Shown here: in pieces, positions 1 to 36,989 of the stretch | Numbering within the stretch: position 1 is the stretch's first letter | Layout: every line of letters starts with the position of its first letter | Assembly (NCBI GenBank): GCA_013138735.1 | Contig: WTCE01000095.1 | Location: 1 to 36,989 of the forward strand | From: Crocinitomix sp. | Lineage (GTDB): Bacteria > Bacteroidota > Bacteroidia > Flavobacteriales_D > Crocinitomicaceae | Direction of reading: 5' to 3' | DNA: 36,989 nt | The notes under the pieces: generated by a model | What the model was told of the DNA's origin: nothing | The model's database searches: none | The model's input: only the letters and a program-made list of their open reading frames with translations | Translations under genes and position numbers: made by a program

Positions 1-3000
1 TATTGGAAGTTTAGAAATAACTTCCGTCGTGACTTTATTAAAATTGGAGCAGATCGAGGGGAAGGAATAGCAGCAGTCAGGCGACAACCTTTAGACTGCA
101 TAAATAATGCTCCTGGTGAGTCAGGTAGAGTTGGAACAATGAGCTGGGGAGACGGTATGATTATGCATGGACATTATATTGGAATGTTGGCATTGGAATA
201 CCGAATGTTAAGGGATAGAGGAGAAGATTATGAAGGCGTATTAAATGAACTTTATTATGCAATTAATGCAGTTAATCGCCTTGATTTAAGAGCGGAACCA
301 ATTGTTACGGCTATTCCTAAGAATGGTTTTCCAATCACTAAACCAGAAAGTTTGAACGGCTTTTTTATTCGTGATGATGCGAGTGACGTTTTAAGTGATG
401 AATGGGCAGATACCAAACTAAATTGTAGATGTATTGAAGGGGATTCCTACAGAAGTAATAATGCTGCAAATATTCATGACCCTGATGCGGGATTAATAGC
501 AGAAGATCACACACATGGTTTAAGTTCTCCAAGTCTTGACCAAGTAACAAGTCTATTTGTCGGTTTTATGATGTGTCAGAAATTGCTTGAAGAAGACCTA
601 TACGTACAACCTACGCCAGATGATCCTGTTATGAATATACCCGCAGAAATCATTCAAATTACGAATCGTATTATTTCTAATGCGAGAAACAATGAATGGT
701 TCGTCTTAGACATGTGGGGATGGCCAGTTGCAAATGGCGGTGGCGAGTGGGCTTTAACCGCATATCCCATTACATTGGTTGGGAACAGAATAACAGGTTT
801 AGATTATTATTCAACTTTGAAAAGAGGACGACTTGATTATCAATATGCGCAAGCATATTACAAATTACCCACGGAAGAGGAACGACTAGCATACTATGAG
901 ACATATGAGGATACAGCAGATGCTCATGAGCAAATTAATTCTTATGAATCCCTTAATTATTTTCCGCTAAATTCAGATTCAGCGAGTAATTTTCTTCGTC
1001 ATCAACGTGTTTATACAATAGATGATGAAATTATAGATGATTTTATTGTGACTTTTGACACGGAAACCATGAAAGATTATTGGGAAGATGACCTTCCATC
1101 TAGGTGGCCAGACATGTACATTGACTGGCAAGACGATAATAAATTTAATGATAGCGACGTGCCATGGCCAATTAGTGCTATTCCTTTTAGAGGTTTAAAT
1201 ATCAAGGATTACAACAATACAATTATGTTTAACCTTGGGGTTGCCAGCGGATTGTTTACTGCAGAAGAAGTTTGGGACTGGGCGGTAATAACAAAGAATT
1301 ACCAATTGGTTTTGACTGATGCCATCATTAACAATCGACTACCTGCAGGCGGTTCAAGAACTTTTTTCGCACATTTTTTGAGTTCATTTCCCGAATATGG
1401 AGGTTTCAAATTTTCCGCACAAGACTGGCACCCTGATCCTGAAATAGCTGCAACAATGCCAAAACAGAAATTTTGGTCTCCCGGTTGGGGAGGAGAGTAT
1501 AAATGGAATGATGCACTTGAATCGAATAGTGAAATAGGACATGAGGGTCAATTCTCAGGAGTTGACTACTTATATATGTACAATTTATACCATTACTTTT
1601 ATCGCTATGAGATTGAGACAAAATATGAGGAAACATATGATTGTTTTTGTGGGAGCACGTCATGGGAGGATATTGATGCATTACCTGTTAGTACAGACAT
1701 TACAACATCATTCAAAAATCTTGAACAAGTTGTAGATGAGGATTTGACAATTCACCCAAAAATTAAAGAGAAGTTAAGGGTACTTGATTTTTGTACTGAA
1801 AATGTCTTTACAGGCATATCAACCGCTTCGACGATTGATATTAAACAGCTGTTCGATCATTATCACAGTATTGGTATTTCTCTGACTGAGTATCAAACCG
1901 AGCAGTTTACAATAAATGATGGTGGACAGGTTAATATTGAGAGCAGACTTGTTATTTGCAATACAAAAGAGCTAACAGTTGAAGACGGTGGAGAAATCAA
2001 TTTGGACAAGGGCGAAATCCTAGTAAAACCTGGCGCAACGCTAATTATCGAAGGTGTTCTTAATGTAGCTCCCTATACCAATATTATTGTGGAAAGCGAG
2101 GGGGAAATTATAATCAGAAACGGAGGGACATTGAATAATTCGGGTTATATCCGCCTAAAAGAAGGCGCTAAAATGACTTATGAAGAGGATGCCATTTTCC
2201 AAATGAAGGATGATTTAGCCGAACTACATTTTGATGGCGGAGATTTATTTTTGGAAACCAACGCTTTATTTACGTTTGAAAAAGGAACATCACAAAGTGG
2301 GCAATTGCGCTTTTCTGAATGGGGTGAGCATATTTTTACTGAAGGAAACAACCGAATTTTATTAGAAGGTAATGGAGATGATGATCCTATTTTAGTACTA
2401 GATGAAGACGCAGAATTTTGGCCAAATTCGGAAGGTGGCCTAGATTGGATTGCGATTCTAAGTGGGGAGGTTCAGTTAGATGAAAACGCACGATTAGTGA
2501 GTCTTCCTGAATTTACGGCTAATAATGTGCATTTTTCAGGTCTTGCGGCCAATCGAGGTTTAATTACTTTCGATCAAACCAATATTTCAAATACCGTGTT
2601 TGATGAAGTTCCAATTGAAGCCGCCTTGCATTACAAAAATGCAGGAACTTTTGACATGACGCTTTCAGAAGTCAATCATACCATTGATGGCAATATGGTA
2701 CACATTAAAGGAATGGGCTATAATATCTCCGAATCAGAATTTAACGGAGACGCTACTTATATGATTTCTGCGCAAAATATTACACAATATTCTCGCATTA
2801 CAAACACAGATTTTAACGGCACATTGTCAACCGTTGGAATAATAGATAATTCAAACGCAACAGTTGAAATTAAAAGCTGCGATTTTAACAACCTCTATGC
2901 AGGCGTCCATAAGCTAGATGGTAAAGCAATTTTAAAATGTAATAGTTTTTCTGATTTTAAATTGGCAGGCGCAATCGCACATAATAATTGCATCCTTGAC

Positions 3001-4323
3001 CTATCAAGCAATGCGCAAGGCGGGTATAATACCTTTTCTAAAAATGACGAAAATTTTGGCAATAATATTGCGCTTTGGAATGCACAAGGGCTCTTATTGA
3101 ATCAAGGGTTTAATTATTTTGATGATCAAGGGGTTTTAGCAATTATAGAAGGCACCATGCAAGTTTTGCCACTGGATGGCCTTAGCCCGGTTCTATTAGC
3201 AAGAACAAACAGATGGAATTTTGCAAATGACGCGCCAATTGCTGGTGATATTGATGTTGAAAGTTCATTGGAGGTTGATTTAGTTATTAATTTTGATACT
3301 GGTACGCCAAATGACGGAGCTTGTCCTGTATCGGATGATTTAATTTCAGGAACCGGTTTAGTTGTACCGAGCTATCAAGATGGTGAGGCCAATTTAAACT
3401 CATTAAATTTCAATGATGTAAGTTTAAGTGCTGCTTTAAACACTTGCATTGAAGCTAGTAATGCGTATGATGATTCTAAAACAGATGTTGCTGCATTGGC
3501 CTTATTCGAGGAAGTTTTAACGAACTACCCAAGCTATGACACTTCTCGTAGAAATGATGTCTTGGCAAGATATGGTGCCCATTTGATGAAACAAACCTTA
3601 CAACACGCATTTAATAATGGTGAAATTACCATTGCGGATAATCAAGGGCAGTTTCATGCAGGAGTTCAAAGTTATGTAAACGTGCTGAACGCATTAACTT
3701 CAGTTCCATACAACGCTTACAATTATGAACAACTCTTCTATTTAGAAATGGACAAAGCTCATTTATTCCGTATGATTGGTAAAACGGACATGGCCTTGTT
3801 CATTTTACTAAATACTGAATCTTGTGGTTTAGATTTGGAAGAACAAGCACATTTGAACCATTACAAATTTGAATGGGACGAAGAGATTAGAATGACGAAC
3901 TATGGCTATAAAGCCGAGTTTAAAGACACCGTTTGGGTAGACACTACGTATTATAATGTGCCAATCCAACAAGCTTATGGCGAATTTGGATCACTCATAG
4001 TTGATGCAAACACTATTGACTATTTCACATGCGGTCAGCAAAGAGCGCAAATCACGGATGAAAGTGATAATAACACACATCCGTTACTGGTCTATCCAAA
4101 TCCTAATGATGGTATATTTAATGTTGAATATTTATTACCAAAAAACAGCACAGGATTTGTAATTGTGCATGACGCAGCTGGTCGTGAAATTTATCGTTTT
4201 GTTTGCCAGCAAGGACGGCAGATAAAAACAGTTGATGTTTCAACGGTCGAAAAAGGAACCTATTTCTATTCCTATTATGTTGATGAAGTTCTAGAAAAAA
4301 CAGGGAAAGTTATTGTGCAATAG
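1..4323 (+). CDS. Large T9SS-secreted beta-helix protein, 5' end outside window
   Basis: The reading frame is open from base 1, so the first ATG at 139 is internal and about 1440 residues of a longer protein are visible. The first part (to about 1750) is rich in Trp, Tyr and Asp and has helical stretches; I do not recognise it. From about 1900 to 3230 short repeating strands rich in Gly, Asn and Ile (such as GGTLNNSGYIRL) suggest a right-handed parallel beta-helix. A helical, TPR-like stretch follows at about 3430-3850. The C-terminus (about 4087-4320) is a type A T9SS sorting domain with YPNPNDGIFNVEY and a final KVIVQ, so the protein is exported and probably anchored to the cell surface. 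Family knowledge suggests adhesion or polysaccharide binding or cleavage, but I see no catalytic motif. A terminator follows the stop codon. Confidence 0.85.
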   Translation, partial: YWKFRNNFRRDFIKIGADRGEGIAAVRRQPLDCINNAPGESGRVGTMSWGDGMIMHGHYIGMLALEYRMLRDRGEDYEGVLNELYYAINAVNRLDLRAEPIVTAIPKNGFPITKPESLNGFFIRDDASDVLSDEWADTKLNCRCIEGDSYRSNNAANIHDPDAGLIAEDHTHGLSSPSLDQVTSLFVGFMMCQKLLEEDLYVQPTPDDPVMNIPAEIIQITNRIISNARNNEWFVLDMWGWPVANGGGEWALTAYPITLVGNRITGLDYYSTLKRGRLDYQYAQAYYKLPTEEERLAYYETYEDTADAHEQINSYESLNYFPLNSDSASNFLRHQRVYTIDDEIIDDFIVTFDTETMKDYWEDDLPSRWPDMYIDWQDDNKFNDSDVPWPISAIPFRGLNIKDYNNTIMFNLGVASGLFTAEEVWDWAVITKNYQLVLTDAIINNRLPAGGSRTFFAHFLSSFPEYGGFKFSAQDWHPDPEIAATMPKQKFWSPGWGGEYKWNDALESNSEIGHEGQFSGVDYLYMYNLYHYFYRYEIETKYEETYDCFCGSTSWEDIDALPVSTDITTSFKNLEQVVDEDLTIHPKIKEKLRVLDFCTENVFTGISTASTIDIKQLFDHYHSIGISLTEYQTEQFTINDGGQVNIESRLVICNTKELTVEDGGEINLDKGEILVKPGATLIIEGVLNVAPYTNIIVESEGEIIIRNGGTLNNSGYIRLKEGAKMTYEEDAIFQMKDDLAELHFDGGDLFLETNALFTFEKGTSQSGQLRFSEWGEHIFTEGNNRILLEGNGDDDPILVLDEDAEFWPNSEGGLDWIAILSGEVQLDENARLVSLPEFTANNVHFSGLAANRGLITFDQTNISNTVFDEVPIEAALHYKNAGTFDMTLSEVNHTIDGNMVHIKGMGYNISESEFNGDATYMISAQNITQYSRITNTDFNGTLSTVGIIDNSNATVEIKSCDFNNLYAGVHKLDGKAILKCNSFSDFKLAGAIAHNNCILDLSSNAQGGYNTFSKNDENFGNNIALWNAQGLLLNQGFNYFDDQGVLAIIEGTMQVLPLDGLSPVLLARTNRWNFANDAPIAGDIDVESSLEVDLVINFDTGTPNDGACPVSDDLISGTGLVVPSYQDGEANLNSLNFNDVSLSAALNTCIEASNAYDDSKTDVAALALFEEVLTNYPSYDTSRRNDVLARYGAHLMKQTLQHAFNNGEITIADNQGQFHAGVQSYVNVLNALTSVPYNAYNYEQLFYLEMDKAHLFRMIGKTDMALFILLNTESCGLDLEEQAHLNHYKFEWDEEIRMTNYGYKAEFKDTVWVDTTYYNVPIQQAYGEFGSLIVDANTIDYFTCGQQRAQITDESDNNTHPLLVYPNPNDGIFNVEYLLPKNSTGFVIVHDAAGREIYRFVCQQGRQIKTVDVSTVEKGTYFYSYYVDEVLEKTGKVIVQ

Positions 4324-4342
4324 CAGCAAATTAATAATTGAG

Positions 4343-4375
4343 AGCGACGGGTAAATAATTGGCTCGTCGCTTTTT
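4343..4375 (+). terminator. Intrinsic terminator after the beta-helix gene
   Basis: AGCGACG at 4343-4349 pairs with CGTCGCT at 4365-4371, extended by a few inner pairs, and is followed by a run of T to 4375. It begins 20 bases after the stop codon at 4323. Confidence 0.8.
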
Positions 4376-4451
4376 ACATGTCAGAGTTCCCAAAAAAAAT
4401 GGCGTTATATTTTGCTTGGGGTTTTAAAGAAATAATCTATTTAATTACTGT

Positions 4452-4459
4452 TATATTTG
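4452..4459 (+). promoter_or_regulatory. Bacteroidota -7 promoter element for the zinc-ribbon lipoprotein
   Basis: TATATTTG matches the Bacteroidota -7 consensus TAnnTTTG exactly and lies 23 bases before the ATG at 4483. I see no well-placed -33 TTG. The element and its flanks closely resemble those in front of the caspase gene at 6524. Confidence 0.55.
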
Positions 4460-4482
4460 CCCTCAAAGCATAACAACAAAAC

Positions 4483-4905
4483 ATGTTCCAAAAGTCCGCA
4501 TTTTTCGCAACACTAACATTTTTGATAATTTCATTTGGCATTACCTCTTGTGATTCCAAAAAAGAAACAGACGGATCAATTAATGAAAACGAACAAATTG
4601 ATTCAGATAAAAGCCGGTGGGACAATAAAGGAGTAGTGGATGGAATAAAGGATGGAATAGCGGTCTTAATTGAAGAAGGCGATATAGACACAAATGTTAT
4701 AGCCGTTTGTTCCTATTGTTATGCGATCCTCCCAGAAAACAGAGGCACGACCTGTGATAGTTGTGGACTTGACATATCAAATAGCGGTCACCGAGTACTG
4801 ACACCGCAAAATTATACAGAACTATATACAACACATTGCAAGTCTTGCGATAAAGTAATTGCTGAACGGGCAAAAGCATGCAAATTTTGTATGGCGATTC
4901 AATAA
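4483..4905 (+). CDS. Lipoprotein with two zinc-ribbon-like cysteine modules
   Basis: This is a 140-residue protein. Residues 1-22 form a signal peptide ending in a lipobox (GITSC, Cys23), so it should be a lipid-anchored envelope protein. An acidic, polar linker runs from about residue 25 to 70. Two CxxC...CxxC modules follow: C76/C79 with C91/C94, and C119/C122 with C133/C136. They resemble double zinc ribbons, which are usually cytoplasmic and often bind nucleic acid or protein. Finding them after a lipobox is unusual: the cysteines could hold a metal in the periplasm or form disulfides. The function is unknown. Its promoter, leader and signal peptide resemble those of the caspase gene at 6556. 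Confidence 0.8.
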   Translation: MFQKSAFFATLTFLIISFGITSCDSKKETDGSINENEQIDSDKSRWDNKGVVDGIKDGIAVLIEEGDIDTNVIAVCSYCYAILPENRGTTCDSCGLDISNSGHRVLTPQNYTELYTTHCKSCDKVIAERAKACKFCMAIQ

Positions 4906-5114
4906 GAATTTTCAAGTTGTCTTTTATAGTTTCTAGGTTGATTAGACTATTAAAAGACCTCCTCTCATAACCTGTCCACAATTCGAGCCTTGCTGCAGAT
5001 TTAATCAATAAACATCTCACGTTTGTTGACGTTATCATGAGTGCTTCTGATAATTGTATCTATCTTAGGTGAGGACAAGGCCAAATTGTCCTATAAAGAC
5101 CTAACCTTTAGAAG

Positions 5115-6398
5115 ATGATAAAACCCGCTATACCAGCTGACGAAATTGAACGTCAAGAAGAATTGAATAGCTATTCTATTCTTGATACACTTCCTGAGCA
5201 GGAGTATGATGAAATAACTTTTCTCGCATCTGAACTGTGCAATACTCCAATTTCACTCATAAGCTTAATAGATGATTCAAGACAGTGGTTTAAATCCCAT
5301 CATGGACTTGGTACGACTGAAACTCCTAGAGAACAAGCTTTTTGTGCGCATGTAATTAATGACAAGCACAATCCTATGATTGTGGAAGACTCGCGCGAGG
5401 ATGTCCGTTTTGTAGATAACCCCTTAGTTACGGATAACCCCAATATAATTTTTTACGCAGGCATACCGCTAGTCACATCTAATGGTTTCCCACTTGGTAG
5501 CTTATGCGTTATAGATAATAAGCCAAATGTACTTAAGGAATCGCAAATTAAAGCGCTTCAAGCGCTCTCCAATCAATTGATGAAACTCCTTGAACTTAGA
5601 AAGAATAAGTTTGAAATTGAAGCGCAAAAACTTATTGTGGATTTAAAGAACAGAGAAATTACGGATAGCATAGCCTACGCTAAACGCTTGCAAACTGCTA
5701 TTCTACCCTCCAACCTTTCAATTAATAATGCGTTTAAAAACAATTTCGTCCTTCATTTACCAAAGGACATTGTTGCTGGTGACTTTTATTGGTTAGAACA
5801 AAAGGGTGACAAGATTCTATTTGCAGTGGCAGACTGTACAGGTCATGGTGTTCCTGGAGCTTTTGTTTCAGTAGTATGCCATAGCGCCTTAAATAGAGCG
5901 GTAAGAGAGTTTCAGTTAGAAAAACCGAGCGATATTTTAGCCAAAGTTACGGATCTTGTGATTGAAACTTTCGAAAAAAGCGAAGAAGACGTGAAGGATG
6001 GGATGGATATCGCCCTGTGTGCGCTAGACCTTAAAAACAACACGCTAGAATATGCTGGGGCCAATAATAGCCTCTATTATATCCGAGAGAATGAATTGAT
6101 GGAAATTAAAGCCACGAAACAGCCCGTTGGAAACTATTATGCTCGATCTGCATTCAAAAATCATACGTTGCAAATAAAACCGTCAGATGTTTTTTACCTT
6201 TTCACAGATGGTTATCCCGATCAATTTGGCGGAGAAAGAGGTAAAAAATTTAAATACAAAAACTTTAAAAATCTTCTCTTTAAAATCCATCAAAATAAGT
6301 TGAGCGATCAACGCAATTCCCTTCTTTCAGAATTTGACAATTGGAAAGGTGACAATGAACAGGTGGATGACGTTTGTATTTTAGGGATTAAAATTTAG
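5115..6398 (+). CDS. GAF domain - PP2C/SpoIIE-type serine phosphatase
   Basis: This 427-residue protein is probably cytoplasmic, as it has no signal peptide or membrane segment. Residues about 20-170 form a GAF domain, including the FxAGxPL segment and the GSLCVID end typical of GAF sensors. A helical linker (about 170-200) leads to a SpoIIE/PP2C-type phosphatase. Its metal-binding aspartates are visible in VAGDFYW (Asp223) and ADCTGHGVPGAF (Asp240), and later motifs are LFTDGYPDQ and DDVCILGI. Such proteins dephosphorylate anti-sigma antagonist proteins in partner-switching cascades, with the GAF domain as the input. I see no anti-sigma factor or antagonist beside it, so the partner is unknown. 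Its sequence runs directly from sensor to effector with no histidine kinase domain. Confidence 0.9.
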   Translation: MIKPAIPADEIERQEELNSYSILDTLPEQEYDEITFLASELCNTPISLISLIDDSRQWFKSHHGLGTTETPREQAFCAHVINDKHNPMIVEDSREDVRFVDNPLVTDNPNIIFYAGIPLVTSNGFPLGSLCVIDNKPNVLKESQIKALQALSNQLMKLLELRKNKFEIEAQKLIVDLKNREITDSIAYAKRLQTAILPSNLSINNAFKNNFVLHLPKDIVAGDFYWLEQKGDKILFAVADCTGHGVPGAFVSVVCHSALNRAVREFQLEKPSDILAKVTDLVIETFEKSEEDVKDGMDIALCALDLKNNTLEYAGANNSLYYIRENELMEIKATKQPVGNYYARSAFKNHTLQIKPSDVFYLFTDGYPDQFGGERGKKFKYKNFKNLLFKIHQNKLSDQRNSLLSEFDNWKGDNEQVDDVCILGIKI

Positions 6399-6499
6399 CA
6401 CTTTAAATTCTTGTTTACAGTTAATTTCACATCCTCACCGCACTTAATAGCAGAAGGTAATGAACCTTTTACTTAAAACATTGTAAGAAATTAAGTATA

Positions 6500-6531
6500 T
6501 TGAATAGTCCTATTAATTGGTATTATATTTG
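6500..6531 (+). promoter_or_regulatory. Promoter of the WD40-caspase operon
   Basis: TTG at 6500-6502 and TATATTTG at 6524-6531 are 21 bases apart and fit the Bacteroidota -33/-7 pattern. The -7 element ends 24 bases before the ATG at 6556. The leader after it resembles that of the gene at 4483. Confidence 0.65.
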
Positions 6532-6555
6532 TAATCAAAGCATTAAAACAATAAC

Positions 6556-9500
6556 ATGTCCTTAAAATTCGCATTATTCGCAGTATTAACACTCTTGTTC
6601 ACAGGGACTACTACCGCCCAAAGCGCACAGATTGAAGTAGTTACCCAAGAAAAAATTCAGGGAATCATTACTATTTTAACTTATAGTCCAGACGGAAGCT
6701 TGATTGCATCCGGAAGTGATAAAGAAAATGCCATTAAAGTATGGGATGTGAATTCTGGCAAAATTATTGGAAAATTAGAGGGCCATACAGACGAGACTAG
6801 CGCTTTGCGTTTTAATGCAGACGGAACAGCCTTGATTAGTTCTGCAAAAGATAACCGCGTTATTTTATGGAGTTTGATTAATTGGAAAATAATGGACTCT
6901 ATTACAACCGCTTCACCCGTGAATGCTTTTACAGTAGATCCCTCAAAACCAAACACATTTTACTCAGGAAGCGAATCGGGCGCTGTGCATCAATGGACCC
7001 AAAAAGCATTTCGAAGTCCGACCAAACTTTACACGCAAGACCATCCAATTACAACAATTGATTTGTTCGACAATTTTATTGTTACGGGTAGCAACTCAGG
7101 CCGAATTGTTGTGTATAATTTCCAAGACAAGAAAAAACTGGTTGAAGAAAAAATTCACTCAGGTGCAATTAGAGGAATCAATTTTTATAATGATGGCAAA
7201 GGATTAATTACAGCAGGAACGAGTGGGAAAATACACTTATGGGACACTCAAGATTTGAGTGATAGCAAACATTTTAGCGCGTCTACCCTTTCCATTTCAG
7301 CTTATGATGCGAACGTAGCTCAAAATAAATTTGTTACGGCTTCGCAAAATAACATCATCAAAGTTTGGAATCTGGAAGGTGAATTATTACACGAATTCAA
7401 AAGTAGAAGCAGCAAAGAAGAGGATAAACAACCTGTGAAAGCCATTAAAATAAGTCCAGATGGTAGTACCATGGCAAGTTCAGGGTTCCAAAAATCTCCG
7501 TCACGAAAATCAAAAGAAAACTTGAACGTTATTCGCATTTGGGACTTGAACAGAGGGTCACTTTATTCGGAATTGGAAGGATCAGTCAACCCAATTTATA
7601 CCTTTGATTTTCATCCAACCAAAAACGAACTGGTAACACTAGGAGATGATAATACTTTAACATTTTGGGATTTTAATACCGCTGAAAAAATGGGTGAAAT
7701 GCTCATGCAAAAACCAAAACGGGAACTGGCTTCATTGCGTACACCAAGTATTAAAGGGCAAGACATAAAACTAGATAAGCAAACACTTAATAAAGGGCAA
7801 AAATTAAAAGACAGGATTGAGAGAGCAAGCAAAGGTGACTTTTCAGGCGTAAAAGATGACACAAAAGAACGCGGAAAAAATGTGGGTGTAGGATTCGCAA
7901 AAAGTATGTTTAAAGAACGTTCAATCGTTAAATATTCTGAACAAGGTAGTTTCTTAATTACTAAACAAAAGGCGGATGAAATTCGTTTATACGAATTCCA
8001 CAATAATAAACCCGTCTATGTTGAACCTTTGTTTTCATACCAACTCTCAATCAATGCCTTACAAACTTCTCCAGATGAAAAATACTTGGCAGTTCTAGGA
8101 GCGGGAGATTCTGCGGTTTCAATTGTCAATTTAGAAACACAAAAATTCGTCAGAAAATTAAGCACACCAGCACCAAAAGAAAATTTCAGATTCATATATG
8201 AAGCGAATTCATTGGCGTTTTCACCAGACGGAAAACTCTTAGCAGTTTGCTTTAATACGGGCAAAACTTTTGTCTTTAATACGGGCGGAAGTTGGAGTTT
8301 AGCTTTTGAAAACATCTTGCCAGACAATTTAGGCTATGTAGCAAGTCCCTTTGTTAATTTCAGTAAGGATGGAGAGTATATGGTTGTTAAATCCATGTTG
8401 GGATTAAAAAAGTATAAGACTGATAATTTTGACATCTTCGCTTCTGAGCCACTAGCTATTAATGGTTATTCGGCACCAATGGATAAACCCCAAGATTACG
8501 CCATCAGCATTAAGGATGATTATATTTATTTCGAAAACTTGTTTACAGGAGATGTTAAAAAAAGCATCCATGTTACACCGAATCAAATCACACATATTTC
8601 AATCAACCCTAAAGGTTTGGTTGGTATTACTTTTAGCAGTGGACAATTTCAACTTTTAAACCCTACAACTGGTGAGGAAGAAATTTTATTGGTAGCCGAA
8701 GGCGATAATTATATTTTTAAAACTGCCGAGAATTTTTATAAAGTTTCGAAAGAGGGCTATGATTTGGTGACGTTCAGAATTGGAAATCAGGCCTACCCGT
8801 TTGAGCAATTTGATGCAATCTTCAACCGACCAGATTTGGTCTTGAAAAAATTAGGTTGTCCGGATGAAGACTTAATGAGTTTATATGAAAAGGCCTATTT
8901 GAAACGGATTAAGAAATTAGGTTTACAGCCTACAACGGAAATCATTTTGGCCGATATTCCGCGTTCAAAAATTAAAAATGCGGGTGAAATCCCTGCCATT
9001 ACGGAAAATAAATCCATAACAGCTGTTGTTGATTTTGAAGATGCAAAAGGATTAAAAAACTACAATATTTGGGTGAATAACGTACCTGTTCATGGAAAAA
9101 ATGGCATGTCGATTAATGGAACATCTAAAAGTATTACCGAAGAGATTGATTTGATTCACGGTTTAAATAAAATTCAAATTGCGTGTAGAAATGGAAATGG
9201 ATATGAAAGCTTAATCCAAACCTTTTATGTTGAAAAACAGGGAGAGGAACCTGACCGTGATTTATACTTGGTAACGATTGGAACGTCAATCTATAAAGAC
9301 AGTCGTTATAATTTAACATACCCCGTAAAGGATGCCAGTGACTTTATTGAATTGATGTCGTCAAATCCGAATGGATTATATAATACTGTGAAGAGTAAAA
9401 ATCTATTTGGTGAAAGTGTTACAGTAGACAATGTAATGATGCTGCGGACTTTCCTTAACGAATCAAATCCAAATGATGTTGTCATTGTTTTTGTGGCAGG

Positions 9501-10080
9501 ACACGGTGTCTTAGATGCTAATTTCGATTATTATTTCGGCACGCACGACATTGACTTTACCAATCCGAGTGAGAAAGGATTGGCATACGAAAAACTAGAG
9601 CATATTTTAGACGGGATTAAAGCCAATCGAAAAATCTTAATTATGGATACGTGTCATAGTGGTGAAGTGGATAAAGAAGATGTGTTTTTTGCTGCCAACG
9701 AAGATCAGGAAGAAGATGATGATGACATTGCATTCCGCTCGGTTGGAGCAGCCGTGGTTGAAGACAAAACGAAAGCGACCCCTTCGCGTTTGGCCGGAGA
9801 ATTATTTAACGACCTAAGGAAAGGAACTGGAGCGACGGTAATTTCATCCGCAGGAGGAGTAGAATTTGCCATGGAAAGTGACGAATGGAAAAACGGATTG
9901 TTTACCTATTGTATGCTTAATGGTTTAAAAAATCGTACGGCAGATTTGGATGGAGACGGCGTCATAATGTTACTTGAATTACAAGAATATGTTGTGGACA
10001 AAGTGACGGCCTTATCACATAAGCGACAAATTCCTAATTCACGCATTCAAAATATTGAACTTGATTTTCCAATTTGGTAA
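6556..10080 (+). CDS. Exported WD40-repeat protein with C-terminal caspase-like (C14) peptidase
   Basis: This is a 1174-residue protein. Residues 1-24 look like a cleavable signal peptide, so it should act in the periplasm or at the outer membrane. WD40 repeats at about 30-385 are recognisable by units such as LTYSPDGSLIASGSDKE and IKVWDVNSG and form a first propeller. A charged Lys-rich linker (about 390-460) precedes a second, more divergent propeller-like region (about 470-790). An Ig-like beta-sandwich (about 820-900) leads to the caspase-type domain at about 905-1170. The catalytic dyad is visible: His983 in FVAGHGV and Cys1033 in MDTCHSG. A DLDGDG loop near residue 1130 is common in bacterial caspase relatives. 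Bacterial homologues are often called orthocaspases and usually cleave after Arg or Lys; the substrate here is unknown. It heads an operon with only 1 base to the next gene. Confidence 0.92.
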   Translation: MSLKFALFAVLTLLFTGTTTAQSAQIEVVTQEKIQGIITILTYSPDGSLIASGSDKENAIKVWDVNSGKIIGKLEGHTDETSALRFNADGTALISSAKDNRVILWSLINWKIMDSITTASPVNAFTVDPSKPNTFYSGSESGAVHQWTQKAFRSPTKLYTQDHPITTIDLFDNFIVTGSNSGRIVVYNFQDKKKLVEEKIHSGAIRGINFYNDGKGLITAGTSGKIHLWDTQDLSDSKHFSASTLSISAYDANVAQNKFVTASQNNIIKVWNLEGELLHEFKSRSSKEEDKQPVKAIKISPDGSTMASSGFQKSPSRKSKENLNVIRIWDLNRGSLYSELEGSVNPIYTFDFHPTKNELVTLGDDNTLTFWDFNTAEKMGEMLMQKPKRELASLRTPSIKGQDIKLDKQTLNKGQKLKDRIERASKGDFSGVKDDTKERGKNVGVGFAKSMFKERSIVKYSEQGSFLITKQKADEIRLYEFHNNKPVYVEPLFSYQLSINALQTSPDEKYLAVLGAGDSAVSIVNLETQKFVRKLSTPAPKENFRFIYEANSLAFSPDGKLLAVCFNTGKTFVFNTGGSWSLAFENILPDNLGYVASPFVNFSKDGEYMVVKSMLGLKKYKTDNFDIFASEPLAINGYSAPMDKPQDYAISIKDDYIYFENLFTGDVKKSIHVTPNQITHISINPKGLVGITFSSGQFQLLNPTTGEEEILLVAEGDNYIFKTAENFYKVSKEGYDLVTFRIGNQAYPFEQFDAIFNRPDLVLKKLGCPDEDLMSLYEKAYLKRIKKLGLQPTTEIILADIPRSKIKNAGEIPAITENKSITAVVDFEDAKGLKNYNIWVNNVPVHGKNGMSINGTSKSITEEIDLIHGLNKIQIACRNGNGYESLIQTFYVEKQGEEPDRDLYLVTIGTSIYKDSRYNLTYPVKDASDFIELMSSNPNGLYNTVKSKNLFGESVTVDNVMMLRTFLNESNPNDVVIVFVAGHGVLDANFDYYFGTHDIDFTNPSEKGLAYEKLEHILDGIKANRKILIMDTCHSGEVDKEDVFFAANEDQEEDDDDIAFRSVGAAVVEDKTKATPSRLAGELFNDLRKGTGATVISSAGGVEFAMESDEWKNGLFTYCMLNGLKNRTADLDGDGVIMLLELQEYVVDKVTALSHKRQIPNSRIQNIELDFPIW

Positions 10081-10081
10081 T

Positions 10082-11083
10082 ATGAGATCATTACTCTTTT
10101 TTCTTGTTTTATCAACTTACTTAAATGTTAGTTTTGGTCAAGAGGATATACAAGTTGATTTAGAAATAAATGTTAAAGTACCAGAATCACTTTTCGACTA
10201 TCCAGTGAATTATCAAATTCATTTATACACTACAACAGATACTTTTAAACTAAAAACAAATCAAGAAGGAACCCTTAAACTATCAACACGAGACGGTCTA
10301 AAAATCATTGAAATAAATCGAGATTACACCTATGCTATTTATCGCGGTACAGAATACATTGGTCAAGACAGTTTTGATACTTATACGAAGCAAGACACGC
10401 GCATTATTCGAAATTTGAAACATCTTGAATTCACTTGCACCAATTCCTATTACCCGATTGGATTCATTGATAACACACTTCATTTGACCGCCCAAGGGAA
10501 AATAGATTTTGAGCGCCTATCTGCATTTTTAGATGAACACGAAAACATTTTTTTAGAATTATATGGGATGGCCAATTCAAATACTAGTGGACACCTTGCC
10601 GTTGATCTTGCCAATAAAATTAGAGATTCGCTCATTTATGAAGGTCATTTTCCTGATCGCTTGCAGGTAAATAAACCAATGCGAACTGATGGTGAATTGA
10701 AGGTCGGTTTCAATATTATTTCATTCGATTATACACCCTGCACAGGAGGTTCGGTTGTTAACTTTGATAAAACCTCAGATACTATTGTAGAAACCCGTTG
10801 CGATTCTTTAAAATTCATTGCCCATTATATCCAATTACAAGAAGAAAATTTCGCCATAATTGGTATTTATACAGACAAAGCAAATCATACCAATAAACAA
10901 AAGGCACTTGAAAGAGCAGCAATAGTTCGAGAAAAACTGATCGCACTAGGCGTTGACGAAAAACGAATTAGGGCGACTACATCCTACCATAAGCCACCCG
11001 GCAAAGACGATCACCACGATTGGCCTTTTTATCCTGAACATTTTACTTATGAAATTGGTGTTTATGTAAACGGTGATTATTAA
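10082..11083 (+). CDS. Secreted protein with OmpA-like peptidoglycan-binding region
   Basis: I place the start at the ATG at 10082 rather than the in-frame ATG at 10055, because 10082 begins a clear signal peptide (about 19 residues, ending SFG before Gln) and lies just after the preceding stop codon. The protein has 333 residues. The N-terminal part (about 25-110) is beta-rich, perhaps carboxypeptidase-regulatory-like. The C-terminal half has two segments of OmpA-like shape. The later one (about 225-325) has VVNFDKTSDTI, a helix ending in RAAIVREKLIALGVDEKRI and a final beta strand, as in OmpA domains that bind diaminopimelate in peptidoglycan. The usual Asp/Arg ligand pattern is weak. It probably anchors something of the caspase operon to the cell wall. 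Product recognition is moderate. Confidence 0.7.
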   Translation: MRSLLFFLVLSTYLNVSFGQEDIQVDLEINVKVPESLFDYPVNYQIHLYTTTDTFKLKTNQEGTLKLSTRDGLKIIEINRDYTYAIYRGTEYIGQDSFDTYTKQDTRIIRNLKHLEFTCTNSYYPIGFIDNTLHLTAQGKIDFERLSAFLDEHENIFLELYGMANSNTSGHLAVDLANKIRDSLIYEGHFPDRLQVNKPMRTDGELKVGFNIISFDYTPCTGGSVVNFDKTSDTIVETRCDSLKFIAHYIQLQEENFAIIGIYTDKANHTNKQKALERAAIVREKLIALGVDEKRIRATTSYHKPPGKDDHHDWPFYPEHFTYEIGVYVNGDY

Positions 11084-11108
11084 ATTCATTGTTTAAATCT
11101 GAAGACAA

Positions 11109-11765
11109 ATGGCAAGAGAAAAAGGCCCAGCAAAGGAAAAAATTTTCGAAGAAGCAATGGCGCACAAATGGATTGCCCTAATTTCTCTCGGTGCTTTTTT
11201 AGGCATTGGTATTTGGATGCTTCTTGTCCCCAACGGACTCAAACACTCAGGTTATGAAAAGTCCTCCGTCTATTTAATTAAAGAAATTTGGAGTTATGAA
11301 ACAGGTATTGTCATCTGTGCCATTTCCGTTTTCTTTTTAGCAAAGACCATTTTAAAGATCCGCTTAATGAAAACCTTTACTTGGGTAAAAGCGGATTCAG
11401 GTTATTATATGTTTAGAAATTCAATCCGTATTGCTGGCCTAAAAGCAATGTATGACGCGGATGATTTGATTGTATTTAATCCACCCGTAAATGAAGTTTA
11501 CAAATTCCCTAAATACGGCAAAACAAAGCTCAACAAATACAGAAAAGTACAACTAGACAACCGTTTTAATTGCATGGATGCGTTTTGGAATGCAGACTCA
11601 AGCGGCTTTTATCTTTTTTATAAAGGCGTTCGGCTTGAGAAGCTAACATGCGAATATCGCGGTGATGATTTGATCGCCTCTTCTGTTGATTTAAGTAAAA
11701 AATTTCGTCTAATAAATTATAAGAACAGTTTAGACAACAAAATTAGAAGCGCAAGCCGTTACTAA
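11109..11765 (+). CDS. Unrecognised two-TM membrane protein of the caspase operon
   Basis: This 218-residue protein has a charged cytoplasmic N-terminus and two hydrophobic segments (about 21-42 and 60-82), followed by a soluble, basic domain rich in Lys, Tyr and Phe (about 85-218). With two membrane segments both ends should face the cytoplasm. I do not recognise the family. It starts 25 bases after the OmpA-like gene and ends 18 bases before another two-TM protein of similar plan, so the two may form a membrane complex. That is inference from position and shape only. Confidence 0.75.
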   Translation: MAREKGPAKEKIFEEAMAHKWIALISLGAFLGIGIWMLLVPNGLKHSGYEKSSVYLIKEIWSYETGIVICAISVFFLAKTILKIRLMKTFTWVKADSGYYMFRNSIRIAGLKAMYDADDLIVFNPPVNEVYKFPKYGKTKLNKYRKVQLDNRFNCMDAFWNADSSGFYLFYKGVRLEKLTCEYRGDDLIASSVDLSKKFRLINYKNSLDNKIRSASRY

Positions 11766-11783
11766 ATCTTCAAACGCATAATT

Positions 11784-12344
11784 ATGACTATTAGCACGCT
11801 TGTTTTTGAGGCAGAAACTTATTTAGACAAAGGTAAAATCAAAAAAGTTTATTTAGTAGGTCTGCTTGTTTTTCTCCTTTCTGTTGGCTGTATTTTTTGG
11901 GCAATTGCCAATTGGGACGCCTATACAGAAATTCGATATAGTCTTAAATATGGCAGAAATATTGAATCTGGACTGGCATCAATTTTATATGGATGGGGAT
12001 GGGCTTTTGCCATAGCTATGCCAATTTGTTATGGACTTTTGTGGATGACTTTGGATTTTAAAAACCCAATATTTGCGGTGAATAAGGATGGCATTTTTGT
12101 GAATCGTGAACTCTTTAAAAAGACATTTTTCCAATGGAATGAGTTTGACAGAATTGAGGAGCATGACAAAGGTGCACTTTGGCTTTATTTTAAAGATCCT
12201 GCAAAAATTGTGAGTGAACAATCTGGTCCACGAAAAATACTTTTGAAACAAACATATATCAAAAACAAATCACCTATGACCCTTGAAGGTGATGGTGATT
12301 TTGTAAAAATCAATGAGTTCATTTTAAAGTATTGGAATAAATAA
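11784..12344 (+). CDS. Two-TM membrane protein with PH-like soluble domain (STM3941-like)
   Basis: This 186-residue protein has two membrane segments (about 22-44 and 70-92) followed by a soluble beta-rich domain. The stretch FAVNKDGIFVNRELF, FFQWNEFDRIEEHDKG and the final helix resemble the bacterial PH-like domain of the STM3941/YcxB type of membrane proteins. The role of that family is not defined; a cytoplasmic protein- or lipid-interaction domain tethered to the membrane is likely. It is cotranscribed with the caspase gene, judging from intergenic gaps of 18 and 46 bases. Confidence 0.7.
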   Translation: MTISTLVFEAETYLDKGKIKKVYLVGLLVFLLSVGCIFWAIANWDAYTEIRYSLKYGRNIESGLASILYGWGWAFAIAMPICYGLLWMTLDFKNPIFAVNKDGIFVNRELFKKTFFQWNEFDRIEEHDKGALWLYFKDPAKIVSEQSGPRKILLKQTYIKNKSPMTLEGDGDFVKINEFILKYWNK

Positions 12345-12390
12345 GAAGCATACAGTTTTTTTCTTTCTTGGTAAAACACTATTATTAAGC

Positions 12391-12906
12391 ATGAGTAATG
12401 CAACAATTCCTGGAGTTTCGGATCGAATAAAGGCATTTGTAACGGACGGAGTTGTGACCATCCTCTTTATGTTTGCGGCTTTCAAAATTATTGATTCGGC
12501 TGGCGAAGTTTCAGCCATGACCAGAAAAGTGGTTTTTTTAAGTATTGTATTGGTATATGACCCGTTATTTACAAGTTTATTTGGTGGCACACTTGGACAT
12601 AGAGCTTTTAATTTACGCGTAAGAAGAGCTTCAAATCCTGAAAAAAACATTTGGCTTCCTGTTGCTGTTTTTCGATTTGGGGTTAAAGTTCTACTTGGTT
12701 GGATTTCAATGCTGACGATTTCAAGCAACTCAAAAGGACAGGCCATTCACGATATGCTTGTAGGTTCAATTGTGATTCACAAAAAGCAAAATTCAGACAA
12801 TTCAGATGATTCAGATGATTCAGCCAATTCAGACGTTTTAGATGACCCCAACGTTTTAGACAATTCGGACGTTTTAGACAATTCGGATGATCTAGACGAT
12901 ATATAA
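12391..12906 (+). CDS. RDD family membrane protein with acidic repeat tail
   Basis: This is a 171-residue protein. Residues 1-130 match the RDD family: an N-terminal GVSDRIKAFVTDG motif, membrane segments at about 16-34, 45-62 and 85-105, and a C-terminal GQAIHDMLVGSIVIHKK typical of the family. RDD proteins are small multispanning membrane proteins, some implicated in ion exchange or transport; the role here is unknown. The last 36 residues (about 134-171) are nearly only Asp, Ser, Asn, Leu and Val in repeating DNSD, DDSD and DVLD units. This tail is encoded by degenerate DNA repeats and looks like a recent expansion. The gene is the fifth in the caspase operon. Confidence 0.88.
   Translation: MSNATIPGVSDRIKAFVTDGVVTILFMFAAFKIIDSAGEVSAMTRKVVFLSIVLVYDPLFTSLFGGTLGHRAFNLRVRRASNPEKNIWLPVAVFRFGVKVLLGWISMLTISSNSKGQAIHDMLVGSIVIHKKQNSDNSDDSDDSANSDVLDDPNVLDNSDVLDNSDDLDDI
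12790..12900 (+). repeat. Degenerate tandem repeats encoding the RDD acidic tail
   Basis: Short units such as GATTCAGAT and GACGTTTTAGACAATTCG recur in frame, giving DSD and DVLDNS peptides. Units vary at third positions and in length (about 9 and 18 bases), which fits slippage-driven growth followed by drift. The reading frame is kept throughout. Confidence 0.75.
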
Positions 12907-12924
12907 TAGATACAGTGTCCAAAC

Positions 12925-13446
12925 ATGTATAAAAAACTCCATACTTTTCTTAAAAAAATCTTTCGAGACGATCAACTTTTTAAATATGGCTTTAATCTTT
13001 CGCCCATGTATCGGCGATCAGTTGGCCGCGTCAAATATATATCGCGCGATTTAATGATTACGAAGGTTGAAATCCCGTTGAATTATAAAAACGTCAATTA
13101 CGTTGGTAGCATGTTCGGCGGCAGTATGTTCGCGGCAACAGATCCCATTTACATGATTCAGTTGATCCAAATTTTAGGTGATGAATATGTTGTTTGGGAT
13201 AAATCTGCCTTTATTGATTATAAAAAACCGGCTCGCAGTCGCGTTTACATTACGTTTGAATTTACAGCAGAAGAAATTGCCAATATAAAGGCTGAAGTTG
13301 CTAAAAACGGAAGGCTTGACTTAGTGAAACAAAACGATTTACTTTCAGCTAAAGGTGAGGTTTTTGCAAAGCTTGAAAAAACGATTTTTATCGCCACAAA
13401 AGTTTATTATAAAGAGTATAGAGCGAGTAAGAAAAAGAAAGAATAG
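12925..13446 (+). CDS. DUF4442 / hotdog-fold thioesterase-like protein
   Basis: This 173-residue soluble protein has a hotdog-fold-like pattern. The central helix segment NYVGSMFGGSMFAATDPIYMIQLIQILG resembles the conserved region of DUF4442 proteins, which are related to PaaI-type acyl-CoA thioesterases. A final YKEYRASKKKKE is basic. I cannot point to certain catalytic residues beyond the Asp of the ATDP segment. It starts 18 bases after the RDD gene and ends the operon; the next gene is convergent with a gap of 33 bases. A role in acyl-thioester metabolism is family inference, and its link to the caspase gene is positional only. Confidence 0.75.
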   Translation: MYKKLHTFLKKIFRDDQLFKYGFNLSPMYRRSVGRVKYISRDLMITKVEIPLNYKNVNYVGSMFGGSMFAATDPIYMIQLIQILGDEYVVWDKSAFIDYKKPARSRVYITFEFTAEEIANIKAEVAKNGRLDLVKQNDLLSAKGEVFAKLEKTIFIATKVYYKEYRASKKKKE

Positions 13447-13479
13447 CCTTAACCCATTTCATTTCAGGCTGAACAAATT

Positions 13480-14652
13480 TTACTCTTCTTCCTCTGCAGG
13501 CGTAACTTCGTCATTCCATTGATCAATATCAACTACACCTGAGAGACTAAAACCATTCGCTTTTGCAAATTTATATTGAAAACCGATCCATTTTGAATCA
13601 ATTTTCAAGTACTTATCAAAAGCATCCTCAAAAGATTTGTAAAAGTCCCGCTCCGTGTCACTCCAAGTTGCATCCGCCCGTGACAGGGGTTCAGCGAGTT
13701 GGATTAAATAATCTTTATACAAACCTTCTATACCTGCCAACCAGGTGAGCGTCAACTTATGAAATTTCTTTCTTTTAGCCCAAGTTTTATCTGTGTACAA
13801 TGCCAATGACATCCTAGCCGAATCAATTTTAGCTAATCCAGAATTAATACTTCCCATAATTTCATCTGTTCCAGCATCTCGATCATCAAGGATATAAATA
13901 TTCGCAAATTCCGCGTCAATTAGCAGTACCGCAGCTAAAACACCTTCATAATACGCTTCGCCATTTGAAGCTTCGCCTCTTGCAAACTTCGCAGCCTGAT
14001 CTTTATATTCATTCTTTTGCTCTATCGGATCAAGGCCTTCTGTCTCCTCTAGAAGACCATCTTCTCCTATTGAAATTTCGCCTTCTATGTTAAAATCGTT
14101 TGCGTCAGCAAATTCATGCTGAAATATAATCCACACATCATCTATCTCCAGAAACGCATCATAAGCTTCTAAATATTTATCATGAAACGCAACTTCCTTC
14201 TTATTCCAAGTATCGGCTTTCCTTGACATTGGTTCCGCCAATTTTGACATATAATCATTCATGAGCCCTTCAGCGGCATTTAGCCAATCAAGCGAATTAG
14301 AACGTAGTGTGTTTTGCAAGGACCAATCATTTGAATTGTATAGCTTTATAGCATCCTTCGTATGCTGAATCAAAGAAAGGCACTCCACTATATTTTCGTT
14401 AAATCGATAAATAGCAGCATTCTCTTCATCTAATGTTTCAAATGAATTTAAAAATTCATCAATTAAAGTAAGATTAGTCATTATCCCCACATAATATTGC
14501 ATGGGACTTTTTGCATTACCGGCTTCAAAGCTTTTTGAAGCAGCTATTAAATCTTCCTTGGACTCTATTACAGCGTCCAAGGGCTCTGCATTTTGCGCAT
14601 AAGAAAAACCGAACCCTAAAAAAAGAAACAATAAAAAAAAGTCTATTTTCAT
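13480..14652 (-). CDS. Secreted protein with two copies of an unrecognised helical domain
   Basis: I chose the ATG at 14652 because it directly begins a signal peptide (about 20 residues ending SYAQ); in-frame ATGs at 14658 and 14679 lie just upstream. The roughly 390-residue mature protein contains the same alpha-helical domain twice (about residues 35-190 and 215-375). Shared motifs include YY-x-G, LDxxxA, W...LxxxEGLxxDY, LAEPxSR-x-x-x-TW and WIxFQxxFAxANxF. The same domain occurs once in the gene immediately upstream (14713-15351). I do not recognise the family; the helical content, lack of cysteines and export suggest a periplasmic or surface helical bundle. The protein ends in an acidic Glu-rich tail. 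Confidence 0.82.
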   Translation of the reverse strand: MKIDFFLLFLFLGFGFSYAQNAEPLDAVIESKEDLIAASKSFEAGNAKSPMQYYVGIMTNLTLIDEFLNSFETLDEENAAIYRFNENIVECLSLIQHTKDAIKLYNSNDWSLQNTLRSNSLDWLNAAEGLMNDYMSKLAEPMSRKADTWNKKEVAFHDKYLEAYDAFLEIDDVWIIFQHEFADANDFNIEGEISIGEDGLLEETEGLDPIEQKNEYKDQAAKFARGEASNGEAYYEGVLAAVLLIDAEFANIYILDDRDAGTDEIMGSINSGLAKIDSARMSLALYTDKTWAKRKKFHKLTLTWLAGIEGLYKDYLIQLAEPLSRADATWSDTERDFYKSFEDAFDKYLKIDSKWIGFQYKFAKANGFSLSGVVDIDQWNDEVTPAEEEE

Positions 14653-14712
14653 AATCATGCTTTTATATGGCCCACTCATGGGACAATCACTAATAAAAAA
14701 GGGGGCATAAAT

Positions 14713-15351
14713 TTATTCACTAGGCGCAGGTTCTACCAATGCATCTTCATCTATTAAATAACCAATTTCAAAACCATTTGCTGCTGCAAATTTGTATTGA
14801 AAATCCACCCACTCGTTGTCAACCGAATAATAGGTTTCCATTGCTTCGTAATACGTATCGTAAAGATCCCATTCGGCGTCAGTCATGTCGTCATCTGCTT
14901 TGGAGAACGCTTCCGCCAATTTAAAATAATGATCATTCACCATTCCTTCAACACAATCTAACCATGCAATTGTCAGTTTATGAAATTCTGCTCTTAATGG
15001 CCATTTAGCTAGCTCATAAAATTTCAAGGATGCTCGCAAGGATGCAATATGCATTAAACATTTGTTTCCGTTTTCCATGAACGCATCAACTGAAGCATTT
15101 TCTTCATCCAAAACATCAAACCTTCTAAGATCTACATCAGCCAGAACTAGTCCTGCCAAAATGCCTTGAAAATAAGCCTGCCCACTTTCAGCCTTGCCTA
15201 TTGCGAAGGTTGCAGCATCATTTTTCAACTTTTCCAATTCGCCTTCTACAGCAACAGTAGAATCACTTCTTTCATCAGTAACAACAGCATCAGTTTGGGC
15301 AATGCCAGCGTTTGCCAGAAAAAGTAAGGTTAAGAAAATTAGATTTCGCAT
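14713..15351 (-). CDS. Secreted protein with one copy of the same helical domain
   Basis: This 212-residue protein has a signal peptide (about 18 residues ending GIAQ) and then one copy of the domain that is doubled in the next gene. Matching motifs are AYFQGILAG, FDVLDEENAS, FHKLTIAWLDCVEGM, KLAEAFSKADDDMT and WVDFQYKFAAANGFEI. It precedes the two-domain gene on the same strand by about 60 bases, so they are probably cotranscribed. The similarity suggests local duplication followed by domain doubling. The function is unknown. Confidence 0.82.
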   Translation of the reverse strand: MRNLIFLTLLFLANAGIAQTDAVVTDERSDSTVAVEGELEKLKNDAATFAIGKAESGQAYFQGILAGLVLADVDLRRFDVLDEENASVDAFMENGNKCLMHIASLRASLKFYELAKWPLRAEFHKLTIAWLDCVEGMVNDHYFKLAEAFSKADDDMTDAEWDLYDTYYEAMETYYSVDNEWVDFQYKFAAANGFEIGYLIDEDALVEPAPSE

Positions 15352-15419
15352 GTTTTTAAAGTTTACACTAAAATAAACACTTTTTTATTTATAGTTGGAA
15401 AGTACACTTTTAAAGAACC

Positions 15420-16958
15420 CTACCCCACTAACAAGTTACGCATATTCACTTTTTCATGAATAATACCATGTAAATCTGCAATTGCTACACGCTCTTGTTT
15501 CATTGTATCTCTATCTCGAATAGTCACAGTCTGATCTATCAATGTTTCTTGATCAACTGTTACCGCAAATGGAGTTCCAATAGCATCTTGTCTTCTATAA
15601 CGTCTACCAATATTGTCCTTTTCGTCATACTGGCAGTTAAAATCCAATTTTAGGCTATCGATAATCTCTCTAGCGACCTCTGGCATTCCATCCTTTTTCA
15701 TCAATGGCAAAACAGCCACTTTATAAGGTGCCAATGCTGGAGGAATAGCCATTACTTTTCTAGTTGTCCCATCCTCCAAAGTTTCTTCTCTTAAAGATTG
15801 CGACAATACCGCCAAGAACATACGATCCAATCCAATGGATGTTTCTACCACATACGGAACGTAAGATTCATTCAACTCAGGATCGAAATAACGTAATTTT
15901 TTACCTGAATGTGCCTCATGTTGTTTTAAATCAAAATCCGTTCTCGAATGAATTCCTTCCAGCTCTTTAAAACCCATTGGAAAATCAAATTCAATATCAG
16001 CCGCTGCGTTCGCATAGTGTGCCATCTTAATATGATCGTGAAAACGGTATGCATTGTCTTCAAAACCTAAAGCTTTATGCCATTTGATGCGGTAATCCTT
16101 CCAATACTCATACCACTTCATTTCCTCACCCGGACGTACAAAAAATTGCATTTCCATTTGTTCAAACTCGCGCATTCTAAAAATAAACTGTCTTGCAACA
16201 ATTTCGTTTCTAAACGCTTTACCAATCTGTGCAATTCCAAAAGGAATCTTCATTCTTCCAGATTTTTGTACATTCAAAAAGTTTACAAAAATACCTTGCG
16301 CCGTTTCTGGCCTAAGATAGATCTTGGCTGACTCTCCAGACACTGATCCCAATTCAGTTGAAAACATCAAGTTGAATTGTTTAACGTCTGTCCAATTTTT
16401 TGATCCGCTTATAGGACAAGCAATTGCCAAGTCCTCAATTAACTGTTTTAAATCGTCCAGCTTTTCATTCTCCAAGGCGTCGCGCATGCGATCCTCAATA
16501 CCAGTGATTTCTGCTGCACGTCTTAAAACATTCGGATTTGTTGCTCTAAATTCTGCTTCGTTAAAATCGTCACCAAATCTTTTGAATCCTTTGGCAACAT
16601 CCTTATTGATCTTTCCACGAATCTTTTCAATGTGATCTTCAATTAGTACATCCGCCCTATATCTTTTCTTTGAATCTTTATTATCAATCAACGGATCATT
16701 AAAGGCATCAACATGTCCCGAAGCCTTCCAAACCTGAGGAGCCATAAATATTGCGGCATCTAATCCCACTATATTTTCGTTCATTTGAACCATAGATTTC
16801 CACCAATAATTTTTGATGTTATTCTTTAATTCAGCTCCCAATTGTCCATAATCGTAGGTCGCACTTAATCCATCATAAATTTCACTTGACGGAAATACAA
16901 AACCATACTCTTTAGCATGTCCAATTATATCTTTCAACTTATCTTCTTGCGTAGCCAT
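15420..16958 (-). CDS. glyQS: Glycine--tRNA ligase, single-chain dimeric type
   Basis: This 512-residue class II synthetase attaches glycine to tRNA-Gly in the cytoplasm. It is the homodimeric, eukaryote/archaeon-like type (glyQS, also named glyS) rather than the two-subunit bacterial type. Visible class II elements are motif 2 with FRNE at 249-252, the downstream FEQMEMQFF, and motif 3 with ETSIGLDR. The C-terminal anticodon-binding domain begins around ALAPYKVAVLPLM and includes RRYRRQDAIGTPFAVTVD. Length agrees with the family, so it looks intact. The upstream region holds a TAnnTTTG element at 17039-17046 on this strand but no sign of a tRNA-sensing leader. It is the clearest housekeeping gene of the window. 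Confidence 0.97.
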   Translation of the reverse strand: MATQEDKLKDIIGHAKEYGFVFPSSEIYDGLSATYDYGQLGAELKNNIKNYWWKSMVQMNENIVGLDAAIFMAPQVWKASGHVDAFNDPLIDNKDSKKRYRADVLIEDHIEKIRGKINKDVAKGFKRFGDDFNEAEFRATNPNVLRRAAEITGIEDRMRDALENEKLDDLKQLIEDLAIACPISGSKNWTDVKQFNLMFSTELGSVSGESAKIYLRPETAQGIFVNFLNVQKSGRMKIPFGIAQIGKAFRNEIVARQFIFRMREFEQMEMQFFVRPGEEMKWYEYWKDYRIKWHKALGFEDNAYRFHDHIKMAHYANAAADIEFDFPMGFKELEGIHSRTDFDLKQHEAHSGKKLRYFDPELNESYVPYVVETSIGLDRMFLAVLSQSLREETLEDGTTRKVMAIPPALAPYKVAVLPLMKKDGMPEVAREIIDSLKLDFNCQYDEKDNIGRRYRRQDAIGTPFAVTVDQETLIDQTVTIRDRDTMKQERVAIADLHGIIHEKVNMRNLLVG

Positions 16959-17038
16959 TTCTTTTCTAGATTCAAGAACAAAGACGAAAGATTAAAGACT
17001 CCGCTTTGTCAATTTTTTATAAAAAATAATTTTCGCTG

Positions 17039-17046
17039 CAAATATA
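17039..17046 (-). promoter_or_regulatory. Bacteroidota -7 promoter element for glyQS
   Basis: On the minus strand this reads TATATTTG, an exact match to TAnnTTTG, about 80 bases before the glyQS ATG. No clear -33 TTG is seen at the right distance. Confidence 0.45.
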
Positions 17047-17137
17047 AACAATAGCGATAGAAATTTCGCGTTAACTTAATAAGACCGCTTTTTTTTTGGC
17101 ATAATCTTCGCATGTCATCTGATATCAAATATTATTA

Positions 17138-17145
17138 TATATTTG
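17138..17145 (+). promoter_or_regulatory. Bacteroidota -7 promoter element for the phhA leader
   Basis: TATATTTG is an exact TAnnTTTG match. A start of transcription 5-7 bases downstream (about 17150-17152) would put the leader peptide ATG at 17157 almost at the 5' end of the transcript. The -33 region has no good TTG. Confidence 0.5.
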
Positions 17146-17156
17146 TTTTTAACAAA

Positions 17157-17237
17157 ATGAACATTAAACACTTCAATAGCAATTATTATTATTCGACTTC
17201 AAACTACGAAGCCGGAGAAAGCATGGCAGAGCATTGA
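17157..17237 (+). CDS. Tyrosine-rich leader peptide of the phhA attenuator
   Basis: This 26-codon open frame starts with ATG at 17157 and stops with TGA at 17235. Codons 10-12 are three consecutive TAT (Tyr) codons at 17184-17192, and codon 17 is TAC at 17205; one Phe codon lies at position 6. It lies between a promoter-like element and an intrinsic terminator in front of the gene that makes tyrosine from phenylalanine. This is the arrangement of an amino-acid leader peptide in transcription attenuation: ribosomes stall at the Tyr codons when charged tRNA-Tyr is scarce. It is too short to be a normal gene and I see no signal peptide. The stop codon lies in the loop of a small hairpin (AGAGC 17228-17232 with GCTCT 17239-17243). 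Confidence 0.75.
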   Translation: MNIKHFNSNYYYSTSNYEAGESMAEH

Positions 17238-17298
17238 CGCTCTCGAAATGCATATAACTTATATAAACCGGTTTCCTTTTGGAGATCGGTTTTTTTTT
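17197..17298 (+). promoter_or_regulatory. Tyrosine attenuator: protector, antiterminator and terminator stems
   Basis: Three mutually exclusive pairings can be drawn. CTTC 17197-17200 with GAAG 17208-17211 is a weak protector hairpin. GAAGCCGG 17208-17215 with CCGGTTTC 17268-17275 is an 8-pair antiterminator (one G-T). AAACCGGTTTCC 17265-17276 with 17281-17292 is the terminator. A ribosome stalled on the Tyr codons at 17184-17192 would cover the CTTC arm and free 17208-17215 to trap the 5' arm of the terminator, allowing transcription into phhA. With plentiful Tyr-tRNA the ribosome runs on and the terminator should form. The 4-pair protector is the weakest element of the model. Confidence 0.65.
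17265..17298 (+). terminator. Intrinsic terminator in the phhA leader
   Basis: A 12-pair stem (two G-T pairs) of AAACCGGTTTCC at 17265-17276 and its partner at 17281-17292 closes a TTTT loop and runs into T's up to 17298. It lies 36 bases before the phhA ATG, upstream of the gene and in its orientation, so it acts as a premature terminator. Confidence 0.85.
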
Positions 17299-17333
17299 AT
17301 GCCAATTCAAAAGGAATCCAAAAACTACAGCAC

Positions 17334-18059
17334 ATGAAACAAATCATGCAAAATTACACCCCAACCGACCATTTGGTTTGGAAAACACTTTTTGAACGAC
17401 AACGCTTGAACTTAGAAACAAAGGGCAGTGAGATTTACTTGAACTGTTTGGACAGAATGGAACCTGTTATTAACGCCAATTCCGTTCCCTCTTTTGACGC
17501 CATAAATGAATGGTTTAAAACTTCAACCGAATGGGATATTGTTGTGGTGCCCGGATTGATTCCTGTCGAAGACTTCTTTGATTTATTGGCCAATAAACAA
17601 TTTTGTTCCTCTACTTGGTTGCGCACAATGGAGCAATTGGATTATTTAGAAGAACCGGATATGTTCCATGATACTTTTGGTCACATTCCGCTTTTAGCCG
17701 ATCCTACTTTTTCTGAATTTGCACACCGCTTTGGTCAATTAGGCCAATCCTTTAAAGGAGACACGTTAGTGTTGAATCAATTGCAACGATTGTACTGGTT
17801 CACCATTGAATTTGGTTTAATTCAAGAGCAAGGCATTGGAAAAGTTTACGGTGCAGGTATTATTTCTTCATTTGGTGAAACGAATCGGGTAGCCGCAAAA
17901 AATTGTAATATTCTACCTTTTGACATTAATACCGTTTTGAAAAAGGTATTTCAAAATGATGTTTTGCAAGAGGATTACTTTTTAATCGAGTCCTTGGAAG
18001 AATTGAACGAAGCTTTGCTACATGCAAGTGTTAAATTGGCTCGGAAAATTGAATATTAA
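17334..18059 (+). CDS. phhA: Phenylalanine 4-monooxygenase (phenylalanine hydroxylase)
   Basis: This 241-residue monomeric-type enzyme hydroxylates phenylalanine to tyrosine using O2, tetrahydropterin and non-heme iron in the cytoplasm. The iron ligands are all visible: His112 and His117 in FHDTFGHIPLL and Glu159 in YWFTIEFG. It lacks the N-terminal ACT regulatory domain of animal enzymes, as bacterial members do. The ATG at 17334 is used; a second Met follows at codon 5. Expression is probably controlled by the Tyr-codon attenuator upstream. The pterin-recycling partner phhB lies about 5 kb downstream at 23311 on the same strand. The stop codon (18057-18059) overlaps the stop of the convergent lipoprotein gene (18056-18058). 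Confidence 0.96.
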   Translation: MKQIMQNYTPTDHLVWKTLFERQRLNLETKGSEIYLNCLDRMEPVINANSVPSFDAINEWFKTSTEWDIVVVPGLIPVEDFFDLLANKQFCSSTWLRTMEQLDYLEEPDMFHDTFGHIPLLADPTFSEFAHRFGQLGQSFKGDTLVLNQLQRLYWFTIEFGLIQEQGIGKVYGAGIISSFGETNRVAAKNCNILPFDINTVLKKVFQNDVLQEDYFLIESLEELNEALLHASVKLARKIEY

Positions 18060-18610
18060 TACCTGAGATCGAATCGACCATCAGTAATCTCTAAGGTTGT
18101 TCCGGTTGGGCAATCAGAATTTATAAGGGTCATTTCAAAAGTGCCTGATATGATATCTAACTCTTCGTCGAGGTGGGTAATATTGATATTACCAAAATTT
18201 GACTGGTCGTGGTAAAAAGTACACATACTTCCATACCCATTATACCCGTCATAAGTATCTGTTTCCGAGTACATACTATATTCACCAGTTCCATCAGTTA
18301 TGTATGCTCTAAACCGTACATCCTCAAACTTATCCTCTTTTGTTTCACGAGTACCTTGTGTTCGAAACAGTCTTGTTTCTTCATTAAATCCTGCCCAGAC
18401 TGCTGCTACACCTCCAAAAGCAAAATCAACATGTGGTACAAATGGCTCTCCATTAATATAGCAGCCAAAAGTATTTTTACCTTCTTGAGTGGCCTCAGGA
18501 AGTTGAACAACAGGTTCTGGATCTGGTTCCATAGATGGTTTATTGCAGGAAAACATGAAGAATAGGATTCCCAAAAAGTTAACTAAGGATAAGTGTTTAT
18601 TTCCGTTCAT
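18056..18610 (-). CDS. Lipoprotein, second copy of a tandem pair
   Basis: This 184-residue protein has a signal peptide and lipobox (FMFSC), so it is an envelope lipoprotein. A Pro/Glu-rich spacer after the lipid anchor leads to the motif LPEATQEGKNTFGCYINGEPFVP, shared by many Bacteroidota lipoproteins (DUF6252-like, from memory). The rest is beta-rich and ends in ITDGRFDLRY. It is closely similar over its whole length to the gene at 18625-19179, which precedes it by only 14 bases, so the pair is one operon from tandem duplication. The function is unknown. Its stop codon overlaps that of phhA. Confidence 0.85.
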   Translation of the reverse strand: MNGNKHLSLVNFLGILFFMFSCNKPSMEPDPEPVVQLPEATQEGKNTFGCYINGEPFVPHVDFAFGGVAAVWAGFNEETRLFRTQGTRETKEDKFEDVRFRAYITDGTGEYSMYSETDTYDGYNGYGSMCTFYHDQSNFGNINITHLDEELDIISGTFEMTLINSDCPTGTTLEITDGRFDLRY

Positions 18611-18624
18611 TCTTTATTCTGGGA

Positions 18625-19179
18625 TTAATATCTGAGGTCGAATCGACCATCAGTGATTTCCATTATTGTATTTGTCGCACAATCAGGATTTACTAAAGTG
18701 ATTTCAAAAGTGCCTGATACAATGTCTAACGCTTCATCAAGGTGGGTGATAGTAACTAGGCCATAATTCAGAGTATCATGATAATAAGAGCAAATAGTGC
18801 CGTATCCTACATATCCACGATATTCATCTGTCACAGAATGCATATTATATTCACCAATACTATCAGTAATGTATAGCTTAAAGCGTACATCTTCAAATTT
18901 ATCGTCAAACGTTTCGCGTGTTCCCTGTGTACTGAAAAGTCGTGTTTCTTCGTTAAAACCCGCCCATATAGCAATTGGCCCACCAATCGTAAAATCTACA
19001 CGTGGTACAAAAGGCTCCCCATTGATATAACACCCAAAAGTGTTTTTTCCCTCTTGAGTTGCTTCAGGAAGTTGCTCAACAGGATCAGGTTTTGGTTCGA
19101 TTGGCGGTTTATTGCAAGCAAACATGACGGATACAATCCCCAATAGGCCTAATAAATATATGTTGAATTTTCTATTCAT
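18625..19179 (-). CDS. Lipoprotein, first copy of a tandem pair
   Basis: This 184-residue protein has a signal peptide and lipobox (VMFAC). It carries the same LPEATQEGKNTFGC motif and GEPFVP segment, and the same terminal ITDGRFDLRY, as its downstream neighbour; the two have identical length and align without obvious gaps. Differences concentrate in the middle (for example AVWAGF versus AIWAGF, and the loop before EFxxT). The start at 19179 gives a standard lipoprotein signal peptide. A divergent 167-base region separates it from the hydrolase gene at 19347; I see no clear promoter in it. The function is unknown. Confidence 0.85.
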   Translation of the reverse strand: MNRKFNIYLLGLLGIVSVMFACNKPPIEPKPDPVEQLPEATQEGKNTFGCYINGEPFVPRVDFTIGGPIAIWAGFNEETRLFSTQGTRETFDDKFEDVRFKLYITDSIGEYNMHSVTDEYRGYVGYGTICSYYHDTLNYGLVTITHLDEALDIVSGTFEITLVNPDCATNTIMEITDGRFDLRY

Positions 19180-19346
19180 TTTTTATCTTGGGTAATGATT
19201 CTTTCATACTAAGATAAACAGTTTGGATTAAAAAATCGTATAATCAGCTATTCTTCTTAGAATTCACTAGTTCTAAAATGAACGACTCAATTTCCAAAGT
19301 AGGGGTAATCAAGACTTATTTCGTCAATCATATAACTACTTAATTT

Positions 19347-20396
19347 ATGAAATTGAATCACCTTATTTTACTAACGTTTTCCTGTTTACTAATAGTCGCC
19401 TGTAATAAAGCGCCGGATGTAAGTTCTGAAATGAGTGAAACCTTTTATTTGCGAAACAACGGTGCAGATATGCCCGTTTTTGTTCGTGGAAATGGTGAAT
19501 CGAAAGTGTTTGTTCTTTTATTACATGGTGGACCGGGTGATGGTGGTTTAAAATATCGTGGCCATACTTATTCAGATTTATTAGAGGATGAATACGCCAT
19601 GGTTTATTGGGATCAAAGACATCAAGGTAATTCGCATGGACATATGAAAGATGAAGACTTTACCATTGACATGATGGTAGAAGACACTTATGCACTTGTT
19701 CAATCTTTAAAAGTACGCTATGGCGAAGACATCAGCATCTTTTTAATGGGACATAGTTGGGGTGGAACTTTAGGCACAGCTTTTATGTTAAAGGATGATT
19801 ATCAGCACGAAGTTAATGGATGGATTGAGGTAGATGGCGCGCACGATTTCCAATTAATGAATAGAGAAATGATTCGGATGATTAATACCATTGGCCAAGC
19901 AGAACTAGATGCTGAGCATCACAATACTTTATGGACTGAAATCATAGAATATGCAAATAGTTTAGACACTAATAATATCAGTTTTGATGAAACCATTCAA
20001 CTGAATTCGTATGCAGGTAGAATTGAAGCACTATTGGATCAATTGAATGAAAAAAGTCAATCAAATTTAGGCGATTTAGAGCTTAACTTTACTGGCCCGA
20101 ACAACCCCTTGGCTGCAGACATCAATGATTTACAATTACCCAGTAGTTTTTATGATGAATTAATCAACTATTCGGCTACACCATTACTCCATAAAATCAC
20201 AGCACCGACCTTATTACAATGGGGGAAATTTGATTTTAAAGTACCTCCTAAGGTTGGTGAAATAACATTTAATGAAATCAGTTCTACCGATAAATTTTTA
20301 AAGATCTATGGACAATCTGGCCATTCGCCAATGCGCTATGAACCTGCCCTTTTTGTTGCTGATATGATTGGATTTATTGAGCTCTATAAGAACTAA
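19347..20396 (+). CDS. Alpha/beta hydrolase lipoprotein (proline iminopeptidase-like)
   Basis: This 349-residue protein has a lipobox at Cys19 (IVAC), so it is a lipid-anchored hydrolase. The alpha/beta hydrolase features are the oxyanion motif HGGPG at 60-64, WDQRHQGNS, the nucleophile elbow GHSWGG with Ser137, and a C-terminal SGHSP that should supply the catalytic His. HGGPG plus WDQRG-like segments are typical of proline iminopeptidases and related hydrolases; here RHQGNSHG replaces the usual RGxGxS. The substrate is unknown; a peptide or ester hydrolase at the envelope is likely. A paralogue of nearly equal length lies at 22258. Confidence 0.9.
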   Translation: MKLNHLILLTFSCLLIVACNKAPDVSSEMSETFYLRNNGADMPVFVRGNGESKVFVLLLHGGPGDGGLKYRGHTYSDLLEDEYAMVYWDQRHQGNSHGHMKDEDFTIDMMVEDTYALVQSLKVRYGEDISIFLMGHSWGGTLGTAFMLKDDYQHEVNGWIEVDGAHDFQLMNREMIRMINTIGQAELDAEHHNTLWTEIIEYANSLDTNNISFDETIQLNSYAGRIEALLDQLNEKSQSNLGDLELNFTGPNNPLAADINDLQLPSSFYDELINYSATPLLHKITAPTLLQWGKFDFKVPPKVGEITFNEISSTDKFLKIYGQSGHSPMRYEPALFVADMIGFIELYKN

Positions 20397-20479
20397 TCTT
20401 TGACTTACAAATTCATGTAAAAAGTTCTCACTTCTGCTGATATTCGTATATTCACTCTTGAATTCAAATAGATGGCCGA

Positions 20480-21438
20480 ATGAAATTATTCTTGACAAAA
20501 AAAACTGTTATCGTTTTAATGCTTAGCTTTTTAAGCTATTCGCTATTTGCCCAAGATCAGTTTATTTCTATCGCACCAAAAGTAACCAATGATGAAACAG
20601 GCAATCCTCTTAAGGACGCTATCATAACTACATTTATAGACGACAGTTTCTTTCGTTCAGACACATCAGCGTCCAACGGCAAAGTAAATGATATTAAAAT
20701 TCCCGTTGGAGCTACTTATTAGGTAATTATCGAAAAACTGGGTTACGTTTCTAAAATGGCGCTTCTTGATGCCCATTTACCCAGTGATCTTCCGGTAATG
20801 GGGAAATTCCGTTCAAATTTCATGTCAGCTTATTTAAAGAATGTGATGCTGGAAACTACGCTTTCATGAAAACCGAACCGTTAATCAAATTCAAATTTCA
20901 TTCTTCGGGGAACTTGACATGGGACAAGGATTACCAAAAAATGATGATGAAAAAGGTTGAGCATGCTAAATATGCTAATCTTTCTCCTGAGGATCACGAA
21001 ACCTTTTCAAGCAATTATTTTGGAGGAATGGAGCAAATGGAGTTTCAGAAGTTTAATGTAGGTTTAGCAATGCTTTTGAAGGCTAAAGAAATTGTGGACT
21101 GTCCTTTTGTTTTAGACAAGATTGAGGAATGTGAAACAAAACTGCAAACAGCTTATGACAGTTTTATAACAATGGGCGATAGTTTATATAATGCTGAAAA
21201 ACATAAAGAAGCTAATGCCGCATATAGACAGGCGAGTGACTTAAAGCCAAAAGAAAAATATCCATTTAATCAAATGGTTGAGATCCAATACAGAAAAATA
21301 ATTCTTAAAGCAGATGAATGCTTTGCGGATAAAGATTACGAAAAGGCTCTTAAATACTATGATCGTGCCATCAAACTAAAGCCGTATGACGATTCATTTG
21401 AGAAAAACCACAAGAAATGTCGGAGAAAAGTAAAATAA
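20480..21438 (+). pseudogene. Broken gene for a secreted TPR protein (in-frame TAG and -1 frameshift)
   Basis: The 5' part (from ATG 20480) encodes a signal peptide ending LFAQ and a beta-rich, carboxypeptidase-regulatory-like region, and stops at TAG 20720-20722. The same frame then continues with a sensible sequence (VIIEKLGYVSKMALLDAHLP) up to about 20840; CAG to TAG would explain the stop. Near 20839 the coding continues in the -1 frame (ECDAGNYAFMKTEPL), the long remainder of which runs to 21438 and has TPR-like helices (YNAEKHKEANAAYRQASDLKPKEK and YEKALKYYDRAIKLKP). The join falls on T TTA AAG (20833-20839), a perfect -1 slippery pattern, but a lost base explains it equally well. With two lesions I call it a pseudogene. 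ORFs 20480-20722 and 20866-21438 are its fragments. Confidence 0.75.
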
Positions 21439-21663
21439 CATTCAAAGATGTGATTTAATTAATCGCGAACACAAAAGCCCCTACCCTACCTAACCTGCTC
21501 GTTTTCAGCATCAAACTTTCAAGCCAAATCAAGCCAATTTTTTAAGCATTTTAATAATTGGAAAAAAAATTAAAGATTGATAGGGGGGTATTATATCTCA
21601 TGCGACTTTATTATGAAAGTGATCTCGCAAGGATATCTATTCACAATTAGAAAAATTAAAACA

Positions 21664-22254
21664 ATGAAAAAAATCAGTCTCATATTGCTTTTAATCGGAA
21701 TCAATTTTTCGGTTAATGCACAATCAGATTTTTTGGAACAAAAACCAATTAGCATAAGTTATTTTGGGCATTATTATTTGCACCCTGGTTTAAAAATTGG
21801 AACGCAATACGATTGGAAAACTTGGGAGAAAAGAAAAGAGCGTAAAAAAAGAACTATTGTTAAAACAAAAAGTCTTTTTATAAGTCCACAAATTGGATTT
21901 TATGTTCATCCAAAAAACCACGCAGGTTTATTGGTGAATGTAGATTTTGGTTACCAGCGCATAAAGGATAAACATGGCTTTTATCAAGCTTATTCGATTG
22001 GCTTAGGTTATATGACGCAATTCAATTCTGGAACAACCTATGTTGGCGAATCGGATGGCTCAATCACTGCAAAAAAATGGGCATCTCGTGCTTATTTCAT
22101 GCCGTCTCTAAATTTAGAATTAGGCCAGCAAATCAATGATAAAATAGGATGGTATGTAAAGGGCACTTTAGCCTCAAAGCTGTTTTACAATACAGGCGTT
22201 TCAGCCGAAACATTTTTGGAATTAGGAATGAAGTTTAACCTTGGAAAATTTTAA
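21664..22254 (+). CDS. Outer-membrane beta-barrel-like protein
   Basis: The frame is open upstream from 21577, but the ATG at 21664 starts a standard signal peptide (MKKISLILLLIG, ending NAQ), so I use it; 197 residues result. The mature protein alternates aromatic and polar residues in strands and ends in LELGMKFNLGKF, with a C-terminal Phe as in many outer-membrane barrels. A basic patch (KRKERKKRTIVKTK) is near residue 60. The specific function is unknown. Three bases separate it from the hydrolase gene, so the two are cotranscribed. Confidence 0.75.
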   Translation: MKKISLILLLIGINFSVNAQSDFLEQKPISISYFGHYYLHPGLKIGTQYDWKTWEKRKERKKRTIVKTKSLFISPQIGFYVHPKNHAGLLVNVDFGYQRIKDKHGFYQAYSIGLGYMTQFNSGTTYVGESDGSITAKKWASRAYFMPSLNLELGQQINDKIGWYVKGTLASKLFYNTGVSAETFLELGMKFNLGKF

Positions 22255-22257
22255 GCT

Positions 22258-23304
22258 ATGTTAGGGAAAATTGGAAGTTTATTAGTTTTTGTGGTCTTGA
22301 TTTTAGCGTCTTGTCAAAAAGAGCCAGCTGTAAGCACACAAATGGAAGAGAGTTTTTATATCAGAAATGGTCAAGCAGATATTCCAGCATTTGTTTATGG
22401 AAATGGTGCATCAAAAGTTTTTATTTTAGTTGTACACGGAGGTCCTGGAGGCAATGGTTTAGAATATAGAGGCGGAACCTATTCTGAACAATTAGAAGAG
22501 AAATATGCCATGGTCTATACGGATCAAAGACATCAGGGAAATTCACATGGTCATTTAAGTGAGGGTGATATTACAATTGATGCAATGGTAGAAGATCTCC
22601 ACCTGACCGTTAAAACGTTGAAAGCGCGTTACGGAAATGATATTAGCCTATTTATGATGGGACATAGTTGGGGAGGTACATTGGGAACGGCTTATATGAT
22701 CAAGGAAGACTATCAGCATGAACTCGCTGGTTGGATTGAAGTGGATGGCGCACATGATATTCCGCTTTTAAACATTGAATTAATTAAGATGATTCAAACG
22801 ATTGGAGCTGAAGAAATAACTGCTGGAAATAATATATCGGACTGGAATGAAATGATTGATTTTGTTACAGCAATTGACACCAACAATATTACGAGTGATC
22901 AAAGTGGTGTAATGAACGCTTACGGTCATAGTATTGAGGATTTACTGTCTCAACTGCACCACTCTGATGGCGCTTCAGCAGGAATATTGACTTCGCTTTT
23001 TCTTCCCCCAAATAATCCAGCAATATCTAGTCTATCTGGAATACAATTACCGCAAGCGTTTATGAATGAAGTGGAAGCAAAAGCAATGACGAATGATTTA
23101 CATAAAATCACGATCCCAACTTTATTACAATGGGGAAAATATGATTTTGTAGTTCCACCGGCGTTGGGTTACTCGGCTTTTGATAATATTAGTTCAGCGG
23201 ATAAATATTTAAAGATTTATGAGCACTCGGCGCACTCACCAATGAACAATGAACCCGACTTGTTTGTTGCTGATATAGTAAGTTTTATTGAAACACATAA
23301 ATAA
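22258..23304 (+). CDS. Alpha/beta hydrolase lipoprotein, paralogue of 19347
   Basis: This 348-residue protein aligns with the 19347 product without gaps through the first 140 residues: lipobox Cys19 (LASC), HGGPG at 60-64, DQRHQGNSHGHL and GHSWGGTLGTAY with Ser137. The C-terminal SAHSPMNNEPDLFVADIV carries the likely catalytic His. It begins 3 bases after the barrel gene and ends 6 bases before phhB, so it lies in an operon with both. The pair differs most between residues 165 and 245, the lid region of such hydrolases, which may mean different substrates. Confidence 0.9.
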   Translation: MLGKIGSLLVFVVLILASCQKEPAVSTQMEESFYIRNGQADIPAFVYGNGASKVFILVVHGGPGGNGLEYRGGTYSEQLEEKYAMVYTDQRHQGNSHGHLSEGDITIDAMVEDLHLTVKTLKARYGNDISLFMMGHSWGGTLGTAYMIKEDYQHELAGWIEVDGAHDIPLLNIELIKMIQTIGAEEITAGNNISDWNEMIDFVTAIDTNNITSDQSGVMNAYGHSIEDLLSQLHHSDGASAGILTSLFLPPNNPAISSLSGIQLPQAFMNEVEAKAMTNDLHKITIPTLLQWGKYDFVVPPALGYSAFDNISSADKYLKIYEHSAHSPMNNEPDLFVADIVSFIETHK

Positions 23305-23310
23305 AAAATA

Positions 23311-23547
23311 ATGGATTGGATTATAATAGAAAACCGCCTTGTAAAAACATATAAGGATGAAAGTTTTTCAAGCATTATTGAAAAATTAAATGTCCTTGCA
23401 AAAAAGGCTGATGAACTAAAACATCATCCCGATTTTACAGTATTGGAATACAATAAAATTCGCTTTGAATTGTGGACACATTCAGCGAACGCAGTCACCG
23501 CCGCAGACTATAAAATGGCAGAAATTATAGATACTCTTTTTGGTTAG
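23311..23547 (+). CDS. phhB: Pterin-4a-carbinolamine dehydratase
   Basis: This 78-residue protein matches the PCD family, which dehydrates 4a-hydroxytetrahydrobiopterin and so recycles the cofactor of phenylalanine hydroxylase. The active-site pattern is visible: His38-His39-Pro40 in ELKHHPDF, a Tyr-x(n)-His with His57 in LWTHS, and Asp66 in TAADYKMA. At 78 residues it is slightly shorter than the usual 95-105 because the N-terminus is short. It pairs functionally with phhA at 17334 although they are about 5 kb apart. It is the last gene of the 21664-23547 operon and precedes a strong terminator. Confidence 0.92.
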   Translation: MDWIIIENRLVKTYKDESFSSIIEKLNVLAKKADELKHHPDFTVLEYNKIRFELWTHSANAVTAADYKMAEIIDTLFG

Positions 23548-23551
23548 GGAG

Positions 23552-23570
23552 TGACACCTCCATGGTGTCA
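23552..23570. other. Perfect 7-pair inverted repeat after phhB
   Basis: TGACACC at 23552-23558 and GGTGTCA at 23564-23570 flank a 5-base loop, starting 4 bases after the phhB stop. No T-run follows, so it is not the terminator itself; it may be an RNA stabilising hairpin or a protein-binding site. Confidence 0.5.
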
Positions 23571-23585
23571 GCATTTCATAGGGTT

Positions 23586-23625
23586 GCCCCGATTCGTTGG
23601 TCCGAGTCGGGGCTTTTGCTTTTTC
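23586..23625 (+). terminator. Strong intrinsic terminator after phhB
   Basis: GCCCCGATTCG at 23586-23596 pairs with CGAGTCGGGGC at 23603-23613 (11 pairs, one G-T) around a 6-base loop, followed by TTTTGCTTTTT. It ends the barrel-hydrolase-phhB operon. Confidence 0.9.
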
Positions 23626-23646
23626 CCTAACTTATATTATTACAGT

Positions 23647-24378
23647 TCAAAACTCGAACGAACTATCTTCAATACTTGGCGTAAGCTCTGCAAAACGCTC
23701 TTTTATGCCAGCATAAGCTCTTAGACCTAAATCTGCCATCAAATTGGAAGATAAATCCGAATACTCTTTTAAACTCATTTGATCTTTGCTCTTCGCTTCA
23801 ATTTGAAACCCTCCGATTAATGACGTTGTTGCCAAATCAAAAACTAGCACATCTCCACGCACGTATCCTGCAGCATAAGTTTCTGCATCAATCGCATAAG
23901 GTCTGCTATTTTCTAATAAGCGATTAATCAATAAATATTTAGCGTCTAAGAATTGTTTGATTGCATTAGTACTGTATTCACTTTCTACTTTATGCCAGCT
24001 GTATTTAGCATCAATAGGATATTCATGCGGTTCTTTTTTATCGCTTAAGTCAATTTCAAAAAACTTTGCCATGTCAGCATGTTCGCGTCTTCTAGTTCCG
24101 TCCAATTCAATATCTAATGGTTCCGATAGATCTTTAAAACTCTCTATTCCAATTTGATAAACATTAGCATCCTCGAGCTCTACTGAAGCATCATTACGCT
24201 CCCAATTAATGCCGTCATTCTGGATATCCGGAGTGGTTTTAGCAATTTCATAACAAGCATAAAACTGTTCAAATTTCTCTTCGGCTTCTGTTTTGTTCTC
24301 TGCAATGAGTTCTTCAGAAGTTGGTCCACCGCAAGCAGATATCAGGGCTACAAATATAAAAAGTGTAAAAAGACGCAT
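23647..24378 (-). CDS. Lipoprotein of unknown function
   Basis: This 243-residue protein has a short signal peptide and lipobox (ISACGG), giving a lipid-anchored periplasmic or surface protein. It starts with an acidic, helical stretch rich in Glu (EELIAENKTEAEEKFEQF) and then a mixed fold with a core segment AAGYVRGDVLVFDLATTSLIGGFQ that resembles the strands of a beta-sandwich. I do not recognise a family. It is separated from phhB by the terminator, and from the next gene on this strand by 36 bases, so the two minus-strand lipoproteins may be cotranscribed. Confidence 0.75.
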   Translation of the reverse strand: MRLFTLFIFVALISACGGPTSEELIAENKTEAEEKFEQFYACYEIAKTTPDIQNDGINWERNDASVELEDANVYQIGIESFKDLSEPLDIELDGTRRREHADMAKFFEIDLSDKKEPHEYPIDAKYSWHKVESEYSTNAIKQFLDAKYLLINRLLENSRPYAIDAETYAAGYVRGDVLVFDLATTSLIGGFQIEAKSKDQMSLKEYSDLSSNLMADLGLRAYAGIKERFAELTPSIEDSSFEF

Positions 24379-24414
24379 AGTTATAAGGCATTAATTTACC
24401 ATGAAGATAAGTCC

Positions 24415-24696
24415 TTAAAAACTAATTTTGTGAATCTTGCAGAAATAATTCTCCTCACCCAATTCACAACCCCCCAACACCACTAAACCAGAATCTGATT
24501 TAGCAAAAAGTTCCTCACTTGGATAACCGTATACAATTGGCACAATGCTGTCCTTGTGATTTTTGGGACAAATTGGCCCTTTAATATCTTCCATTAAATC
24601 ATGAATTATGTTTGATTTAAAATCATCTGAATCGACATTTGGTTGAGATTCGCATGCAAGAATTAAAAAGCTGAATATGAATAAAAGGTTTTTCAT
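24415..24696 (-). CDS. Small lipoprotein with a GYP...GGC metal-binding-like motif
   Basis: The frame is open to 24741, but the ATG at 24696 starts a clean signal peptide and lipobox (LILACES), so I use it (93 residues). The C-terminal part contains CPKNHKDSIVPIVYGYPSEELF, then LVVLGGCELGEENYFCKIH. This resembles a small bacterial family of cytoplasmic proteins with CPxC...VYGYP...LGGC...C, probably zinc-binding. Here the first CxxC is CPKNH, with His perhaps replacing the second Cys. Export of this fold is unusual. The family comparison is from memory. Confidence 0.65.
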   Translation of the reverse strand: MKNLLFIFSFLILACESQPNVDSDDFKSNIIHDLMEDIKGPICPKNHKDSIVPIVYGYPSEELFAKSDSGLVVLGGCELGEENYFCKIHKISF

Positions 24697-24835
24697 ATTT
24701 AGCTGTACAATTGATGCGACTATAGGTTCAAAGTTGCTCATGACAATTCAAGATCAAAAAATGACAGTTCAGCAAAAACCACTTTTCTTATCGGCACATT
24801 AAGCTGACTATTGTATCGTGATAAAATACACACCT

Positions 24836-27187
24836 ATGAAAAAGTTAAACCTAATTTTCGTATTAATCTTTATTCAAACTTTCAGTTTTGGACAAGATTT
24901 GACCCAGACCATTCGCGGAATTGTGACCGATAAACAATCGCAATTTCCAATACCAGGTGCAAAAATTTTTATTCAAAATAGTGACCCATTAATAGGCGCC
25001 ATAACCGACTTTGACGGGAGCTTTGAAATTAAAAACGCACCTATTGGTAGACTCACCTTAGAAATTAAATTTTCGGGATATGAAACAGCTACAGTTCCAA
25101 ATCAAGAGCTGAAATCTGGTAAAGAACTGGTTATAAATATTGGATTGGAAGAAAGCATTGAACTTTTGGACAAAGTAGAAGTCACCTTTAAAGAAGATAA
25201 AAAAGAAGCCATCAATAAAATGGCAACAGTGAGCGCCAGAACAATCTCTACAGAAGAAGCTGGTAAATTCGCAGGTACGTTAAATGACCCTGCTCGAATG
25301 GCTCAAAATTATGCAGGAGTTAGCGGCGTAAGTGACGATAGAAATGACATTATCATTCGGGGTAATTCACCATTGGGTGTACTTTGGCGCATGGATGGAA
25401 TAGATATTCCAAGCCCTAATCACTTTTCAACTTTAGGTACAACTGGAGGTCCTATTAGCATGCTGAATATTAACAATCTCTCTAATTCTGATTTTTTCAC
25501 CTCAGCATGGAGCGCCGATTATGGTAACGCACTTTCAGGTGTGTTTGATTTGCGTTTAAGAAACGGAAATAATGCCAAACGAGAATATTTAGCGCAAGTA
25601 GGGTTTAACGGTTTTGAATTCGGTGCAGAAGGCCCTTTTTCGAAAAAAAGCCGTGCATCTTATTTGATAAATTATAGATATTCAACCTTGGGCGTGATGA
25701 GTGCTTTAGGAATTGATTTAGGCGTGGGAACCGCGGTGCCGCAATATCAAGATTTGACTTTTAAAATGAATTTTCCGACTAAAAAAGCGGGTAAATTTAC
25801 CTTGTGGGGTATTGGCGGTGTAAGTTATATTGAGTTTGCAGCACCAGGTGAGTTGGATTCAACCAACCTTTATTCAGATCCGAATGAACAAACGGCATTC
25901 CGATCACGTACAGGTGTTATTGGGGCTTCGCATAAATACTTTTTCAATCAAAACACATTTTCTGAACTTATTTTAGCGGGATCAATTACCAATACGATTG
26001 GACAAGGCGATACATTATCATCAGACGGAGATGCATTCAACGTTTTTGGCTTTGACCGTGCACAACGCAAACTATCTGCCAATTATAAAATCAATCACAA
26101 AATCAATGCGAAGAATACATTTGCCATTGGCGCAATTGCCGAACACTATGCAACCAATATAAAAGATAGCGCTTATGTCTATGGCGACTATCGCATCATT
26201 GCGAAGAACAATGGAAATGCGCTTCTTTTACAATCCTACATCAACTATCAGCATAAATTTTCTGAGAAATTACTATTTAATGGTGGATTGCACACACAGC
26301 ATTTTCTTTTAACCGAATCGCATGCAGTTGAACCAAGAGTTGGTTTTAAATATAGCCCAAATGCGCGGCATACGTTTAGCGTTGGAAGTGGATTACACTC
26401 ACAAATACAACCTATCACGGTTTACTTTATAGAAGATGAAAGCACTGATCAAACCACCTTTCCAAATCAAAACCTAGGCTTTACAAAAGCCGTGCATAAT
26501 GTATTGGGCTATGATTTACAAATATCAGAAAACATGCGCTTAAAAGCAGAGGTTTATTACCAATATTTGTATGAAGTTCCAGTAGATTCATTTGCTTCAA
26601 ACTTTACAATGCTTAACCAAGGTGCGGGGTTTGAATTACCAAACGGGACTGCTTATCAAAATAGCGGAACAGGAACTAACTATGGCTTGGAATTAACCCT
26701 AGAACGCTTTTTTAATCAAGGCTATTATTTTTTATTCACCACTTCCCTATTCGATTCAAAATATACAGGAAGCAACAATATTGAACGAAATACAGCATTT
26801 AATGGCAACTATATATTCAATTTATTGGCCGGGAAAGAGTTTAATTTAAAGCGTAATCTCACCTTAAGTTTTGATTTAAAAACCACCTATGCAGGAGGAA
26901 GACGCTATACACCAATCGATCTTGTTTCATCTCAAATGGCGAATACAGAAATCCTGTTTGAAGATCAATTGTTTGAGGCCCAGCACCAAAATTACTTTAG
27001 ATTTGATTTTAAAACTACCTTAAAGCATAACGGTAAAAGAGTGAATCAAGAATTTTCAGCTGACTTACAAAACTTAACGAACCAACAAAACATTTTCCAA
27101 CAAGGTTACAATGCGAATACAGGCACAATTGGAACAGTTTATCAACGTGGATTTTTTCCTAACGTACAATATCGCATTAACTTTTAA
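24836..27187 (+). CDS. TonB-dependent outer-membrane receptor
   Basis: The frame begins with GTG at 24818, but the ATG at 24836 starts a proper signal peptide (ending FSFGQ) and is preferred; 783 residues. Residues about 23-110 form a carboxypeptidase-regulatory-like domain (GIVTDKQSQFPIPGAKIFI, DFDGSFEIKNAPIG). A plug domain follows (about 120-240; IIIRGNSPLGVLWRMDGIDIP). The rest is a 22-strand-type barrel ending in NVQYRINF. Receptors of this plan import ligands too large for porins, using TonB energy; the ligand here is unknown, and no SusD partner is present. A LytS/LytTR pair follows 17 bases later in the same orientation, suggesting linked regulation. Confidence 0.92.
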   Translation: MKKLNLIFVLIFIQTFSFGQDLTQTIRGIVTDKQSQFPIPGAKIFIQNSDPLIGAITDFDGSFEIKNAPIGRLTLEIKFSGYETATVPNQELKSGKELVINIGLEESIELLDKVEVTFKEDKKEAINKMATVSARTISTEEAGKFAGTLNDPARMAQNYAGVSGVSDDRNDIIIRGNSPLGVLWRMDGIDIPSPNHFSTLGTTGGPISMLNINNLSNSDFFTSAWSADYGNALSGVFDLRLRNGNNAKREYLAQVGFNGFEFGAEGPFSKKSRASYLINYRYSTLGVMSALGIDLGVGTAVPQYQDLTFKMNFPTKKAGKFTLWGIGGVSYIEFAAPGELDSTNLYSDPNEQTAFRSRTGVIGASHKYFFNQNTFSELILAGSITNTIGQGDTLSSDGDAFNVFGFDRAQRKLSANYKINHKINAKNTFAIGAIAEHYATNIKDSAYVYGDYRIIAKNNGNALLLQSYINYQHKFSEKLLFNGGLHTQHFLLTESHAVEPRVGFKYSPNARHTFSVGSGLHSQIQPITVYFIEDESTDQTTFPNQNLGFTKAVHNVLGYDLQISENMRLKAEVYYQYLYEVPVDSFASNFTMLNQGAGFELPNGTAYQNSGTGTNYGLELTLERFFNQGYYFLFTTSLFDSKYTGSNNIERNTAFNGNYIFNLLAGKEFNLKRNLTLSFDLKTTYAGGRRYTPIDLVSSQMANTEILFEDQLFEAQHQNYFRFDFKTTLKHNGKRVNQEFSADLQNLTNQQNIFQQGYNANTGTIGTVYQRGFFPNVQYRINF

Positions 27188-27204
27188 TCCCTTACATTTA
27201 TACA

Positions 27205-28266
27205 GTGAAATACATTAATAAAGAGGAAAGATTCAAATTAATTGGTTTTAATGATACTAGGTTAGTACTGGTATTGGTGCCCTTTTTCGCCTTCTTTTTC
27301 CCTTTAATGGTTTTTGGTTTAAGTCCACTACTTAACACTGTTGACTTTTGGACATCCTATTTAATTAGTATCGCTCACATTTCAGTTTACTGGTATGTTG
27401 AGCGCTGGGTTTTGCTCTATATTCGAAAGCGTTACATTAGCTTTAAGGATTATCGCAAGCGTATTATTTTACAATCCGTTGTTGTAGTTTTTTCAACGTT
27501 TGGGCTTTGTTTAATAGCCGAAACGCCCGAGATGTGTTTTGGCGGAGTGCCTGAAGCTTTTGAAACTTCATTCTTTAACAAATACATGGCGAGTTTAATT
27601 ATTACCACAATAATTATCTCGATTTATGAGGGAGTTTATGCTTTTCAATTATTTAAAAAAGGGTTGATCAAAAACGAAGAATTACAACGTAAAAACACGC
27701 AAGCACAATTAGACGCTTTAAAAAATCAGGTGAATCCTCATTTTCTATTCAATTCATTAAATACGTTGATTTCTGTTATTCCTGAGGACACAACAATTGC
27801 TGTGAAATTTGCAGAAAACCTATCAAGTGTTTATCGCTATATTCTTGAAATTAGAGACAAAGAATTAATTACACTGCAAGAAGAATTAGATTGCATTCAT
27901 GCTTATCAGTATTTACTTTCCATTCGCTTTGGAAAACACATAGAATTCGAGTTTAAGAACTTGGAAAATATTCATGGAAAACATATTGTTCCCCTTTCTA
28001 TTCAAATGTTGATGGAAAATGCCATTAAGCATAATATTGTATCTCAATCAAAGCCGTTGACGATTAGCATTAGCTTAGAAAATGACCTCTTAAAAGTTTG
28101 CAATAATTTACAAGTAAAAACGCAAAATGTAAAATCGACTGGAGTTGGATTAAAGAATATTCAACAGCGTTATCAACTGTTGGCCAATAAGGAAATTAAA
28201 ATAGAAAAAACGGATGCTATTTTTTGCGTTTGTCTGCCAATTTTGAGCATTAAAGAAGTGAAATAG
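27205..28266 (+). CDS. LytS-type sensor histidine kinase
   Basis: This 353-residue membrane kinase has four hydrophobic segments in its N-terminal third (about 20-38, 50-70, 88-105 and 130-148). A coiled linker precedes the His-kinase motif NQVNPHFLFNSLNTL with the phosphoacceptor His179. An HATPase-like end follows, with LMENAIKHN as the N-box and GVGLKNIQQRY as the G-box. The start codon is GTG at 27205; the first ATG is 33 codons later and would remove part of the first membrane segment. It acts with the LytTR regulator 6 bases downstream. Confidence 0.92.
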   Translation: MKYINKEERFKLIGFNDTRLVLVLVPFFAFFFPLMVFGLSPLLNTVDFWTSYLISIAHISVYWYVERWVLLYIRKRYISFKDYRKRIILQSVVVVFSTFGLCLIAETPEMCFGGVPEAFETSFFNKYMASLIITTIIISIYEGVYAFQLFKKGLIKNEELQRKNTQAQLDALKNQVNPHFLFNSLNTLISVIPEDTTIAVKFAENLSSVYRYILEIRDKELITLQEELDCIHAYQYLLSIRFGKHIEFEFKNLENIHGKHIVPLSIQMLMENAIKHNIVSQSKPLTISISLENDLLKVCNNLQVKTQNVKSTGVGLKNIQQRYQLLANKEIKIEKTDAIFCVCLPILSIKEVK

Positions 28267-28272
28267 ACCCAA

Positions 28273-29025
28273 ATGAAAGTTCTAATCATAGAAGATGAAA
28301 TACCAGCTGTAAAGCGCCTCATTCAGTTAATTTCTGAATTAGAACCTGAATGGGAAATTATGGAACATTTAGATGAAGTTTCAATCGCTGTAAATTGGTT
28401 TAAAAGCAATCCTATGCCCGACTTGGTGTTTATGGACATTCAATTGGCGGACGGGTTTAGCTTTGATATTTTCGATCAAGTAAAGCTTACTTGTCCTGTG
28501 ATTTTTGTGACGGCATTTGACAATTACGCCGTAAATGCTTTTCGCGTAAATGGGTTGGACTATATCTTAAAACCGATTCAAAAAACTCTTTTGGGAGAAA
28601 GCATTGAGCGGTTTAAGGCGATAAAGACTTCTCAAAACATTGATCTAACCGCCCTGTCTGAATTCATTAAAGAAAAAAAGGCTCCATTTAAAGAGCGCTT
28701 TCTAATTAAAACGGGTGAAGAACTAAATTTTGTACGCTCCAGTGAAGTTGCTTATTTCTTGTCAGAAGCAAGTTATTCATTTATTGTCACCAAATCTGGC
28801 AATCGCTATATCCTGGATGAAACCATGGATCAGATTGAAGGTGAAGTTGATCCATCTTTATTTTTCCGTATTAACCGCAAACAAATTGTTTGTTTGGATT
28901 GCATTACGAAAATCAGTTCTTATTTCAACAATCGTTTAAAAATTGAATTGAATCCTGTTGAAAAACAAGAGAGTATTGTGAGTAGAACCCGGGTAAAAGT
29001 ATTTAAGGAGTGGTTGAATCAGTAA
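28273..29025 (+). CDS. LytTR-family response regulator
   Basis: This 250-residue regulator has a receiver domain (about 1-120) with phosphorylatable Asp55 in LVFMDIQLADGF, Glu7/Asp8 in VLIIEDE and Lys101 in DYILKPI. A LytTR DNA-binding domain (about 143-250) contains FLIKTGEELNFVRSSEVAYF and FFRINRKQIVCLDCI. It binds DNA, probably as a dimer, when phosphorylated by its kinase partner just upstream. Its targets are likely the TonB-dependent receptor and this operon. The pair is the typical arrangement in Bacteroidota. Confidence 0.93.
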   Translation: MKVLIIEDEIPAVKRLIQLISELEPEWEIMEHLDEVSIAVNWFKSNPMPDLVFMDIQLADGFSFDIFDQVKLTCPVIFVTAFDNYAVNAFRVNGLDYILKPIQKTLLGESIERFKAIKTSQNIDLTALSEFIKEKKAPFKERFLIKTGEELNFVRSSEVAYFLSEASYSFIVTKSGNRYILDETMDQIEGEVDPSLFFRINRKQIVCLDCITKISSYFNNRLKIELNPVEKQESIVSRTRVKVFKEWLNQ

Positions 29026-29046
29026 AAACCAAGCTTTTAAGTTCAA

Positions 29047-30483
29047 TTATTTCCTCAATTCCCAAATCAAACCAACAGATCCGCCTAACCAAAAATCTCG
29101 TTTGGGTAAATACAACGCTGATGATGAGTTTTGCGTTGCATAGTAACGGAAAGTTGGGCTTGCTTGAATGCGCATTTTATCAGTCAAATAGACGCTTGCA
29201 TTTAAGTTAAAATTGAGCCCCATATTATAACCTGAAATAAAGCTCCGATTATTAGATTGTGTACCAACATAGTTGAGATCATAATCAGGTCGGTACGTTT
29301 CTAAAATCGGAAATTCGTTTAAGAGACTTACTCCCGTTCCCATTTTAAAACGCCTGCGTTTGATAAAGTCAAACTCTAAACCAATTGGAATGCCAATACT
29401 TGTCAATCTTGCTGGTATAACCGCAATAGTTGTTGGAGGTGTAAAACTGTTTACATCTCCCCATTCGGATTCTGCTTTATAGCGATAAGATGTATATTCT
29501 GCCGAAATACCAGATACAATTCTGAATCGCTGGGAAAGTTGATAGGCAACATGAAACTGTAAACCAATTGGGCGGGTAACTTTCACCGTATAGTTATTGT
29601 TAATTGATTCCAATAAATCATTTTCCGCTATGGTGTTAACCGTTGTGTCTGCCATTGGGTCCACCAATTGATATTGCGATTTCCCTTGAAAAGAATTAAA
29701 CCGATTCACCATAAACCCTAACTCCCATCTATGACGAATTGGTTTTAGCGCGGTGATTGGTGCAAGCATATTAGCACCGTAAGTAAAGTCTATCTTCCTT
29801 GCCGGTAACTGATCTAACCTATTTGCTATAATCAATACGTCTGGATTTATCGCGTCCTCATCTTCTTCGTAAATCGGGTCATTTCGATCTCTCTCATTTG
29901 TGTTATCGTCTTCCTTATTATTATTCAATTCATCCTTTTCCACTAAGGCGTCTTGCTTTTCTTGATTCGCATCTTCTGATCCATCCTTTAATAGATCTGT
30001 ATCTTCTCCTTGCGAAGCTACATCCTCGTTTAGTTCTGCATTATTACTTTCATTTAAAGCATTAATTGCAGCTGCATTATTGCTTGCACTTGCTTCCAAT
30101 TCTTGGACAGTTAAATTGTTTCTTTTTTTCTCAGAAATTGATTCATCATTTTCCGTTGGATTTGGTAACCATCTATCGCTATTATCAATGGTATCATTGC
30201 TGTTAAGCGCTATATTTGGATCAATAGGAATTAGATGCTTATTCTTAGAGGGAATAGACATTTCATGGTCTGCAATAAATTCTTGATTTGATGTATTTGT
30301 TAAAACAATCCCTACAGCCGCTAGCGTAACTGCAGCAGCACCTAGCCACCACCAAATCACTGCTTTCCGTTTCTTCTTGCCATCTAAAGAACTGGCAATA
30401 GATCCCCAAAGCCCCTCAGATGGAGCGGCACCAAAACTTTCAAATTTTGATCCTAAACTTCCCCTTGTGTCATTGTTTTGCAT
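29047..30483 (-). CDS. Inner-membrane anti-sigma-like protein fused to a C-terminal beta-barrel
   Basis: This 478-residue protein has no signal peptide. A short polar N-terminus (1-38, LGSKFESFGAAPSEGLW) faces the cytoplasm and would be the sigma-binding part. One membrane segment follows (about 41-61, beginning AVIWWWLGAA). Residues about 65-245 are a long, acidic, Asn- and Asp-rich linker that should be unfolded. Residues about 250-478 look like an outer-membrane-type beta-barrel (alternating aromatic strands, ending GLIWELRK). It starts inside the end of the ECF sigma gene (14-base overlap), so the two are translationally coupled. The plan suggests a single chain linking sigma to the outer membrane. 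I have not confirmed a conserved anti-sigma domain. Confidence 0.75.
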   Translation of the reverse strand: MQNNDTRGSLGSKFESFGAAPSEGLWGSIASSLDGKKKRKAVIWWWLGAAAVTLAAVGIVLTNTSNQEFIADHEMSIPSKNKHLIPIDPNIALNSNDTIDNSDRWLPNPTENDESISEKKRNNLTVQELEASASNNAAAINALNESNNAELNEDVASQGEDTDLLKDGSEDANQEKQDALVEKDELNNNKEDDNTNERDRNDPIYEEDEDAINPDVLIIANRLDQLPARKIDFTYGANMLAPITALKPIRHRWELGFMVNRFNSFQGKSQYQLVDPMADTTVNTIAENDLLESINNNYTVKVTRPIGLQFHVAYQLSQRFRIVSGISAEYTSYRYKAESEWGDVNSFTPPTTIAVIPARLTSIGIPIGLEFDFIKRRRFKMGTGVSLLNEFPILETYRPDYDLNYVGTQSNNRSFISGYNMGLNFNLNASVYLTDKMRIQASPTFRYYATQNSSSALYLPKRDFWLGGSVGLIWELRK

Positions 30484-31072
30484 AGGCCAATCTTAAATTT
30501 TCATTCTCTCCTTCAGTGAGAATCATATCTGCCAACATTTTACGAGCTCGGCTATATTGGGATTTTGAAGTTCCAACTGCAACCCCCATCAACTCGCTAA
30601 TTTCAACATGTGTATACCCTTCAATTGCATATAAATTAAAAATGGTGCGATAACCACTTGGTAACTGTTGAATTTTCACCACCAAATCTTCCATTTCTAA
30701 TTGACTAAAAACAGAATCGTCTACCATTGTTTGTAAATCTGTTTTGGCAAAAGCTTCTTTTAAATTTCGGATGGATTTGTTTTTACGATATTGCTCCAAG
30801 GCCTTGTTTACCGTTATTTTTCGCAACCATCCGCCCAATGCGCCTTTGCCCTTATATGTTTCTAATTTCTTAAATGCTTGAATAAATGCTTCCTGTAGAA
30901 TGTCCTCTGCTTCAGTCTCATTGGCTGCGTATCGCAAACAAATCCCTTTCATCATATAGACAAATCTTAGATAAAGCTCTTGCTGTGCTTGTCGATTATT
31001 ATCAATACAAGCTTCAACTAATTTGCTATCCGAATATGTCTTGTACTTCGAGATTTTATCTAATTTATTTAT
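30470..31072 (-). CDS. ECF-type RNA polymerase sigma factor, start codon ATA (proposed)
   Basis: From the first ATG (30955) the protein has 161 residues: sigma region 2 (AEDILQEAFIQAFKKL and GGWLRKITVNKALEQYRK) and region 4 (YAIEGYTHVEISELMGVAVGTSKSQYSRARK). This lacks the first helix of region 2.1. The same frame continues 39 codons upstream with a sequence that fits the family (YSDSKLVEACIDNNRQAQQE, then LYLRFVYMMKGICLRYA), but it has no ATG, GTG or TTG before the TAA stop near 31085. ATA at 31072 (then ATC at 31054) is the likely start and gives about 200 residues, the usual size. The stop overlaps the start of the anti-sigma-like gene downstream. Confidence 0.75.
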   Translation of the reverse strand: MNKLDKISKYKTYSDSKLVEACIDNNRQAQQELYLRFVYMMKGICLRYAANETEAEDILQEAFIQAFKKLETYKGKGALGGWLRKITVNKALEQYRKNKSIRNLKEAFAKTDLQTMVDDSVFSQLEMEDLVVKIQQLPSGYRTIFNLYAIEGYTHVEISELMGVAVGTSKSQYSRARKMLADMILTEGENENLRLAYAKQ

Positions 31073-31127
31073 GAGCTGTTTTTATACAGACACTTGTCAT
31101 TTATCATTTAACGCATATTCTTCCTAA

Positions 31128-31691
31128 TTATTTAAAAACCATTCCTACTCTAAACTCAAATCTATTGACTTCGCTAATGGTTACAAAATCTTCCCAACCC
31201 CACCAATTTGATTCGTCACGCAAATAAGCAAAACGGTAACCAAGCGAGGTAGAAATTCCAACATGCTTTCCTACAAAATAACTAAATCCAACCTTTCCGC
31301 CACACGTAAAACCGCCTTTAACATCTCCCCAATTATCAATTGGCATTTCATAACCGGCCATTACACTTAACCATGGTGTGGTAGATTTTTTTAAAATATT
31401 ATAGTTTCCCTCAATAAATGTTGGAATATAAGCGCTATTGAAAAAAGTCTCTGTGCCTAATCCTAATCCTGCGCTCCAACGTTCGTTAAATCGGTATCCA
31501 TTAATGATATTGAAGGATGGAGAGGCATTGCTGCCCCCCAACACTCCAACATTTATCCGATTATAAAAACCACTGACCACCGGTGAATTAGAACCAACGG
31601 ATAAACTTTCATTTAGTTCACTTGTACTATTTTGAGCAAAGCCCGTTTGAGCAAATATTAAACTCAGTACAATAATTTTTAGTTTTCTCAT
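31128..31691 (-). CDS. Outer-membrane beta-barrel protein
   Basis: This 187-residue protein has a signal peptide (about 19 residues, ending GFAQ) and alternating hydrophobic and polar strands with many Tyr, Trp and Phe, ending in EFRVGMVFK. It looks like an 8-strand, OmpX/OmpA-type barrel. It lies 55 bases before the sigma factor start and about 45 bases after the lipocalin-like gene, on the same strand, so it belongs to the envelope operon. A role as sigma-regulated envelope protein is possible but unproven. Confidence 0.8.
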   Translation of the reverse strand: MRKLKIIVLSLIFAQTGFAQNSTSELNESLSVGSNSPVVSGFYNRINVGVLGGSNASPSFNIINGYRFNERWSAGLGLGTETFFNSAYIPTFIEGNYNILKKSTTPWLSVMAGYEMPIDNWGDVKGGFTCGGKVGFSYFVGKHVGISTSLGYRFAYLRDESNWWGWEDFVTISEVNRFEFRVGMVFK

Positions 31692-31736
31692 CTCTTTTTT
31701 ATTTAACTCTAATTTTTTGAATTTAATAACGGTTTA

Positions 31737-32174
31737 CTACTCTGAGCGTTCATAGACCTCAGTTACTCTAGGATCATTCTCATCTCCATCTGCGCATCCA
31801 AAAATTGGCAGGGTTGGTGATCGTCTTGACTCTAAAATCAATTCCTTATTGCTGCAATTTATTATTGTGTATCTCCGTGTACAGCTGCCTCCATACGATA
31901 CGACAACTAATTTCCCCGCTTCAATACTCCAAACCCCGGTTTCAGAGGCTCTGTAGAATCTACCATCAGTAGTAAAATTTAATATCTGATTAAACGAATC
32001 ACCACTTTCTACCACATTTCCAGAATCATATTCAATCGTTCGTTCTACACTTAGCCAGGCACCATCAACCAATTTTTTTTCTGTTCGTTTATTGCATGAT
32101 ACCATTCCGATTAACAACAATGCGACACACATTAATTTAGTCCCCGTCATAAGTATATTCCGATCCTCCTTCAT
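31737..32174 (-). CDS. Lipocalin-like lipoprotein
   Basis: The frame starts at ATG 32174; the ATG at 32150 may be the real start, as it gives a compact signal peptide before the lipobox (VSCNK). The mature part of about 115 residues has the lipocalin-like pattern of Bacteroidota lipoproteins: GAWLSVERTIEYDSG, LNFTTDGRFYRASETGVWSIEAGKLVV and a later cysteine pair (SCTRRYTIINC). This is a small beta-barrel that could bind a hydrophobic ligand. It begins 1-2 bases after the stop of the LVIVD gene. Function unknown. Confidence 0.78.
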   Translation of the reverse strand: MKEDRNILMTGTKLMCVALLLIGMVSCNKRTEKKLVDGAWLSVERTIEYDSGNVVESGDSFNQILNFTTDGRFYRASETGVWSIEAGKLVVVSYGGSCTRRYTIINCSNKELILESRRSPTLPIFGCADGDENDPRVTEVYERSE

Positions 32175-32175
32175 C

Positions 32176-33450
32176 CTAAAAATTTAATGAACTGAGCAAG
32201 GTTATATTGCTCAAGTCTGAATAATCGTATTGGAAAATTCCATCCTCACCAATAACAATCGCAATACCATTTACAGGAATAATATCTGTTGCTTGAATGT
32301 TTTTAAATTGCTGTAGTTTGTTATCACCAGCTGTTTCAGGATTTGTGGCATCAAAAACTTTTAAACCGTCCTCACCATCACAAATGAATAAACTCGTTCC
32401 ATCAATTCCTAAACCATGCGGGTTTTTCAAATTAAAAGATGCTTTTAAAATAGGAGACTCAATTGAAGAAATATCAATAACATCTAACTGATTAATGTCT
32501 CCTCCACAAGGTCCACCTGATCGCACAGTTACATAAGCATAATCATCTTGCACCACCACAGGATCGCAGCCACGTGCATGGCTCAATGATGAAACAAAAG
32601 TTGGCACCGTTGGACTAGATGTTTCATACACCAACATACCTGATGGCGTCCCCATAAAAATATATTCATTGTGCGGGAAAAGTGTCTCTACGTCACCCCA
32701 AAGATATACCGGATCATAAACGTTGGGTGAAGCAGGATTTGAAATTTCGAATGGATGCAATAAGCTCCCGTTTTCAACAACATATAGATAGTCATCCATT
32801 ATGGTAAACAAACTGATTGAACCAGAAATGCCTGTGCTAGCACCACCGTTGCCACTACCACCGGTACCGGAATCAAAAGTGCTATTCACCTCAGCCCAGC
32901 TTGCATCACAATTAAAACAACCAACCCATGAAGGTTGAGAATTAGTAATATCCTCAGTAACCTCCTCAATAGTCCATGAGGTAACTACTCCTTTTGATTT
33001 ATCAATAGTCTTATAAGGATAGTTTTTTTCTGAAAAAGGCAAAGCACCTGGAAACACATCTTCTGAACGTTCTACCAATGTTGGATTTGCAAGAGAGCTA
33101 ATATCATAGACCACCAGATCAATAAAACTATTGGCATATAAATAGTTTCCTTTAATAGCCATACCAGTAGCGCCCCAAATGCTTAAAAATCCTGCTTGCA
33201 TTGGCGAAGATGGATTTGTATTATCAATAAAGTGAATGCCTTTATCAGGTTCCACCATGAACAAAAAATCATCCTTAAAATAGATATTTCCTTGTTGCTC
33301 TATTGACTTGGACGCTTCGAAACCTCCAGAATTTCTAAATGTTTCATAATCCGTATAAACGGGACTATTTGCCAGGTACTTTTGGTGAATTTTATCTTTA
33401 CAAGAACTGAATAAGAGAACAATTCCAAGAATCCAAATTATGTTTTTCAT
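32176..33450 (-). CDS. LVIVD-repeat lipoprotein
   Basis: The frame is open to an ATG at 33507, but the ATG at 33450 starts a clean lipoprotein signal (LLFSSCKDK) and is preferred (424 residues). The protein consists of beta-propeller-type LVIVD repeats, seen as recurring DLVVYDISSLANPTLV, GIHFIDNTNPSSPM and LDVIDISSIESPIL. A Gly/Ser-rich insert (about residue 205) breaks the propeller near the middle. Cysteines in VGCFNCD may form a disulfide. Such lipoproteins are surface-exposed in Bacteroidota and their role is unknown. It is the first gene of the minus-strand operon and has a divergent neighbour at 33624. Confidence 0.85.
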   Translation of the reverse strand: MKNIIWILGIVLLFSSCKDKIHQKYLANSPVYTDYETFRNSGGFEASKSIEQQGNIYFKDDFLFMVEPDKGIHFIDNTNPSSPMQAGFLSIWGATGMAIKGNYLYANSFIDLVVYDISSLANPTLVERSEDVFPGALPFSEKNYPYKTIDKSKGVVTSWTIEEVTEDITNSQPSWVGCFNCDASWAEVNSTFDSGTGGSGNGGASTGISGSISLFTIMDDYLYVVENGSLLHPFEISNPASPNVYDPVYLWGDVETLFPHNEYIFMGTPSGMLVYETSSPTVPTFVSSLSHARGCDPVVVQDDYAYVTVRSGGPCGGDINQLDVIDISSIESPILKASFNLKNPHGLGIDGTSLFICDGEDGLKVFDATNPETAGDNKLQQFKNIQATDIIPVNGIAIVIGEDGIFQYDYSDLSNITLLSSLNF

Positions 33451-33595
33451 TAAATAAAAATTTAAAGCGGTCAGCTTGTTTTTTATAGTTGATGGAGCTC
33501 GGTTCAAAACGGTTGCATTTCGATTTGTTTTTTATTGAAAATAATTATATTCCGATAATCTTTTGAGTATGAGCACGTACATGCAGATTTTGTAT

Positions 33596-33603
33596 TAATT
33601 TTG
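33596..33603 (+). promoter_or_regulatory. Bacteroidota -7 promoter element for the first glycine-rich gene
   Basis: TAATTTTG fits TAnnTTTG and lies 20 bases before the ATG at 33624. I see no -33 TTG at the usual distance. Confidence 0.45.
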
Positions 33604-33623
33604 TACTTTAACAAAAAAAAGCT

Positions 33624-35636
33624 ATGAAACATTATTACTTAACAAGAATTGTTCTAATTCTTTGTATGAGTTTTGGACTATCAAATGCATGGTCACAAGA
33701 CGTAACAACATTCTCTTATACAGGAGGACCAGACACATATACTGTGCCACCGGGTGTTTATTCAATCCAAGTAGAAACATATGGTGCGCAAGGACAAGCA
33801 ATTACAGATGAACAGTATGACGAATCAACAGGAGGACTCGGTGGTTATGCCATTGGCACATTGGCCGTTACTCCAGGTGAAGTTTTGAATGTTTACGTTG
33901 GCGGAACAGGTACAGAGCCTGTTGCTGGATTCAACGGAGGTGGATTAGGTGGTTACGGAACACCGAGTGATGGAGATGCTGGAAGAGCAGGAAGTGGTGG
34001 TGGAGCATCTGACATTCGCCAAGGTGGCGCGGCATTAGGCGATCGTGTGATTGTTGGTGGCGGAGGCGGCGGCGGTGGTCGTGATTACGTTAATGGTACA
34101 TGTCAGCCATGCGGAACCGGTGGAAACGGTGGCGCAGGTGGAGCACTTGTAGGAACTGATGGAGACGATCCAGCAGATGATATATATGGCTTTTATTTTA
34201 ATCCCGGCTCTGGTGGTAAAGGTGGAACAGGCATTGCTGGCGGTGCTGGTGGTGATGGCCCTGAAGGTCCAGATGGCGAAGCCGGATCTCTAGGAAATGG
34301 TGGAAATGGTCGTGATGGAAATTACAGCGTTGCTAGTGGCGGTGCTGGTGGTGGATACTACGGTGGCGGATCTGGTGCTGGTGCTAATTCAGGATCTGGT
34401 GATGCTGGTGGTGGTGGTGCAGGAGGTTCTTCTTACCTTGGCGCATTAACAGATGCAGCAACAAGTGCAGGTATTCGTTCAGGTAATGGAGAAGTAATTA
34501 TTTCTGTTTTATGCACAGCATTAACTGTAACTGCTACAGATACTGAAATTTGTTTTGGTGAAGAAATCACGTTAGATGCTGAATCTGAAACTGGTGGTGG
34601 AATCACATGGGATGAAGGTGTTACTGATGAAGTTGCCTTTACTCCTTTAGGATCAGGAATTATAACTTATACAGCAACAAGTGATGCTGAAACAGATTGT
34701 GCAACCTCAATTGACATTTTGGTAAATGAACTTCCTATTGTCAATGCAGGTTCTGGAGATGAGAACTATTGTGATGGTGAAACTGTCGTTTTAGCAGCAG
34801 GTGGAAATGCAGACGTTTGGAATTGGGATCCAACAGATCTTGAACCGGGAATTGGAACACATACCTACACGTTAACAGGAACTGATTCTGAAACAGGTTG
34901 CGAGGCAACTGATGAAGTTACAATTACTGTTCATGCATTACCGAGTGTTTCTGCTTCTGCAGACGAGGATGAAATTTGTCTTGGAAATTCAGTTGTATTA
35001 ACTGGAGGCGGAGCCGACACTTATGTTTGGGACCCGGCAGATGTTGAAGATGGTGAATCTTACACGCCAGCTTTAGCAGGAACTTATACTTTCACTGTTA
35101 TTGGAACAGATGAATTTGGATGCACAGATGAGGCAACTGTTTCTGTTGCGGTTAATGCAGAAATTTCGATTACTTATGTTGTGACTGAAGAAATGATCTT
35201 TGAAGATGGCGAAATTGATATTACCGTAACTGGTGGTGTTGCTCCATATACATTCGATTGGGATATTGACGGAACGGGTGATTTTGATGATGATGAAGAT
35301 TTAACTGGATTAGCGGATGCACTATATAACGTAGTTGTAAATGGCGCTAATGGTTGTTCAGCTTCAGCAATGATTGTGCTAGGAACACAAGCTGGTGTTG
35401 ATGAGCTTAACCAAGCTGTCATTTCTGTTTATCCAAATCCAACACATGACCTTGTTACTATTGCTTTAGCAGGAACATTCTCGTATGAATTAATTGCAGT
35501 TAATGGTGATGTTATTCTTAAGGGAATTGCAACAGATAAAGAAATAATTAATATGAAGTCATTCGCTAATGGTGTATACTTTATCTCGGTAACTTCAGCT
35601 GAAAGCTCGAATACTGTAAAGATTTTGAAGCAATAA
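33624..35636 (+). CDS. T9SS-secreted protein with ALK/LTK-like glycine-rich domain
   Basis: This 670-residue protein has a signal peptide (about 24 residues, ending AWSQ). Residues about 27-290 form a glycine-rich domain that starts FSYTGGPDTYTVPPGV and has repeated GGGG, ASDIRQ and RVIVGGGGG segments, like the glycine-rich domain of ALK/LTK receptors found in many bacterial surface proteins. Three Ig/PKD-like cysteine-containing modules follow (for example VTATDTEICFGEEITLDA). A SprB-repeat-like module comes next (ITVTGGVAPYTFDWDIDG). The end is a T9SS type A sorting domain (VYPNPTHDLVTIAL, to VKILKQ). It is probably a surface adhesin. Its neighbour at 35837 has the same plan. Confidence 0.9.
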   Translation: MKHYYLTRIVLILCMSFGLSNAWSQDVTTFSYTGGPDTYTVPPGVYSIQVETYGAQGQAITDEQYDESTGGLGGYAIGTLAVTPGEVLNVYVGGTGTEPVAGFNGGGLGGYGTPSDGDAGRAGSGGGASDIRQGGAALGDRVIVGGGGGGGGRDYVNGTCQPCGTGGNGGAGGALVGTDGDDPADDIYGFYFNPGSGGKGGTGIAGGAGGDGPEGPDGEAGSLGNGGNGRDGNYSVASGGAGGGYYGGGSGAGANSGSGDAGGGGAGGSSYLGALTDAATSAGIRSGNGEVIISVLCTALTVTATDTEICFGEEITLDAESETGGGITWDEGVTDEVAFTPLGSGIITYTATSDAETDCATSIDILVNELPIVNAGSGDENYCDGETVVLAAGGNADVWNWDPTDLEPGIGTHTYTLTGTDSETGCEATDEVTITVHALPSVSASADEDEICLGNSVVLTGGGADTYVWDPADVEDGESYTPALAGTYTFTVIGTDEFGCTDEATVSVAVNAEISITYVVTEEMIFEDGEIDITVTGGVAPYTFDWDIDGTGDFDDDEDLTGLADALYNVVVNGANGCSASAMIVLGTQAGVDELNQAVISVYPNPTHDLVTIALAGTFSYELIAVNGDVILKGIATDKEIINMKSFANGVYFISVTSAESSNTVKILKQ

Positions 35637-35657
35637 TATTCAGATAAAATCTATAAT

Positions 35658-35695
35658 AAAAAGTCCGTCTGTTATATTTAGCAGAGGGACTTTTT
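35658..35695 (+). terminator. Intrinsic terminator between the two glycine-rich genes
   Basis: AAAAAGTCC at 35658-35666 pairs with GGACTTTTT at 35687-35695, with an inner TCTG/CAGA helix after one mismatch; the 3' arm itself ends in T's. Confidence 0.8.
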
Positions 35696-35780
35696 ATTGT
35701 TTAGAACGGTCATCATAACTCGCATTAAACCAGCCTAATCGTATTCACATTAGACAATTAAAAATTAGCACCTTATAAGG

Positions 35781-35810
35781 TTGTCACCTAAGATTGTTTA
35801 AGTACATTTG
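35781..35810 (+). promoter_or_regulatory. Promoter of the second glycine-rich gene
   Basis: TTG at 35781-35783 and TACATTTG at 35803-35810 are 19 bases apart, an exact fit to the Bacteroidota -33/-7 pattern. The ATG follows at 35837. Confidence 0.75.
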
Positions 35811-35836
35811 CCCCTAAAATTAAACTAATTCTAACT

Positions 35837-36989
35837 ATGAAACAATCTTTACTTTGGCGCGGAGCGCTGTCAATATTATTTGTAGTCTTCCTTTCTACAG
35901 GTTGGGGACAGATAACAACATTTAGCTATACTGGAGGCGCACAGACTTATACCGTACCTCCTGGTGTGACTTCAATTCAAATTGAATCTTGGGGAGCCCA
36001 AGGTGGTGCTTCTTATGCCTGTGGTGGACCAGTAGATGATGACGGAGGTTTAGGTGGGTACAGTATAGGTAACCTTGCTGTAACACCAGGTGAAATATTG
36101 AATATATATGTTGGTGGAAAACCGACTACTCTAATAGGCGGTGGAACTGGTGCAGGAGGATTTAACGGCGGTGGCAACTGCGGAGAATGGGCCGGAGGTG
36201 GTGGTGGTGCATCTGATGTGCGCCAAAGTGGTGCCTCATTATTTGATCGTGTAATCGTAGGCGCCGGTGGTGGCGGTGGGAACACAGGCTGCCCAAACCA
36301 CGGAACAGGTGGAGCTGGTGGAGGATTATTGGGTAACAATGGCATTGCCCATACGGGTTACTCTATTGGATATGGTGGAACTGCTGTTTCTGGTGGTTCT
36401 GGTGGCGGAGGTGCTGCAAGCGGCTATTTCGGCCAAGGTGGAAACGGAAGCGGTTATCACCGAGCTGGCGGCGGAGGCGGCTGGTATGGTGGTGGTGGTG
36501 GATATGCTGCTGGTGCTGGCGGAGGTTCCTCTTACCTCGACGGCGTTACCAGTGCATCAACAGCTGCTGGACTGCGTGTTGGACATGGTCAAATAATTAT
36601 TGAAGTTTTATGTGATGGACTTGTTCCTGATATTTCTGCAGTTGAAGTTTGTGAAGGAGAGGAAGTAACATTATCTGCTGTTTCTACAAACGGTGGAACG
36701 GTAACATGGGATGGTGGAGTAACTGACGGTATCGCATTTGAACCACCAGTTGGTTTAAATACTTATAATGCGACAAGTGACAATGATGATGATTGTGCAT
36801 ATACTATTGACATTTTAGTAAACCCCACACCCGTTGTAACACTTTCTGCTAGTTCACTTGTTATTTGTGACGGAGAAACCGTAACGTTTACTTCTGGTGG
36901 TGATGCCGATACTTATACTTTTGATCCTATCGACGTTGTTGATGGCGATCCATATTCACCTGCAGACTTAGGAACAGCAACTTATACAG
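35837..36989 (+). CDS. Second T9SS-type protein with ALK/LTK-like glycine-rich domain, 3' end outside window
   Basis: The frame runs from ATG 35837 to the end of the window (384 codons) without a stop. It begins with a signal peptide (about 25 residues, ending GWGQ) and TFSYTGGAQTYTVPPGVTSI, nearly the same as the 33624 product. The glycine-rich domain has GGLGGYSIG, ASDVRQSGASLFDRVIVG and GGGSSYLDGVTSASTAAG. It is followed by cysteine-containing PKD/Ig-like modules (ISAVEVCEGEEVTLSAVS) and is cut in the second of these. The remaining part probably ends in a T9SS sorting domain like its neighbour; that is inference. It has its own promoter. Confidence 0.88.
   Translation, partial: MKQSLLWRGALSILFVVFLSTGWGQITTFSYTGGAQTYTVPPGVTSIQIESWGAQGGASYACGGPVDDDGGLGGYSIGNLAVTPGEILNIYVGGKPTTLIGGGTGAGGFNGGGNCGEWAGGGGGASDVRQSGASLFDRVIVGAGGGGGNTGCPNHGTGGAGGGLLGNNGIAHTGYSIGYGGTAVSGGSGGGGAASGYFGQGGNGSGYHRAGGGGGWYGGGGGYAAGAGGGSSYLDGVTSASTAAGLRVGHGQIIIEVLCDGLVPDISAVEVCEGEEVTLSAVSTNGGTVTWDGGVTDGIAFEPPVGLNTYNATSDNDDDCAYTIDILVNPTPVVTLSASSLVICDGETVTFTSGGDADTYTFDPIDVVDGDPYSPADLGTATYT

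Follow-up and report, generated by a model that had tools for sequence, protein, structure and literature searches.

Why should the gene for a phenylalanine hydroxylase, an enzyme that in bacteria is usually taken as catabolic, stand behind a leader peptide rich in tyrosine codons? The question is raised by phhA of Crocinitomix sp., a member of the Bacteroidota, within a stretch of 36,989 nucleotides (contig WTCE01000095.1) that was analysed as a whole and that we call the window. An original prediction, made from the letters of this DNA, had proposed a Tyr-codon leader and attenuator in front of the gene. As we argue below, phhA is very probably controlled by a ribosome-mediated transcription attenuator that would depend on charged tRNA-Tyr. 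The encoded protein matched PF00351 over cut-off (E 8e-42), had bacterial Phe-4-hydroxylases as its best PDB matches (E 9e-53), and was 91% identical to the PhhA of an uncultured Crocinitomix MAG, its nearest named relative. Because its best NCBIfam equivalogs, both Phe 4-monooxygenase, scored 238.8 and 237.5 and thus below their cut-offs of 247 and 264.75, we infer the substrate, and the protein is most likely a phenylalanine 4-hydroxylase. Features of the locus are collected in Table 1.

Table 1. The phhA locus, with positions counted along the window.
Feature	Position	Strand	Remarks
Class-II tRNA synthetase gene	15420-16958	minus	divergent from phhA
Spacer			375 bp, between the class-II tRNA synthetase gene and phhA
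Promoter-like box, Bacteroidota-type -7 (TAnnTTTG)	17138..17145	+	TATATTTG; 11 nt before leader ATG; from sequence
Leader peptide ORF	17157..17237	+	MNIKHFNSNYYYSTSNYEAGESMAEH and stop; ATG 17157, stop 17235-17237; from sequence; Tyr-run leader ORFs also before phhA in relatives
Control codons	17184..17192	+	three consecutive TAT; from sequence
Region 1	17192..17200	+	pairs with region 2; 1:2 hairpin, -5.9 kcal/mol
Region 2	17208..17216	+	GAAGCCGGA; pairs with region 1 or, via 17208-17215, with region 3
Region 3	17268..17275	+	CCGGTTTC; within the 5' arm of the terminator; 2:3 = antiterminator
Intrinsic terminator (3:4)	17265..17298	+	12-bp stem 17265-17276 / 17281-17292, then U-run; -16.2 kcal/mol
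phhA	17334..18059	+	biopterin-dependent aromatic amino acid hydroxylase, 241 aa; PF00351, NCBIfam and PDB matches
Two adjoining paralogues, Riean_0653 family (NF052634)	18056-18610; 18625-19179	minus	family without stated function

Re-reading of the sequence bore out the predicted leader of 26 codons plus stop, with its three TAT codons and one further Tyr codon, TAC, at 17205-17207, and the coordinates given for these elements were correct. The predicted intrinsic terminator, consisting of a stem at 17265-17292 and a U-run, was likewise found before phhA, and the region from 17150 to 17333, which includes the stretch that the original prediction had proposed to fold, was more stable than each of 200 shuffles (z = -3.3; 0/200 equally stable). 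Both of the complementarities that had been claimed for the segment at 17208-17215 were also present, as GAAGCCGG can form 8 bp, one of them G-U, with region 3, and CTTC (17197-17200) pairs with GAAG. Box, leader, mutually exclusive hairpins, and terminator thus all stand between 17138 and 17333, where a complete attenuation layout had been described. An in-frame ATG at 17112 would extend the leader ORF and add a second TAT run (17130-17138); this longer ORF begins upstream of the promoter-like box and is for that reason probably untranscribed.

Two of these elements could have arisen by themselves, as AT-rich DNA is likely to contain runs of TAT and a terminator alone is not unusual here (1 terminator-like site was found in 16500-18500 against 1.4 expected). 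We therefore considered whether an AT-rich spacer containing a TAT repeat might simply precede an unrelated terminator. We scored 169 non-redundant phhA upstream regions, with 23 duplicates and 4 regions of short upstream sequence set aside, using a fixed detector with three requirements: the terminator had to end no farther than 135 nt from phhA; an ORF, 8-45 codons long, had to end no more than 60 nt before the terminator or overlap it by no more than 5 nt; and at least three of five adjacent codons had to encode one amino acid. A Tyr leader with a terminator was detected in 67 of the 169 regions and in none of 845 Markov-randomised copies. Terminators of any kind were present in 76 regions, including these 67, and in 20 of the randomised copies; Leu, the next commonest residue run under the same detector, accounted for 16. 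The 67 leaders share ancestry and are not independent, and they encode 64 distinct peptides that differ outside the Tyr run. Each contains 3-6 Tyr residues (at least 3 by selection), which make up 20.8% of leader residues, and the Tyr codons are a mixture of TAT and TAC (208:50) rather than a simple repeat. Judged from sequence, it is the combination of elements and its conservation that stand above chance at the phhA locus. Given the empty randomised set, the mixed codons, and pairings that are conserved although their letters change (see below), we give the chance explanation next to no weight.

The detector was failed by 102 of the 169 loci, and the switch is therefore not general for phhA, although six of the failing loci (L005, L020, L022, L026, L075, and L092) had a leader that was recognised by eye or lay farther upstream. 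At L022 and L026 (genus code as Fluviicola chungangensis), a Tyr leader and terminator were located ~240-400 nt upstream of phhA, with ~240-280 nt of apparently non-coding DNA between terminator and gene. Separately, 12 of the 67 leaders (e.g. L006, L008, L010, L012, and L161-L164) contained a Trp codon, often adjoining the Tyr run, which could reflect double Tyr/Trp sensing or chance.

How are these leaders distributed? We placed them on a quick maximum-likelihood tree of 117 PhhA proteins, in which 6 leader labels were assigned by eye, 5 of them in the clade of the window. This clade (48 rows, support 91, not starred) comprises Crocinitomicaceae, Psychroflexus, Planktosalinus, Flavobacterium gelidilacus, and MAGs, and 46 of its 48 members carried the leader. 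For one of the two exceptions, L071, the upstream sequence is just 173 nt long; the other, L052, a MAG from a close relative within Psychroflexus, was a true miss in which no Tyr leader was found. The comparison with relatives that the original prediction had proposed thus found both Tyr codons and terminator conserved. Across the whole tree, 64 rows were labelled as having a leader, and the labels required 13 state changes compared to a shuffled mean of 38.9. Leaders also occurred outside the clade in some Saprospiraceae and some Lewinella loci, in a Vicingaceae locus, and in several others; by detector and tree, they were absent from Balneolaceae loci, from most of the distant PhhA proteins of other families, and from some Lewinella- and Saprospiraceae-type loci (L093, L098, L106). 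Two records with outlying names, L075 (Actinomyces viscosus MAG) and L081 (Glaciecola amylolytica), paired a phhA of Flavobacteriales type with a Tyr leader, that of L075 seen by eye, and are probably mislabelled.

The position of the promoter-like box bears on how such leaders might be read. TAnnTTTG, which we take to be the Bacteroidota-type -7 promoter consensus, was found 3-18 nt (mode 4) 5' of a leader start in 50 of the 67 relatives, and anywhere in 87 of 1340 randomised 75-nt stretches. Initiation led by a Shine-Dalgarno sequence is rare in Bacteroidota. The closeness of the box to the leader starts suggests that the transcript carrying the phhA leader is itself almost leaderless.

Multiple comparisons support alternative pairing of region 2. 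First, when the part of the window RNA before 17205 was masked and region 4 was absent, the remainder folded into the 2:3 antiterminator (-22.2 kcal/mol), and with region 1 masked and region 4 absent this pairing was part of the minimum-energy structure in 65 of 67 leaders. At full length, the terminator form of the window RNA (-29.5 kcal/mol) was more stable than a form with forced 2:3 pairing (-23.7 kcal/mol), and antitermination must therefore be kinetic. Second, the mean energy of the native 2:3 duplex over 67 leaders was -11.7 kcal/mol, compared to -6.8 kcal/mol for shuffled sequences and -9.1 kcal/mol when the partner was taken from another species (Wilcoxon p 1e-12 and 2e-10, respectively, both rough as the rows are related). 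The native duplex was better than the mean of its own swapped partners in 61 of the 67, and only 34 passed a single-leader shuffle test at p 0.05. The place of region 2 had itself been picked as the best duplex; as controls, shuffled spacers paired at that place in 189 of 1340 cases, and 859 of 1340 shuffled spacers, versus 67 of 67 native ones, could form 5 bp or more with the terminator arm at some position. Third, the 2:3 pairing was kept while its letters differed, being GAAGCCGG/CCGGTTTC in Crocinitomix, GAATCGG/CCGATTC in Psychroflexus, GAACTGAG/CTCGGTTC in L053, L057, and L076, and CGGGAAC/GTTCCCG in L012, so that the compensatory change sought between regions 2 and 3 was observed, as measured by duplex energies in the 67 leaders. 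Finally, the 1:2 hairpin was also conserved, with a mean of -5.0 kcal/mol compared to -2.2 kcal/mol for shuffles and with p 0.05 reached by 29 of the 67 leaders singly.

We relied upon duplex energies relative to shuffled and swapped partners, and not upon pair counts in an alignment, because region 2 shifts between species. In an alignment of 40 leaders, the terminator stem had two-sided changes at 6 of 10 pairs, and RNAalifold on this plain MAFFT alignment recovered the terminator only, with no 1:2 or 2:3 pairing. Sliding a 7-nt block along the same alignment revealed 2:3-like complementarity over several registers (best ~0.8 paired, background 0.40); for 1:2, no one register stood out clearly in the same slide (best 0.71, background 0.42).

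The spacing between codons and hairpins is also informative. A ribosome that stalled on the last Tyr codon would have its front edge near the start of region 2, as judged from the ribosome footprint. In the 67 leaders, this start followed the last Tyr codon by a median of 14 nt and by 11-17 nt in 55; in the window, 15 nt separate the last codon of the Tyr run (ending at 17192) from region 2 (17208), and when counted in this way 56 of the 67 fall within 11-17 nt. These distances are those expected if a ribosome stalled on the Tyr run were to mask region 1 and leave region 2 free. In 58 leaders, the stop codon is positioned to bring region 2 within the reach of a terminating ribosome. The stop lies outside the allowed reach in the other nine, namely the window, L002, L003, and six more. 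In the window and in L002 and L003, its two nearest relatives, the stop follows the start of region 2 by 27 nt, and the 1:2 hairpin, free to form once the ribosome has moved on, would therefore have to hold region 2 in these cases.

Related leaders also stand before other genes. We trained an RNA model on 40 of the 67 leaders and ran it, at a loose threshold, against 200 genomes of the family. Some match at E <=1 was found in 184 of the 200 genomes; most matches were weak, and the best 31 were at phhA. In the genome of the window, the phhA leader was the sole good match (E 8e-7; the next was 0.33). Beyond phhA, we took 20 places, four adjoining prephenate dehydratase genes and the next 16 by E-value (9e-6 to 7e-4). 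Thirteen were His-rich leaders, with HisG encoded behind all five tested by Pfam and the same protein start behind the others wherever the contig reached the gene. Three were Phe leaders before prephenate dehydratase, one was a leader encoding FFFNNN followed by an asnA gene and then prephenate dehydratase, and one was probably a phhA leader cut by a contig end; L257 and L258, which had a terminator and no leader, were set aside. Among these sequences, the leader codons name the product: His for hisG, Phe for prephenate dehydratase, Phe plus Asn for asnA-prephenate dehydratase, and Tyr for phhA. Adjacent Phe codons were found in none of the 67 phhA leaders, and 32 of them had at least one Phe. 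Tyr-rich leaders, the absence of FF from all 67, and the match between codon and product in the siblings together imply that the amino acid sensed would be the product of PhhA and not its substrate.

Several of these siblings have features of their own. The 13 His-rich leaders, all from Crocinitomicaceae (L243-L246 and L248-L256), have their own terminator sequence. The FFFNNN leader (L242, G017:C92:13500-15280, minus strand) encodes MKINNTYFFFNNNYMT, in which three Phe codons precede three Asn codons, and is possibly a double-specificity Phe/Asn attenuator. At L241:49-290, two units stand in tandem before prephenate dehydratase, the first encoding MNWMTNFCSFFYYSKTNRR and the second MRLTYWYFFFIARE, with a hairpin and T-run behind each of the two leaders, and L239 may resemble this arrangement.

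The variation among siblings also bears on whether the leader might instead be an arrest peptide that responds to free tyrosine, as TnaC does to free tryptophan, and not to the charging of tRNA-Tyr. A short peptide before a terminator would fit such a system too. However, codon identity varies from sibling to sibling, the phhA leader peptides differ outside the Tyr run, and adjacent codons for one amino acid combined with a 1:2/2:3/3:4 set constitute the classical attenuator design, all of which make an arrest peptide very unlikely.

What would tyrosine control of phhA achieve for this organism? A profile search of the host genome (97.5% complete) returned no match for PDH_N or PDH_C (TyrA), for prephenate dehydratase, or for HisG, and chorismate synthase was present. 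PDH_N was added to the search as PDH_C alone was insufficient for TyrA, missing the Bacteroides control as well. Because neither prephenate dehydrogenase nor prephenate dehydratase was matched, PhhA appears to be the only recognised route to tyrosine in the host. In the sample of 200 family genomes, TyrA (PDH_N) was over cut-off in 3 and present in 14 at E 0.001, prephenate dehydratase was found in 27, and 51 had a phhA match, a count in which fragments and a few proteins of the long form are included. phhA co-occurred with prephenate dehydratase (16/27 versus 35/173, Fisher p 6e-5; 14/27 versus 35/173, p 0.001, if two genomes whose sole match is the long form are scored as phhA-negative), in a set of genomes that share ancestry and of which many are incomplete. 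Prephenate dehydratase was present and TyrA not over cut-off in 24 genomes, of which 15 carried phhA, and phhA was present in 1 of the 3 TyrA genomes; 35 of the 51 phhA genomes had neither enzyme. This distribution is consistent with PhhA making tyrosine, which would come from home-made phenylalanine in some genomes and from scavenged phenylalanine in others, including the host. Gene-fitness evidence has been described that PAH serves tyrosine synthesis in another Bacteroidete, Echinicola vietnamensis (PMC7311316).

The same attenuator could also serve an enzyme engaged mainly in phenylalanine breakdown, with tyrosine sensing acting as an end-product brake that would merely keep this catabolic step from yielding surplus tyrosine. 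In Pseudomonas aeruginosa, PhhA is described as belonging to a catabolic operon (PMC1173090), and 4-hydroxyphenylpyruvate dioxygenase (4HPPD), which catalyses a later step of tyrosine breakdown, was present in 20 of 20 genomes searched, the host included; tyrosine breakdown may therefore coexist with synthesis, and a catabolic share of PhhA is possible. As the main role, however, breakdown seems unlikely. Induction by starvation is opposite in sign to what a catabolic inducer would do, no phhA leader carries adjacent Phe codons, the host is without a TyrA or prephenate dehydratase match, and phhA recurs in those 15 of 24 genomes that have prephenate dehydratase and no TyrA over cut-off. No HgmA_C match was found in the host either, a weak point in that just 1 of 14 control genomes is hit by this model.

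From the leader, its pairing potential, spacing, and conservation, the match of codons to product, and the missing genes, all of them read directly from DNA, we infer leader translation, termination, a response to tyrosine, and a physiological role for tyrosine-dependent attenuation of phhA as follows. Transcription would start just 5' of the leader ATG. When Tyr-tRNA is scarce, a ribosome would stall on the Tyr run and mask region 1, and region 2, just past the stalled ribosome, would pair with region 3 ahead of the synthesis of region 4; with 2:3 formed, no terminator would arise and phhA would be transcribed. When Tyr-tRNA is plentiful, the ribosome would proceed to the leader stop, where in most relatives it would cover region 2; in the window, with its more distant stop, region 2 would re-pair with region 1. 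With region 2 covered or held in the 1:2 hairpin, region 3 would pair with region 4, forming the terminator and turning phhA off. Tyrosine, the product of PhhA, would close the loop, and phenylalanine is apparently not made by the cell.

Among the classical attenuators of Proteobacteria are the trp, his, and pheA leaders; T-boxes, which bind tRNA directly, need no leader peptide, and the T-box of phhA in the Bacillus cereus group presumably has a Tyr specifier. The predicted phhA attenuator resembles the trp, his, and pheA leaders in its product-rich leader peptide, its 1:2/2:3/3:4 hairpins, and its intrinsic terminator before a biosynthetic gene, and differs from them in using tyrosine and phhA, in its Bacteroidota-type promoter-like box, and in a leader start near the presumed transcript start. 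The proposed mechanism is thus classical, and the phhA target with tyrosine sensing is the part for which no report was found. A tyrosine leader attenuator on phhA, of which the original prediction knew no earlier description, was not found in the literature searched, which largely excluded subscription papers. At gathering score, no Rfam family was matched in the window or in the loci of 10 relatives, and a search of 17080-17340 at E <=10 gave 12 weak, scattered, unrelated matches far below gathering scores, with no T-box among them.

The regulatory logic had also been called unusual, with tyrosine starvation switching on a gene generally seen as catabolic. The anabolic part of that argument agrees with the absence of TyrA and prephenate dehydratase matches from the host and with the role of PAH in E. 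vietnamensis. The logic itself is less unusual than claimed, because phhA of the B. cereus group, a gene for phenylalanine-4-hydroxylase, is described as T-box regulated (PMC2494555). The two systems would share the gene and premature-termination control by tRNA charging, but the T-box binds its tRNA directly whereas phhA here has a predicted translated-leader layout; the table of the same paper gives 0 T-boxes in 7 Bacteroidetes/Chlorobi genomes. T-box-mediated, tyrosine-dependent attenuation is also described for a tyrS-like gene of Enterococcus (PMC3315439). Leader-peptide systems were previously placed in Proteobacteria and Actinobacteria only, with Firmicutes added by a 2010 survey of premature terminators (PMC2965389). 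Within the same phylum, 'strong clues' of attenuation by the same general mechanism, with leader peptides before amino-acid biosynthesis operons, were reported in Flavobacterium psychrophilum, in a paper whose main text, however, has neither 'tyrosine' nor 'phenylalanine' (PMC9723704), and long 5'UTRs with leader-peptide-like short ORFs, e.g. at BT_4401, are described in Bacteroides thetaiotaomicron (PMC7366714). Putative attenuators have also been listed before tyrA operons, one of them in Bacteroidota (pheA>hisHb>aroA-aroQ>tyrA of B. thetaiotaomicron; PMC1173090, Table 7); these too are predicted to attenuate aromatic amino-acid genes, but their target is the TyrA route and not phenylalanine hydroxylase.

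If the attenuator operates as proposed, then the B. cereus group and Bacteroidota would come to one control decision by different mechanisms, the former through a T-box and the latter through a translated leader, and the sibling leaders for His, Phe, Asn, and Tyr would provide material for attenuation studies in the phylum. We lean slightly towards a broader reading, in which Bacteroidota would use one modular attenuator on nearly leaderless transcripts, with codons swapped to suit the product (His/hisG, Phe/pheA, Phe+Asn/asnA-pheA, Tyr/phhA), and in which the Tyr version would mark a large bacterial group that employs phenylalanine hydroxylase as its tyrosine maker, in many members, as in animals, fed only by outside phenylalanine. 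The Tyr leader would serve as a hint, readable from the genome, to whether a phenylalanine hydroxylase makes tyrosine or degrades phenylalanine.
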